64,000 nt of DNA from Streptomyces sp. NBC_00247 (lineage in GTDB: Bacteria; Actinomycetota; Actinomycetes; Streptomycetales; Streptomycetaceae), in assembly GCF_036188265.1 (NCBI RefSeq), contig NZ_CP108093.1:5795001-5859000 (forward strand). The letters are read 5' to 3'. The position numbers and the translations under genes are program-made. The notes under the pieces were generated by a model, which ran no database searches, had not been told where the DNA came from, and was given only the letters and a program-made list of their open reading frames with translations. Of the stretch, positions 1 through 64,000 are shown one piece after another (the first letter of the stretch is position 1; the number at the start of each line of letters is the position of its first letter).

Positions 1-2319
<2,319 letters not shown>

Positions 2320-2424
2320 TTGCTCGCGTCCACTGTGTTGTTCCCGGGTTGCGAACAGTCGCTTCCGGTTGAACAGCTTCACTACTTAATTGAAAAGTGT
2401 GCTTGTTCGCTAGAACCCGATAGG

Positions 2425-2543
2425 GTTTCGGTGGTCATTGCGTTAGGGAAACGCCCGGTTACATTCCGAACCCGGAAGCTAAGCCTTTCAGCGCCGATGG
2501 TACTGCAGGGGGGACCCTGTGGGAGAGTAGGACGCCGCCGAAC
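2425..2543 (+). rRNA. rrf: 5S ribosomal RNA
   Basis: About 119 bases beginning GTTTCGGTGGTCAT and ending CCGCCGAAC; the ends pair to form helix I and the interior has the conserved CCGAACCCGGAAG loop. It lies about 105 bases after the 23S gene in the usual 16S-23S-5S order and is followed by a strong terminator, so it closes the rRNA operon. No tRNA gene is visible between 23S and 5S. Confidence 0.96.
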
Positions 2544-2551
2544 AATCTTTC

Positions 2552-2600
2552 AAGGACCCTTGGTCCCAGCGTTCACGCTGGGACCAAGGGTCCTTTTGTT
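2552..2600 (+). terminator. rRNA operon terminator
   Basis: A near-perfect hairpin follows 5S: AAGGACCCTTGGTCCCAGCG pairs with CGCTGGGACCAAGGGTCCTT around a short TTCA-type loop and is followed by TTTTGTTTT. This is one of the few hairpins in the window with a true T-run, as expected for an rRNA operon. Confidence 0.92.
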
Positions 2601-2669
2601 TTCCCGAAGCGCGTCGTCAGGTCGGCTGCGCGAGAATGTTTGCAGTACCCAAAGACAGGAGTCGTACCC

Positions 2670-5117
2670 ATGTCCACCAACTCTCCCGACGAACGTCCGG
2701 ATCGCGAGCCGCGTCGCCGGGACGGTGGCGACAGGGCCGGCTCCCACGGCGGTCGTGACGACCGCTCTGCCGCCCCGCGCCGCGACAACGACCGCGGTGG
2801 CTTCCGTCGCGATGACAACCGTGGTGGTTCGGGTTCCGGCGGTGGTTTCCGTCGCGATGACCGTGGTGGTTCGGGTTCCGGCGGTGGTTTCCGTCGCGAT
2901 GACCGTGGTGGTTCGGGTTCCGGTGGCGGTTTCCGTCGTGACGACCGTGGTGGTTCGGGTTCCGGCGGTGGTTTCCGTCGTGACGACCGTGCGCCTCGTC
3001 GTGATGACGACCGTGGTGGGCGTCCGGGCGGCTTCGAGCGCCGTGACGACCGTCCCTCCGGTGGCGGTTTCCGTCGCGATGACCGTGGTGGTTCGGGTTC
3101 CGGCGGTGGTTTCCGTCGCGATGACCGTGGTGGTTCGGGTTCCGGCGGTGGTTTCCGTCGTGACGACCGTGGTGGTTCGGGTTCCGGCGGTGGTTTCCGT
3201 CGTGACGACCGTGCGCCTCGTCGTGATGACGACCGTGGTGGGCGTCCGGGCGGCTTCGAGCGCCGTGACGACCGTCCCTCCGGTGGCGGTTTCCGTCGCG
3301 ATGACCGTGGTGGTTCGGGTTCCGGCGGTGGTTTCCGTCGTGACGACCGTGCGCCTCGTCGTGATGACGACCGTGGTGGGCGTCCGGGCGGCTTCGAGCG
3401 CCGTGACGACCGTCCCTCCGGTGGCGGTTTCCGTCGCGATGACAACCGTGGCGGTTCCGGCTCGGGCGGTGGCTTCCGTCGTGACGACCGTGCGCCTCGT
3501 CGTGATGACGACCGTGGTGGGCGTCCGGGCGGCTTCGAGCGCCGTGACGACCGTCCCTCCGGTGGCGGTTTCCGTCGCGACGACAACCGTGGCGGTTCCG
3601 GCTCGGGCGGTGGCTTCCGCCGTGACGACCGTGCGCCTCGTCGCGACGACGACCGTGGTGGCTACCGGGGTCAGCGTGACGACCGCGCTCCTCGCCGTGA
3701 CGACGACCGTGGTGGGCGTCCGGGCGGCTTCGAGCGCCGTGACGACCGTCCCTCCGGTGGTGGCTTCCGTCGCGACGACAACCGTGGCGGTTCGGGTTCC
3801 GGCGGTGGCTTCCGCCGTGACGACCGCGCTCCTCGCCGTGACGACGACCGTGGTGGGCGTCCGGGCGGCTTCGAGCGCCGTGACGACCGTCCGCGCGGCC
3901 CGCGCCGTGACGACGACCGTCCCTCCGGTGGCGGTTTCCGCCGTGACGACAGCCGTGGCGGTTCCGGCGGTGGCTTCCGCCGTGACGACAGCCGTGGCGG
4001 TTCCGGCGGTGGCTTCCGCCGTGACGACCGTGGCCCGCGCCGCGACGACGACCGCGGTGGCTACCGGGGTCAGCGCGACGACCGCGGCGGTTACCAGGGG
4101 CGTGACGACCGTGGCGGTTACCAGGGGGACCGTGACCGCGAGCCCATCAAGCGGCTGCCGATCCCGGACGACGTCACGGGCTTTGAAATCGACAAGGAAG
4201 TGCGTCAGGAGCTCATGAGCCTGCCGAAGACCCTTGCCGAGGACGTCGCGCGCAACCTCGTCATGGTCGCCCGGCTCATCGACGAGGACCCCGAGGAGGC
4301 GTACGGGTACTCCCGCGTCGCCCTCCGGCTCGCCTCGCGCGTCGCCGCCGTCCGCGAGGCGGCGGGCTTCGCCGCGTACGCCACGCAGAAGTACGGGGAG
4401 GCGCTGGCCGAGTTCCGTGCCGCCCGGCGGATGACCGGGTCCGTGGAGCTGTGGCCCGTCATGGCGGACTGCGAGCGCGGCCTCGGCCGCCCCGAGCGCG
4501 CCATGGCGATGGCGGGCGATCCCGAGGTCCAGAAGCTGGACAAGGCCGGCCAGGTCGAGATGCGCCTGGTGGCCGCCGGGGCCCGCCGTGACATGGGGCA
4601 GATCGACGCAGCCATCGTCACCCTGCAGAGCCCCGAGCTGGCCTCCAACGCCGTCCACCCGTGGACCCCGCGCCTGCGCTACGCGTACGCCGACGCGCTC
4701 CTGGAGGCGGGCCGCGAGGACGAGGCCCGCGAGTGGTTCGGCAAGGCCCTGGAGTCGGACAAGGACGGTTCGACCGACGCCTCCGACCGGCTCGCCGAGC
4801 TGGACGGGGTCGAGTTCGTCGACGCCCTGGACGACGACGGGGAGGACGTGACCGGCGCCGCCGGCACCGTTCCCACCGAGGAGCGGACGGCTCCCGCGGC
4901 CCAGGACCGGGCGGCGAACGTCGCGGACGACGACATCGCGGACGACGACATCGCCGACGGTGACGAGGAGGGCGACTACCGCGACGACGATGACGCCGAG
5001 GACGACACCGACGAGCTGAACGCGTGGGCCGACCGTGCCGACGCGGCTGCCGAGAAGGCCCCGGCGGCCGACCAGGACGCCGAGCGGCCCGACGCCGACG
5101 GACCGGCCAAGGCCTGA
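2670..5117 (+). CDS. RGG/RDD-repeat, tetratricopeptide-like, acidic-tailed protein
   Basis: 815 residues from ATG 2670, preceded by ACAGGAG at good spacing; an upstream TTG at 2640 is open but has no ribosome binding site. Residues about 12-493 are low complexity, built from repeats of the type GGSGSGGGFRRDDRG and APRRDDDRGGRPGGFERRDD, rich in Arg, Asp and Gly. Residues about 495-730 are helical with TPR-like periodicity (AYATQKYGEALAEFRAARR; YAYADALLEAGREDEAREWF). Residues about 730-815 form an acidic tail with runs of Asp and Glu. The layout suggests an RNA- or protein-binding scaffold that could condense. It is transcribed away from the rRNA operon beyond its terminator. The repeat DNA is tandem and likely length-variable between strains. 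No enzymatic domain is visible; the precise role is unknown. Confidence 0.88.
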   Translation: MSTNSPDERPDREPRRRDGGDRAGSHGGRDDRSAAPRRDNDRGGFRRDDNRGGSGSGGGFRRDDRGGSGSGGGFRRDDRGGSGSGGGFRRDDRGGSGSGGGFRRDDRAPRRDDDRGGRPGGFERRDDRPSGGGFRRDDRGGSGSGGGFRRDDRGGSGSGGGFRRDDRGGSGSGGGFRRDDRAPRRDDDRGGRPGGFERRDDRPSGGGFRRDDRGGSGSGGGFRRDDRAPRRDDDRGGRPGGFERRDDRPSGGGFRRDDNRGGSGSGGGFRRDDRAPRRDDDRGGRPGGFERRDDRPSGGGFRRDDNRGGSGSGGGFRRDDRAPRRDDDRGGYRGQRDDRAPRRDDDRGGRPGGFERRDDRPSGGGFRRDDNRGGSGSGGGFRRDDRAPRRDDDRGGRPGGFERRDDRPRGPRRDDDRPSGGGFRRDDSRGGSGGGFRRDDSRGGSGGGFRRDDRGPRRDDDRGGYRGQRDDRGGYQGRDDRGGYQGDRDREPIKRLPIPDDVTGFEIDKEVRQELMSLPKTLAEDVARNLVMVARLIDEDPEEAYGYSRVALRLASRVAAVREAAGFAAYATQKYGEALAEFRAARRMTGSVELWPVMADCERGLGRPERAMAMAGDPEVQKLDKAGQVEMRLVAAGARRDMGQIDAAIVTLQSPELASNAVHPWTPRLRYAYADALLEAGREDEAREWFGKALESDKDGSTDASDRLAELDGVEFVDALDDDGEDVTGAAGTVPTEERTAPAAQDRAANVADDDIADDDIADGDEEGDYRDDDDAEDDTDELNAWADRADAAAEKAPAADQDAERPDADGPAKA
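2806..4135 (+). repeat. Tandem repeats encoding RGG/RDD motifs
   Basis: In-frame, nearly identical units of roughly 36-45 bp (core GGCGGTGGTTTCCGTCG) and a longer unit of about 95-100 bp (GCGCCTCGTCGTGATGACGA onward) alternate across about 1.3 kb inside the coding region. All are multiples of three, so expansions would keep the frame. Both DNA identity and codon-level drift are seen, consistent with recent slippage or unequal crossover. Confidence 0.9.
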
Positions 5118-5148
5118 ACGGTAAGGACCGCGTGAGCGGTGGAACGTA

Positions 5149-5188
5149 GAAGAAGGGCGGCACTCCTCCGGGAGTGCCGCCCTTCTTC
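5149..5188. terminator. Bidirectional terminator between convergent genes
   Basis: Perfect 18-bp stem (GAAGAAGGGCGGCACTCC and its complement) with a TCCG tetraloop, placed between the plus-strand repeat protein and the minus-strand DUF1015 gene, so it can serve both. Confidence 0.9.
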
Positions 5189-5224
5189 GTTTCCGCCGGT
5201 GTGTACGCCGAACGCCCCGCCCGC

Positions 5225-6502
5225 TCAGCCCGCGCCGACCCTCCGCATCACCAGGCCCGTCGCCGGCTTCGGGCCGAAGGACGTGGACTTGCGCGGCATG
5301 GTGACGCCCTGTCGGGCAAGGTCCCGGACGACGGCCTCGCGCACCGGATGCATCAGGACGGCCGTCCCGCCGGAGCGTTCGGCCTGCTCGACCGCGGCCG
5401 CCGGGTCGTGGAGGTACGCGATGTCCTCGGCGGTGTCCGGGACGTGCCACACCCGGGTGAGCAGTGTCTCGTGCAGCACCGTCGCGTCCAGGGTGCGCCA
5501 GGCTTCGGGCCGGCCCGCCGGGACCGTGCGGGCGAGCAGGGCGGAGTCCGCCCGGTCGACGAGGCGGTACGTACCGTCGCCCGCCAGCAGATAGGCGTTG
5601 CCCTCCTCGGACGCGGCGGCGAGCGCGCCCAGCGCGCGGGGCAGCGGGCCGGCCACCTCGCGCACCCGGAACCGCCCGTCGAGCGCGGCGAGGGCGTCGG
5701 CGGGGGCGAGCCGGCGGAGCACCCGGTGGATCGCGCGTACCTGGAGCGGGTAGCGGGCGGTGTCGACCAGGAAGACCAGGCCGAAGTCCCACGGCCCCGG
5801 GACGCCCTGCTCCCGTTTGAGCCGCAGATAGGTCGCCCACCGGTGGTGGCCGTCCGCGATGAGGGCCTGCCGGGGGAGGAGTCCGGCGGCGGCCCCGGCC
5901 TGTTCCGCCGGGTCGGTCACGGCCCACAGCCGGTGCCGCAGGCCGTCCTCCGTGGTGGTCGTGAGCAGCGGTGGCCGCCGGGCCGCCCGTTCGACGACCG
6001 CCGCCGCGCCGGAGACCGTACCGTCGCCCACGTAGGTGAGGAGCAGCGGTTCGAGGTGAGCGCCGGTGGCACGCATGAGGGCCGCGCGGTCCGCCACCAC
6101 GTCGTCCATCACCTCTTCGTGCGGGAGGACGACCCGGTCGGCGGCGGGGGAGAGTTCCAGGACGCCGATCAGGCCGCGCTGGAGGACGCCGTTGCCGCGC
6201 TGCTCGTAGACGTAGAGCGCGGGCTCGGGGTCGGTGGCCAGCACGCCCTCGGCGAGCCACTCGGCCAGGGTCCGGGCCGCCTGCCGGTTGCGGGCGCCCG
6301 GTGAGCCGTCCTGAGGCAGGATCAGCCGCACGATGTTGTGCGGGTCCGCCGACTCCAGGTGGTGCAGGCCGTCCGGCCGTACCACCACGTCGTACGGCGG
6401 AGAGGTCACGGCCGCGAGGCTGCCCACCCGCTCCGGGACGTAGCGCAGTCCGCGGAACGGGAACAGGCGCAGCCCTTTCGTGGCGTCCCCCGTTGTGTCC
6501 AT
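5225..6502 (-). CDS. DUF1015 family protein
   Basis: 425 residues from the ATG at 6502 (MDTTGDATKGLRLFPFRG); a longer open frame exists upstream but the family normally begins just before a LxPFRGLRY-like motif, so the internal Met is chosen. The N-terminal segment SPPYDVV, the HPHNIVRL-like stretch (DPHNIVRLILPQ), and the central DGHHRW motif (IADGHHRWATY) are the hallmarks of DUF1015 proteins, which are widespread and of unproven biochemical function. The His/Asp-rich DGHHR motif suggests a metal or nucleotide site. It is divergent from the HAD phosphatase gene with 71 bp between starts, so the two probably share a promoter region. Confidence 0.87.
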   Translation of the reverse strand: MDTTGDATKGLRLFPFRGLRYVPERVGSLAAVTSPPYDVVVRPDGLHHLESADPHNIVRLILPQDGSPGARNRQAARTLAEWLAEGVLATDPEPALYVYEQRGNGVLQRGLIGVLELSPAADRVVLPHEEVMDDVVADRAALMRATGAHLEPLLLTYVGDGTVSGAAAVVERAARRPPLLTTTTEDGLRHRLWAVTDPAEQAGAAAGLLPRQALIADGHHRWATYLRLKREQGVPGPWDFGLVFLVDTARYPLQVRAIHRVLRRLAPADALAALDGRFRVREVAGPLPRALGALAAASEEGNAYLLAGDGTYRLVDRADSALLARTVPAGRPEAWRTLDATVLHETLLTRVWHVPDTAEDIAYLHDPAAAVEQAERSGGTAVLMHPVREAVVRDLARQGVTMPRKSTSFGPKPATGLVMRRVGAG

Positions 6503-6573
6503 CCCCGCATCGTAGGTGGGGTGGGGCGATGCGGGATGATCGGGGCAGAGGCATCGAACGAGGAGCGAACACA

Positions 6574-7611
6574 ATGAGTCAGCAGGACAGGTCCCGGCCG
6601 CTCGGCAGCACCACGGCGCTGAGCGAGGCGTACGACACCGCTCTGCTCGACCTCGACGGGGTCGTGTACGCGGGCGGCCAGGCCATCACCCACGCCGTCG
6701 AGTCGCTCGGAACCGCGCGGGACGGCGGGATGCACCTCGCGTACGTCACCAACAACGCGCTGCGGACCCCGGCCGCGGTGGCCGCCCATCTGACCGAGCT
6801 GGGGGTGCCCGCCGAGCCGTCGGACGTGATCACCTCCGCGCAGGCGGTCGCCCGGCTGGTCGCCGACCAGCTCCCGGCGGGCTCCCGGGTCCTCGCCATC
6901 GGGGGAGAGGGGCTGCGGGTCGCCCTGGAAGAGCGCGGGCTCGTCCCGGTCGACTCGGCGGACGACGACCCGGTGGCGGTGGCGCAGGGGTACGGCGGCC
7001 CGGACTTCCCCTGGTCGCGGTTTGCCGAGGCCTCCTACGCGATCAACCGGGGCCTGCCCTGGTTCGCCTCCAACACCGACCTGACCATTCCCAGCGCGCG
7101 GGGCATCGCCCCCGGCAACGGCGCGGCGGTCATGGTCGTCCGGATCGCGACCGGCGCCGAGCCGCAGGTCGCGGGCAAGCCGCTGCCCCCGATGCACCGG
7201 GAGACCGTGCTGCGTACCGGGGCCGAGCGGCCGCTCGTCGTCGGCGACCGCCTGGACACCGACATCGAGGGCGCGTTCAACGGCGGAGTGGACTCGCTGC
7301 TCGTCCTGACCGGGGTGACCGACGCGGCCCAGCTGGTCGCGGCGGTGCCGGAGCACCGCCCGACCTACGTCGACCGGGACCTGCGCGGGCTGCTCACCGG
7401 GCAGCCCGAGGTGACGATGGAGGACGGCACGGCCCGCTGCGGCGGGTGGAGCGCGTCCGTACACGGGCAGGAGCTGGCCCTGGAGGGCGAGGGGGACGCC
7501 CTCGACGCGATCGACGGGCTGCGGGCGCTCTGCGGCGCCGCGTGGACCCATGGGGGCACGGAGGCGTGCGCCCTCGACGCCGGTACGGCAGTTGCCCGCC
7601 TGGGGCTCTGA
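6574..7611 (+). CDS. HAD-IIA family phosphatase (NagD-like)
   Basis: 345 residues from ATG 6574 with AGGAG eight bases upstream. HAD motifs are intact: motif I DLDGVVYAGG with nucleophile Asp26 and acid/base Asp28; motif II VTNNALRTP near residue 60; the conserved Lys in AGKPLPP near 200; and motif IV GDRLDTDIEGA near 223. The large C2-type cap between motifs II and III places it in subfamily IIA with NagD, PgpH-like sugar phosphate and 4-nitrophenyl phosphatases. The C-terminal about 90 residues extend beyond the HAD core and may be lineage specific. The physiological substrate cannot be read from the sequence. Confidence 0.9.
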   Translation: MSQQDRSRPLGSTTALSEAYDTALLDLDGVVYAGGQAITHAVESLGTARDGGMHLAYVTNNALRTPAAVAAHLTELGVPAEPSDVITSAQAVARLVADQLPAGSRVLAIGGEGLRVALEERGLVPVDSADDDPVAVAQGYGGPDFPWSRFAEASYAINRGLPWFASNTDLTIPSARGIAPGNGAAVMVVRIATGAEPQVAGKPLPPMHRETVLRTGAERPLVVGDRLDTDIEGAFNGGVDSLLVLTGVTDAAQLVAAVPEHRPTYVDRDLRGLLTGQPEVTMEDGTARCGGWSASVHGQELALEGEGDALDAIDGLRALCGAAWTHGGTEACALDAGTAVARLGL

Positions 7612-7646
7612 CGGCGGGGCTCAGGCGGTGGGGCCCGGGCCGCCTC

Positions 7647-7994
7647 TCAGAGCAGCGATCTGAGCTTGAGCAGGTCCCGGAACCCCGCCTCCAGGCGGAC
7701 CCGGCCCGCGCCCCACGCCTTGGCGAAGTTGAGGTCGCCGTCCACCAGCGCGACCAGGTCGTCGCCGGTCATCGCCAGCCTGATCTCGGCCTTCTCCCGG
7801 GGTGGGCCCTCGACCGTGTCGAGAACCCGGATGCGGCCGTCCGTGAGCCGGCCGGCGAACGTCACATCGAGATCCTTGATGTGACAGCTCAGCGAGCGGT
7901 CCAGGGAGGCGGCGCCGCGGACGTCGCCGTCCGCGCCCGCGAGATTGTCGGAAAGTCTGTCCAGTGCGCTGCGGCACTCTGCCATGGTCGCCAT
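7647..7994 (-). CDS. SCP2-like sterol/lipid-binding domain protein
   Basis: 115 residues (MATMAECRSALDRLSDN to LLKLRSLL). The C-terminal pattern D-DLVALVDGDLNFAKAWGAGRVRLEAG matches SCP2/SCPX domains, small folds with a hydrophobic ligand tunnel; no catalytic partner domain is fused. Two ATGs (7994 and 7985) are possible and neither has a strong ribosome binding site; the longer is given. It faces the HAD gene tail to tail and is divergent from the next small ORF. The ligand is unknown. Confidence 0.8.
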   Translation of the reverse strand: MATMAECRSALDRLSDNLAGADGDVRGAASLDRSLSCHIKDLDVTFAGRLTDGRIRVLDTVEGPPREKAEIRLAMTGDDLVALVDGDLNFAKAWGAGRVRLEAGFRDLLKLRSLL

Positions 7995-8036
7995 CGTGAT
8001 CGACGGTACCGCAGCCCACCGGGGTAGCGTTCCCGC

Positions 8037-8402
8037 ATGAGCGACTGGACGGCGGGGTCCGGCACGGCCCCCGCGCAGACACCCCCGGCTCCCTCCGGCG
8101 ACGGGGCCGACGCCCTCGGTACGACCACCCCCGGTGAGGAGGCGGCCGGCCTCGGCGCCACGGCCGGCCCCGGCGGCGCGCCCGCCCACGAGCCCGCCGC
8201 GCCCGCCCCCCTCGGCGTCGTCCGCACACCCACCGGGAACGCGGACGTGGACGCCGCGCTGGAGCGGCTGGCCGACGCCGACCACCTCGCGGCGGACGGA
8301 CACACCGAGGTGTACGAGGATGTACACCGTGGGCTGCGCTCCGCGCTGACCGCGCTGGACGCCAGGCCCGCACCCGCACCCCCGCACGACAACAGGAGCT
8401 GA
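8037..8402 (+). CDS. Hypothetical protein upstream of tlyA
   Basis: 121 residues from ATG 8037. The first 60 are Pro/Ala/Gly-rich and probably disordered; residues 65-110 (PTGNADVDAALERLADADHL then GHTEVYEDVHRGLRSALTAL) look like two amphipathic helices. The Tyr-Glu-Asp-Val-His segment is well formed and the protein ends 8 bp before the tlyA start, so it is probably translated from the same message. Small proteins of this type precede tlyA in other Streptomyces by my recollection. No function can be assigned. Confidence 0.75.
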   Translation: MSDWTAGSGTAPAQTPPAPSGDGADALGTTTPGEEAAGLGATAGPGGAPAHEPAAPAPLGVVRTPTGNADVDAALERLADADHLAADGHTEVYEDVHRGLRSALTALDARPAPAPPHDNRS

Positions 8403-8410
8403 ACGTAACC

Positions 8411-9226
8411 GTGGCAGGAGTGGCCCGTCGCCGCCTCGACGCAGAGCTGGTACACCGCAAGCTCGCCCGCTCGCGCGAGCACGCGAGCCAGCTGATCGCC
8501 GCGGGACGCGTCTCCGTACGCGGCCTGGTCGCGACCAAACCCGCCACCCAGGTGGAGACCAGCGCCCCCGTGGTCGTGGCCAAGGACGAGAGCGATCCGG
8601 AGTACGTCTCGCGCGGCGGGCACAAGCTCGCCGGGGCCTTCGCCGCGTTCGTCCCCCTCGGCCTGGAGGTGGAGGGCCGCCGCGCGCTGGACGCCGGGGC
8701 GTCCACCGGCGGCTTCACCGACGTGCTGCTGCGCGCCGGGGCCCGGCAGGTCCTCGCCGTCGACGTCGGCTACGGACAGCTCGCCTGGTCGCTCCAGTCG
8801 GACGAGCGGGTCGTCGTCAAGGACCGCACCAACGTGCGCGAACTGACGCTCGACGACATCGACGGACTGGCGGTGGATCTGGTGGTCGGCGACCTCTCGT
8901 TCATCCCGCTGGGTCTCGTACTGCCCGCGCTGGTGCGCTGCGCCGCCCCCGACGCCGACCTGGTCCTCATGGTCAAGCCGCAGTTCGAGGTCGGCAAGGA
9001 ACGCCTCGGCAGCGGCGGAGTGGTGCGCAGCCCCGAGCTGCGCGCCGAGGCGGTACGCGAAGTCGCCCGCCGGGCGGCGGCGCTGGGACTCGGTGTGCGC
9101 GGGGTGACGGCCAGTCCGCTGCCCGGCCCTTCGGGGAACGTCGAGTACTTTCTGTGGCTGCGGGCCGGCGCACCCGAACTGGATCCGGCAGATGTGGACC
9201 GTGCAGTGGCGGAGGGGCCTCGTTGA
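8411..9226 (+). CDS. tlyA: TlyA-family rRNA 2'-O-methyltransferase
   Basis: 271 residues from GTG 8411. An N-terminal S4 RNA-binding domain (residues about 6-65: RLDAELVHRKLARSREHA) is followed by an FtsJ-like Rossmann methyltransferase with the SAM motif DAGASTGGFTDVLL near residue 95 and DVGYGQLAW after it. Characterised TlyA proteins methylate 16S C1409 and 23S C1920 and confer capreomycin sensitivity; earlier annotation as haemolysin is misleading. The stop codon TGA at 9224-9226 overlaps the ppnK TTG start, so translation is coupled. Length is normal for the family. Confidence 0.93.
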   Translation: MAGVARRRLDAELVHRKLARSREHASQLIAAGRVSVRGLVATKPATQVETSAPVVVAKDESDPEYVSRGGHKLAGAFAAFVPLGLEVEGRRALDAGASTGGFTDVLLRAGARQVLAVDVGYGQLAWSLQSDERVVVKDRTNVRELTLDDIDGLAVDLVVGDLSFIPLGLVLPALVRCAAPDADLVLMVKPQFEVGKERLGSGGVVRSPELRAEAVREVARRAAALGLGVRGVTASPLPGPSGNVEYFLWLRAGAPELDPADVDRAVAEGPR

Positions 9227-10134
9227 CGACGACGACAAGTACGGCACGAACAGTCTTTCTTTTGGCGCATACCGGCCGTCCGGCCGCGATCCGCAGTGCG
9301 GAGCTCGTGGTGCAGGGACTACTGCGCAACGGCCTCGGCGTGCGCGTCCTGGAGGCCGAGGCGGCCGACCTGCCGCTCCCGTCGACGGTGGAGACGGTCG
9401 CCGACGCGACCCCCGCCGCGGTGGACGGGTGCGAGCTGCTGATCGTGCTCGGCGGCGACGGCACGCTGCTGCGCGGAGCGGAGATCTCGCGCGCCTCGGG
9501 CGTCCCCATGCTCGGGGTCAACCTCGGCCGGGTCGGGTTCCTCGCGGAGGCCGAGCGCGACGACCTGGACCGGGTGGTCGCCCGCGTGGTGACCCGGGCG
9601 TACGAGGTCGAGGAACGCATGACGCTCGACGTGGTGGTGCACAGCAACGGCGCCGTCGTGCACACCGACTGGGCACTCAACGAGGCCGCGGTGCAGAAGG
9701 TTTCGCCCGAAAGGATGCTGGAGGTCGTCCTGGAGATCGACGGCCGGCCCGTCACCGGGTTCGGCTGCGACGGCATCGTCTGCGCGACCCCCACCGGCTC
9801 GACCGCCTACGCGTTCTCCGCCGGCGGTCCCGTCGTCTGGCCGGAGGTCGAGGCCCTGCTGATGGTGCCGATCAGCGCGCACGCCCTGTTCGCCAAGCCG
9901 CTGGTCACCTCGCCGTCGTCGGTGCTCGCGGTGGAGGTCCAGCCGCACACCCCGCACGGGGTCCTCTGGTGCGACGGCCGCCGGAACGTCGAGCTGCCCG
10001 CCGGTGCCCGCGTCGAGGTGCGGCGCGGCGCCGTACCCGTACGGCTGGCGCGTCTGCACCACGCGTCGTTCACCGACCGGCTGGTCGCGAAGTTCGCGCT
10101 GCCGGTGTCCGGGTGGCGCGGCCTGCCGCAGTGA
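9223..10134 (+). CDS. ppnK: NAD kinase
   Basis: 303 residues from TTG 9223, which overlaps the tlyA stop and has GGAGGGG 5-8 bases upstream, making it a better start than the in-frame codons at 9154 and 9190 inside tlyA. The ATP-NAD kinase signature GGDGT is at residues 76-80, the NE motif (LNEAAVQK) near 152 and the C-terminal motif TPTGSTAYAFSAGGP near 190. The enzyme phosphorylates NAD to NADP and is the only de novo source of NADP. The rare TTG start and stop overlap imply reinitiation from tlyA and low expression. Confidence 0.95.
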   Translation: MTTTTSTARTVFLLAHTGRPAAIRSAELVVQGLLRNGLGVRVLEAEAADLPLPSTVETVADATPAAVDGCELLIVLGGDGTLLRGAEISRASGVPMLGVNLGRVGFLAEAERDDLDRVVARVVTRAYEVEERMTLDVVVHSNGAVVHTDWALNEAAVQKVSPERMLEVVLEIDGRPVTGFGCDGIVCATPTGSTAYAFSAGGPVVWPEVEALLMVPISAHALFAKPLVTSPSSVLAVEVQPHTPHGVLWCDGRRNVELPAGARVEVRRGAVPVRLARLHHASFTDRLVAKFALPVSGWRGLPQ

Positions 10135-10260
10135 CGAGGCCGCGCACGGCCCCGGAGACCGCCCCGAAGCGGTGGTCCGGGGCCCTGCGCGGACGCGTGC
10201 GGGTGAGTCGCGGCAGGGGTCCGTCGCACGGGGGCGGTGAAACCTCGTATGGTCGTGTCC

Positions 10261-12003
10261 GTGTTGGAGGAGATGCGGATACGGTCGCTCGGAGTCATCG
10301 ACGATGCCGTGGTCGAGCTGTCGCCCGGATTCACCGCGGTCACGGGTGAGACCGGAGCGGGCAAGACCATGGTCGTCACGAGCCTCGGGCTGCTGCTCGG
10401 CGGACGCGCCGATCCCGCCCTGGTGCGGATCGGCGCCAAGGCCGCGGTGGTCGAAGGACGGATCACGGTCAAGGACGGCGACGCGGTCGCGCTGCGGGCC
10501 GAGGAGGCCGGTGCGGAGATCGAGGACGGTGCGCTGCTGATCAGCCGTACCGTCTCGGCGGAGGGCCGCTCACGGGCCCACCTCGGGGGCAGATCCGTGC
10601 CCGTCGGGGTCCTCGCCGAACTCGCCGACGAACTGGTCGCCGTGCACGGCCAGACCGACCAGCAGGGACTGCTCAAGCCCGCGCGGCAGCGGCAGGCCCT
10701 GGACCGGTACGCGGGCGACGGGGTCGCCGTGCCGCACGAGAAGTACTCGGCCGCCTACCGGCGGCTGCGCGCCGTCGTCGTGGAGCTGGACGAGATCACC
10801 ACCCGGGCCCGGGAGCGGGCCCAGGAGGCGGACCTGCTGCGCTTCGGCCTCGACGAGATCGCGGCCGTCGAACCCCTGCCCGGCGAGGACGCCGAGCTCG
10901 CCGCCGAGGCCGAGCGTCTCGGGCACGCCGAGGCACTCTCCTCCGCCGCCGCCCTCGCGCACACCGCGCTGGCCGGCAACCCGGAGGACCAGGAGGTCGT
11001 GGACGCCACGACCGTCGTCGCCGCGGCCGGCCGCTCGCTGGACGCCGTGCGCTCCCACGACCCCGCCCTCGCCGCCCTCGCGGACCGCATCGGGGAGATC
11101 TCCATCCTGCTCGCCGACGTGTCCGGCGAACTCGCCGGATACGCCGACCAGCTCGACGCGGACCCGCTGCGCCTCGCCTCGGTGGAGGAGCGCCGGGCCG
11201 CGCTCACCGCCCTCACCCGCAAGTACGGCGAGGACATCACCGCCGTGCTGCGCTGGGCCGAGGAGGGCGCCGCACGCCTCACGGAGCTGGAGGGCGACGA
11301 CGACCGGATCGGTGAACTCGCCGGGGAACGCGACGCCCTGCGCACGGAACTCTCCGAACTGGGCCAGGCACTGACCGACGCCCGCACCGAGGCGGCGGCC
11401 CGTTTCGCCGCGGCGGTCACCGAGGAGCTGGCATCCCTCGCCATGCCGCACGCCCGCGTCTCCTTCGCCGTCCGGCAGGCCGAGGCGCCCGACGAACCCT
11501 CCGGCATCGACGTCGGCGGCCGCAGCGTCGTCTACGGGCCGTCCGGGGCCGACGAGGTCGAGCTGCTGCTCGCCCCGCATCCCGGAGCCCAGCCCCGGCC
11601 GATCGCCCGGGGAGCCTCGGGCGGTGAGCTCTCCCGGGTGATGCTCGCCGTGGAGGTGGTCTTCGCCGGCTCCGATCCGGTGCCCACGTACCTCTTCGAC
11701 GAGGTCGACGCGGGCGTCGGCGGCAAGGCGGCGGTGGAGGTCGGCCGCCGCCTCGCCAAGCTCGCCAGGACCGCGCAGGTCGTCGTCGTGACGCACCTCC
11801 CGCAGGTCGCCGCCTTCGCCGACCGTCAGCTGCTGGTCGAGAAGACCGTGGACGGCTCGGTGACCAGCAGCGGGGTCACCGTCCTGGAGGGCGAGGACCG
11901 GGTACGCGAACTCTCCCGGATGCTCGCCGGCCAGGAGGACTCGCAGACGGCCCGCGCCCACGCCGAGGAGCTGCTGGCCACCGCGCGGGCGGACACCGCC
12001 TGA
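10261..12003 (+). CDS. recN: DNA repair protein RecN
   Basis: About 580 residues. SMC-like ATPase: Walker A GETGAGKT at residues 29-36, long Ala/Glu/Leu/Arg-rich coiled-coil arms from about 150 to 380, the ABC signature ASGGELSRVMLA near 450 and Walker B YLFDEVDAGVGG near 478. RecN acts early in double-strand break repair. Several in-frame starts are possible (GTG 10237, ATG 10249, GTG 10261, ATG 10273); GTG 10261 is chosen because it aligns with the MLEEMRIRSLG-like beginning common in RecN. None has a convincing ribosome binding site. It follows ppnK in the classic actinobacterial order tlyA-ppnK-recN. Confidence 0.95.
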   Translation: MLEEMRIRSLGVIDDAVVELSPGFTAVTGETGAGKTMVVTSLGLLLGGRADPALVRIGAKAAVVEGRITVKDGDAVALRAEEAGAEIEDGALLISRTVSAEGRSRAHLGGRSVPVGVLAELADELVAVHGQTDQQGLLKPARQRQALDRYAGDGVAVPHEKYSAAYRRLRAVVVELDEITTRARERAQEADLLRFGLDEIAAVEPLPGEDAELAAEAERLGHAEALSSAAALAHTALAGNPEDQEVVDATTVVAAAGRSLDAVRSHDPALAALADRIGEISILLADVSGELAGYADQLDADPLRLASVEERRAALTALTRKYGEDITAVLRWAEEGAARLTELEGDDDRIGELAGERDALRTELSELGQALTDARTEAAARFAAAVTEELASLAMPHARVSFAVRQAEAPDEPSGIDVGGRSVVYGPSGADEVELLLAPHPGAQPRPIARGASGGELSRVMLAVEVVFAGSDPVPTYLFDEVDAGVGGKAAVEVGRRLAKLARTAQVVVVTHLPQVAAFADRQLLVEKTVDGSVTSSGVTVLEGEDRVRELSRMLAGQEDSQTARAHAEELLATARADTA

Positions 12004-12175
12004 CGCGCGGCACCGCCGCGTCGGCCGCCGGTGGCCGACGCGGCGCCCGGCCGACGCGGCAGGCACGCACGTCGCCGCACGCACCCGGCAGCGATTTCGC
12101 GCCATGGTTGTCACTCGTGCGAGTGGTACGGAACGGCCGGTTGTCCTCCCACCGGGGTGCAGCAACGTTCCGGCG

Positions 12176-12196
12176 GTCCGTAACACCCGTACGGAC
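12176..12196. promoter_or_regulatory. Inverted repeat upstream of glycosyltransferase gene
   Basis: GTCCGTA and its exact complement TACGGAC are separated by 7 bp, about 70 bp before the glycosyltransferase start; a second short palindrome, CACTCG-TG-CGAGTG, lies at 12112-12125. The 264-bp gap after recN has no other gene, so these are candidate operator sites. No convincing -35/-10 pair was found. Confidence 0.35.
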
Positions 12197-12267
12197 TGGC
12201 ATCCTTGGGACTGTGCCGTCGTGGCGCGCAACCCTCACCGACACGGGAAGTCCGGGAGCCAATCAAC

Positions 12268-13362
12268 GTGTCACAGCTGCGAACGGTGCAGGTCCTGGGC
12301 GGCGGCGGGGCCGGCAGCGGTGCCCACGTCGGATCCCTCGCCGCCGGGCTGATCGCGCGCGGGGTGCAGGTCACCGTCTGCGCGCCCGCCTCGGTGGACC
12401 TGCTCCACGACTTCTCCGCGACCGGTGCCCGCTTCGCGGCGGTGCCCCGGCGCGGCGACCCCGTCTCCATGGCCGCGCTGCGCTCCGCCTGCCTCGGCGC
12501 GGACGTGGTGCACGCGCACGGCCCGCACGCCGCCCTCCGCGCCGCCGCCGCACTCGGCGGCCTGGGCACCCCGCTGGTCGTGACCTGGCACGGCCGGGGC
12601 CACGCCGACGGCGCCCGCAGGCGTCTGCGGCACCTGCTGGAGGTCCGGGCGGCCCGAGCCGCGGCCGTGGTGCTGGGCACCTCCTCCGACCTGGTGGACC
12701 GGGCCCGCCGCAGGGGAGCCAGGGACGCGCGGCTGGCGCCCGTCGCCGCACCGGTCTCCCGCTACCCCGTCGACGCCGCGCACCTCGACAAGGTGCGGGC
12801 CGAACTCGGTTCGGTGGGAAGCCCGTTGCTCCTCTCGGCCGGCAGCCTGATGCCGCGTCACGGGTACGGGCTCCTGCTCGACGCCGCTCGGCTGCTGGGC
12901 GAACTGGACCCCGTGCCCCAGGTGGTCGTCGCCGGTGAGGGGCGCGAGCGGGCCGCCCTGCAACGCCGCGTCAAGGGCGAGCGGCTGCCCGTCCGGCTGC
13001 TCGGCGCCCGGGACGACATCGGTGAACTCGTCGCGGCCGCGGACCTCGTGGTGATCCCGAGCCGTTGGGAGGCCCGCTCCCGCCTCGCGCAGGAAGCCCT
13101 CCGCGCCGGGACGCCGCTGGTGGCCACCGCGGTCGGCGGCATCCCCGAACTGGTGGGCGACGCCGCCGAACTCGTCCCGTACGGCGACGCCGGGGCTCTC
13201 GCCCGTGCGGTCGCTGGGCTTCTCCTCGATCCGGACCGGCGCGCCCTGCTGGCCGCCGAGGGCCGGGCGCAGGCCGCCGGCTGGCCCACCGAGGAGGACA
13301 CCATCACCCATGTGCTCAGCGTCTACGACGAGTTGGCGCAGCCGCTCACCCGGGCCCGTTGA
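12268..13362 (+). CDS. GT4-like (GT-B fold) glycosyltransferase
   Basis: 364 residues from GTG 12268, with GGGAG nine bases upstream. The N-terminal domain begins with a glycine-rich loop (VLGGGGAGSGAHVGSLA), and the C-terminal domain carries the retaining-enzyme E-x7-E signature (SRWEARSRLAQEALRAG near residue 265) followed by PLVATAVGGIPELV, which contacts the sugar nucleotide. No membrane segment or signal peptide is seen, so it acts on the cytoplasmic face. The acceptor is unknown. It stands alone after recN and converges with the FAD oxidase gene. Confidence 0.85.
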   Translation: MSQLRTVQVLGGGGAGSGAHVGSLAAGLIARGVQVTVCAPASVDLLHDFSATGARFAAVPRRGDPVSMAALRSACLGADVVHAHGPHAALRAAAALGGLGTPLVVTWHGRGHADGARRRLRHLLEVRAARAAAVVLGTSSDLVDRARRRGARDARLAPVAAPVSRYPVDAAHLDKVRAELGSVGSPLLLSAGSLMPRHGYGLLLDAARLLGELDPVPQVVVAGEGRERAALQRRVKGERLPVRLLGARDDIGELVAAADLVVIPSRWEARSRLAQEALRAGTPLVATAVGGIPELVGDAAELVPYGDAGALARAVAGLLLDPDRRALLAAEGRAQAAGWPTEEDTITHVLSVYDELAQPLTRAR

Positions 13363-13426
13363 CCCGTCCCCCGGAGCGAGGGGCGGGCCGGCGGGCCCGG
13401 AGCGACATGCGGGGTGTGCGGCGGGC

Positions 13427-14815
13427 TCAGGCTGCCGCCGGCTCGATGTTGTGGTTGAGGCGGAACACGTTGTCGGGGTCGTAACGGCGCTTCACTCCGG
13501 CGAGCCGTGCGTAGTTCTCCTCACCGAACGCGGCGACGACACGTTCGTGGCCCTCCTGGCCGATGAAGTTGAGGTAGACGGCGTCGTCCGCCCACGGCCC
13601 GACTCCGGCGCGAGCCTCGTGGACCCAGTTCCGGGCGCGCGCGTCGTCGGCCGGGTCGTCCCAGATGCCGAAGGGGTGCACGACCCAGGGAGAGGACCGC
13701 CACCGTACGGGCAGGTCCGCCGGGCCGCTCGCGACCGCCCCTCCCAGCGGGAAGAGAATGTGCTGCGACCCGGACGGGACGGGCATGGCGCCCGCGGTGG
13801 CGCAGAAGGCGGCCACCGCCTCGTCCGGGAACCCGCCCAGGTACTCGGCCGACCAGTAGTTCCGCCGACCGGGCGGATCGTCGAGCATGCACTGGAGGTC
13901 CGCGTACGGGAGTTCGGCGACGACCTCCGCCTCGTGGGGGAGGGCCAGCAGCGGTGCGGCGACCTCCCGCAGCCCGGTCTCCGTACCGGCCCAGGTGACC
14001 AGCACACCGCAGACGGGCTTGCCGACGAGCTGCGGAGGCACGAAGTCCTCGGGCGGCCCGGTCAGGTAGAGGCAGCCGCCGCCCGCCTCGTCGGGCGCCG
14101 TGGCCATCAGGTCACGGAAGGCGGTGACGGCTTCCGGGCCGTCCTCGGGACGGAAGACGATCAGCGCCATGCTCATGGCGGGCAAGTCGTGCAGACGGAG
14201 CGTCAGCGAGGTGGCGACCCCGAAGTTCCCGCCGCCGCCGCGCAACGCCCAGAAGAGGTCGGGGTTCTCCTTGTCGCTCGCCCGGACCGTGGTGCCGTCG
14301 GCGGTGACCACCTCGGCGGCGAGCAGATTGTCGCAGGCCAGCCCGAACTTCCGTTCCAGCCAGCCCGATCCGCCGCCCAGTGTGAACCCGCCGACCCCGG
14401 TCGTGGACGCCCGCCCGCCGGTGGTGGCCAGCGCGAACGGCTGGGTGGCCCGGTCCAGATGGCTCATGACGGCGCCGCCACCGACCCGGGCGGTACCCGC
14501 CTCGCGGTCGACGCCCACCTCGTGCATGAGGCGCAGATCGACCACGAGTCCGCCCTCGCTCGACGCCATGCCCGCCACGCTGTGGCCGCCGCCCCGTACG
14601 GCGATCTCCAGTTCTTCCGAGCGGGCGCACCTCAGCGCCGAGGCGACGTCCTCGGCACTCGCGCACTGGGCGATGAGGGCGGGACGGCGGTCGATCATGC
14701 CGTTGAAGACGGCGCGGGCCTCGTCGTACCCCTCGTCCTCGGGGGTGTGGATCGCACCGGAGAAACCGTCCCGCAGGTGTGCCAGGGAGCTGTCGAACAA
14801 CGTGCGGGGCGTCAT
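13427..14815 (-). CDS. FAD-binding oxidase, berberine-bridge/PCMH type
   Basis: 462 residues from ATG 14815 with AAGGGGG seven bases upstream. The N-terminal FAD domain has RGGGHSVAG (residues about 72-80), whose His is the usual 8-alpha covalent FAD attachment site, and the GVGGFTLGGGSGWLERKFGL segment near 140. The second attachment Cys found in bicovalent members is absent from the TTGVGG segment, so a single covalent bond is expected. The C-terminal berberine-bridge motif YARLAGVKRRYDPDNVFRLN is present. No signal peptide. Family members oxidise alcohols, sugars or secondary metabolites; the substrate here is unknown. Confidence 0.88.
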   Translation of the reverse strand: MTPRTLFDSSLAHLRDGFSGAIHTPEDEGYDEARAVFNGMIDRRPALIAQCASAEDVASALRCARSEELEIAVRGGGHSVAGMASSEGGLVVDLRLMHEVGVDREAGTARVGGGAVMSHLDRATQPFALATTGGRASTTGVGGFTLGGGSGWLERKFGLACDNLLAAEVVTADGTTVRASDKENPDLFWALRGGGGNFGVATSLTLRLHDLPAMSMALIVFRPEDGPEAVTAFRDLMATAPDEAGGGCLYLTGPPEDFVPPQLVGKPVCGVLVTWAGTETGLREVAAPLLALPHEAEVVAELPYADLQCMLDDPPGRRNYWSAEYLGGFPDEAVAAFCATAGAMPVPSGSQHILFPLGGAVASGPADLPVRWRSSPWVVHPFGIWDDPADDARARNWVHEARAGVGPWADDAVYLNFIGQEGHERVVAAFGEENYARLAGVKRRYDPDNVFRLNHNIEPAAA

Positions 14816-14898
14816 GGCGCCCCCTTCCGAGGGGCGGAAACGTACCTCTCCAGGGTAGTCCCGGAGCTGTGGACGGGCCCGGCGGACGGGCCCCGGGA

Positions 14899-15723
14899 TC
14901 AGCGCGCGAGGTCGTCGCTGGACGGGTCCGCCGACCGTCTCCCGTGCCGTGCCGTCAGGCCGGAGATTCCCGCGCGGACGAATTCCCGTGCCAGCAGCGC
15001 GCGTCGGGCCCGCCACTCACCGGCCGGGTCTTCGGGGAGGGCCGCCCCGTATCTGCGCCCACGGATGTCCTCCACGACCGCCACGGGCGCTCCCAGGGCG
15101 AGCAGTTCGTCGAGGGCCTCCCCCTTGGTGATCAGCCGGCCGTCACGCAGGGTCACCGTCGCCCGTGCGAAGGTCAGCATCCCCAGGTCCACCCAGACGT
15201 CCCTCAGCCACAGCTCCGCCTTGGCGTCGGCGGTCACCGGGAGCCAGTAGTGCTCCAGCTCGGCACGGACGAAACCGGTCAGCTCCCGGTCGCTCACCGC
15301 GGGCAGCAGACCGGCCGGCGGGGGCCCGCTCAGGACGGCGGCCCCCAGGGACAGCTCGCGCCGGCTCACCGGGGAGACGGGACGCTCGAACCACTCGCCG
15401 TGGGCCCAGGTCGGATGTTCCCGCGCCGCGTCGGACTCGGCCCCCAGGGGCAGGTAGGTGCAGTGCAGGGTCCGGGCGAGGGGATGACCGGTGACCAAGC
15501 GCCCGTGGACGGCCCGCAGGCCCTTCTGCTGTGCGGGGCCGAGCTCCGTACCGACCAGCGCCACCAGGTCGAGATCGCTCCGGCCCACCTGGTAGTCCCC
15601 CAGAGCCAGCGATCCGTGGGCCCAGAGGGCGACCAGCGGCACCACGGCGCCGATGTCGGCCGCGAAGCGGTCGAGCAGGGGCTTCACTTCGGCGGGGAGG
15701 CCACTCGCGGTCATGTCCGCCAT
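14899..15723 (-). CDS. Nucleotidyltransferase, AadA-like
   Basis: 274 residues from ATG 15723 with AGGAG eight bases upstream, preferred to an earlier open frame and to the ATG at 15714. The pol-beta nucleotidyltransferase motif is intact: HGSLALGD (Gly37-Ser38) and DLDL with Asp50 and Asp52. The helical C-terminal half (about residues 140-260) resembles the adenylyltransferase C-terminal domain of aminoglycoside enzymes (AadA/ANT(3'')). It may modify a small molecule, possibly an aminoglycoside, but resistance is not demonstrated by the sequence alone. Confidence 0.72.
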   Translation of the reverse strand: MADMTASGLPAEVKPLLDRFAADIGAVVPLVALWAHGSLALGDYQVGRSDLDLVALVGTELGPAQQKGLRAVHGRLVTGHPLARTLHCTYLPLGAESDAAREHPTWAHGEWFERPVSPVSRRELSLGAAVLSGPPPAGLLPAVSDRELTGFVRAELEHYWLPVTADAKAELWLRDVWVDLGMLTFARATVTLRDGRLITKGEALDELLALGAPVAVVEDIRGRRYGAALPEDPAGEWRARRALLAREFVRAGISGLTARHGRRSADPSSDDLAR

Positions 15724-15792
15724 TCTGTCGCTCCTGTTCCGTGGGTTCCGTTTCGGCCTGTCCTCCGGCCTGATCACAGGCCATTTTTTGGA

Positions 15793-16316
15793 TCACGGAC
15801 TCGCGAGGAGCCCGTCGAGCGGGGGCGGTGTCCGGCCCGGTGCGAGAGCCTCGACAAGGAGGCGGCCGTAGCGGATCTTGCGGCCCTTCTTCGTGCCGAG
15901 GAAGCGCCGCACCTGCTGATGTCGGGGCCGGCCCCGTTGTGCGGGCTGACGCTGGTAGGGCTGCCTGGCACGGGAGTCGCCCTCGGCGCGGAAGATCTCC
16001 TCGACTTCTGCCGTGCCGAGCGCGCGGATGAGTTCGTCCTCGAGATCCGCGGCGCATACGTAGACGTCCCGCAGCGGTGCGTGTGCCCGGGCCGGACCGC
16101 GCTCGTAGAAGCCCTTTTCGCCCTCGTCGCACAGTCCTGTCAGGCGCAGGCCGAGGCCGGCGGCCCGAGGAGCCCGGCATGATGGCCGACGCTCATCGCC
16201 CCGCCCATCGGCACGACACACACTCCCTCGGCGGTCAGGTCCCGGCCACGCCGGGCGGCCGGCGCCTCGACGGCCGCGAGATCGCTCAGCCCTTCAAGCC
16301 CCACGGGGTGCCGGAC
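15793..16316 (-). pseudogene. Frameshifted, 5'-truncated TOPRIM-domain protein (OLD-like)
   Basis: Two minus-strand frames together read like one protein. One frame from about 16316 gives GLEGLSDLAAVEA, RRGRDLTAEG and VPMGGAMSVGHHAGLLGP, then runs into a stop; the other, entered near 16165, continues RLTGLCDEGEKGFYERG, VYVCAADLEDELIRALG, QPAQRGRP and RRFLGTKKGRKIRYGRLLVEAL. These match the order of an actinobacterial TOPRIM nucleotidyltransferase/hydrolase family that begins VLVEG-SD (catalytic Glu) and has a D-E site. The first Gly-rich motif has already drifted (LEG retained, valines lost) and there is no plausible start codon, so the gene is decayed. Sequencing error cannot be excluded for the frameshift alone. 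Confidence 0.72.
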
Positions 16317-16431
16317 GCGGCCGCCGAGGGGAAGGCCGCGAGGCCCGGGAACCTACGGGCACGCCGGCACACCGGCCGGCCCGGACCGTCAGCAGGGTGA
16401 CGGCCAGGGCCCGGCCGGACCGGCCCGCCGC

Positions 16432-18276
16432 TCAGCCCGCGTACGCCCCGCTGGCCGTCAGGCGCAGCGCGGTGTCGATGAGCGGGACGTGGCTGAACGC
16501 CTGCGGGAAGTTGCCCACCTGGCGCTGGAGCCGGGAGTCCCACTCCTCGGCGAGCAGTCCCAGGTCGTTGCGGAGCGAGAGCAGCTTCTCGAAGAGCTGG
16601 CGGGCCTCGTCGACCCGGCCGATCATCGCCAGGTCGTCCGCCAGCCAGAAGGAGCACGCGAGGAACGCGCCCTCGTCGCCCTCCAGGCCGTCCACGCCCG
16701 CGTCGTCGCCGGAGGTCGGGTAACGCAGCACGAACCCGTCCTCGGTCGACAGCTCGCGCTGGATCGCCTCGATCGTGCCGATGACCCGCTTGTCGTCCGG
16801 CGGGAGGAAGCCCATCTGCGGGATCAGCAGCAGCGAGGCGTCCAGTTCCTTCGACCCGTAGGACTGCGTGAAGGTGTTGCGCTCGGGGTCGTAGCCCCGG
16901 TCGCAGACGTCGCGGTGGATGTCGTCGCGCAACTCGCGCCACCGCTCCAGCGGCCCTTCCACGTCGCCGGACTCGATCAGCTTGATCGTCCGGTCGACCG
17001 CGACCCAGGCCATCACCTTGGAGTGCACGAAATGCCGACGGGGACCGCGCACCTCCCAGATGCCTTCGTCCGGCTCGTACCAGTGCTGCTCCAGGTAGCT
17101 GATCAGCTTGAGCTGGAGGCCCATGGCGTAGTCGTTGCGGGCCAGGCCCGTCATGTGTGCCAGGTGCAGCGCCTCGGTGACCTCGCCGTACACGTCGAGC
17201 TGGAGCTGGTCGGCGGCGCCGTTGCCGACGCGGACCGGGCCGGAGTTCTCGTAACCGGGCAGCCAGTCCAGTTCCGCCTCACCGAGCTCGCGCTCGCCGG
17301 CGATGCCGTACATGATCTGCAGGTTCTCCGGGTCGCCCGCCACGGCCCGCAGCAGCCACTCGCGCCAGGCGCGGGCCTCTTCGCGGTAGCCGGTGCGCAG
17401 CAGCGAGGAGAGCGTGATCGCGGCGTCGCGGAGCCAGGTGTAGCGGTAGTCCCAGTTCCGTACGCCCCCGATCTCCTCGGGCAGCGAGGTGGTGGGCGCG
17501 GCGACGATGCCGCCGGTCGGCGCGTAGGTGAGCGCCTTGAGCGTGATGAGCGAACGGATCACGGCCTCCCGGTAGGGGCCGTGGTACGTACACTGCGCGA
17601 CCCACTCCTCCCAGAAGTTCTCGGTCGCCTCCAGCGAACCCTCCGGCTCCGGCAGGCCGGGCGGCTGGTGGTGCGAGGGCTGCCAGCTGATCGTGAAGGC
17701 GATGCGGTCGCCGGGGGAGACCGTGAAGTCGGAGTACGTCGTCAGGTCCTTGCCGTACGTCTCCGCCGATGTGTCCAGCCAGACGGAGTCCGGTCCGGCC
17801 ACGGCGACCGTGCGGTTGTCGACCTTGTGCACCCAGGGGGTGATCCGGCCGTAGCTGAACCGCATCCGCAGGGACGAGCGCATGGGCACCCGGCCGCTGA
17901 CGCCCTCCACGATCCGGATGAGCTGGGGCGCGCCGTCACGGGGCGGCATGAAATCGATCACGCGTACCGTGCCGCGTGGTGTGTCCCACTCCGACTCCAG
18001 GATGAGCGAATCGCCGCGATAACGCCGCCGGTCGGCGGCGGGCGGCTCGCCGCGGCTGCCGTCCTCGGCGGCGTCGGGCTCCAGCGGACCCAGGCGCCAG
18101 AAGCCGTGCTCCTCGGTACCCAGAAGTCCCGCGAAGATGGCGTGGGAATCGAAGCGTGGGAGGCAGAGCCAGTCGACCGTGCCGTCCCGGCAGACCAGCG
18201 CCGCTGTCTGCATGTCTCCGATGAGTGCGTAATCCTCGATGCGCCCGGCCACGTGCGTCTCCAGTCGAACGGCCAT
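16432..18276 (-). CDS. Glycoside hydrolase family 15 protein (trehalase/glucoamylase-like)
   Basis: 614 residues from ATG 18276, with GAGCGGGG upstream. The N-terminal beta-sandwich (residues 1-220, IEDYALIGDMQTAALV, DWLCLPRFDSHAIFAGLLG) precedes an (alpha/alpha)6 barrel containing GGVRNWDYRYTWLRDAA near 272 and the LLAEEWDS segment near 575, where the paired Glu is the expected catalytic base. No signal peptide, so it is cytoplasmic. Members of this bacterial branch hydrolyse trehalose or short alpha-glucans. It is divergent from pyrG across a 416-bp intergenic region. Confidence 0.9.
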   Translation of the reverse strand: MAVRLETHVAGRIEDYALIGDMQTAALVCRDGTVDWLCLPRFDSHAIFAGLLGTEEHGFWRLGPLEPDAAEDGSRGEPPAADRRRYRGDSLILESEWDTPRGTVRVIDFMPPRDGAPQLIRIVEGVSGRVPMRSSLRMRFSYGRITPWVHKVDNRTVAVAGPDSVWLDTSAETYGKDLTTYSDFTVSPGDRIAFTISWQPSHHQPPGLPEPEGSLEATENFWEEWVAQCTYHGPYREAVIRSLITLKALTYAPTGGIVAAPTTSLPEEIGGVRNWDYRYTWLRDAAITLSSLLRTGYREEARAWREWLLRAVAGDPENLQIMYGIAGERELGEAELDWLPGYENSGPVRVGNGAADQLQLDVYGEVTEALHLAHMTGLARNDYAMGLQLKLISYLEQHWYEPDEGIWEVRGPRRHFVHSKVMAWVAVDRTIKLIESGDVEGPLERWRELRDDIHRDVCDRGYDPERNTFTQSYGSKELDASLLLIPQMGFLPPDDKRVIGTIEAIQRELSTEDGFVLRYPTSGDDAGVDGLEGDEGAFLACSFWLADDLAMIGRVDEARQLFEKLLSLRNDLGLLAEEWDSRLQRQVGNFPQAFSHVPLIDTALRLTASGAYAG

Positions 18277-18692
18277 GTGTCGCCCCGCTCGGGGGCGCTT
18301 GCTGCGGAATTGGGAAAATGTTCAGGAGGGGCCGATGAGCCCTTGGACCGGCGGGAGCGGGCGGGGGTGATGCCGCGGGCCGACCGTCCCCGCTCGTCAG
18401 CGAGTGTCCGAGCAGGATACGACGCACCGATGTGATCCGCGCGATACTCCGTGGATCTTGTCGTGGCCGAAGAGTGGGGCTCGGGGCGTGTGAGGGGGTT
18501 TCGTGGCGCTCGTGCGGAGCGTGTGACCGGAAGCAGTGTCCCCAGGTCGCTGTTAGGCTGGTAGCCCGTGGACGGGTGGTCGTGTCCGAGAGCGACGAGG
18601 CCTCCGAACCGCAGCGACGGCACCCCCGGAATCTCCGGTTAGGCAGCCGGTACGTACCCAGATTTCGCTACCACGGGAGCCCCCTCTTGGCT
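18277..18692. other. Divergent intergenic region GH15 / pyrG
   Basis: 416 bp without a supported gene. The pyrG-side half contains TAGGCT at 18554-18559, a good match to the Streptomyces -10 consensus TAGRNT, but no -35 at 17-18 bp. Frames that stay open here belong to the upstream extensions of pyrG and lack ribosome binding sites. No riboswitch or long hairpin was recognised; I see no C-rich initial-transcribed tract of the kind used for pyrG control in Bacillus. Confidence 0.5.
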
Positions 18693-20357
<1,665 letters not shown>

Positions 20358-20377
20358 TCCCGAGGCATTACCGTTGA

Positions 20378-20417
20378 CCGGGGTACGCGTCCGAAGAGGA
20401 CGGGTGCCCCGGTTTTT
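20378..20417 (+). terminator. pyrG terminator
   Basis: CCGGGGTACGCGTCC pairs with GGACGGGTGCCCCGG (one mismatch, one G-T wobble) around GAAGA and is followed by TTTTT. It sits between pyrG and the NUDIX gene, so the latter may be partly independent. Confidence 0.85.
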
Positions 20418-20441
20418 CGTGACGTGAGCGGGAGGACGCAG

Positions 20442-21068
20442 ATGGGCATCCAGGACAGGGCCGAGGAATGGCGGGTCACCGCGACGGTGACGCCCTTCAC
20501 CGGCAACAAGACCAGCGTCCGCACGGACGACGTCGTGATGCCCGACGGTACGGTCGTGGGCCGCGACTACCAGGTCCACCCCGGCTCCGTCGCGATCCTG
20601 GCGATCGACGACGAGGACCACGTCCTGGTGCTGCGTCAGTACCGCCACCCCGTGCGCCAGAAGCTCTGGGAGATCCCGGCCGGACTGCTCGACGTCCCCG
20701 GCGAGAACCCGCTCGCCGCCGCCCAGCGCGAGCTGTACGAGGAGGCGCACGTCAAGGCGGAGGACTGGCGGGTCCTGACCGACGTCTACACCAGCCCCGG
20801 CGGTTCCGACGAGGCGGTGCGCATCTTCCTCGCCCGTGATCTCTCCGAAGCGGTGGGCGAGCGTTTCGCGGTCGCCGAGGAAGAGGCGGACATGGAGCTG
20901 GCGCGGGTCCCGCTGAAGGACCTGGTCCGCGGCGTCCTCGCGGGCGACCTGCACAACAGCTGCCTGGTCATGGGGGTACTGGCGCTGACCGCGGCCCGGA
21001 CGGCGGACGGCGAGCAGTCGCTGCGCCCGGCCGAGGCCCCCTGGCCCGCCCGTCCGTTCGAGGCGTAG
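20442..21068 (+). CDS. NUDIX hydrolase, ADP-ribose pyrophosphatase type
   Basis: 208 residues from ATG 20442 with GGGAGG six bases upstream. The Nudix box runs from GLLDVPGENP to RELYEEAHV (residues about 85-108): the catalytic R-E-x-x-E-E is intact but the usual final Gly is His. The upstream VLVLRQYRHP and YTSPGGSDE downstream are typical of ADP-ribose pyrophosphatases, which cleave ADP-ribose to AMP and ribose 5-phosphate. It follows pyrG beyond a terminator and is followed by its own hairpin. Confidence 0.9.
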   Translation: MGIQDRAEEWRVTATVTPFTGNKTSVRTDDVVMPDGTVVGRDYQVHPGSVAILAIDDEDHVLVLRQYRHPVRQKLWEIPAGLLDVPGENPLAAAQRELYEEAHVKAEDWRVLTDVYTSPGGSDEAVRIFLARDLSEAVGERFAVAEEEADMELARVPLKDLVRGVLAGDLHNSCLVMGVLALTAARTADGEQSLRPAEAPWPARPFEA

Positions 21069-21074
21069 CGGAAC

Positions 21075-21106
21075 GCGGGGCCTCCGTCTCACGGCAGAGG
21101 CCCCGC
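21075..21106 (+). terminator. Hairpin after NUDIX gene
   Basis: GCGGGGCCTC pairs perfectly with GAGGCCCCGC across a 12-base loop, seven bases after the stop codon. No T-run, as is common in Streptomyces. Confidence 0.65.
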
Positions 21107-21239
21107 CCCCGCGCCGCTGCCCCGCCTCCCGTCCTCGCCCTTTTCCCGTCGGACGATCGTAAGAATCGCTGATCCGATCGGGGGAGTCCCCGCCCCGCTC
21201 CGCCCTGATCGGCGGCGCCGCTGAACTACGCTCGAAAGG

Positions 21240-21259
21240 CCCGCCGGAGCTCCGGCGGG
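21240..21259. promoter_or_regulatory. 20-bp perfect palindrome before STAND/TPR gene
   Basis: CCCGCCGGAGCTCCGGCGGG is a perfect palindrome with no loop, 31 bp before the GTG start of the next gene. A -10-like TACGCT lies at 21227-21232, so the palindrome would cover or directly follow the start of transcription. A hairpin in the 5' leader or a repressor operator are both possible. Confidence 0.45.
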
Positions 21260-21290
21260 GCACCGGGTGCGGCGAAGTGGAGCGTGGCTC

Positions 21291-23411
21291 GTGACGGATC
21301 AGGCGGTGGACACCAGCGGCCCGGCCCGAGCGCCCGGCACCGAGGAGCCCTCCGGTGTCGTCCCACCCGAACTGTTCGGCCGTCAGCGAGAGTTGAAAGC
21401 CCTTCAGGAGGACATCGAGCGGGCCGGGCTGAACACCATCGCCGGCCGCAAGGCGGCCCGCGCCCGGGTCCTGCTGATCGCCGGACGCGCGGGATCGGGG
21501 CGCAGTGCCCTCGCCGCCGCCTTCGCGCACGCGCTGACCGGCACGGCCCCCGCCGGCGGCTCCACGGGCCCCCTTCCCTGGGCCGCGCCCGGCACCGGCA
21601 CCGGCGACTACCCGGACGGTGTCCTGCGCGTCAGCCTGACCGACCCCGACGGCACCCGGGTGCCGTCGGAGCGCACCGCCCGCGAGATCCTCGGCCTGCT
21701 CTCCCTGGCCACGCCGCCCGGCGCGGACGCCGACGAGCTCACCGAGATGGTCCGCGAAGCCCTCGCCGTGCGGCGGCTGCTGCTCCTGCTCGACGACGCG
21801 GTGGACGCCGAGCAGGTGGACCCCCTCCTCCCGGACGGCCCCGGCTGCCTGGTGCTGGCCACCGCGACCGGCCCGCTGACGGGTGTCCCCGACGTCCGTC
21901 CCTGCACCATCGGCGGGCTGGACACCGGCTCCGCCGTGCGCCTCCTGGCGCGGGTGGTCGGCCAGGTGCGGATCACCGTGGACCCCCGGAGCGCCGAGAC
22001 CCTGGTGGAGGAGTGCGGCGGCCAGCCCGCCGCCCTGCTGCTCGTCGCCGGGTGGATCGCCGCCCGTCCGACCGCCTCCGTCGCCGACGCCACCCAGCAC
22101 TTGCTGCGCACTCCGCAGGACACGGAGCAGCCGGTGGGCGCCCGGCCGCTGGTCCGCGCCTTCCGGATGGCCCACGACTCCCTGCTGGAGACCCCCGCCC
22201 GGATACTGCGACTGCTCGCGCTGGCACCCGGGGGCCTCGCCGACGCCCACACCGCCTCCGCGCTGGCCGGCTGCTCCGTCCTGGCCGCCCGCCGGACCCT
22301 GGACGACTTCACCGGCCTCGGGCTGCTGCGCACGGACGGCGCCGCCGAACCCCAGTACGAGGTGCCGGGCGCCCTGGCACCCCTGCTGCGGGCCCTCCTG
22401 GAGGAGCGGGACCGGCCGGCCGAGATCGAACTGGCCCGGGCCCGGATGCTGGAGCGCACCGTACGGCTGCTCCACTCCTGCCGGGCGGTCGCCGAGCCGG
22501 AGGACTCCCCGGCCCGGGGCAAGCTCGCCGGACTGCCCAAGACGCTCCGCTTCGCCGCCCCGGAGGAGGCGGCCGTCTGGCTGCGCGTCAGGCTGCCCTC
22601 CCTGGTGGCCGCCGCCCGCATGGCGGTGGCGGACGGAGAACTGGACACCCTCGCCCGCCGCCTGGTGGCGGCCCTGGTGCGGGCGCTCGCCGCGCACCTG
22701 GGCACGGAGGCCGCCGCGCCCGAGCTGTACGGGCTGCACGGCCTGGTGCTCGACGTCGCCGAGCGCCGGGAGCTGCCCCGGGAACGCGCAGCCGCGCTGC
22801 TCAACCTCGCCGACCTCGACGCCGGTACGGGCCGCACCCGCACCGCCCTCGCCCGCTACCGGGCCGCCCTGGACGCCGGACGGGAGGCGAAGGACCTCTA
22901 CGCCACCGGCCGCGCCATGGAGTCCGTAGGGGGCGCCTACGCCGAACTGGGGGACTACCCGCGCGCCTCCGACTGGTACGGCCGGGCGCTCGCGCAGCGG
23001 CTCGCCCAGGGCGACCGCGAGGGTGAGGCCCGGCTGTACGGGCGGCTCGGCGCGGTGCACGCGTACGCCGGACGGTACGGCGAGGCGCTGCGGAACTGGC
23101 GGGCCGCCGCGTCCGGCCTGCGCAGGATCGGTGACCTCCCGGCCCAGGCCAGGGCGCTCAGCGAGGCGGCCCGGGTCCAGGAGTACGCGGGCCGCCCGCA
23201 CGACTCGCTGCGCACCTGCCGGGAGGCCGTCGACCTCGCCCGGCGGGCCGAGGACGTGCGGCTCCAGGCGGCGCTGCAGCTGCGGCTGGCCGACACCCTG
23301 GACCGGCTCGGCGATCCCGCGGCGGCCGCGCTGCACCGGGCCACGGCGGACCGGCTGCTGGGCGAGACGGAATCCACCTACGAAAACCTTGGCGCTTCGG
23401 TCGAAAATTAG
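21291..23411 (+). CDS. STAND-type NTPase with TPR domain, no DNA-binding domain
   Basis: 706 residues from GTG 21291 (GGAG eight bases upstream; an earlier GTG at 21267 is possible). After ELFGRQRELKALQEDIERAG comes a P-loop-like segment, AGRAGSGRSALAAAFAHAL (residues about 65-83), in which the Walker A Lys is Arg, and a Walker B-like LLLLLDDAVDAE near 168. The winged-helix/ARC-like middle has GLLRTDG and YEVPGALAPLLR. Residues about 480-700 contain TPR repeats (ARYRAALDAGREAKDLYATG; GDYPRASDWYGRALAQRLA; GRYGEALRNWRAAASGLR). The arrangement is that of AfsR/GutR-type regulators but lacks their N-terminal DNA-binding domain. The Arg substitution makes normal ATP hydrolysis doubtful. Partner unknown. 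Confidence 0.85.
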   Translation: MTDQAVDTSGPARAPGTEEPSGVVPPELFGRQRELKALQEDIERAGLNTIAGRKAARARVLLIAGRAGSGRSALAAAFAHALTGTAPAGGSTGPLPWAAPGTGTGDYPDGVLRVSLTDPDGTRVPSERTAREILGLLSLATPPGADADELTEMVREALAVRRLLLLLDDAVDAEQVDPLLPDGPGCLVLATATGPLTGVPDVRPCTIGGLDTGSAVRLLARVVGQVRITVDPRSAETLVEECGGQPAALLLVAGWIAARPTASVADATQHLLRTPQDTEQPVGARPLVRAFRMAHDSLLETPARILRLLALAPGGLADAHTASALAGCSVLAARRTLDDFTGLGLLRTDGAAEPQYEVPGALAPLLRALLEERDRPAEIELARARMLERTVRLLHSCRAVAEPEDSPARGKLAGLPKTLRFAAPEEAAVWLRVRLPSLVAAARMAVADGELDTLARRLVAALVRALAAHLGTEAAAPELYGLHGLVLDVAERRELPRERAAALLNLADLDAGTGRTRTALARYRAALDAGREAKDLYATGRAMESVGGAYAELGDYPRASDWYGRALAQRLAQGDREGEARLYGRLGAVHAYAGRYGEALRNWRAAASGLRRIGDLPAQARALSEAARVQEYAGRPHDSLRTCREAVDLARRAEDVRLQAALQLRLADTLDRLGDPAAAALHRATADRLLGETESTYENLGASVEN

Positions 23412-23588
23412 TTCTTTGCAAGGCTAGACAGCGGGAAGTCCTTCATTAGACTGGCTCTGCCGCCTGCTTCCGTGGTGCCCCACGGGTGAGGTGCGTTTCC
23501 GTGCAAGTCCGTGCAATCCGGCGTTCTCCCGGCCCCGGCCGGCCGCCCGCTGCCCGGGCGCCCCTCCGAGCCAAGGACCGTGATCGAC

Positions 23589-24704
23589 GTGAAGGTCGGC
23601 ATCCCCCGCGAAGTCAAGAACAACGAGTTCCGGGTGGCGATCACGCCGGCCGGAGTGCACGAGCTGGTCCGGCACGGCCACGAGGTCGTCGTCGAACGGA
23701 ACGCCGGTGCGGGCTCGTCCATCCCGGACGAGGAGTACGCCGCCGCCGGCGCGCGCGTCCTGCCCACCGCGGACGAGGTCTGGGCCGCCGCCGACCTGCT
23801 GCTCAAGGTCAAGGAGCCGGTCGCCGAGGAGTACCACCGGCTCCGCAAGGGCCAGACTCTCTTCACCTACCTCCACCTCGCGGCCTCCCGCGAGTGCACC
23901 GACGCGCTGCTGGGGTCGGGTACCACGGCCATCGCGTACGAGACCGTCGAGACCGCGAACCGCGCGCTGCCCTTGCTCGCCCCCATGTCCGAGGTCGCGG
24001 GCCGGCTGGCCCCGCAGGTCGGCGCCTACCACCTGATGCGCTCGGCGGGCGGCCGGGGCGTGCTGCCCGGCGGCGTCCCCGGCACGGCCGCCGCCAGGGC
24101 GGTCGTCATCGGCGGCGGCGTCTCCGGCTGGAACGCCACCCAGATCGCCGTGGGGCTCGGCTTCCACGTCACCCTGCTCGACCGGGACGTCAACAAGCTG
24201 CGCGAGGCCGACAGGGTCTTCGGGACCCGGGTGCAGACCGTGGTCTCCAACGCCTTCGAACTGGAGAAGGCGGTCGTCGGGGCCGACCTCGTCGTCGGTG
24301 CCGTCCTCGTCCCGGGCGCGAAGGCCCCGAAGCTGGTCACCAACGAGCTCGTCGCCAAGATGAAGCCCGGAAGTGTTCTTGTCGACATTGCGATCGACCA
24401 GGGCGGCTGCTTCGAGGACTCGCACCCGACCACACACGCCGAACCCACCTTCACGGTCCACGATTCGGTGTTCTACTGCGTCGCGAACATGCCCGGCGCG
24501 GTTCCGAACACCTCCACCTACGCCCTCACCAACGCCACGCTCCCGTACATCGTCGAGCTGGCGAACCGGGGATGGGTCGAGGCGCTGCGCCGGGACGCGG
24601 CCCTGGCCAGGGGCCTCAACACCCATGACGGGCAAGTCGTTTACCGCGAAGTCGCCGAGGCGCACGACCTTCCGCACGTCGAGCTGGGCTCGATCGTCGG
24701 CTGA
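23589..24704 (+). CDS. ald: Alanine dehydrogenase
   Basis: 371 residues from GTG 23589 (MKVGIPREVKNNEFRVAITP when read with Met), the family's usual length; GTG 23580 is also open but only two bases from AAGGA. Catalytic Lys lies in LLKVKEP near residue 74 and His in TYLHLAA near 95. The NAD-binding Rossmann motif is GGGVSGWNATQIAVGLG near 175; the conserved Asp is in VDIAIDQGGCFE near 268. It interconverts alanine and pyruvate plus ammonia with NAD. Isolated gene, followed by a long hairpin. Confidence 0.96.
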   Translation: MKVGIPREVKNNEFRVAITPAGVHELVRHGHEVVVERNAGAGSSIPDEEYAAAGARVLPTADEVWAAADLLLKVKEPVAEEYHRLRKGQTLFTYLHLAASRECTDALLGSGTTAIAYETVETANRALPLLAPMSEVAGRLAPQVGAYHLMRSAGGRGVLPGGVPGTAAARAVVIGGGVSGWNATQIAVGLGFHVTLLDRDVNKLREADRVFGTRVQTVVSNAFELEKAVVGADLVVGAVLVPGAKAPKLVTNELVAKMKPGSVLVDIAIDQGGCFEDSHPTTHAEPTFTVHDSVFYCVANMPGAVPNTSTYALTNATLPYIVELANRGWVEALRRDAALARGLNTHDGQVVYREVAEAHDLPHVELGSIVG

Positions 24705-24741
24705 CGGGAAGGCCTCTTTCCGCCCGCCGTCCCGTCAATCC

Positions 24742-24788
24742 CACACGTCCGGCCGGACCTTGCGCGACAAGGTCCGGCCGGACGTGTG
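24742..24788. terminator. 21-bp perfect hairpin after ald
   Basis: The arms at 24742-24762 and 24768-24788 are perfect complements (CACACGTCCGGCCGGACCTTG) around CGCGA. No T-run. The inner CCGGCCGG is itself palindromic. Probably terminates ald and insulates parA. Confidence 0.85.
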
Positions 24789-24936
24789 AGGGGGTTCGGG
24801 GCTCGCGGGCAACACGCGCTGAACGCCCCGCTTTACCCGATTCATTCCCTCGTGAAATGCGCGCCTCGCTCCCCGCACACCCTTGACAGGAGGGTGTTCG
24901 ATTGCCGACACATCGGGCCGGGTCCGGCAGATTGTG

Positions 24937-24966
24937 TTGCTGCGGACCGGTGACACGCCATAGAGT
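24937..24966 (+). promoter_or_regulatory. Candidate parA promoter
   Basis: TTGCTG at 24937-24942 and TAGAGT at 24961-24966, separated by 18 bp, match the Streptomyces vegetative consensus (TTGAC / TAGRNT) and lie 76 bp before the parA GTG. The 337-bp gap 24705-25041 otherwise holds only the ald hairpin; a second -35-like TTGACA at 24893 has no good -10. Confidence 0.55.
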
Positions 24967-25041
24967 CGCCCATCGTCGGCATGGTGCCACGCTGACCTAT
25001 CGATAAGTTTCCTGGTCACATCCAAGGAGGTAAGACGACTT

Positions 25042-26202
25042 GTGAATGAGTCGACATTTACTCCCGGGGGTGGTCAACCAGGGATGCCTGCACGGGGTCA
25101 GGGCCCGAACGGGCTCGAAGCTGTCGGCTCCGTCGCGGTCCGCACCTTCGCGACCCACCAGCACATGACGACGCCCCCCCAGATGATGGACGGCCTACAC
25201 GTGAACGCCATGGCCGGCAACGAGAGTGGCCGCGACACCGCCCACCTCGCCGACTTCGCCGATATGCCCGAGGGGCACTTCTACGACCCCGACGCCGAGT
25301 ACGAACCCGATCCGGAGTACGCGGCCACACTCGCCCCCGACGCGGCGCGACAGCGCCGTGAGCGGATCGGCCCGACCGGGCGCCCGTTGCCCTACTTCCC
25401 GATCCCGGGACCGCTGACCGAGCACGGTCCCGCCAAGATCATCGCGATGTGCAACCAGAAGGGCGGGGTGGGAAAGACCACCTCGACCATCAACCTGGGT
25501 GCCGCGCTCGCCGAGTACGGACGACGTGTCCTGCTCGTCGACTTCGACCCGCAGGGCGCCCTCTCGGTCGGCCTCGGCGTCAACCCGATGGAGCTGGACC
25601 TCACCGTCTACAACCTGCTCATGGAGCGGGGCATGGCGGCCGACGAGGTTCTGCTGAAGACGGCGGTCCCCAACATGGACCTGCTGCCCAGCAACATCGA
25701 CCTGTCCGCCGCCGAGGTGCAGCTCGTCAGCGAGGTGGCCCGCGAGTCGACCCTGCAGCGCGCGCTCAAGCCGCTGATGGCCGACTACGACTACATCGTG
25801 ATCGACTGTCAGCCCTCGCTCGGCCTGCTCACCGTGAACGCCCTGACGGCCGCACACAAGGTGATCGTGCCGCTGGAGTGCGAGTTCTTCGCACTGCGCG
25901 GTGTGGCCCTGCTCACCGAGACCATCGAGAAGGTCCAGGAGCGGCTCAACCCCGAGCTGGAGCTCGACGGCATCCTCGCCACGATGTACGACTCCCGTAC
26001 GGTGCACAGCCGCGAGGTGCTCGCCCGTGTGGTGGAGGCCTTCGACGACCACGTCTACCACACGGTCATCGGACGCACGGTGCGCTTCCCGGAGACCACG
26101 GTCGCCGGTGAACCCATCACCACGTACGCCTCCAACTCGGTCGGCGCCGCCGCCTACCGACAGCTCGCCAGGGAGGTGCTCGCCCGGTGTCACGCCGAGT
26201 GA
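25042..26202 (+). CDS. ParA family ATPase (condensin-associated orphan ParA)
   Basis: 386 residues from GTG 25042; AAGGAGG 11 bases upstream fixes the start. A 120-residue N-terminal extension, His/Met/Asp-rich and probably disordered, precedes a complete ParA domain: deviant Walker A KGGVGKTTS at about 138-146, the A' motif LLVDFDPQGALS, and Walker B VIDCQPSLGLLTVNAL. ParA dimers bind DNA non-specifically and are activated by a partner protein. There is no parB or parS beside it; instead it heads an operon with a ribbon-helix-helix-like protein, scpA and scpB, which points to a role linked to condensin or nucleoid organisation rather than oriC segregation. Its stop lies inside the next gene. 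Confidence 0.93.
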   Translation: MNESTFTPGGGQPGMPARGQGPNGLEAVGSVAVRTFATHQHMTTPPQMMDGLHVNAMAGNESGRDTAHLADFADMPEGHFYDPDAEYEPDPEYAATLAPDAARQRRERIGPTGRPLPYFPIPGPLTEHGPAKIIAMCNQKGGVGKTTSTINLGAALAEYGRRVLLVDFDPQGALSVGLGVNPMELDLTVYNLLMERGMAADEVLLKTAVPNMDLLPSNIDLSAAEVQLVSEVARESTLQRALKPLMADYDYIVIDCQPSLGLLTVNALTAAHKVIVPLECEFFALRGVALLTETIEKVQERLNPELELDGILATMYDSRTVHSREVLARVVEAFDDHVYHTVIGRTVRFPETTVAGEPITTYASNSVGAAAYRQLAREVLARCHAE

Positions 26203-26780
26203 GTCTGCCCGGTGCCGACGAACTGTTCCGCACCACCGGGGGGACGGGACTCCAGTCCTCCTCCCCGGCGGAGCGGCGGCGCAAGGCGAACGGCGAGGCA
26301 CGGGTGCCCGCACCCGCCGGGGAGGGCGACACAGCGCCGTCCGCCCCGGCGGGCGGCGCCCCACCGGAGCGGCCGGCGGGGCGCGAGGACCACTCCGCGA
26401 CCGGCGCCGAGGGGGTCGACCCGCGCGGACGCACGGGCGGTCCCGACCGTGTGACGGTGCCCCGGACCGGCCCCGGGCCCCAGGGCCGGCCGCCGGCCCA
26501 GGAACAGACCGGGGAGCAGCAGCGCGGACGCGGCACCGGCCAGGGCAGGGGTGCCAACCGGCGGCCCAGCGGCCGGGAACGGCACGACGAGAAGATCACG
26601 GTCTACGTCTCGGCCGAGGAACTGATGGACCTCGAACACGCCCGGCTGGTCCTGCGCGGCGAGCACGGCCTCGCCGTCGACCGCGGGCGCATCGTCCGCG
26701 AAGCGGTCGCCGTCGTCCTGGCCGACCTGGAATCGCGCGGCGACGCGAGCATCCTCGTACGGCGGCTGCGCGGCCGCTGA
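26187..26780 (+). CDS. Disordered protein with C-terminal ribbon-helix-helix-like domain
   Basis: 197 residues from GTG 26187, starting inside the 3' end of parA and served by GGGAGG ten bases upstream. Residues 1-130 are Gly/Pro/Arg/Gln-rich and likely disordered. Residues about 132-185 (KITVYVSAEELMDLEHARL then DRGRIVREAVAVVLADLE) have the beta-strand, helix, turn, helix pattern of RHH/CopG proteins. RHH proteins with unstructured arms serve as the centromere-binding and ATPase-stimulating partners of many plasmid ParA proteins (ParG and omega types), so this is a reasonable candidate partner of the adjacent ATPase. That pairing is inference from gene order and fold only. Confidence 0.78.
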   Translation: MSRRVSLPGADELFRTTGGTGLQSSSPAERRRKANGEARVPAPAGEGDTAPSAPAGGAPPERPAGREDHSATGAEGVDPRGRTGGPDRVTVPRTGPGPQGRPPAQEQTGEQQRGRGTGQGRGANRRPSGRERHDEKITVYVSAEELMDLEHARLVLRGEHGLAVDRGRIVREAVAVVLADLESRGDASILVRRLRGR

Positions 26781-26995
26781 GCGGTCCGCCGCAGGTAGCC
26801 TGCCCGGCAGGGCCGCAAACCCTGCCGCCCGCCCCGCGCGGCCGGCTCCCGCTCCCCGCCGGACGCCCGGCCCGTGCGCGACCGCACGGCGCGGCCGGTC
26901 CGCCGCCCGCCGTACACCTGGACTGCTCCGTGCCGTTGCCCCCGCCCGACGACTCCGCCGCCCCGCGCCGCCGCGCCCTCGGACGAGGACCCGGG

Positions 26996-28000
26996 GTGGC
27001 GGAGCCGGCGCCGGCCGAGGCGGCTCCCGCCCCCGCGGAACCCCCTTCGCCGGCCGAGGCGGCTCCCGCCCCCGCGGAACCCCCCGAGGCGCTGCACGCG
27101 CCTCCAGAGCCCCCGGAGCCGTCCGGAGCGCCCGAGGTGCCCGATGCGCCCGGCGGGCCGCCCGAGGGCCCGCAGGGGGCTCCGGAGGACGGCAGGCGGT
27201 TCACCGTACGGCTGGCGAACTTCGAAGGCCCCTTCGACCTGCTGCTCCAGCTGATCACCCGGCACCGGCTGGACGTGACCGAGGTCGCGCTCTCCCGGGT
27301 CACCGACGAGTTCATGGCCCACATCCGCGCGATGGGCGCGGACTGGGACCTCGACCAGACCACCGAGTTCCTGGTGGTCGCCGCGACGCTGCTCGACCTC
27401 AAGGCCGCCCGGCTGCTGCCCACCGCCGAGGTGGAGGACGAGGCCGACCTCGCCCTCCTGGAGGCGCGGGACCTGCTCTTCGCGCGGTTGCTGCAGTACC
27501 GGGCGTACAAGCGCGTCGCCGACATCTTCCGCGACCGGCTGGACGCCGAGTCGCACCGCTTCCCCCGCACGGTCGGGCTGGAGCCGCACCACGCGGCGCT
27601 GCTGCCGGAGGTCGTCCTCGGCATCGGCCCCGAGGGGTTCGCGCGGCTCGCCGCGAAGGCCATGCAGCCACGTCCCGAGCCGCAGGTCTACGTGGACCAC
27701 ATCCACGCGCCGCTGGTCAGCGTGCGCGAGCAGGCGGAGATCGTGGTCGCGCGGCTGCGGACGTCGGGTGCGGCCAGTTTCCGTGAGCTCACCGAGGACG
27801 CGGCCGACACCCTCACGGTGGTGGCGCGCTTCCTCGCGCTGCTGGAGCTGTACCGGGAGAAGGCGGTCGCGCTGGACCAGGAGGAGGCACTCGGCGAGCT
27901 CCTCGTGCGGTGGTGCGGCGAGGAGGGCGCACAGCCCGTCGTGACCGACGAGTTCGACCAGGAAGTCCAGCCGGACACGGAAGAGGGCGTGGAGACGTGA
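26996..28000 (+). CDS. scpA: Segregation and condensation protein A (kleisin)
   Basis: 334 residues from GTG 26996, preceded by GAGGA at 7-base spacing; GTG 26930 is open but has no ribosome binding site. Residues 1-65 are Ala/Pro/Glu-rich with a 13-residue repeat. The kleisin domain follows: FTVRLANFEGPFDLLLQLI, then DVTEVALSRVTDEFMAHI, VVAATLLDLKAARLLP, and a C-terminal winged helix (SFRELTEDAADTLTVVARFLALLELYREKAV). ScpA bridges the SMC heads with ScpB. Its TGA overlaps the scpB GTG (GTGA), so the pair is translationally coupled. Confidence 0.95.
   Translation: MAEPAPAEAAPAPAEPPSPAEAAPAPAEPPEALHAPPEPPEPSGAPEVPDAPGGPPEGPQGAPEDGRRFTVRLANFEGPFDLLLQLITRHRLDVTEVALSRVTDEFMAHIRAMGADWDLDQTTEFLVVAATLLDLKAARLLPTAEVEDEADLALLEARDLLFARLLQYRAYKRVADIFRDRLDAESHRFPRTVGLEPHHAALLPEVVLGIGPEGFARLAAKAMQPRPEPQVYVDHIHAPLVSVREQAEIVVARLRTSGAASFRELTEDAADTLTVVARFLALLELYREKAVALDQEEALGELLVRWCGEEGAQPVVTDEFDQEVQPDTEEGVET
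27011..27084 (+). repeat. Tandem 39-bp duplication in scpA 5' region
   Basis: 35 bp beginning CCGGCCGAGGCGGCTCCCGC occur at 27011-27045 and again at 27050-27084, giving a 39-bp period and a duplicated AEAAPAPAEPP peptide in the disordered N-terminus. The copies are identical, implying a recent event. Confidence 0.85.
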
Positions 28001-28758
28001 GCGGAGTCGGCGCGAGCGGGGGTACCGGCGAATTCGCCGCCGGACGGGAGCATGGGGGCGCACCGCGGCACGGCGGGGCGCGGGGGTCCGCGGACGAGCG
28101 GGAGCCCGGGTACGAGGGGGAGCCCGCCGGGTCCGGGAGCGTGGCGGAACTGGAGCTGAAGCCCGCCCTGGAGGCGGTGCTGATGGTCGTGGACGAGCCG
28201 GCCACCGTGGACCACCTCGCCAAGGTCCTCCAGCGGCCCCCGAGGGCCGTGGCCCTCGCCCTGCGGGAGCTCGCCGACGAGTACACCGTCCAGCGCCGCG
28301 GATTCGATCTGAGACTCGTGGCGGGCGGCTGGCGCTTCTCCACCCGGCCCGCCTACGCGGAGGCGGTGGAGAGCTTCGTCCTGGACGGCCGCCAGGCCCG
28401 TCTCACCCAGGCGGCACTGGAGACCCTCGCGGTCGTCGCGTACCGCCAGCCGGTCAGCCGTTCGAGGGTCTCGGCGGTGCGCGGAGTGAACTGCGACGGG
28501 GTCATGCGGACCCTCCTCCAGCGTGCTCTGGTCGAGGAGGCGGGGACGGAACCCGAAACAGGTGCGATCCTGTACAGGACGACGAACTACTTTCTGGAGC
28601 GTATGGGCCTGCGTGGTCTGGACGAGCTCCCGGAACTCGCTCCCTTCCTCCCGGAAGCGGACGCGATCGAGGCTGAGACGCTAGAGGGTGTGCCGTCGTT
28701 CGATCCGGACGCACCGGACACCCCGGATACTCACGCAGACGACAAGACGGAATTTTGA
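27997..28758 (+). CDS. scpB: Segregation and condensation protein B
   Basis: 253 residues from GTG 27997, which overlaps the scpA stop. Residues 1-48 are Gly/Glu-rich and probably disordered. Two winged helices follow: LELKPALEAVLMVVDEPATVDHLA and the conserved RLTQAALETLAVVAYRQPVSRSRVSAVRGV segment, then LYRTTNYFLERMGL. It binds ScpA and stabilises the SMC complex. The TGA overlaps the ATG of the pseudouridine synthase gene. Confidence 0.95.
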   Translation: MSGVGASGGTGEFAAGREHGGAPRHGGARGSADEREPGYEGEPAGSGSVAELELKPALEAVLMVVDEPATVDHLAKVLQRPPRAVALALRELADEYTVQRRGFDLRLVAGGWRFSTRPAYAEAVESFVLDGRQARLTQAALETLAVVAYRQPVSRSRVSAVRGVNCDGVMRTLLQRALVEEAGTEPETGAILYRTTNYFLERMGLRGLDELPELAPFLPEADAIEAETLEGVPSFDPDAPDTPDTHADDKTEF

Positions 28759-30044
28759 TGCGAAGCAGTGGCAGTAACAGCGGAAGCGGCAGCAGCGGCG
28801 GCGGCAACCGGAACCCCCGGGGCGGCAGCGGCGGGTCCTTCCGGTCCAACTCCCAGGGCGGTGGCCAGGGTGGTCGCGGCCAGGGCGGTGGCCAGGGTGG
28901 TCGCGGCCAGGGCGGTGGCCAGGGTGGTCGCGGACCGGCCCAGGGCGGCCAGGGCGGTCGCGGTCAGAGCGGTCGGGGGCCCGCCCAGGGCGCCCAGGGC
29001 CGCGGCGGGCGCGACGACCAGCAGGAGCAGCGTCCGCGCCGCCCCCGCCCGGAGGAGCGCCGTTACGACGTAGGCCCCTCGACCAGCTCGTCGGGCGCGG
29101 GCGACAGCGAAGCCCGCAGGGGCCGCGGCGCCGCGGCGCGCGGCGGCGCCAAGGGCGGGCCGAAGGCCCCGCAGCCCGGCAACGCCCGCGGCGGCTTCCG
29201 GCGCGGCCCCTCGGGCCAGGCCAGGCCGCGCGAGCTGGACGCGAAGATCGAGCAGCGCAACCGCGACCGGTACGCCGACAAGCCGGACTTCAAGGTGGTC
29301 AGGACCCACCCGGGTGCCGAGCAGGAGGGCGAGCGGCTGCAGAAGATCCTCGCCCGGGCCGGCATGGGCTCGCGGCGGGCGTGCGAGGAACTGATCGAGC
29401 AGGCGCGCGTCGAGGTCAACGGCGAGATCGTGCTGGAGCAGGGCAAGCGCGTCGACCCGCAGAAGGACGAGATCAAGGTCGACGGCCTCACCGTCGCGAC
29501 CCAGTCGTACCTCTTCTTCGCGCTGAACAAGCCGGCCGGTGTGGTCTCCTCGATGGAGGACCCGGACGGCCGCCAGTGCCTCGGCGACTACGTCACCAAC
29601 CGTGAGACGCGGCTCTTCCACGTCGGCCGGCTGGACACCGAGACCGAGGGCATCATCATGCTCACCAACCACGGGGAGCTCGCCCACCGCCTCACCCACC
29701 CGAAGTACGGCGTGAAGAAGACGTACCTCGCCGCGATCCAGGGCCCGCTCCCGCGCGACCTGGGCAAGCGGCTCAAGGACGGCATCCAGCTGGAGGACGG
29801 GTACGCCCGCGCCGACCACTTCCGCGTCGTCGAGAACACCGGCAAGAACTACCTGGTCGAGGTGACCCTCCACGAGGGCCGCAAGCACATCGTCCGCCGG
29901 ATGCTCTCCGAGGCCGGTTTCCCGGTCGACCGGCTGGTGCGGACCTCCTTCGGGCCCATCCCGCTGGGTGACCAGAAGTCCGGCTGGCTGCGCCGCCTGA
30001 CCAACACCGAGGTCGGCATGCTGATGCGCGAGGTCGGTCTGTAG
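28758..30044 (+). CDS. rluB: rRNA pseudouridine synthase, RluB/RsuA family
   Basis: 428 residues from ATG 28758, sharing its first base with the scpB stop. Residues 1-165 are low complexity, Gly/Arg/Gln-rich with repeated GGGQGGRGQ units. An S4 RNA-binding domain (ERLQKILARAGMGSRRACEE, about 190-250) precedes the synthase domain with catalytic Asp in GRLDTETEGIIMLTNHG near 293 and KKTYLA after it. RluB-type enzymes modify a U in helix 80-90 of 23S rRNA; RsuA acts on 16S, and the sequence alone does not decide between them. The RG-rich N-terminus is an addition beyond the typical 240-residue core. Confidence 0.93.
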   Translation: MRSSGSNSGSGSSGGGNRNPRGGSGGSFRSNSQGGGQGGRGQGGGQGGRGQGGGQGGRGPAQGGQGGRGQSGRGPAQGAQGRGGRDDQQEQRPRRPRPEERRYDVGPSTSSSGAGDSEARRGRGAAARGGAKGGPKAPQPGNARGGFRRGPSGQARPRELDAKIEQRNRDRYADKPDFKVVRTHPGAEQEGERLQKILARAGMGSRRACEELIEQARVEVNGEIVLEQGKRVDPQKDEIKVDGLTVATQSYLFFALNKPAGVVSSMEDPDGRQCLGDYVTNRETRLFHVGRLDTETEGIIMLTNHGELAHRLTHPKYGVKKTYLAAIQGPLPRDLGKRLKDGIQLEDGYARADHFRVVENTGKNYLVEVTLHEGRKHIVRRMLSEAGFPVDRLVRTSFGPIPLGDQKSGWLRRLTNTEVGMLMREVGL

Positions 30045-30074
30045 GACCCCGGGGAGCCCCTGGGCTCCGTCCCG

Positions 30075-30130
30075 AAGGCCCGCGGCCGGTCCTGTTCGAA
30101 TTTTCAGAACAGGACCGGCCGCGGGCCTTT
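30075..30130 (+). terminator. Terminator of the parA-scpAB-rluB operon
   Basis: AAGGCCCGCGGCCGGTCCTGTTC pairs with its exact complement across a nine-base loop (GAATTTTCA), a 23-bp stem ending in TTT. It separates the chromosome-organisation operon from the NAD-salvage operon, whose first start is 52 bases on. Confidence 0.92.
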
Positions 30131-30148
30131 CGCATGCCTGCGGATGCC

Positions 30149-30171
30149 TTTATAGTCAGAGTGACCATTAA
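30149..30171 (+). promoter_or_regulatory. Candidate NrtR operator over the pnuC leader
   Basis: TTTATAGTCA-GAG-TGACCATTAA is a 10-3-10 imperfect palindrome (8 of 10 positions matched) in an AT-rich island within GC-rich DNA. It abuts AAGGAGG, the pnuC ribosome binding site. Its AGTCA/TGAC core resembles sites described for the NAD regulator NrtR, and nrtR is the third gene of the operon. Binding here would block transcription or initiation of the whole operon. Confidence 0.68.
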
Positions 30172-30181
30172 GGAGGCGGGC

Positions 30182-30847
30182 ATGAGTCTCGCGGATGTCC
30201 TGGATCCCCTGCAGGAGCCCCTGTTCACCTGGCTGGACACGCCGGTCAGCTGGACCGAGGTGCTCGGATTCGGCAGCGGGGCGCTCTGCGTCTGGCTCGT
30301 GGTGCGCCAGCACCTGGCCAACTGGCCGGTCGGCATCGCCAACAACCTCTTCTTCGTCCTGCTGTTCGCACAGTCCGGCCTCTACGCCGACGCCGGACTC
30401 CAGATCGTCTTCATCGCCCTCGCCGCGTACGGCTGGTGGACCTGGACCCACGGGGGTGGACCAGGGGCACCCGTCCTGCCGGTGCGTGGTACGCCGCGCA
30501 CCGAAGGGGCCTGGCTGCTCGCGGCGGGGGCGGTGGGGACCCTCGCGCTGACCCTCCTGCTCTCCGGGGCCACCGACTCGACCGTTCCGTTCTGGGACGC
30601 GCTGACGACCGCGCTCTCCCTGGCGGCGACCTACGGGCAGAGCCGCAAGCGGGTCGAGTCCTGGTGGCTGTGGATCGCCGCCGACCTCGTCTACATCCCG
30701 CTCTACGCCCACAAGGGCCTGTATCTGACCTCGCTGCTGTACGTCGGCTTCCTCGCGCTCTGCGTGGCCGGGCTGCGCTCCTGGCGGCGCGACCTCGCCG
30801 AGGACACCACGGACGGTCCGGCCGCCCGCGCGGAGGTGAGGGCGTGA
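30182..30847 (+). CDS. pnuC: Nicotinamide riboside/mononucleotide transporter PnuC
   Basis: 221 residues from ATG 30182 with AAGGAGG six bases upstream. Several hydrophobic helices are visible (FGSGALCVWLVVRQHLANWP; NNLFFVLLFAQSGLYADAGL; WLLAAGAVGTLALTLLL; LYLTSLLYVGFLALCVAGL), and the PnuC-specific N-W-P-x-G and Y-x-W-W-T-W segments are present (LANWPVGIANN, AYGWWTW). PnuC carries nicotinamide riboside across the membrane by facilitated diffusion, trapped by phosphorylation. Its stop overlaps the nadR-like start, coupling uptake to the kinase. Confidence 0.93.
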   Translation: MSLADVLDPLQEPLFTWLDTPVSWTEVLGFGSGALCVWLVVRQHLANWPVGIANNLFFVLLFAQSGLYADAGLQIVFIALAAYGWWTWTHGGGPGAPVLPVRGTPRTEGAWLLAAGAVGTLALTLLLSGATDSTVPFWDALTTALSLAATYGQSRKRVESWWLWIAADLVYIPLYAHKGLYLTSLLYVGFLALCVAGLRSWRRDLAEDTTDGPAARAEVRA

Positions 30848-31923
30848 AGAAGTACGCCCACGGCCTGGTGCTCGGCAAGTTCTACCCGCCGCACGCGGGC
30901 CACCACCACCTCGTCCGTACCGCCCAGGACCGCTGCGAGCGGCTGACCGTCCTCGTCTGCGCCGCCGGTGTCGAATCGGTGCCGCTCGCCGACCGGGTCG
31001 CCTGGATGCGCGAGACGCACCCCGACGCCACGGTCGTGGGAGCCGTCGACGACATACGCATGGACGTCCACGACCCCGCGGTCTGGGACGCGCACATGGC
31101 GGTGTTCACCGCCGCCGTCCCCGAACGGGTGGACGCCGTCTTCTCCTCGGAGGCGTACGGCGACGAGCTCGCCCGGCGCTTCGGCGCCGAGCCGGTCTGC
31201 GTCGACCCGGACCGCACCGTCTTCCCGGTCTCCGGCACGGCGGTCCGCGAGGACCCCGTCGCCTGTTGGGACTTCCTGGAGCCGGCCGTACGCGCCGCGC
31301 TCACCCGCCGGGTCGTCGTGCTCGGCGCGGAGTCCACCGGCACCACCACCCTGACGCTCGCCCTGGCCGAGCACTACCGGCGGCGCGGCGGGGTGTGGGC
31401 CCGGACCCGCGGCGTGCCGGAGTACGGGCGGGAGTTCAGCGAACAGAAACTCGCCGCCCTGCGCGCCGACCACCCCGGCGCGCAGTGGGAGGACGTCGTC
31501 TTCACCACCGGTGACTTCCCGCTGATCGCCGCCGTCCAGAACGACCGCGAGGAGGCCGCCGCGCGGACCGGTTCGCCGGTGCTCTTCTGCGACACCGACT
31601 CCTTCGCCACCACCGTCTGGCACGAGCGGTACGTCGGCGGGCGCAATCCGCGCGTCGAGGCCACCGCGGACCGTGTCGACCACCACCTGTGGCTGCTCAC
31701 CGACCACGAAGGTGTCCCCTTCGAGGACGACGGACTGCGCGACGGCGAGGAGCTGCGGCCCTGGATGACGAGCCGCTTCCGCGCCGAAATCGCCCGCACC
31801 GGGCGGAGGTTCGTGGAAGTCACCGGCTCCCGCGAACAGCGGCTCGCCACCGCGGTCGCCGCCGTCGACGAACTCCTCGCCACCGGCTGGCACTTCAACC
31901 CGCCACTCCCGGAGCGACGATGA
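30844..31923 (+). CDS. nadR: NadR-like bifunctional NMN adenylyltransferase / ribosylnicotinamide kinase
   Basis: 359 residues from GTG 30844, overlapping the pnuC stop (GTGA). The N-terminal nucleotidylyltransferase half has GKFYPPHAGHHHLVRTA (HxGH motif near residue 21) and VSGTAVREDP near 128. The C-terminal kinase half begins VVVLGAESTGTTTLTLALA near 159; this is the P-loop position, but the Walker A Lys is Thr (codon ACC). Later kinase motifs CDTDSFATTVWHERY are intact. It would phosphorylate nicotinamide riboside and adenylate NMN to NAD. No N-terminal DNA-binding domain, unlike enterobacterial NadR, fitting regulation by NrtR instead. Stop overlaps nrtR (ATGA). Confidence 0.88.
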   Translation: MKKYAHGLVLGKFYPPHAGHHHLVRTAQDRCERLTVLVCAAGVESVPLADRVAWMRETHPDATVVGAVDDIRMDVHDPAVWDAHMAVFTAAVPERVDAVFSSEAYGDELARRFGAEPVCVDPDRTVFPVSGTAVREDPVACWDFLEPAVRAALTRRVVVLGAESTGTTTLTLALAEHYRRRGGVWARTRGVPEYGREFSEQKLAALRADHPGAQWEDVVFTTGDFPLIAAVQNDREEAAARTGSPVLFCDTDSFATTVWHERYVGGRNPRVEATADRVDHHLWLLTDHEGVPFEDDGLRDGEELRPWMTSRFRAEIARTGRRFVEVTGSREQRLATAVAAVDELLATGWHFNPPLPERR

Positions 31924-32687
31924 ACTCCCGTGCACAGGGGGTCGCAGGAGCCCCCGAGGGGTACGACCCGTACGCCTTCACCCCGTTCGCCGTCACCGTC
32001 GACCTCGCCGTCTTCACCGTCCGCGAAGGACGGCTGCACGTGCTGCTGGTGGAACGCGGCGAGGAACCGTACAGGGGGCGCTGGGCGCTTCCGGGCGGTT
32101 TCGTCGCCCCCCGGGAGTCCGCCCCGCAGGCCGCCCGCCGCGAGCTGGCCGAGGAGACCGGCCTGGACGAGGACACCGTCTGCGAGGTGCACCTCGAACA
32201 ACTGCGCACCTACACCGACCCGGACCGCGACCCGAGGATGCGGGTCGTCTCCGTCGCGTACGCCGCGCTCCTTCCGGACCTCCCCGAACCGCGCGGCGGA
32301 GGCGACGCGGTCAGTGCCCGCTGGTGGGTCTTCGGCGAGGGCGGCACCGGGGCGCCCGGGCCGCTCGCCTTCGACCACGACACCATCCTCGCCGACGCCC
32401 ACGACCGCGTCGGATCCAAGCTCGAATACACCTGCCTGGCAACGGCGTTCTGCCCCGCCGAGTTCACCCTCGGCGAGCTTCAGCAGGTCTACGAAACCGT
32501 CTGGGGCACCGCACTCGACCGCCCCAACTTCCGGCGCAAGGTCCTCGCCACCTCCGGCTTCGTCGAAGCCGTCGAAGGGCCGCCGCGCCGCACCGGGGGG
32601 CGGGGGAAACCCGCCGCCCTCTACCGGGCGGGCACGGCCACCGTCCTGCACCCGCCGCTCCTGCGACCGGAAGGAAGAACCCCATGA
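31920..32687 (+). CDS. nrtR: NAD-responsive NUDIX transcriptional regulator NrtR
   Basis: 255 residues from ATG 31920 (GGAG five bases upstream, ATGA overlap with the previous gene). Residues about 20-165 form a Nudix domain with a complete box, GGFVAPRESAPQAARRELAEETGL, retaining the catalytic R-E-L-x-E-E; many NrtR proteins have lost these, so residual hydrolase activity is possible. Residues about 180-235 form a winged helix (FTLGELQQVYETVWGTALDR then NFRRKVLATSGFV). NrtR represses NAD genes and is released by ADP-ribose or NAD. It sits inside the operon it probably controls. Confidence 0.9.
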   Translation: MNSRAQGVAGAPEGYDPYAFTPFAVTVDLAVFTVREGRLHVLLVERGEEPYRGRWALPGGFVAPRESAPQAARRELAEETGLDEDTVCEVHLEQLRTYTDPDRDPRMRVVSVAYAALLPDLPEPRGGGDAVSARWWVFGEGGTGAPGPLAFDHDTILADAHDRVGSKLEYTCLATAFCPAEFTLGELQQVYETVWGTALDRPNFRRKVLATSGFVEAVEGPPRRTGGRGKPAALYRAGTATVLHPPLLRPEGRTP

Positions 32688-33709
32688 CCGTCGCCACCAG
32701 GACCCGCACCAAACAGGCCGCCACCGGCTCCCTCGTGGGTCTCGCCCTCGGTGACGCGCTGGGCTTTCCGACCGAGTTCAACGACGTGCCCGCCATCCTC
32801 GCCAAGTGCGGTCCGTGGCGCGGGATGGAGCTCCCCCGGCCCGCGCTCGTCACCGACGACACCCAGATGACACTCGCCCTCGGACGGGGCATCCGCACCG
32901 CCATGGACCGGGGCCTGCTCACCGGGCTCCGGCTGGCCCGCCCGGTCCGGGAAGAGTTCGTCGACTGGTACCACTCGCCGGAGAACAACCGCGCCCCCGG
33001 CCGTACCTGCATGGTCGCCTGCCGGCTCCTCGACAGCGACCGCCCCTGGCAGGAAGCGAGTCAGACCGGCTCGAAGGGGTGCGGCGCCAACATGCGCGTC
33101 GCCCCCGTCGGGCTGGTCCCCGGACTCAGCGACGAACAGCGCGCCGGCGCCGCCCAGCTCCAGGCCGCCCTGACCCACGGCCACCCCACCGCACTGGCCG
33201 CCTCCGACCTGATGGCCCGCGCCGTCCACCTGCTCGCCAGGGGCGCCGAACCCCTCGGCCTCGTCGGACAACTGCGCAGCTACGCGTACGAGAACCGGAG
33301 CCGCTACCACGAGCGCTGGCTCGGCGACCTCTGGCGCCACACCCACGACGCCTCCGCCCAGTCCTACATCCAGCGCGGCTGGGACGAGTGCCTGGACGTC
33401 CTGACCCGCGTCCAGGAAGCACTGCGCCACCCCTCCCCGGAGACCGACCCTTGCGAGACCACCGGGGACGGCTGGATCGCCGAGGAGGCCCTGGCGACCG
33501 CCCTGCACTGCTTCCTGCTCTTCCCCGAGGAGCCCGTCACCGCCCTGCGCAGGGCCGCCTGTACCCGGGGCGACTCCGACTCGCTGGCCTGCCTCACCGG
33601 GGCACTCGCCGGCGCCCACCTGGGAGCCTCGGCCTGGCCCAAGGAGTGGACCGAGCGGATCGAGTACCGGAGCGACCTGCTGTCGCTGGGGGCGCTCTGG
33701 GATGCTTGA
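32684..33709 (+). CDS. ADP-ribosylglycohydrolase (DraG-like)
   Basis: 341 residues from ATG 32684 with GGAAGGAAG upstream and ATGA overlap with nrtR. The N-terminal GSLVGLALGDALGFPTEF, the metal-binding LVTDDTQMTLALG near residue 60 and the C-terminal GDSDSLACLTGALAGAHLG near 297 are the three metal/ADP-ribose motifs of the ARH/DraG family; TDDT and D-x-D residues are intact. It removes ADP-ribose from proteins, nucleic acids or small molecules, releasing the ligand that NrtR senses. Its place as last gene of an NrtR-type operon therefore makes a feedback loop plausible. Confidence 0.92.
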   Translation: MTVATRTRTKQAATGSLVGLALGDALGFPTEFNDVPAILAKCGPWRGMELPRPALVTDDTQMTLALGRGIRTAMDRGLLTGLRLARPVREEFVDWYHSPENNRAPGRTCMVACRLLDSDRPWQEASQTGSKGCGANMRVAPVGLVPGLSDEQRAGAAQLQAALTHGHPTALAASDLMARAVHLLARGAEPLGLVGQLRSYAYENRSRYHERWLGDLWRHTHDASAQSYIQRGWDECLDVLTRVQEALRHPSPETDPCETTGDGWIAEEALATALHCFLLFPEEPVTALRRAACTRGDSDSLACLTGALAGAHLGASAWPKEWTERIEYRSDLLSLGALWDA

Positions 33710-34026
33710 TCCATGAACCGCGGCGACGCGGGCCGGGGCGGGGCGACACCGGCCGGAGCGGTACGGGCCGACGGGATACCGGCCGGCACGGCGCCCGGGA
33801 CCTGGTCGGACCGGGCGATCCGGAGGAGACCCGTACCCGGACGCGGGTGCGGGACGGGGTCGAGACGGACCAGGGGCCTTTCGCGGCGCCGCACGGGGTG
33901 CTCGACACCGCCCAGCGGGCGACCCGGCTGCGGAGCGGCCGACCTGCTTCGAGGCGCAGGACGAGCTCGTCGTACGGGCCCGGCCGGGGGAGTGAGGCCC
34001 TGACCGGCGTAGCCGGTGGCCGCCGC
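33710..34026. other. Gap between ADP-ribosylglycohydrolase and RlaP-like gene
   Basis: 317 bp between convergent genes. Short frames are open on both strands (for example from ATG 33713) but composition is Arg/Gly/Pro with no recognisable motif or ribosome binding site. Repeated CCGGCCGG- and GGGGCGGGG-type words occur. I cannot call a gene; a decayed remnant is possible. Confidence 0.5.
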
Positions 34027-34725
34027 TCAGCCGTCCTTCAGCGCCGAGGCCCGCCGGGTCCGTACGAGGAACTCCTCGACCCGGGCCCGGTCGGGGCGGT
34101 CCGGCAGCGGGGAACGGCCGAGGGCCTCCTCGCACTCCCCGGCCAGCCGCGTCATCCGGCGTTCGACCTCCGGCCACTCCACCTCGCCCCGCTTCACCGC
34201 GAGCAACTCCTCCCGCCGCTCACCGACGTCGATCGTCAGCGCCCCCGTGCGCACCAGGTCCCCGGCGGACATCAGCAGCCGCAGCAGATGCATGGCGTTC
34301 TTCCATCGCGGCGCACCGTGCGTCCGCTCGTCGGCCTCCAGCTTCCGTCGCTGGCCCGTCGCGTACCGGGTGAAGGTGGTGTACGCCTCGCGGGACAGGA
34401 AGGCGTCCCGCAGCGCGAGGAGCTCGCGGCCGGTGTCGTCGATCCGCTCCACCAGCGGGGAGTGCAGGCACTCCAGGACGTTCGGGTCGGCGCGCAGGGC
34501 CAGTTCGCAGAAACGCTCCAGCTCCCAGGAGAACTGCTCCGGCGCCGGGCCGTCCACATGCGTCGGCGGCTTCTCGAACCGCCAGAACGAGGCGGTCGGG
34601 GCGAGGAACACCCCACGCCGGTCGGTGTCGCTCCCCTCGGTGGCCAGCCCGAACGCCCGCGAGCCCATCACGCAGGAGTAGACCGTGTGGTCGCGGACGA
34701 GTGATTCGGCATCGGGGCTGGCCAT
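34027..34725 (-). CDS. Pol-beta superfamily nucleotidyltransferase, RlaP-like
   Basis: 232 residues from ATG 34725. The motif CVMGSRAFGLATEGSDTDRRGVF (residues about 19-41) gives Gly-Ser and the Asp-x-Asp pair of nucleotidyltransferases; SFWRFEKPPTHVDG and the ELERFCELALRADPNVLECL helix match the RNA-ligase-associated (RlaP) branch, with a helical C-terminal half. Some relatives sit beside RNA ligases or phage-type RNA repair; none is seen here. It is divergent from the HEAT-like gene (186 bp apart). The substrate is unknown, and the start lacks an obvious ribosome binding site. Confidence 0.8.
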   Translation of the reverse strand: MASPDAESLVRDHTVYSCVMGSRAFGLATEGSDTDRRGVFLAPTASFWRFEKPPTHVDGPAPEQFSWELERFCELALRADPNVLECLHSPLVERIDDTGRELLALRDAFLSREAYTTFTRYATGQRRKLEADERTHGAPRWKNAMHLLRLLMSAGDLVRTGALTIDVGERREELLAVKRGEVEWPEVERRMTRLAGECEEALGRSPLPDRPDRARVEEFLVRTRRASALKDG

Positions 34726-34910
34726 GGGCGTGAGGCTACGCGGGGAAAGGCGCGTGCTGCCGCGAATTTTCCTTGTGCCGGTGCCGGGCGGAGTGCGAAC
34801 ATCGCACCTCGTCGGCAGGGAGCCGACCGCCCCCGACGCCGACGGGGACGCCCGTCCGCACAGGCGGACGACAGAGAACCGGCGGAGCATCCGCAGAGAA
34901 GAAGACCCGC

Positions 34911-37900
34911 ATGTCGATCGCCTTCGACCACCTGCCCCACCCGGCCCGGATGCGGGCCGTCGCCGTGCGCACCCGTTCCCTGGACGAGGCCGGATACCGC
35001 GCGGCCCACGCCGCGCTGGACTCCGGCACCCCGGACGACCGGGTACTCGCTCTCTTCCTCGCCACCGTCCGCCGCGACCTGGCCACCGTGACCGCGGCCC
35101 TCGCCGACCCGCTGCTCAGGCGGCACGCGCTGTCGGCCGCCGTCCGGCTCCCCGTACCCGACCACGCCCTGGAGGAACTGGCCCTCCACGGCCCCGCGTC
35201 CGTGCGCCGGGACACCTACGGCGTGCTGCGGCACTCCCGGCGGCACGCTCTCGCCGACCGGCTGGCCGGACGTGTCCACGCCCGGCACGGTGACGAGGAC
35301 ACGGCCCGGCTGCTCGCGGCGTGCACACCCGTGACGGTCCGTCACTGGCTCGGCAGGCTGGGCCGGGTGCGGCCCGAGATCCTGCACGTGCTGGCCCGTA
35401 CCGCTCCCGGCGTGCTCGCGGAACATCTCGCCGGCCGCACGGCCGACGCCGGGGCGCGGTGCGAGGGCGGCGGGGCGACCACCACGACGATCGCCCAGCG
35501 CGATCCGGCGGCCGGGCTGCTGCTGATGGAACGGGCGCCGCACTTGATCGGCGGACGCGCCGCCATGGCCCTGCTCGCCCGGCCCGCCGCACTCGCCGCG
35601 GTTCTGCGGCGCACCGGGACCACCCGCGTACCGCTGGAGGACGGCCCGCTGTCCCCGCGCACCCGGCGGGCGCTCAAGGCGTGCGACGGCGACGATCTCC
35701 TCCTGCTCGCCCGCGTCCTGCACGTCGACGACTTCAGCCGGTACCCCTACCCGGGCATCCGCCAGGAACCCCAGCCCCTGATCGCCCTGCTGCCCCCGCG
35801 GGAGCGACGGCGTGTGGCCGAGGAACGCCTCGGGCCGCGCGGGCAGTCCCTCTTGCCGGCCGGGTTCGGGGTGCTCGCCTCGCTGCCTTCGGCCGACCGG
35901 GCCCGGACGATCGCCGAGCGGTGGTCGCCGCTGCCGCGCCGCCTCACGCACCGCTCCCGGCTCGCGGCCCTGCTCCCCTTCGAGGAGGCCGAGCCTGCGC
36001 TGAGGGAACTCACCGACGCGCACCGGCCGCTCGACCGGGCCTCCGGATGGCCGGCCCTCCTGGCGTGTGCCGCACTGCGCGGTGACCCGGTGGAGTACGC
36101 GCGCGTCCTGGAGAGCTGCGAACGGGCCTGGCACGACCAGGAGTCCGTGCGCCACAACGCCCTGCTGGCCGCCGGGAGGGCACCCGGACACCTCCTGCCC
36201 GCCGTGCCGTTCGCCGTACTGCGGGACGCGGCGACGACCACCACGCAGTCCAGGGACTCGACGCGGGACACCCTCGCCGCCGCCGAGCACTGGCTCCGCC
36301 GGGTACTGGAGTCGGCCGCCCGCCGCGAGGACGCCGACCGGGCAGCAGCCGTCGCCGGACTGCTGCTGCCGGTTCTCGCCGACGCCCGGTACGACGCCCC
36401 CGTACGGCCCCTGGCGCTCACCGGCACCGAGGCCGGGGCCCTGTGGGAACGGTCCGCCGCCCCGGTGCGCGAGCACCCGGTGATCCTGGCCGCACTGCTG
36501 GCGCCCGGCCTGCCCCGACTGGCCGGGCTGGACGCGGAGACCGGGCGGTCGGCGACGGCGGGAGCGGCGCCCGTACGCGAGGCCGCCGCGACGCTGTGGC
36601 TGCGCGACCCCGCGACCCGGGAAGAACGCCTGGCCCGGCTGCTCGCGGCCGACGCCTCCCTCATCGCCGTCCCACTCGTCTGGCGGACCCTCGTCCGCCG
36701 CCGCACCGACCTGCTCGGCGCGGTGCTCGGCGCGGAACTTCCCGCCCACTGGGTACCCCGGCCGGAAGGGCGCGCCCTGGGCCGGATGCTTCCGGAGCAG
36801 CGCGCTCTGCTCGACGCACACCTCGCCCGGGTCGCGGTGGACGACCGGGTGCCCCTGCGGGAGCGGACCGACGCCGCCGCCCTGCTCGCCGACCCCGGTG
36901 AGCTGCGGCGGCTCGCCGTGGGCGCCCCGCAGCCGGTGGCCGCCGCCGCGCTCGCCGCGCTGGGCGTCCTGGCCGCCGGGCGCGGAGGGGCGGACGCGCA
37001 CCCCCGGACCCTGGAGTACCTCCTCGACCGGGCGGCGAGCGGCGGCGTACGCGGCCGGGCGGCGATGACCGGGGCGACGGTGCTGCTCGCCACCGTGCCG
37101 GACCGCGAGGCCGTACGGAGGCTGGGCGCGGTCCTCGCGGGGACGGGCGGCTCCGTGGGAAGCCGGAAGGCCGCCGCCCACGGTCTGGCCGCGATGGACC
37201 GGGACCGGCGGGGTGCCGCCTTCGACGCGCTGCTCGCGGGCTGGGACGCGCCCGGGCAGCACCGCGACGTCCGCGCGGCGATGGTGCCGGCCCTCGCCGA
37301 ACGGGCGGACGACCCGGAGGTGGCCCGACGGCTCGGCGGCGGGCTGCACCTCCCCGCTCTGAGCGAGCCGTTCTTCGCGGCCCGCCCCGTCCGGCCGGAG
37401 GCGCGGCGAGCCCGGCACGGCCTCCTCGCCCGTGCCGCCGCCACCGAGGACTCGGCCGCGGCGGTGGGGGCGGCCCGCGCCCTGGCACACGACGGGCCGC
37501 TGGAGCCGGAGGCCGCCGAGCGGCTCGTCACGGTGGCCACCACCCCGGAGCGCCCGCGCCGGGTGCGGAGCGCGGTGCTGAGGACGCTCGGCCGCCTGGC
37601 CCGGGAACCGTCCGGCAGGGCCCTGCTGACGCGGGCACTCGGCGCGCCGTACCCGGGTGCGGGCCGGGACGCGGCAGAGCACCTGGACGCGCTCGCGGTG
37701 CTGCTCGACCTGTCCGGGCCGGTACCGGGATGGCCCGTGGGCGCGTACGAGGCGCTGGCCGACGCGCTGGAGCGGGCCGGCCTCCCGCACACCGCCTCCC
37801 GGACCGCCCTGGAGGCCGCGACCACGGCCCTGGCCGAGGGAGACGCCTCGATGAGGCGCTGGGAGCGGTGGCTCGCGCTGGCCGGGGACCGTCCCGGGTG

Positions 37901-38147
37901 CCTGGACGCCGTACGGATTCGAGCACCGGGGAACCTTCCCGAGGAGGCCGTCGACGCGGTGGTCGCGGGCCTGCTGGCCGAAGGATCGGCCACGGGCGGC
38001 CTCGCCGCGGTCCGGCTGGTGACCCAGGCGGCGGGCCCCGGCGTCCCCTCCGAGCGCTGGACCGCCCGGCTCCGTCAGCTGGCGGCCCACGGCCGTCCCG
38101 AAGTCGTGGAGGCGGCTCTCGTGGCGCAGCTCCGGCAGCGCGAGTGA
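34911..38147 (+). CDS. Large HEAT-repeat-like protein of unknown function
   Basis: 1078 residues from ATG 34911, with GAGAAGAAG upstream. Composition is Ala/Arg/Leu-rich, with helix pairs repeated along the whole length (for example RRDLATVTAALADPLLRRHA; LEELALHGPASVRRDTYGVL; GALLAGTGG-type loops; ARALAHDGPLEPEAAERLV), the pattern of an alpha-solenoid. No signal peptide, membrane span or catalytic motif is visible. Such scaffolds bind proteins or nucleic acids. It is divergent from the RlaP-like nucleotidyltransferase and converges with the Rieske gene. I recognise it only as a conserved streptomycete type. Confidence 0.82.
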   Translation: MSIAFDHLPHPARMRAVAVRTRSLDEAGYRAAHAALDSGTPDDRVLALFLATVRRDLATVTAALADPLLRRHALSAAVRLPVPDHALEELALHGPASVRRDTYGVLRHSRRHALADRLAGRVHARHGDEDTARLLAACTPVTVRHWLGRLGRVRPEILHVLARTAPGVLAEHLAGRTADAGARCEGGGATTTTIAQRDPAAGLLLMERAPHLIGGRAAMALLARPAALAAVLRRTGTTRVPLEDGPLSPRTRRALKACDGDDLLLLARVLHVDDFSRYPYPGIRQEPQPLIALLPPRERRRVAEERLGPRGQSLLPAGFGVLASLPSADRARTIAERWSPLPRRLTHRSRLAALLPFEEAEPALRELTDAHRPLDRASGWPALLACAALRGDPVEYARVLESCERAWHDQESVRHNALLAAGRAPGHLLPAVPFAVLRDAATTTTQSRDSTRDTLAAAEHWLRRVLESAARREDADRAAAVAGLLLPVLADARYDAPVRPLALTGTEAGALWERSAAPVREHPVILAALLAPGLPRLAGLDAETGRSATAGAAPVREAAATLWLRDPATREERLARLLAADASLIAVPLVWRTLVRRRTDLLGAVLGAELPAHWVPRPEGRALGRMLPEQRALLDAHLARVAVDDRVPLRERTDAAALLADPGELRRLAVGAPQPVAAAALAALGVLAAGRGGADAHPRTLEYLLDRAASGGVRGRAAMTGATVLLATVPDREAVRRLGAVLAGTGGSVGSRKAAAHGLAAMDRDRRGAAFDALLAGWDAPGQHRDVRAAMVPALAERADDPEVARRLGGGLHLPALSEPFFAARPVRPEARRARHGLLARAAATEDSAAAVGAARALAHDGPLEPEAAERLVTVATTPERPRRVRSAVLRTLGRLAREPSGRALLTRALGAPYPGAGRDAAEHLDALAVLLDLSGPVPGWPVGAYEALADALERAGLPHTASRTALEAATTALAEGDASMRRWERWLALAGDRPGCLDAVRIRAPGNLPEEAVDAVVAGLLAEGSATGGLAAVRLVTQAAGPGVPSERWTARLRQLAAHGRPEVVEAALVAQLRQRE

Positions 38148-38174
38148 GCGGGACGACCGGGCCCGCCCCGCCGC

Positions 38175-38612
38175 TCACGCGGTCCGGACGGTGCCGCCGC
38201 TGACCGTGATCTTCTCGGCCGGCAGCGGGCGGGGGGCCGGCCCGGCCTCCACGGCCGCGTCGGTGATGCTGTACCTGCTGCCGTGGCAGGGACAGTTGAT
38301 CGTTCCGTCGCTGACGGACGACACCAGGCAGCTCGCATGGGTGCACACGGCCGAGAACGCCTTGAACTCGCCCTCCTTCGGCTGCGTCACCACGATCTTC
38401 TGTTCCTTGAAGATCTCCCCGCCGCCCACCGGGATGTCCGAGGTCCTGGCCAGTTCCGTACCGGCGTCGGGCGCCGAAGCCGTCGACGAGGTCGATGCGG
38501 CCGGAGAGCTCTCCGTGTCCCCGCCCCCGCCGCCGGACGACCCGCACCCCGCCACCAGCGCCGCCGCGCCTCCGGCCCCGGCCGCCAGGACCGCCCTGCG
38601 CCGTGCGTCCAT
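38175..38612 (-). CDS. Rieske [2Fe-2S] lipoprotein
   Basis: 145 residues from ATG 38612 with GAGGGAG upstream. The N-terminus MDARRRAVLAAGAGG ends at the lipobox LVAGC, with a twin-Arg-like start, so the protein is exported (probably by Tat) and lipid anchored. A Ser/Gly-rich linker precedes the Rieske domain with both cluster motifs intact: CTHASC (near 85) and CPCHGS (near 105), each with Cys and His ligands. It is a small free-standing ferredoxin of the membrane face; its redox partner is not nearby. Confidence 0.93.
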   Translation of the reverse strand: MDARRRAVLAAGAGGAAALVAGCGSSGGGGGDTESSPAASTSSTASAPDAGTELARTSDIPVGGGEIFKEQKIVVTQPKEGEFKAFSAVCTHASCLVSSVSDGTINCPCHGSRYSITDAAVEAGPAPRPLPAEKITVSGGTVRTA

Positions 38613-38870
38613 GGTCTGCTCCCTCGCCCGGACGGCCACCACCGGAATCAGCCCGGCGCGCCACCCGTGTCCGTACCCGGCCGGGTACGAAGCCGTCCCG
38701 GCACCACGCATCGTGGCGGCGTACGCGCCCCGGGCGAAGCAACCGGGCGGTGGATGCCGCCACCCGGGTGGCGGACCGGGACGACCGGGGCGGCCACGGC
38801 CCGCACCCGCCCGCCGCGTCCCACGGTGAGGGACACCGGTCCCACCCGCCGGACGCTCCCTCTACTGTGG

Positions 38871-39077
38871 AACCCCGCAACGGCTTCCCCGCGGCTGCCG
38901 CGGGCTCGGTATCGTCGATGTCCCGCTGATCCGCGCCCGGGGACTCGACGTCGAGGGGGCCATGTCCCGGGTGGTCCGGATGCTCGCCCCCAATCGAGAC
39001 CGGCCTTCCCCGGGAGCGGATGCCAGCACGTCTGCCCCGGCGCCACCGCCGCCCTCCGCAAGGACATCGCCCAGTGA
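38871..39077 (+). pseudogene. aroH: Decayed aroH-type chorismate mutase, 3' fragment
   Basis: Three successive frames reconstruct the C-terminal half of a monofunctional AroH chorismate mutase: FPAAAA at 38885-38902, then GLGIVDVPLI, DVEGAMSRVVRMLAPN from 38902, then QHVCPGATAALRKDIAQ ending at TGA 39075-39077. Family members read FPAAAAR-LGIVDVPL, EGAMPRVVRVL and HVYLGATAALRKDIAQ in a single frame. At least two frameshifts separate the pieces and the first half, including the active-site Arg region, is missing or unrecognisable. The old stop still overlaps the tyrA GTG. The gene cannot make a functional enzyme. Confidence 0.8.
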
Positions 39078-40159
39078 GAACCGCGCTCGTCATCGGTACC
39101 GGACTGGTCGGCACCTCCGCCGCCCTCGCCCTGGCCGGCCGTGGCATCCACGTCCACCTCGCCGACCACGACCCCGAGTCCGCCCGCACCGCCGCGGCGC
39201 TCGGGGCCGGTACCGAGGCGCCGCCCGAGGGTCCGGTGGACCTCGCCGTCGTCGCCGTACCGCCCGCGCACACCGCGTCGGTGCTGGCCGGCGCCATGCG
39301 CGACGGCGTCGCCCGGGGCTACCTCGACGTGGCGAGCGTCAAGGGCGGCCCCCGCCGGGAGCTGGAGGCGCTGGGGATCGACCTGACCCCGTACATCGGT
39401 ACCCACCCGATGGCCGGCAAGGAGCGCTCCGGGCCCCTCGCCGCCACCGGGGACCTCTTCGAGGGCCGCCCCTGGGTCCTCACCCCGACCCGGGACACCG
39501 ACACGGAGGTGCTCAACCTCGCCCTGGAGCTGGTCGCGGTCTGCAAGGCCGTCCCCGTGGTGATGGACGCCGACGCGCACGACCGGGCCGTCGCCCTGGT
39601 CTCGCACACCCCGCAGCTGATCTCCTCGATGGTCGCCGCCCGGCTGGAGGAGGCCGACGAGACCGCGGTACGCCTGTGCGGGCAGGGCATCCGCGACGTC
39701 ACCCGGATCGCCGCCTCCGACCCCCGGATGTGGGTGGAGATCCTCTCCGCCAACCCCGGACCCGTCGCCGACGTGCTCGCCGGCATCGCCACCGACCTCG
39801 ACGAGACGGTGCGGGCCCTGCGGAGCCTCCAGTCCGCCGACGAGGAGAAGCGCCGTACGGGCACGGAGGGCATCGAGGACGTACTCCGACGCGGCAACGC
39901 CGGCCGGGTCCGGGTCCCCGGCAAGCACGGCGCGGGCCCCGCCTCGTACGAGATCGTCGCCGTCCTGATCAGCGACCGCCCCGGCGAACTGGCCCGGATC
40001 TTCGCGGACGCCGGACGGGCCGGGGTGAACATCGAGGACGTCCGGATCGAGCACGCCACCGGCCAGCAGGCGGGCCTGGTCCAGCTCATGGTCGAGCCCA
40101 GCGCCGCCGCGGCGCTCGGCTCCGCCCTCACCGAGCGAGGCTGGTCGCTCAGGCCCTGA
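39074..40159 (+). CDS. tyrA: Prephenate dehydrogenase
   Basis: 361 residues from GTG 39074, whose first bases overlap the relic aroH stop codon. The Rossmann motif VIGTGLVGTSAALALAGRG opens the protein with Asp (HLADHDPE) selecting NAD; the active-site THPMAGKERSG is near 115, and HDRAVALVSHTPQL near 170. A C-terminal ACT domain (VAVLISDRPGELARIFADAG, from about 295) suggests tyrosine feedback. It converts prephenate to 4-hydroxyphenylpyruvate. Because the adjacent chorismate mutase is dead, prephenate must come from another mutase in the genome. No ribosome binding site of its own is seen, a scar of lost translational coupling. Confidence 0.95.
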   Translation: MRTALVIGTGLVGTSAALALAGRGIHVHLADHDPESARTAAALGAGTEAPPEGPVDLAVVAVPPAHTASVLAGAMRDGVARGYLDVASVKGGPRRELEALGIDLTPYIGTHPMAGKERSGPLAATGDLFEGRPWVLTPTRDTDTEVLNLALELVAVCKAVPVVMDADAHDRAVALVSHTPQLISSMVAARLEEADETAVRLCGQGIRDVTRIAASDPRMWVEILSANPGPVADVLAGIATDLDETVRALRSLQSADEEKRRTGTEGIEDVLRRGNAGRVRVPGKHGAGPASYEIVAVLISDRPGELARIFADAGRAGVNIEDVRIEHATGQQAGLVQLMVEPSAAAALGSALTERGWSLRP

Positions 40160-40311
40160 GAGCACCGCCCGGTACGGGGTCCCGGCACCCCGCCCCGTAC
40201 CGGGTGCGTCCGAACGGGGTACAGGTGTGTCCCCGGCACTCGGTAACCTTGTCCGAGGCCGTCCTGCGGCCCGCCCGTCCCGCCCCGTGTACCAGGAAGG
40301 TGCCCACCGCC

Positions 40312-40995
40312 GTGGAAACCGCAAGCTCCGCAGTGATCGTCGCCATCGACGGCCCCTCCGGCACCGGCAAGTCGAGCACCTCCAAGGCCGTCGCCGCCGA
40401 GCTCGGCCTGAGCTACCTGGACACCGGCGCCCAGTACCGGGCCATCACCTGGTGGATGCTGACCAACGACGTCGACATCGCCGACGCGTCGGCCGTCGCG
40501 AACGCCGCCGCCAAGCCCGTGATCGTCTCCGGCACCGACCCGTCCGCCCCGACGATCACCGTCGACGGCGAGGACGCCTCCGGGCCGATCCGTACCCAGG
40601 AGGTCACCGCCGGCGTCAGCGCCGTCAGCGCGGTCCCCGAGGTGCGCGCCCTGATCACGGAGCTCCAGCGCTCCATCGCCGCGGGCGCGGGAGCGGGCAT
40701 CGTCGTGGAAGGCCGGGACATCGGCACCACCGTGCTGCCCGACGCCGACCTCAAAATCTTCCTCACCGCTTCGGCGGAGGCCCGCGCGGCCCGCCGCAGC
40801 GGTGAGCTGAAGGGCGCGGACGTCGCCGCCACCAAGGAAGCCCTGATCAAGCGGGACGCGGCCGACTCCGGCCGTAAGACCTCCCCGCTCGCCAAGGCCG
40901 ACGACGCCGTCGAGGTCGACACCACCGAACTGACGCTGGAGCAGGTCATCGAGTGCGTCGTCACCCTCGTCGAGGAGAAGCGGGCCGCGAAGTGA
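40312..40995 (+). CDS. cmk: Cytidylate kinase
   Basis: 227 residues from GTG 40312 with AGGAAGG eleven bases upstream (GTG 40300 is too close to it). P-loop [16 protein letters not shown] near residue 15, [20 protein letters not shown] next, and the CMP-binding [21 protein letters not shown] near 135 are intact. It phosphorylates CMP and dCMP. Its TGA overlaps the plsC GTG, and the order tyrA-cmk-plsC-der is the familiar actinobacterial one. Confidence 0.96.
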
Positions 40996-41660
40996 CGGAT
41001 GCCACTTCCGCGCCCTCGCCGCGCGGAGCGGCCGTCGGGCGCGGCATCGGCATCGGGCTGATGTACGGGCTGTGGAAGCCCCGGGTTCTGGGTGCCTGGC
41101 GGGTTCCGGCCGCCGGACCCGTCATACTCGCGGTGAACCACTCGCACTACATCGACGGACCGATGCTGATGGGTACCGCGCCCCGGCCGGTGCACTTCTT
41201 GATCAAGAAAGAGGCGTTCGTCGGCCCCCTCGACCCGTTCCTGCGCGGAATCGGGCAGCTGAAGGTGGACCGTACGACCGCCGACCGCGCCGCCGTCACC
41301 CGGGCGCTCGGTGTCCTGGCGGACGGCGGGGCACTCGGGATCTTTCCCGAGGGCACGCGGGGCGAGGGCGACTTCGCCTCGCTGCGGGCCGGACTCGCGT
41401 ACTTCGCCCTGCGCGGCGCGGCGCCGATCGTCCCCGTGGCGGTCCTGGGAAGCACGGAGGCCCGGGGACGGTTGATATCCGCGTTGCCTCCGCTGCGCAG
41501 CCGGGTGGACGTGGTCTTCGGCGACGCGTTCGACGCGGGCGACGGCAGCGGGCGCCGGACCCGCACGGCCCTGGACGAGGCCACCACGCGCATCCAGCGG
41601 AAGCTGGCCGCGCACCTGGAAGACGCCAGGCGCCTCACCGGGCGTCCGGTCAAGACCTGA
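40992..41660 (+). CDS. plsC: 1-acyl-sn-glycerol-3-phosphate acyltransferase
   Basis: 222 residues from GTG 40992 overlapping cmk's stop. The acyltransferase catalytic motif [10 protein letters not shown] (H-x4-D) is near residue 44 and the glycerophosphate-binding [11 protein letters not shown] near 118. One hydrophobic stretch (GPVILAVN) suggests peripheral membrane association. It acylates lysophosphatidic acid to phosphatidic acid. Confidence 0.92.
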
Positions 41661-41716
41661 GTAGTGAGCCGCGTCACCGCGGCCCATCGATGATGACGTA
41701 CAGAGGAACGGACTTC

Positions 41717-43189
41717 ATGAACGACCAGATTCACTCCGACGGCTCGGACCACGAGCACGGAGCACTTGGCGATGCCGAGTACGCGGAGTTCATGGAGCTC
41801 GCCGCGCAGGAAGGCTTCGACGCCGAGGAGATCGAGGGTGCCCTCGACGAGGCCGGAGCGGGCCCGCTGCCCGTTCTCGCCGTCGTCGGACGACCCAACG
41901 TCGGCAAGTCGACGCTGGTGAACCGCATCATCGGCCGCCGCGAGGCAGTCGTCCAGGACAAGCCCGGCGTCACCCGTGACCGCGTCACGTACGAAGCCGA
42001 GTGGGCCGGACGCCGCTTCAAGGTCGTCGACACCGGCGGCTGGGAGCAGGACGTGCTGGGGCTGGACGCCTCCGTCGCCGCCCAGGCGGAGTACGCCATC
42101 GAGACCGCCGACGCGGTCGTCTTCGTGGTCGACTCCACGGTCGGCGCCACCGACACCGACGAGGCCGTCGTCAAGCTGCTGCGCCGGGCCGGCAAGCCCG
42201 TCGTGCTCTGCGCCAACAAGGTCGACGGCCAGAGCGGCGAGGCCGACGCCACCTCCCTCTGGTCCCTCGGTCTCGGCGAGCCCCACCCGGTCTCCTCGCT
42301 GCACGGCCGCGGCACCGGCGACATGCTGGACGCCGTCCTCGAAGCCCTGCCCGACGCCCCGGCCCAGCGCTTCGGCGGCACCCCGCTCGGCGGCCCGCGC
42401 CGCATCGCGCTCATCGGCCGCCCGAACGTCGGCAAGTCCTCGCTGCTGAACAAGGTCGCCGGCGAGGACCGCGTCGTCGTCAACGAGCTCGCGGGCACCA
42501 CCCGCGACCCGGTCGACGAGCTGATCAACCTCGGCGGCATCACCTGGAAGTTCATCGACACGGCCGGTATCCGCCGCCGCGTCCACCTCCAGGAAGGCGC
42601 GGACTACTACGCCTCGCTGCGTACCGCCGCCGCGCTGGAAAAGGCCGAGGTCGCCGTCATCCTGATCGACTCCAGCGAGTCCATCAGCGTCCAGGACCAG
42701 CGCATCGTCACCATGGCCGTGGACGCCGGACGCGCGATCGTCGTCGCGTTCAACAAGTGGGACACCCTCGACGAGGAGCGCCGCTACTACCTGGAGCGCG
42801 AGATCGAGACGGAGCTCGCGCAGATCGCCTGGGCCCCCCGTGTCAACGTCTCCGCGATGACCGGCCGGCACATGGAGAAGCTGGTACCGGCGATCGAGAC
42901 GGCCATCGAGGGCTGGGAGACCCGCATCCCCACCGGCCGGCTGAACGCCTTCCTCGGTGAGATCGTCGCCGCCCACCCGCACCCGGTCCGGGGCGGAAAG
43001 CAGCCCCGCATCCTCTTCGGCACCCAGGCGGGCACCAAGCCGCCGCGGTTCGTCCTCTTCGCCTCCGGCTTCCTGGAGCACGGCTACCGCCGCTTCGTGG
43101 AGCGCCGTCTGCGCGAGGAGTTCGGCTTCGAGGGCACCCCGATCCACATGTCGGTGCGGGTCCGCGAGAAGCGCGGCCGCAACAAGTAG
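41717..43189 (+). CDS. der: Ribosome biogenesis GTPase Der (EngA)
   Basis: 490 residues from ATG 41717, with AGAGGA nine bases upstream; ATG 41690 is also in frame but lacks one. Acidic N-terminal 50 residues precede two tandem GTPase domains: GRPNVGKST / DTGGWEQD / NKVD and GRPNVGKSS / DTAGIRRR / NKWD, then a KH-like C-terminal domain (from about 390) with [11 protein letters not shown]. It is required for 50S subunit assembly. Its terminator hairpin has been split by an IS30-family element. Confidence 0.97.
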
Positions 43190-43242
43190 CGCACGGACCG
43201 GTGCGTGAACCACCGGTACACGACGGAGCCCCGGACGCTCGG

Positions 43243-44720
43243 GGCGGGTTCTATTGATCCCCGCAACACCCTGGAGTTCAGGGAGTTGCGGGGATCGTGG
43301 ATTTCGAGGTGCTGAGGACGAGGTTCTTCGAGGCGTTGGTCAGGACGGACGGCAGTATCACTGCCGCGGCCCGTGCGGTCGGAGTGAACCGCAACACGGC
43401 GTACGGGTGGGCGCGGCAGGCCGGAGTCCGTGGTCGCGGAAAGCCTCACAGGCCCGGGCACCCGGGTCGGGCGGAGTACGAGCGGCTGCGGGCGGCGGGA
43501 GTCCGGCGTCGTGAGGCCGCCGCGCGGGCCGGCGTCCATGAGCGCACCGCCGAGGACTGGGACCGCGGTATCCGGCAGATCGGCCACTCGCGCCTGCACC
43601 CCGACGGGCGCCGCATCGACTACAAGACCGGTGTGACCACCCCCACCGGCGCTACCGCTTCGGAGTCCTCCTCCCTCGCAGCGGTCGAGGCCGAGCTGCA
43701 CCCCAGGTTCCTCACGGTGACCGAGCGGGAGCTGATCGCCGACATGCGCCGTGAAGGCCACTCGCTGCGCGCGATCGGACGGGCACTGGGCCGGTCGGCC
43801 TCCACGGTCAAGCGCGAGATCGACGGCCGGTCGGTCGATGGCCTCTACCGGCCGCACCGGGCCCAGCGGGCATGGGCGAGGAGCAGGTCACGCCCCAAGG
43901 ACTCCAAGCTTGCCCAGGACGGACCGCTGCGCGAGTACGTCGCAGGCAAGCTGCAGGAACAGTGGTCGCCCGAGCAGATCTGTCACGCTCTGGACATGGA
44001 GTTCCCCCACGACGAGAGCATGCGGGTGAGTCCGGAGACGGTCTACCAGGCCATCTACATCCAGGCCCGTGGCGGACTGCGTCGCGAGGTCGCACTCGCC
44101 CTGCGCACCGGACGCACCCGCCGCAAGCCGCATCGCAGTCCTGAGCAGCGCACCCGCCGCTTCGTCGACGAGATGGTGATGATCTCCGAACGGCCACCGG
44201 AGGTGGAAGACCGGGCGATTCCCGGGCACTGGGAAGGCGACCTGATCGTCGGCACTCGCAGCGAGAGCGCGATCGTGACCCTGGTCGAGCGCTCCACCCG
44301 CTACGTCCTGCTCGGGCACCTGCCCGGCGGGCACACCGCCGAGGAGGTCCGCGACGTGCTGGTGCCCTTGATCCAGACCCTGCCCGCCCACCTGCGCGGC
44401 TCGCTGACCTGGGACCAGGGCTGCGAGATGGCCGCGCACAAGCCGTTCACCATGGCCACCGGGGTGCCGGTCTACTTCTGCGACCCGCACTCGCCCTGGC
44501 AGCGCGGATCGAACGAGAACACCAACGGCCTGCTGCGGCAGTACTTCCCCAAAGGCACCGACCTGTCCGTGCACAGCCCCGAAGACCTCGAACACGTCGC
44601 CCAGAAACTCAACCGCCGACCACGCAAAACGCTCGGCTGGAAAACACCAGCCGAGCGCCTGCGTGATCTGCTGACAGCCGCGTAAGCCATCAGGTGTTGC
44701 GAGGACCCCCAGAATCCGCC
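43243..44720 (+). mobile_element. IS30-family insertion sequence
   Basis: About 1.48 kb. Terminal inverted repeats of 28 bp (22 identities) at 43243-43270 and 44693-44720 share TCC-CGCAACACC and outer GGCGG-TTCT. It contains one transposase gene filling nearly all of it. The outermost 5 bp may belong to the target rather than the element, so the ends could be 43249 and 44714. No clear 2-3 bp target duplication is seen with either choice. It is inserted between the arms of the der terminator repeat. Confidence 0.9.
43297..44685 (+). CDS. IS30-family transposase
   Basis: 462 residues from GTG 43297. N-terminal helix-turn-helix (GSITAAARAVGVNRNTAYGW) and a second one (REGHSLRAIGRALGRSASTVKREI, around 155-180) recognise the ends. 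The DDE catalytic domain follows with Asp in GHWEGDLIVGTRS, Asp in LTWDQGCEMAAH and Glu in WQRGSNENTNGLLRQYFPKG, all intact, so it looks active. The C-terminal NRRPRKTLGWKTPAE is diagnostic of IS30. Codon use is GC-rich like the host. Confidence 0.95.
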   Translation: MDFEVLRTRFFEALVRTDGSITAAARAVGVNRNTAYGWARQAGVRGRGKPHRPGHPGRAEYERLRAAGVRRREAAARAGVHERTAEDWDRGIRQIGHSRLHPDGRRIDYKTGVTTPTGATASESSSLAAVEAELHPRFLTVTERELIADMRREGHSLRAIGRALGRSASTVKREIDGRSVDGLYRPHRAQRAWARSRSRPKDSKLAQDGPLREYVAGKLQEQWSPEQICHALDMEFPHDESMRVSPETVYQAIYIQARGGLRREVALALRTGRTRRKPHRSPEQRTRRFVDEMVMISERPPEVEDRAIPGHWEGDLIVGTRSESAIVTLVERSTRYVLLGHLPGGHTAEEVRDVLVPLIQTLPAHLRGSLTWDQGCEMAAHKPFTMATGVPVYFCDPHSPWQRGSNENTNGLLRQYFPKGTDLSVHSPEDLEHVAQKLNRRPRKTLGWKTPAERLRDLLTAA

Positions 44721-44865
44721 TCTCCCCTGGTCGGGGAGGGAGGCGTCCGGGGCTCCGTCGTGTACCGGGACCGGGTAACGGGGACCGCGCAGGATGTTCG
44801 GACCGCGCGGGACGTTCACGAGCGGGCCGGCCCGGCGATGCGGCGGCGGTCCGAGCGGCGGCTCC

Positions 44866-45237
44866 TCAGGGCTCCCGCGAGCCCGGGGGCAAGGCCGCGG
44901 GCTGCGGGCGCCCGGCGTGCCGGCCCACCCGCTGCCAGGCGCCGGCCGCGCCCATGCCGCCGCCGCTCTGGGCGGCCGTACGCCCCTGCTGCGCGGCGGC
45001 AGCGGCGTGCCCGAGGCTTCCCGGGCGTCCGACGAGTCTGCCCGGACTCGTGAAGTTCAGGAAGCTCAGACTCTCCTCGCCGCTGCGGTCACCCGGAAGC
45101 GCCCGGAACGACCGCAGATATTCGGAGTACAGCGCGTCGTAGATCGGGGTGGGCGATGAGCCCCCCGGGAGGTCCCTGGAGGGACGCATGCCGGGGATCG
45201 GACTCAGATGCTGGCGGGGCGGGTCGTATGAGTGCAC
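44866..45237 (-). CDS. Conserved hypothetical protein
   Basis: About 123 residues. The recognisable core is PTPIYDALYSEYLRSFRALP near residue 34 followed by GDRSGEESLSFLNF; the rest is Gly/Ala/Arg-rich and ends in a basic, Pro-rich tail (RVGRHAGRPQPAALPPG). GTG 45237 is given as start because the HSYDPPRQH segment is well formed, but no ribosome binding site is visible, and an ATG inside is possible. It follows the 260-residue gene in the same direction. Proteins with the YDALYSEYLRSFRALPGDR core occur in streptomycetes near this locus, by recollection; function unknown. Confidence 0.66.
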   Translation of the reverse strand: MHSYDPPRQHLSPIPGMRPSRDLPGGSSPTPIYDALYSEYLRSFRALPGDRSGEESLSFLNFTSPGRLVGRPGSLGHAAAAAQQGRTAAQSGGGMGAAGAWQRVGRHAGRPQPAALPPGSREP

Positions 45238-45326
45238 ATGAGGGCCAACGACCCCGGCCTCCGTCGGATGCGGCCCCGAGGGAGAAATCGCCACGCGGCC
45301 CGGGTCCGGGGGAGGGGTGGACACGA

Positions 45327-46109
45327 TCAGGTGCCGGCCAGCGGCATCGAGGCGGCGACGAGCAGACCGTTGACCGCCGCCTTGTCCAGCGCGTCCCTCA
45401 GCAGGTCCTCCCGGGGCTGCTGGCCGATCGAGCCCGCCGGGGCGGCGAAGACCAGCACCTGCTGCGACCGGTTGACCGCGGCCCGCCACCCGTCGGTGAC
45501 CTGGAGCGGCTGGTGCGCCTGCCACCAGGCGACGGGGGTACCGCCGCCGGAGCCCGGCTGCAGCACCGCGTGCAGCCGGCCCACGGCCAGCAGCACCGAC
45601 CAGCCGGGCAGCGGCCCGGGCAGCCGGTCGAGGTCGTAGGACTGGCGGAAGCCCTGCTCCCGGAGCAGCTGGAGGAACTCGTCGCCCCCGCTGCCGTCGG
45701 TGCCGGGCCGGGCGATCGGGCCGGTCGGCTCGACCACCAGGGCCGGGCGGAGATCGTCCTCGATGAGGACGAGTCCGCTGGTGACGCCGAGGACGGCCTG
45801 TTCGGGCATGGGACCCTCCGGATCTTGCGGCTCGCTGCCGGTGATACTGCGCACCGCGCCCTGGAGCTGGTCCTCCGCGACACGCACGACCTGGGACGGG
45901 ATGCACGAGGCGTGCGCGAAGGCCAGTACGGCCGTCTCGTCGCCCACGAACAGCACGGTGCTGGTGCGTTCCTGCTCGGAGTCGCCGGGGGTGCGGCAGG
46001 AGGTGCAGTCGTAGCTGCCCGGGGCGTTGTCGCCGACGAGCAGCCGGTCTGCTTCGGCGTCGCCGATTTCGGCGCGTACGTCCTCGCTGACGTCGAGCAT
46101 GCGCGGCAC
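45327..46109 (-). CDS. Conserved hypothetical protein
   Basis: 260 residues from GTG 46109 with AGGAG six bases upstream. A zinc-ribbon-like SYDCTSCRTPGD segment near 33 has a CxxC pair, followed by TVLFVGDETAVLAFAHASC and VVRVAEDQL. The second half has GLVLIEDDLRPALVVEPTGP and FRQSYDLDRLPGPLPGWSVLL, looking like a ligand or SseB-type fold, but I do not recognise a named domain. No signal peptide. The preserved order beside der in this lineage suggests a housekeeping or developmental role; none is proven. Confidence 0.75.
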   Translation of the reverse strand: MPRMLDVSEDVRAEIGDAEADRLLVGDNAPGSYDCTSCRTPGDSEQERTSTVLFVGDETAVLAFAHASCIPSQVVRVAEDQLQGAVRSITGSEPQDPEGPMPEQAVLGVTSGLVLIEDDLRPALVVEPTGPIARPGTDGSGGDEFLQLLREQGFRQSYDLDRLPGPLPGWSVLLAVGRLHAVLQPGSGGGTPVAWWQAHQPLQVTDGWRAAVNRSQQVLVFAAPAGSIGQQPREDLLRDALDKAAVNGLLVAASMPLAGT

Positions 46110-46567
46110 GGGTCGCTCCTAGGAGTCGGTGCGTGGCCGGGCGGGTCCCGGCTCATGCAAGAACAACGGACGATCCGTCGCCCGGGTCACGCCCTCGGGC
46201 CCACCGATACGGCGGCACCCGGGCTCGCAGGGTGCCCGGGCCGGGCGGCCGGGTCCGCCGGCCGGGCGAGGAGCGGGACCGGGATTCCGGGCTCCGTGCC
46301 CGGTCGGCCCCCGTCGCGGGGTGCCGGCACCCCCGATTCACGCGTGCGTGACCGGGGTGCCGGCAGGGGCCTTCCGGTCCGTCGCGCGTACAGCATCGGG
46401 GGCAGCGTCCGTACGATCGACGACGGTGCGCCCGCCCGTCCGGTCCGTCAGGAGGTCCGGACGGGACCGGTCCACCGGCCGCTCCCGGGAGGACTCTGCT
46501 TCCGCGCTTCCGTCCCCGGGGCACTCGCGGACCGGAGGTGTCCGCGAGTGCTGGCAGACTCCCCGGC
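46110..46567. other. Divergent intergenic region with repeated GGGGTGCCGGCA elements
   Basis: 458 bp without a supported gene between the 260-residue gene and the WYL regulator. GGGGTGCCGGCACCCC (46318-46333) is a perfect 16-bp palindrome, and GGGGTGCCGGCA recurs at 46354-46365, 36 bp on. The regulator-proximal end has its own inverted repeat, listed separately. Confidence 0.6.
46521..46560 (+). promoter_or_regulatory. 12-7-12 inverted repeat and -10 of the WYL regulator
   Basis: GCACTCGCGGAC and its exact complement GTCCGCGAGTGC are separated by CGGAGGT (46521-46551). CAGACT at 46555-46560, close to TAGRNT, is seven bases before the ATG, so transcription would start at or next to the start codon and the message would be leaderless. 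The repeat covers the -35 region, an ideal place for autorepression or activation. Confidence 0.68.
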
Positions 46568-47551
46568 ATGTTGGAGACCTCGGCACGACTGCTGCGCCTG
46601 CTCTCGCTCCTCCAGGCCCACCGCGACTGGAGCGGACACCAGCTGGCCGAACGCCTCGGCGTCACCCCGCGGACCGTACGGCGCGACGTCGACAAACTGC
46701 GCGAGCTCGGCTACCCCGTCCACGCCAGCCCGGGTACGGGCGGCGGCTACCAGCTCGGTGCCGGGGCGGCGCTGCCCCCGCTGCTGCTGGACGACGACGA
46801 GGCCGTGGCGGTGGTGGTCGGGCTGCGCACGGCCGCGGGCAACGGGGTCGAGGGCATCGGCGAGACCTCGGTCCGCGCCCTCGCCAAGGTCGAGCAGGTG
46901 CTGCCGGACCGGCTGAGCCGCCGGGTCGGCGCGCTGAGCGCCTTCACGGTGCCCATGGTGCGTGGGCCCGGGCCGGAGGGGAGCGCCGTCGACCCCGGCC
47001 TGCTGACCGAGCTCGCGGGCGCCTGCAGGGACTGCCGACGGCTCCGGTTCAGCTATCGGGACCACGGGGGTTCCGAGTCCCGCAGGCACGCGGAACCGCA
47101 CCGGCTGGTGTGCGCGGAGCGCCGCTGGTACCTGGTCGCCTGGGACGTGGAGCGGGAGGACTGGCGCACCTTCCGGGCCGACCGGATCACGCCGACCCCT
47201 CCGCACGGTTCCCGCTTCACGCCCCGCCCGCCTCCGGCGGAGGACCTGGCCGCCTACGTCTCGCGGGGCGTCTCGACCGCCGTCTACCCGGTCCGGGGGG
47301 TGGTCCGGCTGATGGTCTCGGCGGAGGAGGCGGCCGCCAGGATCAGCCCGTCCGCAGGCGTACTGGAGGCCGTCGACGCGGGTAGCTGTCTGCTCACCGC
47401 GGGAGCGGCGAGCCTGGACGCACTGGTTGTCCACGTGCTGATGGCGGGGTTCGAGTTCGCGGTCGTGGAGCCGCCCGAGCTCACCGGGCGCATCCTGGCC
47501 GCCCGCGATCTGCTGACCTCGGCGTTGCGCAGGGCGGGGCATTCCGCATAG
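46568..47551 (+). CDS. YafY/WYL-domain transcriptional regulator
   Basis: 327 residues from ATG 46568, which has no ribosome binding site and probably starts a leaderless message. N-terminal winged helix (residues 5-60): LLRLLSLLQAHRDWSGHQLA then RLGVTPRTVRRDVDKLRELG and the wing PGTGGGYQLG. The WYL domain (about 155-230) includes LRFSYRDHGG, EPHRLVCAERRWYLVAWDVE and WRTFRADRI; the C-terminal extension follows. WYL domains bind nucleic acid or nucleotides. No target gene is apparent beside it; the strong inverted repeat at its own promoter suggests autoregulation. Confidence 0.9.
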   Translation: MLETSARLLRLLSLLQAHRDWSGHQLAERLGVTPRTVRRDVDKLRELGYPVHASPGTGGGYQLGAGAALPPLLLDDDEAVAVVVGLRTAAGNGVEGIGETSVRALAKVEQVLPDRLSRRVGALSAFTVPMVRGPGPEGSAVDPGLLTELAGACRDCRRLRFSYRDHGGSESRRHAEPHRLVCAERRWYLVAWDVEREDWRTFRADRITPTPPHGSRFTPRPPPAEDLAAYVSRGVSTAVYPVRGVVRLMVSAEEAAARISPSAGVLEAVDAGSCLLTAGAASLDALVVHVLMAGFEFAVVEPPELTGRILAARDLLTSALRRAGHSA

Positions 47552-47920
47552 TGGACGCGCCGGGAGGATGTGAGGGATTGGTGTGGGCGGGTAAGTCCGA
47601 CATAAGGGCGAGTGAATTCCGGGCGGCTTCCTCATGTCCGTGAAAATGCGGAAGAAGTACGGGGCCGGGCCTTCCTCCGGGACCCGCGCACAATTCCCCG
47701 GTCCTGTCGACGGGTGTGGCGGCGGCCGCCCGCATTCCCTTTTCGCTTCGTCGGACGACTTGTTCGAGTTAATTGTTCGACCGGAATGCGGATGTGGATC
47801 TTGTGACACAAGTGTGACCGATGCCGCACCCGCAGGGGGCCCGGGAGCGGGGGTTCCGCACGGATTCCGGCGCGGTCGGACCCTGCCCGGGGGTGCCCCG
47901 CACGCTCTACGGTGGAAGGT
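47552..47920. other. Intergenic region after WYL regulator
   Basis: 369 bp with lower GC than its surroundings. It has TGTTCGA repeated at 47761 and 47774 (13-bp spacing) and a palindrome CTTGTG-A-CACAAG at 47800-47812. These would suit a regulator of the downstream small gene. No convincing ORF. Confidence 0.5.
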
Positions 47921-48136
47921 ATGGCATCCCTACCGACCCCGCCCGCCCAACCCGACGACCAGCCCGGACCGTACGTCGGCCTGGGTGCCGAAGCCGCCGA
48001 GCGGCGGGCCGCGGCGCACGGCTGGACCACGGTCCGGGCCGTACCGCCGGGCACGTTCCTGACCATGGAGTTCCGCACGGGACGTATCAACTTCCAGGTC
48101 GAGAACGACACCGTGACCCGGTGCTGGATCGGCTGA
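47921..48136 (+). CDS. I78-type peptidase inhibitor family protein
   Basis: 71 residues from ATG 47921; GGAAGG is too close (about 2 bases), so start choice is uncertain and GTG 47912 is also open. After a Pro-rich stretch, residues 30-71 (ERRAAAHGWTTVRAVPPGTF, MEFRTGRINFQVENDTVTRC) match the I78 inhibitor family: the R-x-RIN-FxV-D-TVTR-xCG pattern with the Cys near the end. Unlike secreted I78 inhibitors it has no signal peptide. A cytoplasmic role or non-classical function is likely. Confidence 0.76.
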   Translation: MASLPTPPAQPDDQPGPYVGLGAEAAERRAAAHGWTTVRAVPPGTFLTMEFRTGRINFQVENDTVTRCWIG

Positions 48137-48204
48137 GCCCCCGTCGCCCGATCGCCCGCGGGCCCTCCTCCCCTGACCGTCACCCGTACCCGCCGCGGCC
48201 CGGA

Positions 48205-48244
48205 CACGGTTCAGGCCCCGGCCGGAGCCAGGGCCTGAACCGTG
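48205..48244. terminator. Bidirectional terminator I78 / PAP2
   Basis: CACGGTTCAGGCCC and its exact complement GGGCCTGAACCGTG flank a 12-base loop between convergent genes. No T-run on either side. Confidence 0.82.
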
Positions 48245-48267
48245 CGTCGCGGTGCTGCGGGGCGCGC

Positions 48268-49284
48268 TCAGCCGCCCGACATCGGGCGGGCCGGGGTGGT
48301 GGCGCCCCGGGGCGGCCCGCCCGGGTGCGACGGCCGCCGGGAACCCGCCGGGGCTCCCGGGGAGCGCTCCGCACGCAACGGGTGCGCCCCGTGCGGGGCC
48401 GGGCGGGTGCGGGCGGAGGCCCCGGCGGGCATCAGCCCCGGGACGGCCTCCGTCCCCCCGGGTGCGGCGGCGGGACCGTCCGCGCCCGCGAACGGCAGTG
48501 CGGGCCGGTGCCCGCCCGTGGCGACCGGGACGGAGATGCCCGCCCCGCGGCTCCCACGCTGCCGCCAGCGCTCGCGCCCGGCCAGGATCAGCTGCTCGGT
48601 GCGGGTGATGAGCGGCTCCGTCCAGGGCAGGGCCAGCAGGACCAGGAGCCCCGCCGCCCAGCCCAGCAGGACGTCGCTGAGCCAGTGCGTGCCGATGTAC
48701 ACGGTGGTGAGCCCCACGCCCAGCGACACCGTCGCCGAGATGGCCGACAGGTAGCGTCTGGCCCTCGGGGTGGTGGCCAGGTAGGCGAGGATTCCCCAGG
48801 TCACGACGGCGTTGGCGGTGTGCCCGGACGGGAATATATCGCCGCCGGCGAAGAGTTCGGCCGACCCGATCTGCGTCGCGTAGTGCGGGCCGAGGCGCCC
48901 GAGGACGTGCTTGACGCCTCCCACCGACGCGTTGAGCAGCAGCAGGGCGGCGCCGAGCGTGAGCAGCGGCCGCAGGGTGTGCTGCCGCCAGGAGCGCCAG
49001 CCGAGCCAGCTCGCGATCATCACCGCGGTCGGTCCTCGCTGTCCCAGCACGACGTAGTAGTCGAGGAAGGCGTGCAGCGACGGCCACTGCTGGTACGGCC
49101 GGAAGAGCATGACCTTCCAGTCCAGAGCCACCAGCCACGACGAGATCAGGACCAGGTGGACGATGACGAGATAGAACGCCAACGTCCCGCCGAAGAGGGC
49201 CACACGGTGACGACTCATCCGCGGGATCTCTATCTTCGGCGGTTCCGGCTCCCGGTCCAGCCGGGCAAAGATGTCGGTACGCAC
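48268..49284 (-). CDS. PAP2-family membrane phosphatase
   Basis: 338 residues from GTG 49284; longer open frame upstream has no support, and ATG 49220 (MSRHRVALFG) is an alternative. Several transmembrane helices are visible (LFGGTLAFYLVIVHLVLISS; LGAALLLLNASVGGVKHVLG; YLSAISATVSLGVGLTTVYI; LLGWAAGLLVLLALPW). PAP2 motifs: KHVLGRLGP (motif 1), FPSGHTANA (motif 2) and YIGTHWLSDVLLG (motif 3) with the catalytic His residues. It removes phosphate from lipid phosphates at the membrane. A disordered, Pro/Arg/Ala-rich cytoplasmic tail of about 90 residues is unusual. Confidence 0.9.
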   Translation of the reverse strand: MRTDIFARLDREPEPPKIEIPRMSRHRVALFGGTLAFYLVIVHLVLISSWLVALDWKVMLFRPYQQWPSLHAFLDYYVVLGQRGPTAVMIASWLGWRSWRQHTLRPLLTLGAALLLLNASVGGVKHVLGRLGPHYATQIGSAELFAGGDIFPSGHTANAVVTWGILAYLATTPRARRYLSAISATVSLGVGLTTVYIGTHWLSDVLLGWAAGLLVLLALPWTEPLITRTEQLILAGRERWRQRGSRGAGISVPVATGGHRPALPFAGADGPAAAPGGTEAVPGLMPAGASARTRPAPHGAHPLRAERSPGAPAGSRRPSHPGGPPRGATTPARPMSGG

Positions 49285-49769
49285 CCAATCGACGTTACAG
49301 CGAGTGAGTGTGTGACCCGGTCGATCCCACGGGTTTGTGATGACGATGTGATGTGACCCATGTCGCCGGACGTGCCGTTTTACGGTCCCGGAGGAAAAAC
49401 AACGGGATCGGGTCTCCTCCTCCTTCCGGGTAGTTCCGTCAAGGCCGCGTGACGGCCGGTCCAATTCGCCGGATAAGGCGCGGCCCGCATTCGCCCGCTC
49501 TCTTTCCGCCCGCCACCGCCCGGGAGGAAGGGGTCCCGGCCCGCCTCCGCGGGGGAAGCGCCGGCCGCGGCGGAGCGGGCGCCGGGCGGGTGCGGGTGTG
49601 GCGCACGCCACAACACCTGCTGCTGGGGGTATGAGTTGGGCCACGTGTGACGGCGGAGGTCTCGCGTACGCTGACGGCTCACTCGCCCGTCGATGCCGGG
49701 CCCCGGGGGCGCCGCGCACCAATGCCGCTCCGGTCCGCCGAGCGCGAGGGACACATGGGAGGTACGCAG
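49285..49769. other. Divergent intergenic region PAP2 / MFS
   Basis: 485 bp. The first 120 bp (to about 49400) are less GC-rich and likely hold the PAP2 promoter. Closer to the exporter lies the palindrome TGTGGCG-CA-CGCCACA (49597-49612), followed by a -10-like TATGAG at about 49629. No gene is supported; frames open on the plus strand here are out-of-frame upstream extensions of the exporter. Confidence 0.5.
49597..49612 (+). promoter_or_regulatory. Palindrome before the MFS exporter gene
   Basis: TGTGGCG and its complement CGCCACA with a 2-bp spacer, about 160 bp before the exporter start. The size and symmetry fit a TetR- or MarR-type operator, the usual controllers of DHA2 exporters, but no regulator gene is adjacent. 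Confidence 0.4.
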
Positions 49770-51569
49770 ATGCCCGGGAGGAACGCGGCCGAAAGCGCCC
49801 CGCGCGCGGCCACCACCCCGAGTTCCGGCTCCGGTACGCGCCCGGAACCCCCCTCCGCGGAGGGTTCCGCCCACGGTCCGGGTCCCGCCTCCGCGGCGGG
49901 TCCCGCCTCCGAGAGGGGTTCCGGCAGGAGCCGCTGGGTCGTCCTCGTGGTCCTGTGCCTCAGCCTGCTGCTCGTCGCGCTGGACTCGACCGTGCTGCAC
50001 GTCGCCGTTCCGGCCGTCACCGAGGACCTGCGGCCCGGGCCGGTCGCCCTGCTGTGGATCGTGGACGCCTACCCGCTGGTCTGCGCCTCGCTGCTGATCC
50101 TCTTCGGCACCCTCGGTGACCGGGTCGGCAGACGGCGGGTGCTGCTCTGCGGATACGCGCTCTTCGGCGCCGCCTCCGTACTCGCCGCTTTCGCGGGCAG
50201 TCCCGGGACACTCGTCGCGGCCCGGGCCCTGCTGGGGGTCGGCGGCGCGATGATCATGCCGGCCACCCTGTCGATCCTGCGCCAGGTCTTCCCCGACCGC
50301 CGGGAGCGTGCCGTCGCCATCGGAGTCTGGACGGCGGTCGCCGCCGTCGGCGCGGCCACCGGACCGGTCATCGGCGGCTTTCTCGTCGAGCACTACTGGT
50401 GGGGATCGGTCTTCCTGATCAACGTTCCGCTGATGGCGCTGGTACTCCCGGCCGGGCGCCGGCTGCTGCCCGAGTCGCGAGGCTCGGGCGAAGGCCCGTG
50501 GGACGTGCTCGGCGCGCTGATGGCCGCCGTCGGCGTGCTCGGCGCCGTACTGGGCATCAAGCGGATGGGCGCGGGAGAGGGCCTCGTCGATCCGGCCTCG
50601 CTCGTCCCGCTGGTGGCCGGCGTGCTCTTCCTCGTCCTGTTCGTCCGCCGTCAGCGGCGGCGCACGCATCCGCTGATCGACATCGGCATGTTCACCCGCC
50701 CCGCCTTCTCCACGGCGGTCGGCTGCATCGTCCTCGCCATGCTGGCCCTGGTCGGCCTCGAACTCGTCGCCGTCCAGTACCTCCAGCTCGTCCTGGACCT
50801 GAGCCCGCTCCGGACCGGTCTGCGGCTGCTCCCGCTGACCTTCGCGGCGATGGCCGCCGGGGCCACGGGCACGTACACGCTGCGCCGCCTCGGCCCCCGC
50901 AGGATGGTCGGGCTCGGCTTCGTGCTGACGGCCGCCTCGGTACTGCTGCTGACCCTGATGGGCGGCCACGACCGCCCGGCCCTGCTGACCGCCGGCTTCG
51001 TGACGCTGGGTTACGGCCTGCAGACCACTCTCTTCGGCGCCTACGAGTCGATGCTGAACGACGTCCCCGCGGACCGCGCGGGCGGTGCGGCGGCGATCGG
51101 GGAGACCTCGTACCAGCTCGGCGCGGGTCTCGGCATCGCCCTGCTGGGCAGTGTCATGAACGCCGCCTACGCCCCCGGCCTCTCCGCCCTGCACAAGGAG
51201 GGCGTACCGGCCGCCGCGGGCAGCGCCGCCTCGCACAGCCTCGGCGAGGCGTACCAGGTGGCGGACCGGCTCGGCGGCCCGGCCGGGGGACTGGTGCGGT
51301 CCACCGCGCGGCACGCGTTCGTGCACGGCCTGCACCTCACCCTGCTGGTCAGCGCCGGACTGCTGCTGCTCGGCGCGCTGGCCGCGCTGCGGCTGCCGCG
51401 GTCCATGGAGTGCGCGCCGGATCCGTGCGGCACCGGCGTGGAGCCCCGGATCGCCGGCCCCCGCACGGCGGCCCACCAGGAGCGGTCCGGCCTGCCGCCC
51501 GGCCGCGAGGTACCCGCGGCGCGACGCCGGCCGGCCGAGGTCTCCGGCTCTGGACGCGCGCCCCGCTGA
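49770..51569 (+). CDS. MFS transporter, DHA2 family (14-helix drug exporter)
   Basis: 599 residues from ATG 49770 (GGGAGG seven bases upstream; ATG 49755 and GTG 49647 are weaker). A Ser/Gly/Pro-rich 55-residue N-terminus precedes 14 predicted helices. Motif A is GTLGDRVGRRRVLL near 110, motif C GAATGPVIGGFLVEHYW near 195. Characteristic DHA2 exporters use the proton gradient to expel drugs or antibiotics. Substrate unknown. The gene is monocistronic and is followed after 90 bp by the acyl-CoA dehydrogenase gene. Confidence 0.92.
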   Translation: MPGRNAAESAPRAATTPSSGSGTRPEPPSAEGSAHGPGPASAAGPASERGSGRSRWVVLVVLCLSLLLVALDSTVLHVAVPAVTEDLRPGPVALLWIVDAYPLVCASLLILFGTLGDRVGRRRVLLCGYALFGAASVLAAFAGSPGTLVAARALLGVGGAMIMPATLSILRQVFPDRRERAVAIGVWTAVAAVGAATGPVIGGFLVEHYWWGSVFLINVPLMALVLPAGRRLLPESRGSGEGPWDVLGALMAAVGVLGAVLGIKRMGAGEGLVDPASLVPLVAGVLFLVLFVRRQRRRTHPLIDIGMFTRPAFSTAVGCIVLAMLALVGLELVAVQYLQLVLDLSPLRTGLRLLPLTFAAMAAGATGTYTLRRLGPRRMVGLGFVLTAASVLLLTLMGGHDRPALLTAGFVTLGYGLQTTLFGAYESMLNDVPADRAGGAAAIGETSYQLGAGLGIALLGSVMNAAYAPGLSALHKEGVPAAAGSAASHSLGEAYQVADRLGGPAGGLVRSTARHAFVHGLHLTLLVSAGLLLLGALAALRLPRSMECAPDPCGTGVEPRIAGPRTAAHQERSGLPPGREVPAARRRPAEVSGSGRAPR

Positions 51570-51659
51570 GCCGTAGCGTCGACCGCGAGCCTGACTACCA
51601 CTGCTAGTTTCCGGTACCCGGTCCCGGTCCCGGACACCGCGCGACCTGCCGGAGGCACG

Positions 51660-52877
51660 ATGCGGAGCACCGAGCACGACCGTCCGAAGCCGCCCCCCTT
51701 CGACCCGGGCGACCCGATCGGCATCGACGACCTCCTCGGCCCCGAGGACCTCGCGATCCGCGCGTCCGTCCGCGCCTGGGCGGCCGACCGGGTTCTGCCG
51801 CACATCGCCGAGTGGTACGAGAAGGGCGAACTGCCCGTCATCCGTGAGCTCGCCCGCGAACTGGGTTCGCTCGGGGCGCTGGGGATGTCCCTGAAGGGGT
51901 ACGGCTGCGCGGGCGCCTCGGCCGTCCAGTACGGCCTCGCCTGCCTGGAGCTGGAAGCCGCCGACTCGGGAATCCGCTCACTCGTCTCCGTACAGGGCTC
52001 GCTCGCCATGTACGCGATCCATCGCTACGGCTCCGAGGAGCAGAAGCGGCAGTGGCTGCCCGCCATGGCGGCGGGCGAGGTCATCGGCTGCTTCGGGCTG
52101 ACCGAGCCCGACCACGGCTCCGACCCCGCCGGGATGCGCACGCACGCGAAGCGCGACGGGGACGACTGGATCCTCACCGGCCGCAAGATGTGGATCACCA
52201 ACGGCTCGGTCGCCGGGGTCGCCGTCGTCTGGGCGCAGACCGACGAGGGCGACGCGGGACGGGGCGTGAGGGGATTCGTCGTCCCCACGGACAGCCCCGG
52301 GTTCTCCGCGCCGGAGATCAGGCACAAGTGGTCGCTGCGCGCCTCCGTCACCAGCGAGCTGGTGCTGGACGGGGTGCGTCTGCCGGCCGACGCGGTGCTG
52401 CCGGGCGTGAGCGGGCTGCGCGGCCCGCTCGGCTGCCTGAACCACGCGCGGTACGGGATCGTCTGGGGCGCCATGGGCGCCGCGCGGTCGAGCTTCGAGT
52501 CCGCCGTCGACTACGCGCGGACCCGGGAGCAGTTCGGCCGGCCCATCGGAGGCTTCCAGCTCACCCAGGCCAAGCTCGCGGACATGGCGGTGGAGCTCCA
52601 CAAGGGCATCCTGCTCGCCCACCATCTGGGCCGCCGGATGGACGCGGGCTCGCTCCGCCCGGAACAGGTCAGCTTCGGGAAGCTCAACAACGTGCGGGAG
52701 GCGATCGAGATCTGCCGCACCTCGCGCACCGTCCTCGGTGCGAACGGGATCTCGCTGGAGTACCCCGTGATGCGGCATGCGACGAACCTGGAGTCGGTGC
52801 TCACGTACGAGGGCACCGTCGAGATGCACCAGCTGGTGCTGGGCAAGGCGCTCACCGGCCTGGACGCCTTCCGGTAG
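51660..52877 (+). CDS. Acyl-CoA dehydrogenase, glutaryl-CoA dehydrogenase-like
   Basis: 405 residues from ATG 51660 with GGAGG four bases upstream. Motifs in order: CFGLTEPDHGSDPAGM (substrate/FAD), WILTGRKMWITNG, a middle beta-domain, and YARTREQFGRPIGGFQLTQ. The base is the Glu in LTYEGTVEMHQLVLGKALTG near residue 382, as in glutaryl-CoA dehydrogenases, which both dehydrogenate and decarboxylate. The N-terminal DDLLGPEDLAIRASVRAWAA and the conserved RSLVSVQGSLAMYAIHRYGS also fit that branch, pointing to lysine or tryptophan breakdown. Whether it decarboxylates is inferred. Confidence 0.93.
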   Translation: MRSTEHDRPKPPPFDPGDPIGIDDLLGPEDLAIRASVRAWAADRVLPHIAEWYEKGELPVIRELARELGSLGALGMSLKGYGCAGASAVQYGLACLELEAADSGIRSLVSVQGSLAMYAIHRYGSEEQKRQWLPAMAAGEVIGCFGLTEPDHGSDPAGMRTHAKRDGDDWILTGRKMWITNGSVAGVAVVWAQTDEGDAGRGVRGFVVPTDSPGFSAPEIRHKWSLRASVTSELVLDGVRLPADAVLPGVSGLRGPLGCLNHARYGIVWGAMGAARSSFESAVDYARTREQFGRPIGGFQLTQAKLADMAVELHKGILLAHHLGRRMDAGSLRPEQVSFGKLNNVREAIEICRTSRTVLGANGISLEYPVMRHATNLESVLTYEGTVEMHQLVLGKALTGLDAFR

Positions 52878-52929
52878 GGCCGACCGCCTTTGCGGGCCGG
52901 CGTCCGGAGCGTCGTGGCGAGCGCCCTGC

Positions 52930-53373
52930 TCAGCTCTGGTTGAAGAAGCCGCCGGTCCGGCGGCCGGAGGCCTCGCCGCTGACCACGTGGGTGTGGGCAG
53001 GGGTCAGCAGGAAGACCCGGGTGGCGACCCGGTCGATCGAACCGCGCAGGCCGAAGATCAGCCCGGCGGCGAAGTCCACCACGCGCTTGGCGTCAGCGGG
53101 ATCCATGGCCGTGAGGTTGAGGATCACCGGGACGCCTTCCCGGAACAGCTCGCCGATGGTGCGCGCGTCCCGGAAGCTGTCCGGGGTCACCGTGGCGATG
53201 CGGCGTTCCCGCTCCTCGGCGGCCTCGGAGGCGACCTGCACCCGGGGGTCGGTCACCCATGCCTGGCCGTGCGTCCCCGTCTCGGCGCCTTCGGAGTACT
53301 CGTCGTCGTAGTAGCGCTCGTCATTGTCCTCCACGAGGCCCAGCCAAGCGCTCGCCTTGCGTACCGATCCCAT
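52930..53373 (-). CDS. SepF-like cell division protein (SflA-type)
   Basis: 147 residues from ATG 53373 with AGGAGG five bases upstream. An N-terminal amphipathic, membrane-binding helix ([17 protein letters not shown]) and an acidic Tyr/Asp-rich linker precede the SepF core: [42 protein letters not shown] and [17 protein letters not shown]. SepF polymers tether FtsZ to the membrane. This copy is outside the division cluster and short of the classical location, matching the SflA/SflB paralogs of streptomycetes; that assignment is by synteny and length. The gene is followed by nothing on its strand. Confidence 0.92.
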
Positions 53374-53686
53374 GGACGCCTCCTCTCACCGCGGTTCTCT
53401 GATGTTCCGCATGTCTTTCGTATCCCTATGGTCGTCCATCATGCGGATAGCGCGCCAAGTGGATAGTCGGCGCGCAGGCGATTCGTGACGGTACTGATGC
53501 AGAACATGTGGCGGTTCGTCAGGGTTCCGACCGAATAAGGGGGCTTGTAGGAAGAAAATAGGATGCTCCCGTCCGTACGGGTGACGCAGAGGACGTACGG
53601 GTGAACGACCGGATCGGTACGATGACCGACGCGTGGGTGCGCGACGAATCGCGGACCGGTCGTTCAGGTTCTCGGGGGGAACGTTC
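53374..53686. other. Divergent intergenic region sepF-like / DUF5685
   Basis: 313 bp, lower GC. A direct repeat CGTACGGGTGA begins at 53574 and 53594, exactly 20 bp (two helical turns) apart, 14 bp before a -10-like TACGAT at 53618-53623 that serves the plus-strand gene. This spacing suits a dimer-binding activator. Confidence 0.6.
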
Positions 53687-54877
53687 GTGTTCGGAATCGT
53701 CAGGCCGTGTACGCACCGGCTGAGCGAAGGGCTCAAGGCCGAGTGGATGGCCCATCTCTGCGGGCTCTGCCTCGCACTCCGCTCCGATCACGGGCAGTTC
53801 GCCCGGATCGTGACGAACTATGACGGCCTGATCGTCTCGGTCCTGACGGAGGCTCAGACCGGCCGCGTCGCGGGCGGAAGACGCACCGCCGGTCCCTGTC
53901 CACTGCGCGCCATGCGGACCGCTCCCGTCGCCAGGGGTGAGGGTGCCAGGCTTGCCGCCGCGGTCTCCCTGGTGCTCGCCTCCGCCAAGGTGCGCGACCA
54001 TGTCGCGGACCGGGACGGGCTGCTGGCGCACCGTCCGGTCGCCGCCGCCGCCCGCCGGGTCGCCGCGGGCTGGGACCGGGCCGGGGCCCGCAGCGGCGCG
54101 GCCCTCGGCTTCGACACCTCGGTCCTGGTGGACGCGGTGGACCGGCAGGCCGGGATCGAGGCGCTGGCCGTGACGGGCACCGGGCTGCTCTTCGTCACCG
54201 AACCCACCGAGACGGCCACCGCCGCCGCCTTCGCGCACACCGCGGTCCTCGCCGGCCGGCCGGGCAACGCGGCCCCGCTCGCCGAGGCGGGACGGCTCTT
54301 CGGCCGGCTGGCGCACCTGCTGGACGCCGTGGAGGACCAGCGGGCCGACGCCGAGGCCGGGGCGTGGAACCCGCTCACCGTCACCGGGACCCCGCTCGCC
54401 GAGGCCCGACGGCTCTGCGACGACGCCGTGCGGGGGGTCCGTCTGGCGCTCGCCGACACGGAGTTCAGCGACGGCAAGCTGGTGCACGTGCTGCTGGTGC
54501 ACGAACTGCGCCGCGCGGTGGACCGGGCCTTCGCGACCGACTCCTGCGCGCACCGGGGGGCGTACGGGCCGCCTCCCGGCAACCCGTACGCCCCCGGTGG
54601 TCCGCACGCCCCCGGTGGTCCGGCGGCACCGCCGCCCGAGCCGCCTCCCCGTGACCGGCGCGGGCTCATCGCCGGCTGCCTGGTCTGGGCCGGACTCGCC
54701 TGCACCTGCCAGATGTGCTGCGGCACCTACGACGGCCCCTGGTCGCGGCAGCGGCGCGAGGGGCTCTGCAACGACCCCGGGGACTGCTGCGACTGCTGCG
54801 ACTGCTGCTCGAACTGCTCCGACTCCTGCTCCAACTGCGGCGACGGGTGCTGCTGCGACTGCGGTTGCGACTGCTGA
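53687..54877 (+). CDS. DUF5685 family protein with cysteine-rich C-terminal tail
   Basis: 396 residues from GTG 53687 with GGGGGGA six bases upstream. Residues 1-290 match the DUF5685 pattern: MFGIVRPCTHRLSEGL, WMAHLCGLCLALRSDHGQ (a C-GLC motif near 24-28), DGLIVSVL and SAKVRDHVADRDG, mostly helical. A Pro/Gly-rich linker (GAYGPPPGNPYAPGG) and one hydrophobic segment (GLIAGCLVWAGLACTC) lead to a tail with 20 Cys in about 58 residues, arranged as CDCCDCC, CSNCSDSC and CGDGCCCDCGCDC. The tail's DNA is a run of GACTGCTGC-like repeats. It resembles a metal-chelating or disulfide-forming appendage; function unknown. Confidence 0.85.
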   Translation: MFGIVRPCTHRLSEGLKAEWMAHLCGLCLALRSDHGQFARIVTNYDGLIVSVLTEAQTGRVAGGRRTAGPCPLRAMRTAPVARGEGARLAAAVSLVLASAKVRDHVADRDGLLAHRPVAAAARRVAAGWDRAGARSGAALGFDTSVLVDAVDRQAGIEALAVTGTGLLFVTEPTETATAAAFAHTAVLAGRPGNAAPLAEAGRLFGRLAHLLDAVEDQRADAEAGAWNPLTVTGTPLAEARRLCDDAVRGVRLALADTEFSDGKLVHVLLVHELRRAVDRAFATDSCAHRGAYGPPPGNPYAPGGPHAPGGPAAPPPEPPPRDRRGLIAGCLVWAGLACTCQMCCGTYDGPWSRQRREGLCNDPGDCCDCCDCCSNCSDSCSNCGDGCCCDCGCDC

Positions 54878-54929
54878 GCCCGCCGGGCGCCGCCGGCGGG
54901 CTGCCCCTGTCCGCCGGCGCCGCGCGGTC

Positions 54930-55862
54930 TCACTTGATCTCGGGCGGCGAGATCTGCGAGGTCTCGATCGCCGACTCGGTGGTGCCCCACTTCTCCAGGA
55001 TGCGGTCGTAGGTGCCGTCCTTCTTGAGGCTGTTCACCGCTGCCTGGAAGGCGGGGGCCAGCGGGGTGCCCTTCTTGAAGGCGAAGCCGACGTCGAGCCG
55101 CTTGAACTCGTTGAGGAAGCGGACGTCCTTCTGCTGGGTCACCGCGTAGCGCAGCCCGTTGATGGTCGACATCACCACGTCGATCCGGCCCTGCTGGAGG
55201 CCGATCCAGATCGAGGTCGGATCGGCGAAGGTCTGCACGGTGTAGGGCTTCTCGCCCGCCGCGGAGCACAGCCCCTTGTTCTTCTCCAGCGTCACCTCGA
55301 AGGTCGTCCCCGCCCCCGTGGCGACCTTCAGCCCGCACAGCTGGGTGAGGTCGGTGACCTCCTTCAGCTTGCTGTCCTCGCGTACGGCGAAGCCCTGGCC
55401 GTCATTGATGTACGTGACGAAGTCGATCGTCGCGCGCCGTTCGTCGGTGACGCCGAAGTTGCCGGTGCCCAGGTCGTACTTGCCGCTGCCGAGCGCGGGC
55501 AGGATCGCCTCGAAGGAGGCCACCTCGCGGTGGAGCTTCAGGCCGAGCTTGCGGGCCACCGCGTCGGCGAAGTCGACGTCCGCTCCGGACAGGGTCTTGC
55601 CGTCCGCCTCGTAGAACGCTCCCGGCGGTGCGCCCGCGGCGCTGGCGATTCTCAGCGTTCCCGCCGAGCGGACGTCGGCGGGCAGCAGGGCCGCCGCCGC
55701 GTCGTCCTTCTTCACAGTGGACACCACGTCGTTCTTCGGGGTGTCCGCGGCGGCGGTGCCGGCCGCCTGCGCCGTGGCGGGGTCGCCCGTCCCGCACCCG
55801 GCGAGCGCGAGGGTGGCGGCGGTGATCAGGGCGAAGGCGACGGTGTGCCGGGTACGGGGCAT
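54930..55862 (-). CDS. ABC transporter substrate-binding lipoprotein (polar amino acid type)
   Basis: 310 residues from ATG 55862 with GGAG ten bases upstream. Signal peptide MPRTRHTVAFALITAATLAL and lipobox LAGCG make it a lipoprotein. Residues 60-300 form a periplasmic-binding fold of the His/Glu/Arg family: SAGTLRIASAAGAPPGAFYE, GADVDFADAVARKLGLKL, LPALGSGKYDLGTGNFGVT, DRRAT-like motifs and the SIWIGLQQGRIDVVMSTING hinge. It is transcribed away from its permease and ATPase and carries its own upstream leader ORF with a Cys-Ser-Cys end. The ligand is probably a sulfur-containing amino acid, by inference from context. Confidence 0.9.
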   Translation of the reverse strand: MPRTRHTVAFALITAATLALAGCGTGDPATAQAAGTAAADTPKNDVVSTVKKDDAAAALLPADVRSAGTLRIASAAGAPPGAFYEADGKTLSGADVDFADAVARKLGLKLHREVASFEAILPALGSGKYDLGTGNFGVTDERRATIDFVTYINDGQGFAVREDSKLKEVTDLTQLCGLKVATGAGTTFEVTLEKNKGLCSAAGEKPYTVQTFADPTSIWIGLQQGRIDVVMSTINGLRYAVTQQKDVRFLNEFKRLDVGFAFKKGTPLAPAFQAAVNSLKKDGTYDRILEKWGTTESAIETSQISPPEIK

Positions 55863-56145
55863 GGTGCGGCTGCTCCAGATTCGTCGGGGCGCGCCGGGAC
55901 GCGCCGGACGCGCCGAGGCGTGCCGGACGTGCCGGACGTGCTGCTCCAAAGAGGGTGTTGTGGATGTACCGGGGTATGCCGACCGGCCCCGCCGGACACG
56001 GCCCTTGGGCAGCGCGGGGCGGAGCGGGAGGTCGTCAGTGGTACGAGGGGAGGGGAGGGTGCTCTCGTGCGGGTGAAGTCACGCGGGGAGGAACGCTCGA
56101 AGACGCGCGAAGGCGCGAGCGTGCGAGGAGGAGCAGGGCGTCAGC

Positions 56146-56217
56146 TCAACAGGAACAGGACCACACACGACCGAAGTCGATGTGGGAGCGGGTGACCAGC
56201 CACTGCTGCGAATACAT
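56146..56217 (-). CDS. Leader peptide for cysteine-responsive attenuation
   Basis: 23 residues, MYSQQWLVTRSHIDFGRVWSCSC, then TGA. The core S-H-I-D-x-x-R-V and the end C-S-C match the short leader peptides that precede sulfur-metabolism genes in actinobacteria (typical form H-V/I-D-L-x-R-V followed by Cys codons). It has no ribosome binding site and a -10-like TCAACT six bases before the ATG, so it is probably leaderless. When Cys-tRNA is scarce, ribosomes stalling at the two Cys codons (TGT) would let transcription continue into the binding-protein gene about 280 bp on. The pairing of downstream hairpins was not worked out. Confidence 0.72.
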   Translation of the reverse strand: MYSQQWLVTRSHIDFGRVWSCSC

Positions 56218-56223
56218 GCGCCC

Positions 56224-56252
56224 AGTTGAACAGGCATTCGGTGGTGCGTCAA
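56224..56252 (-). promoter_or_regulatory. Promoter of the leader/binding-protein transcript
   Basis: Read on the minus strand: TTGACG (56252-56247), 17-bp spacer, TCAACT (56229-56224), then six bases to the leader ATG at 56217. The -35 is near-consensus; the -10 is moderate. The spacing makes the first transcribed base the A of ATG. Confidence 0.6.
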
Positions 56253-56287
56253 CTGCCGCCCGGCCGAGGCCCACAGTGTGGACAGGC

Positions 56288-56317
56288 TTGACAGGGGAGC
56301 GCGTACGCCGCTTATCT
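56288..56317 (+). promoter_or_regulatory. Candidate promoter of the permease-DUF1684 operon
   Basis: TTGACA at 56288-56293, 18-bp spacer, TTATCT at 56312-56317; about 95 bp before the permease ATG. The -35 is a perfect consensus, the -10 weak. A run of AGGGGAGG follows. Confidence 0.45.
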
Positions 56318-56409
56318 CAGGGGAGGACCAGTGCTGAGGGGCCTGGTCCGCCTCGTGCTCGCTGTGAAGCCGCGCCCCGTGTTCGATCCCGCATCCACGG
56401 AGCCCCAGC

Positions 56410-57306
56410 ATGTCCGCGCAGACAGAATCCCTCACTTCCGTGTCCCTCTCCTCCGACCCGAAATCCGCGGCGGACCCGCCCCGGTCCGAACGCGCCGGCA
56501 CGGACGTCGTCCCCCGCATCGTCCCGGTGCGCCGCACGGGCCAGTGGGTGGCCGCCGCGGTCGTCCTCGTCCTGCTCGGCCTCGTCCTCGTCTCCGTGGT
56601 CCGCAACGACGCCTTCCAATGGGACGTCGTCGGGCAGTACTTCACCACCGACTCGGTGCTGCGGGGGCTCGGTCTGACCCTCTGGCTGACAGCCGTCGTC
56701 ATGGTGCTCGGCTTCGCGCTGGGAACCCTGCTCGCCGTCATGCGCCTCTCCGGCAACCGCGTACTGCGGGCGACCAGTTGGGGGTACGTCTGGCTCTTCC
56801 GGTCCACCCCGATCCTGGTCCAGCTGCTGTTCTGGTTCAACATCGGCGCCCTCTACCCCGAGATCCTCGGGGTCAACACCGTGAATCTGCTGGGCCCCGT
56901 CACCGTCGCCGTCGTCGGACTCACCCTGCACGAAGCCGCGTACGCCGCCGAAGTGGTGCGCGGCGGCATCCTCTCCGTGGAACGCGGGCAGTTGGAAGCC
57001 GCGCAGTCCCTGGGCCTGGGCCCCTGGCGCCGGTTCCGCCGGATCGTGCTGCCCCAGGCGATGCGGTCCATCGTGCCGCCGGCCGGGAACATGCTGATCG
57101 GCGCGCTCAAGGGCACCTCGATCGTCAGCATCATCGCCGTGCAGGACCTGCTCTACTCCGTGCAGCTCGTGTACCACCGCACCTACCAGATCATCCCGTT
57201 GCTGCTGGTCGCCACCATCTGGTACGTCGTCGTCACCTCCCTCCTCAGCATCGGCCAGCACTACGTCGAGCGCTACTACGCACGCGGAACGGCGGACGCC
57301 CGATGA
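56410..57306 (+). CDS. ABC transporter permease, polar amino acid type
   Basis: 298 residues from ATG 56410 with GGAG eight bases upstream. Disordered first 40 residues, then about five transmembrane helices (GQWVAAAVVLVLLGLVLVS; LTLWLTAVVMVLGFALGTLL; LFRSTPILVQLLFWFN; VTVAVVGLTLHEAAYAAEVV; IIPLLLVATIWYVVVTSLL). The EAA loop, AAQSLGLGPWRRFRRIVLPQAM, contacts the ATPase. One permease gene implies a homodimer. Its TGA overlaps the next ATG. Confidence 0.93.
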   Translation: MSAQTESLTSVSLSSDPKSAADPPRSERAGTDVVPRIVPVRRTGQWVAAAVVLVLLGLVLVSVVRNDAFQWDVVGQYFTTDSVLRGLGLTLWLTAVVMVLGFALGTLLAVMRLSGNRVLRATSWGYVWLFRSTPILVQLLFWFNIGALYPEILGVNTVNLLGPVTVAVVGLTLHEAAYAAEVVRGGILSVERGQLEAAQSLGLGPWRRFRRIVLPQAMRSIVPPAGNMLIGALKGTSIVSIIAVQDLLYSVQLVYHRTYQIIPLLLVATIWYVVVTSLLSIGQHYVERYYARGTADAR

Positions 57307-59144
57307 CTCCCGTACCCACCCTCGTCGTCATCGGCGCCGGACCTCGCGGCACCGGTCTGATCGAGCGCATCGCGGCCAACGCCGCCGAGCTGTACGAGGG
57401 CGCGCGGCTGGACATCCACCTCGTGGACCCCCACCCCGCCGGGGGCGGGCGCGTCTGGCGCCACGACCAGTCCCCGCTGCTCTGGATGAACTCCATGGCC
57501 CAGGACGTCACCGTCTTCACCGACGAGACGGTGCGCCAGGAGGGCCCGGTCCGGCCGGGGCCCGCGCTGGACGCCTGGGCCGAGGAGGTCAGAGCGGGCC
57601 GCATCACCGTCGACGCCGAACCCGCCGTCCTCGCCGAGATCCACGCCCTGACCGGCCAGGACTTCCCCACCCGCCGGCTCCAGAGCGTCTACCTGCGCTG
57701 GTTCTACGAGGAGTCCGCCGCCGCCCTGCCCGCCGGGATCACCGTGCACGAGCACCGCACCCGCGCCCTGCGCGTCACCGGCCCCCGCGACGGCCGGCAG
57801 CGGGTCTGGCTGGAGGGGCGCGCCGAACCTCTGCTCGCCGACCTCGTCGTCCTCACGGTCGGCCATCTGGATGCAGAACCGGACGACGAGCAGAAGGAGT
57901 TGTCCGCCTTCGCGCTGCGCCACCAACTGGTGCACCTGCCACCCGACTTCACCGCCGACACCGACCTCGGCGCACTCCGTCCGGGCGAGCCCGTCCTCGT
58001 CCGGGGCTTCGGACTGGCCTTCGTGGACCTGATGGTGCTCCTCACCGAGGGCCGGGGAGGCCGGCACGAGGGCGGCGTCTACCACCCGTCCGGACGTGAA
58101 CCCGTCCTGTACGTCGGGTCACGGCGCGGAGTCCCGTACCGCTCGAAGATCGGCTACGGCTGGGAGGGGGAGCGCCCGCCCCTTCCGCACCACCTCGGAC
58201 CCGAACGTGTCAAGGAACTCCTCGCCGCTCCGGGCCCGTTGGACTTCCGGCGTGACGTCTGGCCGCTCATCGCCCGCGAACTCGCCCACGCCCACTACCA
58301 CCGGCTCTTCACCGCCCACCCCGAGCGCACCACCGTCGGCTGGGAGGAGTTCCAGGAGAGCTACGAAGCCGCCGAGCCGGACAGCGCCGAACTCGCCGCA
58401 CTGGTGGCCCGGTCCGTACCCGATCCGGCGGACCGGCTCGACCTGGACCTGCTCGACCGGCCCCTGAGCGGCGTCACCCTCTCCGATCCGGAAGCCCTCC
58501 AGCGAGCCCTGCGCGACCACATAGCGGCCGACCTGACGCGACGTCATGACAACGCGTACTCGCAGGATCTGGCCGTGTTCTTCGGACTCCTCTCCGTCTA
58601 CGTCCAGCTGATCGCCCTCGGGGACACCGGCGACAGCTGGCAGGGGTTCTTCAGCTACATCGCGTCCGGCCCGCCCGGCCCCCGGCTCGAACAGCTGCTC
58701 GCCCTCTCCCGTGCCGGAGTCGTCCGCTTCCTCGGCGCCGACACGACCGTCGAGACGGACGAGGAGCAGGGCGTCTTCCGGGCGGGCAGTCCCACCGTCC
58801 CCGGCGCGCGCACCGAGGCCCGGGCACTCGTCGAGGCACGCCTCCCGTCACCCTCCCTGCGGCACACCAGCAGCCCGCTCCTGCGCGGACTGTACGAGGA
58901 CGGGGCGGCCGTCACCGAGAACGGTCTCCTCCAGGTCTCCCCGCTCGACGGCGGGATACAGGACCGCGACGGCACCACCCACCCCCGGCGCTTCGCCCTC
59001 GGCCCCTTCACCACGGCACGCGCGTCGGGCGCCTTCACCCGGCCGCGCACCGGAGGCCCCGCGTTCGGCCAGAACGACGCCACCGCCCGTACCGCGCTCA
59101 CCTTCCTGCGCGCCCTCGCCGGGCGCCCCGTATTCGCCAACTGA
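57303..59144 (+). CDS. FAD/NAD(P)-binding oxidoreductase-like protein
   Basis: 613 residues from ATG 57303 (ATGA overlap with the permease). The N-terminal dinucleotide motif [19 protein letters not shown] is at residues 8-26, with [20 protein letters not shown] and [15 protein letters not shown] next, matching the large FAD/NAD(P)-binding family that includes siderophore-type and uncharacterised enzymes. A second Rossmann segment, [15 protein letters not shown], lies near 180. The rest is long and helical. Being inside the permease operon, it probably acts on an imported or released compound, but the reaction is unknown. Confidence 0.85.
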
Positions 59145-59233
59145 CCCGGGCGGAGACCCTCCCGCACCCCACCGGCCGGACCGTACCCACCCGTACCGCG
59201 TCCGCCGCCCCGAACCGCTTGCGAGGAAGTGCC

Positions 59234-60016
59234 ATGCCGCTCACCACCACCGAAGCGCCACCCATGGTCGAGATCCGCGCCCTGCACAAGAGCTTCGGCT
59301 CGGCCGAGGTGCTGCGCGGCATCGACCTCACCGTCCGGCCCGGCGAGGTGACCGTCGTCCTCGGCCCCTCCGGCTCCGGCAAATCCACCCTGCTGCGCAC
59401 CATCAACCACCTGGAGAAGGCCGACCGCGGCTGGATCACCGTGGACGGCGACCTCATCGGCTACCGCAGGGACGGCGACAAGCTGTACGAACTGCGCGAG
59501 CGCGAGGTGCTGCGCCGACGCACCCGGATCGGCTTCGTCTTCCAGAGCTTCCACCTCTTCCCCCACCTCACCGTGGTCGAGAACATCATCGAGGCGCCCG
59601 TCTCCGCGCTGCGCCGCCCCCGGGACGAGGCGATCGCCACGGCCGAGCGACTGCTGGAGCGGGTGGGCCTCTCCGACAAGGCTGCGGCATACCCCCGGCA
59701 GCTCTCCGGTGGGCAGCAACAGCGCGTCGCCATCGCCCGTGCCCTCGCGCTGAAGCCGAAGCTGCTCCTCTTCGACGAGCCGACCTCGGCGCTCGACCCC
59801 GAACTCGTCGGCGAGGTCCTCGACGTGATCAAGGATCTGGCCGAGCAGGGCACCACCATGATCGTGGTCACCCACGAGATCGGCTTCGCCCGCGAAGTGG
59901 CCGACACCGTCGTCTTCATGGACGAGGGGCGCATCGTCGAGCAGGGGCCGCCCGCCGAGGTGCTCGACCGGCCCGCCCAGGAGCGCACCCGCGCCTTCCT
60001 CTCCAAGGTCCTGTAG
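59234..60016 (+). CDS. ABC transporter ATP-binding protein, polar amino acid type
   Basis: 260 residues from ATG 59234, with GAGGAAG five bases upstream. Walker [19 protein letters not shown] near 43; Q-loop [18 protein letters not shown]; signature [16 protein letters not shown]; Walker [22 protein letters not shown]-loop [20 protein letters not shown]. Typical of amino acid importers, it completes the system with the permease and the divergently encoded binding protein. Confidence 0.96.
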
Positions 60017-60121
60017 GAGCGGCGTCGCCGCCACGGGCCGCCCGTTCCCGACCGGCCGGAACACCTCCCTTCGAACCCACCGCCAGTCAACCCCCCATCG
60101 ACCAGATCCCGGAAGGCTCGC

Positions 60122-61198
60122 ATGACCACCGGCAGACCCCTCCATCTGGCCGCCGAGATCGGTGGCCCGCCCCGATACGAGCCGGACCATTACCTCGGTC
60201 TGGCGCGGCTCGCCGAGGGCGGCGCCCTCGACTACGTGACCCTCGGCGACTCCTTCGCCCGGCCCGGACCCGACGCGCTCTCCGTGCTCGCCCGGATCGC
60301 GCCCGCCACCGACCGGATCGGACTCGTCCCGACCGTCGACACCACGCACACCGAGCCCTTCCACGTCTCGTCCGCCGTCGCCACCCTGGACTGGGTGAGC
60401 CGGGGCCGGGCCGGCTGGAGTGCCGACGTCTCGTCGACGGAGGCCGTGGCCCGGCTCTTCGGCCGGCGACCCGCCCCGCCCGCCGAGGCCCTGTGGCGCG
60501 AGGCGGGGGAGGCGGCCGACGCGGGAGCCCGGCTCTGGGACAGCTGGGAGGACGACGCCGAGATCAGGGACACCGCCACCGGCCGGTTCATCGACCGGGA
60601 CAAGGTGCACCACATCGACTTCGAGGGCGAGGCCTTCTCCGTACGCGGCCCCGCCATCGTGCCGAGGCCCCCGCAGGGACGGCCCGTCACGGTGATCGAC
60701 GGCACCACCGCCCCCGCCCGGGCGGTCGCGGCCCGCCACGCGGACGTGGTGCACGTCCGGGCCACCACGCCCGAACAGGCGGCCGCCGCCCGCGCGGACG
60801 TCCACCGGCTGGCCGCCGCGCACGGCCGCTCCGCGCGCGAGCTCAGAGTGCTGGTCGCGCTCGCGGTCGACCTCGGCGACGCGGAGACCGCACCCGAACC
60901 GGGGCTGGAGAGCGGTCCCCCGCTGGCCGGTCACGGGACCTACTTCCGGGGCGGGCCGGTGGACCTCGCCGAACTCATCTCGCAGTGGTACCGGGCGGGC
61001 GCGGCGGACGGCTTCCACCTCACCCCCATCACTCCGGCCCGCGACCTCGAAAGGATCGTCAACGGCACCGTGGCCCTCCTCCAGCACCGCAGCCTCTTCC
61101 GTACCTTCCACCCCGGCCACACCCTCCGCGAGCACCTCGGCCTCGCCCGCCCCGCCAGCCGCTACGCGCTCGCCCGGACGGCGGGGGAGCGGCGATGA
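60122..61198 (+). CDS. Luciferase-like flavin-dependent monooxygenase
   Basis: 358 residues from ATG 60122 with GGAAGG eight bases upstream. A TIM-barrel of the LLM class: ARLAEGGALDYVTLGDSFAR, ATDRIGLVPTVDTTHTEPFH, SAVATLDWVSRGRAGWSADV and the C-terminal SLFRTFHPGHTLREHLGLAR common to the NtaA/SnaA/DszA group. These two-component enzymes use reduced FMN from a separate reductase to oxidise S- or N-containing substrates, often cleaving C-S or C-N bonds. It is coupled to the next monooxygenase by an ATGA overlap. No reductase gene is seen in the window. Confidence 0.87.
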   Translation: MTTGRPLHLAAEIGGPPRYEPDHYLGLARLAEGGALDYVTLGDSFARPGPDALSVLARIAPATDRIGLVPTVDTTHTEPFHVSSAVATLDWVSRGRAGWSADVSSTEAVARLFGRRPAPPAEALWREAGEAADAGARLWDSWEDDAEIRDTATGRFIDRDKVHHIDFEGEAFSVRGPAIVPRPPQGRPVTVIDGTTAPARAVAARHADVVHVRATTPEQAAAARADVHRLAAAHGRSARELRVLVALAVDLGDAETAPEPGLESGPPLAGHGTYFRGGPVDLAELISQWYRAGAADGFHLTPITPARDLERIVNGTVALLQHRSLFRTFHPGHTLREHLGLARPASRYALARTAGERR

Positions 61199-62493
61199 CC
61201 GAGCACCGGCAGATGCATCTGGCGGCCCACTTCCCGGGCGTCAACAGCACCACGGTCTGGTCGGACCCCCGGTCCGGCAGCCAGATCGACTTCACCTCCT
61301 TCGAACATCTGGCCAGGACCGCCGAGCGGGGCAAGTTCGACTTCTTCTTCCTCGCGGAAGGGCTCCGGCTGCGCGAGTACGACGGGCGCGTCCACGACCT
61401 CGACGTGGTCGGGCGGCCCGAGTCCCTCACCGTGCTGAACGCGCTCGCGGCCGTCACCGACCGGCTCGGGCTCGCCGCCACGGTCAACGCGACCTTCAAC
61501 GAGCCGTACGAGCTGGCCCGCCGGTTCGCCACCCTCGACCACCTCAGCGGTGGTCGAGCGGCGTGGAACGTGGTCACCTCCTCGGATGCCTTCACCGGTG
61601 AGAACTTTCGCCGCGGCGGCTTTCTCGACCGTGCGGACCGCTACACAAGGGCCGCCGAATTCGTCTCCACCGCACGGGAGTTGTGGGATTCCTGGGCTCC
61701 GGACGGGGTGCCCCGCCCGTTCGCGCACCACGGCCGGCACTTCGACGTCTGCGGCGAGTTCACCGTCCCGCGCTCCCCGCAAGGGCATCCGGTCGTCATT
61801 CAGGCCGGCGACTCGGACGAGGGCCGGGAGTTCGCGGCCGGTGCCGCCGACGTCGTCTTCACCCGGCACGGCACCCTGGAGGCCGGACGCGCCTTCTGGG
61901 CCGACGTCAAGGGGCGCCTCGCGAAGTACGGCCGGGACTCCGACGACCTGAAGATCATGCCCGGCGTCACGGTCGTGGTCGCCGACACCGACGCGGAGGC
62001 CCAGCAGGACGCCGCCGAGATCCGCCGCCTCCAGGTCTCCCCGCAGAACGCGATCCTCGCCCTCGAACAGGTATGGGGCCGCGACCTGTCCTCGTACGAT
62101 CCCGACGGGCCGTTCCCTTCGGTGGACCCGGAGCCGGAATCCGGGTTCGTGCAGGGCCGGGTGCGGGTCGCCGACCCGTTCGCCGTGGCCGCGAAGTGGC
62201 GGGCGCTGTCGGAGGAGAAGGGGCTCTCCATCCGGGAGACCGTGATCGAGACCACCACCCGGCAGTCCTTCGTCGGCAGCCCGCAGACCGTGGCCGCCGG
62301 ACTGACCGCCTTCGTCGACGGGAAGGCGGCGGACGGCTTCATCCTGGTGCCGCACCTCACCCCCGGCGGTCTGGACGCCTTCGTCGACCGGGTCGTCCCC
62401 CTCCTCCAGGAGCGCGGAGCGTTCCGCTCCGAGTACACCGGTTCCACCCTGCGGGAACACCTCGGGCTGGCCGAACCCGTATGGAAAGGTTGA
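61195..62493 (+). CDS. NtaA/SnaA/DszA-family FMN-dependent monooxygenase
   Basis: 432 residues from ATG 61195, overlapping the preceding stop. MHLAAHFPGVNSTTVWSDP opens the NtaA/SnaA/DszA pattern; HLARTAERGKFDFFFLAEG, TVNATFNEPYELARRFATLDHLSGGRAAWNVVTS and PQGHPVVIQAGDSDEGREFAA follow, with SEYTGSTLREHLGL near the end. The group includes dibenzothiophene sulfone and nitrilotriacetate monooxygenases and the YtnJ-type enzyme of S-modified cysteine degradation. Together with the amino acid importer and the Cys leader, the last comparison is the most apt. Requires FMNH2 from a partner reductase. Confidence 0.91.
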   Translation: MTEHRQMHLAAHFPGVNSTTVWSDPRSGSQIDFTSFEHLARTAERGKFDFFFLAEGLRLREYDGRVHDLDVVGRPESLTVLNALAAVTDRLGLAATVNATFNEPYELARRFATLDHLSGGRAAWNVVTSSDAFTGENFRRGGFLDRADRYTRAAEFVSTARELWDSWAPDGVPRPFAHHGRHFDVCGEFTVPRSPQGHPVVIQAGDSDEGREFAAGAADVVFTRHGTLEAGRAFWADVKGRLAKYGRDSDDLKIMPGVTVVVADTDAEAQQDAAEIRRLQVSPQNAILALEQVWGRDLSSYDPDGPFPSVDPEPESGFVQGRVRVADPFAVAAKWRALSEEKGLSIRETVIETTTRQSFVGSPQTVAAGLTAFVDGKAADGFILVPHLTPGGLDAFVDRVVPLLQERGAFRSEYTGSTLREHLGLAEPVWKG

Positions 62494-62497
62494 GCGC

Positions 62498-63283
62498 ATG
62501 AGCACGCACGCACAGCAGGAATGGCGCAGCTGGCACGAGGGGCGCGTCGCGGCGGTGGCGGCGCCCTACGGGCCGCTCTCGCTGGCCGGTACCCACTGGC
62601 TCGCCGACTACCCGGAAGGGCGAATTCCGGCCGTCCCGGGAGAGTGGCGCGCGGACGGTGACGACCTCGTCCTGACCGCCGGCGCCGAGGACGGGCTGAC
62701 CGTCGACGGCAAGCCGCTCACCGGCGACGTCCGCCTCGGCCCCGACCTCGGGCCGGTCGACGACGCCCGGGTGGGCCTCGGCGGACGGCGCTTCGTCGTG
62801 CTCCGCCGCGAGGGTCTCTGGGCGGTCCGGGACTTCGATCCGGCGGCGCCGAACCGGCACGCGTTCAGGTCCGTCGAGGCGACGCCGTACGACGAGCGCT
62901 GGAGCCTGTCCGGCACCTTCCGCCGGTACGAGGACCGCACCGTCCGGGTGAGGAACGCCGACGGCGTCGAGCGCGGCCTCCCACTCGCGGGTGAGGCGAC
63001 GTTCGTCGTGGACGGAACCGAGCACGCCCTCCAGGCCGCGGTAGAGCCGGACGGCTCGCTGTGGATCGTCTTCGCCGACGCGACCAGCGGTGACAGCAGC
63101 TTCCGGTTCCGCTTCCTGCGGCCCGCCGCCCCCGCCGCGGACGGCTCGGTGACGGTCGACTTCAACCACGCCCTGCTGCCGCCGTGCGCCTTCGCCGATC
63201 ACTTCATCTGCCCCTTCCCGCCGCCGGGCAACACCCTCCCGATCGCCGTCCCCGCGGGGGAGCGGAAGCGGCTCGACGGCTGA
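62498..63283 (+). CDS. DUF1684 domain protein
   Basis: 261 residues from ATG 62498, four bases after the preceding stop. DUF1684 hallmarks: WRSWHEGRVAAVAAPYGPLS near the start, VVLRREGLWAVRDFDP, RSVEATPYDERWSLSGTFRR, and the C-terminal DFNHALLPPCAFADHFICPFPPPGN with conserved Cys and His. Some family members occur with monooxygenases and sulfur genes. Its chemistry is unknown; the conserved FNHALLPPCAF may be a catalytic or metal site. Last gene of the operon, closed by a hairpin. Confidence 0.88.
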   Translation: MSTHAQQEWRSWHEGRVAAVAAPYGPLSLAGTHWLADYPEGRIPAVPGEWRADGDDLVLTAGAEDGLTVDGKPLTGDVRLGPDLGPVDDARVGLGGRRFVVLRREGLWAVRDFDPAAPNRHAFRSVEATPYDERWSLSGTFRRYEDRTVRVRNADGVERGLPLAGEATFVVDGTEHALQAAVEPDGSLWIVFADATSGDSSFRFRFLRPAAPAADGSVTVDFNHALLPPCAFADHFICPFPPPGNTLPIAVPAGERKRLDG

Positions 63284-63298
63284 GCCCGCGTCACCCGG

Positions 63299-63336
63299 CC
63301 CCGGCCCCGGCAGCCCGTACGCTGCCGGGGCCGGGG
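63299..63336 (+). terminator. Terminator of the permease-DUF1684 operon
   Basis: CCCCGGCCCCGGCAGC and its exact complement flank CCGTAC: a 16-bp stem, 15 bp after the stop codon. No T-run. Confidence 0.85.
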
Positions 63337-63421
63337 CGTCTCTCCGTTCCGCGCGGCCCGGGGCGGCCGAAAGGCGCCCTTGCGCCGCGCGCGGGCGGTC
63401 CCAAATACTCCCAAGCAGCGC

Positions 63422-63450
63422 TTGTCAGGAACACGGCATCCGCATAGCGA
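63422..63450 (+). promoter_or_regulatory. Candidate promoter of the protease gene
   Basis: TTGTCA (63422-63427), 17-bp spacer, TAGCGA (63445-63450), about 90 bp before the start codon, in a stretch less GC-rich than its flanks. Moderate match only. Confidence 0.45.
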
Positions 63451-63476
63451 ACACCTGCCGGAAGTCCGACGCCTGA

Positions 63477-64000
<524 letters not shown>

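Follow-up and report, generated by a model that had tools for sequence, protein, structure and literature searches.

A pnuC-nadR-nrtR-ARH operon of Streptomyces with a predicted NrtR operator that changes in step with its regulator

In Streptomyces sp. NBC_00247, four genes follow one another closely, one of them encoding a transcription regulator of the NrtR family, and a palindrome stands before the first. Which regulator reads this palindrome, and could it be the one encoded in the operon itself? A sequence-only reading of the window (the whole stretch of 64,000 nucleotides that was analysed) had proposed an NrtR-type NAD-salvage operon with a candidate operator. Comparative genomics strongly supports an NrtR-type operon with a genuine operator; the interpretation given in that reading is, taken as a whole, supported in part. 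The reading we favour, with a probability of roughly 0.78, is that the regulator of the operon, NrtR-A, would repress its own genes through a palindrome carrying a purine at one position of each half-site, that a ligand of the ADP-ribose type would release it, and that a paralogue, NrtR-B, would act on sites carrying a pyrimidine there. The features of the locus are as follows.

30074..30130, no strand: very strong hairpin in the rluB-pnuC gap, then TTT; terminator-like (fold)
30149..30171, no strand: predicted NrtR-A operator, TTTATAGTCA-GAG-TGACCATTAA (unique in the genome, conserved, co-switches with the regulator)
30151..30156, + strand: -10-like hexamer TATAGT within the operator (spacing of TTG in relatives)
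30182..30847, + strand: pnuC, nicotinamide riboside/NMN transporter (PF04973, 1.7e-57)
30844..31923, + strand: nadR-like gene, NMN adenylyltransferase and ribosylnicotinamide kinase domain (TIGR01526, 4.3e-56; PF13521)
31920..32687, + strand: nrtR (NrtR-A), Nudix domain and NrtR winged helix, proposed autorepressor (PF00293, PF21906)
32684..33709, + strand: ADP-ribosylglycohydrolase, ARH/DraG family (PF03747, 3.8e-68)
34027..34836, - strand: RlaP-like nucleotidyltransferase, convergent conserved neighbour outside the operon (PF10127, 1.8e-30)

Profile matches and re-read coordinates bear out the four genes and their order. Positions 30182-33709 of the window encode pnuC, nadR (NMN adenylyltransferase and NR kinase), nrtR and the ADP-ribosylglycohydrolase (ARH), and each junction does have the 4-bp start/stop overlap claimed for it (GTGA at 30844-30847, ATGA at 31920-31923 and ATGA at 32684-32687). 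PnuC lies above its equivalog cut-off (TIGR01528, 93.2 vs 42.45 bits). The TIGR01526 match of the nadR-like protein is below the cut-off of the model and begins at residue 6, so that no room is left for an N-terminal HTH. In NrtR-A, the Nudix domain (PF00293, 1.5e-20) is followed by the NrtR winged helix (PF21906, 3.4e-16); its PDB relatives are 3gz5 (5.4e-28 over residues 14-237) and 5bs6. With 123.9 bits against a cut-off of 400 for NCBIfam equivalog NF050029, the protein is assigned by its profile matches to the NrtR family and not to that equivalog. The relatives of the ARH include DraG (2woe) and ARH3.

The genus survey comprised 61 ARH loci from 76 genomes, 50 with NrtR-A adjacent and 11 without it. 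The 4-bp overlap is mostly kept: pnuC/nadR at 27/27 loci, nadR/nrtR at 26/28 and nrtR/ARH at 46/50; these overlaps suggest that translation of the genes may be coupled. For the NadR adenylyltransferase, whose motifs we take to be HxGH and SxTxxR, GKFYPPHAGH (or variants of one or two residues) and PVSGTAVR are both present in 28 of 28 proteins. The metal site of ARH/DraG proteins is presumably marked by [TS]DDTQ, found in 60/61 (all but truncated G067), and by GDSDS, found in 61/61. Upstream, the fold of 30060-30140 (-60.6 kcal/mol, z -9.19) was equalled in stability by 0 of 200 shuffles, and this terminator-like hairpin sets the operon apart from rluB. Downstream, an RlaP-like gene follows ARH on the opposite strand in 51 of the 61 stretches, not all of which run to full length.

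Gene content bears on what the operon is for. Iyer et al. (2022) describe ARG-centred systems in which an ARG adjoins a Nudix repressor, as here, and propose induction by ADP-ribose together with its processing by the Nudix domain of the regulator; section 3.8 of that text (PMC9503650) predicts actinobacterial operons of this kind with ADP-ribose as the inducer. The present operon might thus be a de-ADP-ribosylating anti-phage system to which salvage genes were added, rather than NAD housekeeping, a reading we consider improbable although it survives best among the alternatives. The ARH stands beside the Nudix regulator in 15 of the 17 loci read first and in 50 of the 61 genus loci, no ADP-ribosyltransferase is coupled to the pair among the four genes and the two flanking ones, and, of the 50 NrtR-A loci, 22 lack pnuC-nadR, which makes ARH-nrtR the core. 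In contrast to those systems, the operon here has no effector genes, and roughly half of the genus loci have NAD salvage genes attached; no phosphatase, chaperone, Macro, NADAR or nuclease partner occurs among the four genes, rluB and RlaP. Since PMC9503650 reports phosphatases in a little over 55% of neighbourhoods, their absence here does not amount to exclusion. PADLOC models, however, match none of pnuC, nadR, ARH and RlaP, and the NrtR Nudix domain in part only, and both the linkage to pnuC-nadR and the presence of a paralogue at nadA speak for a role in NAD supply.

The palindrome at 30149-30171 pairs at 8 of its 10 arm positions. A related palindromic pattern has one match in the window (two mismatches) vs 0.03 expected in shuffles, and TTATAGTCNNNNTGACTATWA, at up to 3 mismatches, matches this one place in 7,336,920 bases (reversed control, 0). 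Since its own genome has a single copy, the palindrome does not belong to a global regulon with many sites. When the sequences upstream of related loci were resampled by dinucleotides, 0 of 1220 resamplings attained the score taken to define a site. Conservation before pnuC, on which the sequence-only reading had staked the operator, holds at 27/27 pnuC-led loci of the genus and at 48/48 among 70 further loci (10 of an initial 80 had been dropped as duplicates of the genus sample). The idea that the palindrome covers the first ribosome binding site needs correction: the palindrome is real and unique, yet it shares only two bases with AAGGAGG at 30170-30176, an overlap too small for masking of that site, and covers instead the -10-like TATAGT. 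Of 57 related loci, 37 have a TTG at a distance of 17 or 18 nt upstream of the -10-like hexamer and none has it at 16 or 19 nt; the window itself has no TTG 17-18 nt upstream of TATAGT.

The base 6 bp from the palindrome centre, in both half-sites, separates two types of operator. The window has A at 30154 and C at 30166 (G on the other strand). Where NrtR-A is adjacent (50 genus loci), 48 loci have a purine on both arms, one is mixed (G022) and one lies at a contig edge (G044); all 70 further loci have NrtR-A and a purine on both arms. Among the 11 ARH loci without NrtR-A, eight have a pyrimidine on both arms, two are siteless (G009, G042) and one is siteless with a broken ARH (G067). NrtR-A was found in 0 of the 15 genus genomes lacking ARH. 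In a search of 392 genus genomes, the exact pyrimidine palindrome turned up in 17 (reversed control, 0), six of them already among the eight loci above; it lies between rluB and ARH in 16 and before pnuC-nadR in one (G407). None of these 17 loci contains an nrtR, and no NrtR above 65% identity is encoded in the 17 genomes. No NrtR was found in G017 and G118, which have the pyrimidine site and assemblies of more than 1100 contigs. Some operators are weak: G014 is poor on one arm (29 of 34) and G075 scores 27, while chance-like matches inside the rluB coding sequence score 25-27 (27 at G048, G058 and G087), although the 1220 resamplings produced no such match. Outside the family, G025 combines the DRPNFR helix described below with a purine site before pnuC.

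The regulators differ in step with the sites. The recognition helix reads D-R-P-N-F-R in 47/49 NrtR-A proteins vs D-P-R-N-F-H in 13/13 NrtR-B; the latter were a selection of 8 genus and 5 other-family sequences, third-clade NrtRs (L056-L058) were left out of the A/B comparison, and the NrtR of G043, cut by a stop, is out of the protein alignments and still among the 50 loci. A second reading gave D-P-R-N-F-H in 18/18 NrtR-B, eight of them repeated from the 13. BtAraR (PDB 5bs6 and others) shares the family fold and recognition-helix geometry of NrtR and was used for mapping, although it senses arabinose, has lost its Nudix box and controls sugar genes. By sequence alignment, the BtAraR counterpart of residue 201 contacts base 7 from the centre, and the counterpart of residue 202 intercalates beside base 6; the A/B differences thus map to residues that, in a solved relative, contact the switch region.

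Could whole rluB-ARH blocks have been transferred with their operator, so that no selection for another repressor was involved? The operator adjoins ARH and would travel with it. Mapped on a tree of ARH, the pyrimidine label requires five changes, at least four of them forced by well-supported branches; the tree is confined to ARH, its bootstrap had yet to settle, the branch of G010 is long and the ARH of G067 (211 residues) was left out. Against block transfer, the changes are nested among NrtR-A rows (G017 beside G043; G003, G016 and G020 beside G049), a pyrimidine site without NrtR-A also occurs at a different target (pnuC-nadR in G407), and the contact residues of the regulators change too; we regard it as rather unlikely. 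Least probable is that the palindrome, which does overlap promoter-like sequence, is bound by some other regulator or is merely a symmetric promoter element with NrtR-A in the operon by chance, since the base at ±6 differs along with NrtR-A presence or absence in several lineages and the pyrimidine type precedes the own gene of NrtR-B in 18 of 18 loci read.

At the level of sequence comparison, the operon, the operator, its association with NrtR-A and their joint switching can be taken as demonstrated. Because the purine or pyrimidine goes with the presence or absence of NrtR-A, the most fitting role for NrtR-A is that of a local autorepressor, and for NrtR-B that of a controller of nadA. The expectation that the window palindrome would recur before nadABC failed: the genome has no second copy at up to 3 mismatches, and nadA carries CGTCA-N4-GACG sites instead, a variant form of the pyrimidine type. 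In the upstream regions of nadA from 30 of 74 nadA-bearing genomes, chosen as best matches, [CT]GTCA-N4-GAC[AG] is present three times in 29 and twice in one (0.015 per resampled region). These candidate sites score 26-27 of 34, as did 2 of 600 resamplings; similar scores occur inside rluB as well, so that score alone fails to single them out, and it is the repeated motif that supports them. The set appears to fit NrtR-B. At 3 mismatches, the pyrimidine type has 8 and 13 strand matches in the own genome vs 2 and 1 in the controls; judging by these controls, several of the weak matches are chance.

In the mechanism that we propose, the four genes would form one operon read from a sigma-70-type promoter with its -10 box inside the palindrome. 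NrtR-A dimers would bind half-sites TTTAT-R-GTCA (R, purine) and block this promoter, and would therefore repress their own operon; in this genome NrtR-A apparently has no other target with an equally good site. ADP-ribose or a close derivative, arising from breakdown of NAD or of ADP-ribosylated targets and partly through the ARH of the operon, would loosen NrtR-A, with more NR/NMN uptake, NAD rebuilding and ADP-ribose removal as the outcome. NrtR-B would read the pyrimidine site, control itself and probably nadA, and take over ARH where NrtR-A is missing and, in one genome, pnuC-nadR. The ADP-ribose circuit is plausible, and most of it had been predicted by Iyer et al. (2022; PMC9503650). 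A counterpoint is that the related C. glutamicum regulator is reported to respond to NAD, rather than being released by ADP-ribose (PMC6800001, PMC4666351).

SoNrtR binds ADP-ribose through Tyr10, Arg41 and Arg98, according to PMC4666351. The ADP-ribose-contact residues Y15, R46 and R106 are kept in 49/49 NrtR-A and 13/13 NrtR-B. The sequence-only reading rightly found the Nudix box of the window NrtR complete; this is no peculiarity of the window gene, the box being complete in 49/50 NrtR-A (a stop truncates the remaining one) and in 13/13 NrtR-B. An impaired box is given as a feature of NrtR regulators of NAD metabolism (PMC4666351); neither paralogue has one, and in our reading impairment is a family tendency, not a requirement. 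With the box intact in both paralogues, ligand hydrolysis is possible, and NrtR-A might hydrolyse its own ligand; we infer all three steps, ADP-ribose release by ARH, binding by NrtR and hydrolysis.

NrtR-A resembles the known regulators of S. oneidensis, S. suis and M. smegmatis in its Nudix domain and winged helix, its palindromic operator at NAD genes and its ADP-ribose-contact residues; unlike in those, the Nudix box is intact, ARH is in the operon and two paralogues have different operators. The nadR-pnuC-nrtR cluster of S. suis shares the linkage to nadR and pnuC (PMC6800001). The operator here is TTTATAGTCA-N3-TGACTATAAA, and that of M. smegmatis NrtR is given as GTTTTCGA-N7-TCGAAAAC. 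Like NdnR of Corynebacterium glutamicum, whose reported ligand is NAD, and MsNrtR of M. smegmatis, NrtR-B probably controls the de novo gene nadA; MsNrtR adjoins nadABC, whereas NrtR-B adjoins a DUF4192 gene. In our literature search, judged mostly by title, no title on a pnuC-nadR-nrtR-ARH operon or on the two-paralogue split appeared. A 2008 study by Rodionov reportedly covers NrtR regulons and may already contain Streptomyces NrtR sites, and a 2009 study by Huang is said to describe the SoNrtR structure.

In several lineages a repressor paralogue and its operator differ together, which makes the locus a natural case involving few residues and one base pair; the locus also connects the removal of ADP-ribose with NAD uptake in an antibiotic-producing genus. 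It raises the further question of whether a transcription factor whose Nudix site is intact turns over its own signal. More speculatively, the two repressors may be kept apart by a single base pair in each half-site, which they would distinguish by having RP or PR in the helix, ARH may have been handed repeatedly between global NrtR-B and self-contained NrtR-A circuits as that base switched with the regulator, and each repressor might destroy its own inducer and so reset itself. Two smaller features concern the enzymes. The P-loop of the window nadR (GAESTGTTT) is without the canonical Walker-A lysine, as are the NadR kinase domains throughout (GAES[TS]GTTT in 28/28), and two PDB relatives have GK. 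The last residue of the ARH motif GDSDS is Ser, and it is Thr in the DraG and ARH3 alignments.

The window (G000:C1:5795001-5859000, within a source genome of one contig of 7,336,920 bases) carries a real NrtR operon of a known kind, the predicted operator of which is well supported. Its features are as follows:

30149-30171, palindrome TTTATAGTCA-GAG-TGACCATTAA
30182-30847, pnuC (Pfam and NCBIfam)
30844-31923, nadR-like gene (Pfam and NCBIfam, PDB relatives)
31920-32687, nrtR, encoding NrtR-A (Pfam and NCBIfam, PDB relatives)
32684-33709, ADP-ribosylglycohydrolase (ARH) gene (Pfam and NCBIfam, PDB relatives)

Pfam and NCBIfam thus bear out the gene succession proposed in the sequence-only reading. 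The 4-bp overlaps that it described stand at every junction (GTGA, ATGA, and ATGA) and are retained at 27/27 pnuC/nadR, 26/28 nadR/nrtR, and 46/50 nrtR/ARH junctions of related loci. The NadR kinase domain (30844-31923) has the P-loop GAESTGTTT, with a threonine at the Walker-A lysine position; 28/28 genus sequences read GAES[TS]GTTT there, and two genomes of other families, G025 and G039, share GAESTGTTT. NR imported by PnuC would depend on that kinase. Between the upstream rluB and the operon, a hairpin is predicted at -60.6 kcal/mol (z -9.19); lying immediately 3' of rluB (30074-30130), its stem of about 24 pairs far exceeds what a terminator requires.

The ARH product retains the metal-site motifs, and members of this family release free ADP-ribose. 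In NrtR, the ADP-ribose-contact residues are conserved in 62/62 aligned sequences, and the Nudix box, complete as first described, is so in every readable sequence. In contrast, the alignment shows that the box is not intact in SoNrtR and BtAraR; nor is it in MsNrtR, which is reported as devoid of hydrolase activity (PMC6800001). NrtR-A may thus be catalytically active. The idea that the regulator both senses and destroys its ligand is largely published already as a prediction, since Iyer et al. 2022 (PMC9503650) propose a circuit induced by ADP-ribose and made up of an ADP-ribosylglycohydrolase (their ARG) together with a Nudix repressor, the Nudix domain of the regulator helping to process ADP-ribose. 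NAD salvage genes and ARH under a self-contained NrtR were not found in the literature searched, to which Rodionov 2008 did not belong.

ARH is present in 61/76 genomes of the genus (the source genome included). The 80 loci with the closest ARH belong to Streptomyces (78) and Kitasatospora (2), in keeping with a streptomycete source. All 50 NrtR-A genomes have ARH, and NrtR-A occurs in 0/15 genus genomes without it. The usual slot is rluB - [pnuC - nadR - nrtR] - ARH - RlaP (opposite strand). Among the 61 ARH stretches, rluB is found in 58, sometimes a few kilobases off, adjacent nrtR in 50, nadR in 28, pnuC in 27, and an oppositely oriented RlaP in 51, although a number of the stretches stop short. 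In the window, this common convergent neighbor is an RlaP-like RNA-repair nucleotidyltransferase gene (34027-34836), possibly tied in function to ADP-ribose or RNA ends. The cassette has decayed here and there, with an in-frame stop in nrtR of G043 (C1:1937287-1938018) and a truncated ARH with a stop in G067 (C1:397078-397746).

The palindrome is found before pnuC in 27/27 pnuC-bearing genus loci. When pnuC is missing, it precedes nrtR, or nadR in G041; in G044 its position falls at the contig beginning, so that the site is not visible. In six loci (G001, G022, G024, G056, G065, and G077), the site is overlapped by another, offset by 15 or 16 bp. A search of the source genome at up to 3 mismatches returned this palindrome alone (reversed control 0), and hence no copy before other NAD genes. 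Contrary to the initial description, the palindrome does not cover the first ribosome binding site, AAGGAGG sharing just two bases with it. Rather, its left arm contains TATAGT, and in 37 of the 57 related loci with a site a TTG lies 17 or 18 nt upstream (15 nt in 7, 20 nt in 3, 16 or 19 nt in 0); the window's own -35 is without TTG. The most likely mode of action of the operator is therefore occlusion of the -10 box.

At a distance of 6 bp from the operator center, each half-site has either a purine (R) or a pyrimidine (Y), and this base switches together with the presence of NrtR-A. R is found on both arms in 48 of the 50 NrtR-A loci, G022 being mixed and G044 not visible. The 11 loci without NrtR-A show Y on both arms in 8 (G014 with one poor arm) and no site before ARH in G009, G042, and G067 (truncated ARH). 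The association gives a Fisher p of 7e-10, relatedness being ignored. The site score cut-off of 27 was reached in none of 1220 resampled upstream regions, though it was inside three rluB coding stretches. Another 80 loci, reduced to 70 by the removal of 10 duplicates, show NrtR-A and R on both arms in 70/70; this set is uninformative on the Y side because it was drawn by similarity to the window ARH. The exact Y palindrome occurs in 17/392 genus genomes (reversed control 0), 6 of them already among the 8 Y loci; 16 of the 17 have it in the rluB-ARH interval, and G407 has it before pnuC-nadR. None of these 17 loci has nrtR, nor does G407 within 10 kb. Twelve of the 17 genomes, when searched, contain no NrtR above 64% identity; the paralogue NrtR-B is present in 10 of them, and the very fragmented assemblies G017 and G118 gave no NrtR. 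The remaining five have NrtR-B alone. On the ARH tree, a gene tree only, with unsettled bootstrap and a long G010 branch, 5 changes are required to explain the Y label, and well-supported branches force no fewer than 4 of these.

NrtR-B, 62% identical to NrtR-A, is encoded in the source genome at C1:1362808-1363560, next to a DUF4192 gene, and is found in 72/76 genus genomes at the search cut-off (in G015 as two pieces). A TTATCGTCAGG-N2-GACGACTATGAT site directly precedes its start in 18/18 loci. Upstream of nadA, [CT]GTCA-N4-GAC[AG], a variant of the palindrome and not a full copy, occurs three times in 29/30 regions and twice in one, for an expectation of 0.015 per resampled region (reversed core 0); nadA of the source genome carries such sites as well. 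From these sites, we infer that NrtR-B represses its own gene and nadA. The same literature search found no case of two NrtR paralogues with operators split by a single base pair in each half-site.

The recognition helices also differ, residues 200-205 of the window protein reading D-R-P-N-F-R in 47/49 NrtR-A vs. D-P-R-N-F-H in 13/13 NrtR-B (18/18 in another reading, 8 of them repeats). The exceptions are G044 (DPPNFR) and G075 (DPANFR), and among the NrtR-A loci it is G075 that has the weakest site; G025, from another family, combines an A-type helix with an R-type site before pnuC. As described in PMC4666351, Lys179 of DNA-bound BtAraR touches base 7 from the center and Arg180 intercalates between bases 6 and 5; by sequence alignment, they correspond to window residues 201 and 202. 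The causal specificity residues remain a prediction, because the two regulators differ at many further positions. The principle of recognition is already known, helix residues 1, 2, and 6 correlating with operator bases in HTH families including NrtR, according to PMC5045206.

Among order-level relatives, Y-type sites lie before pnuC in G039, before a nicotinate phosphoribosyltransferase-like gene in G033 (judged by eye), and beside a PhoH-like ATPase gene. In other-family loci (L062-L064, L066, L068-L071), a TTATCGTC-type palindrome and a similar site neighboring it adjoin a PhoH-like ATPase gene (Pfam-checked in L062 only), alongside a conserved gene without Pfam match. In the source genome, a pair of CGTC-type palindromes like those before nadA, separated by about 45 bp, lies upstream of an SPFH/Band_7 gene (C1:57239-57304; L090, L104), and similar pairs 33-34 bp apart occur in many other genomes among the matches listed. 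Finally, a few genomes have NrtRs of a third clade (L056-L058), with about 55% identity and other helices (LDPSNFRRKI in L056, LDIRNFYRKV in L058); in G011, the gene is preceded at about 100 bp by a TTATGGTT-type palindrome.
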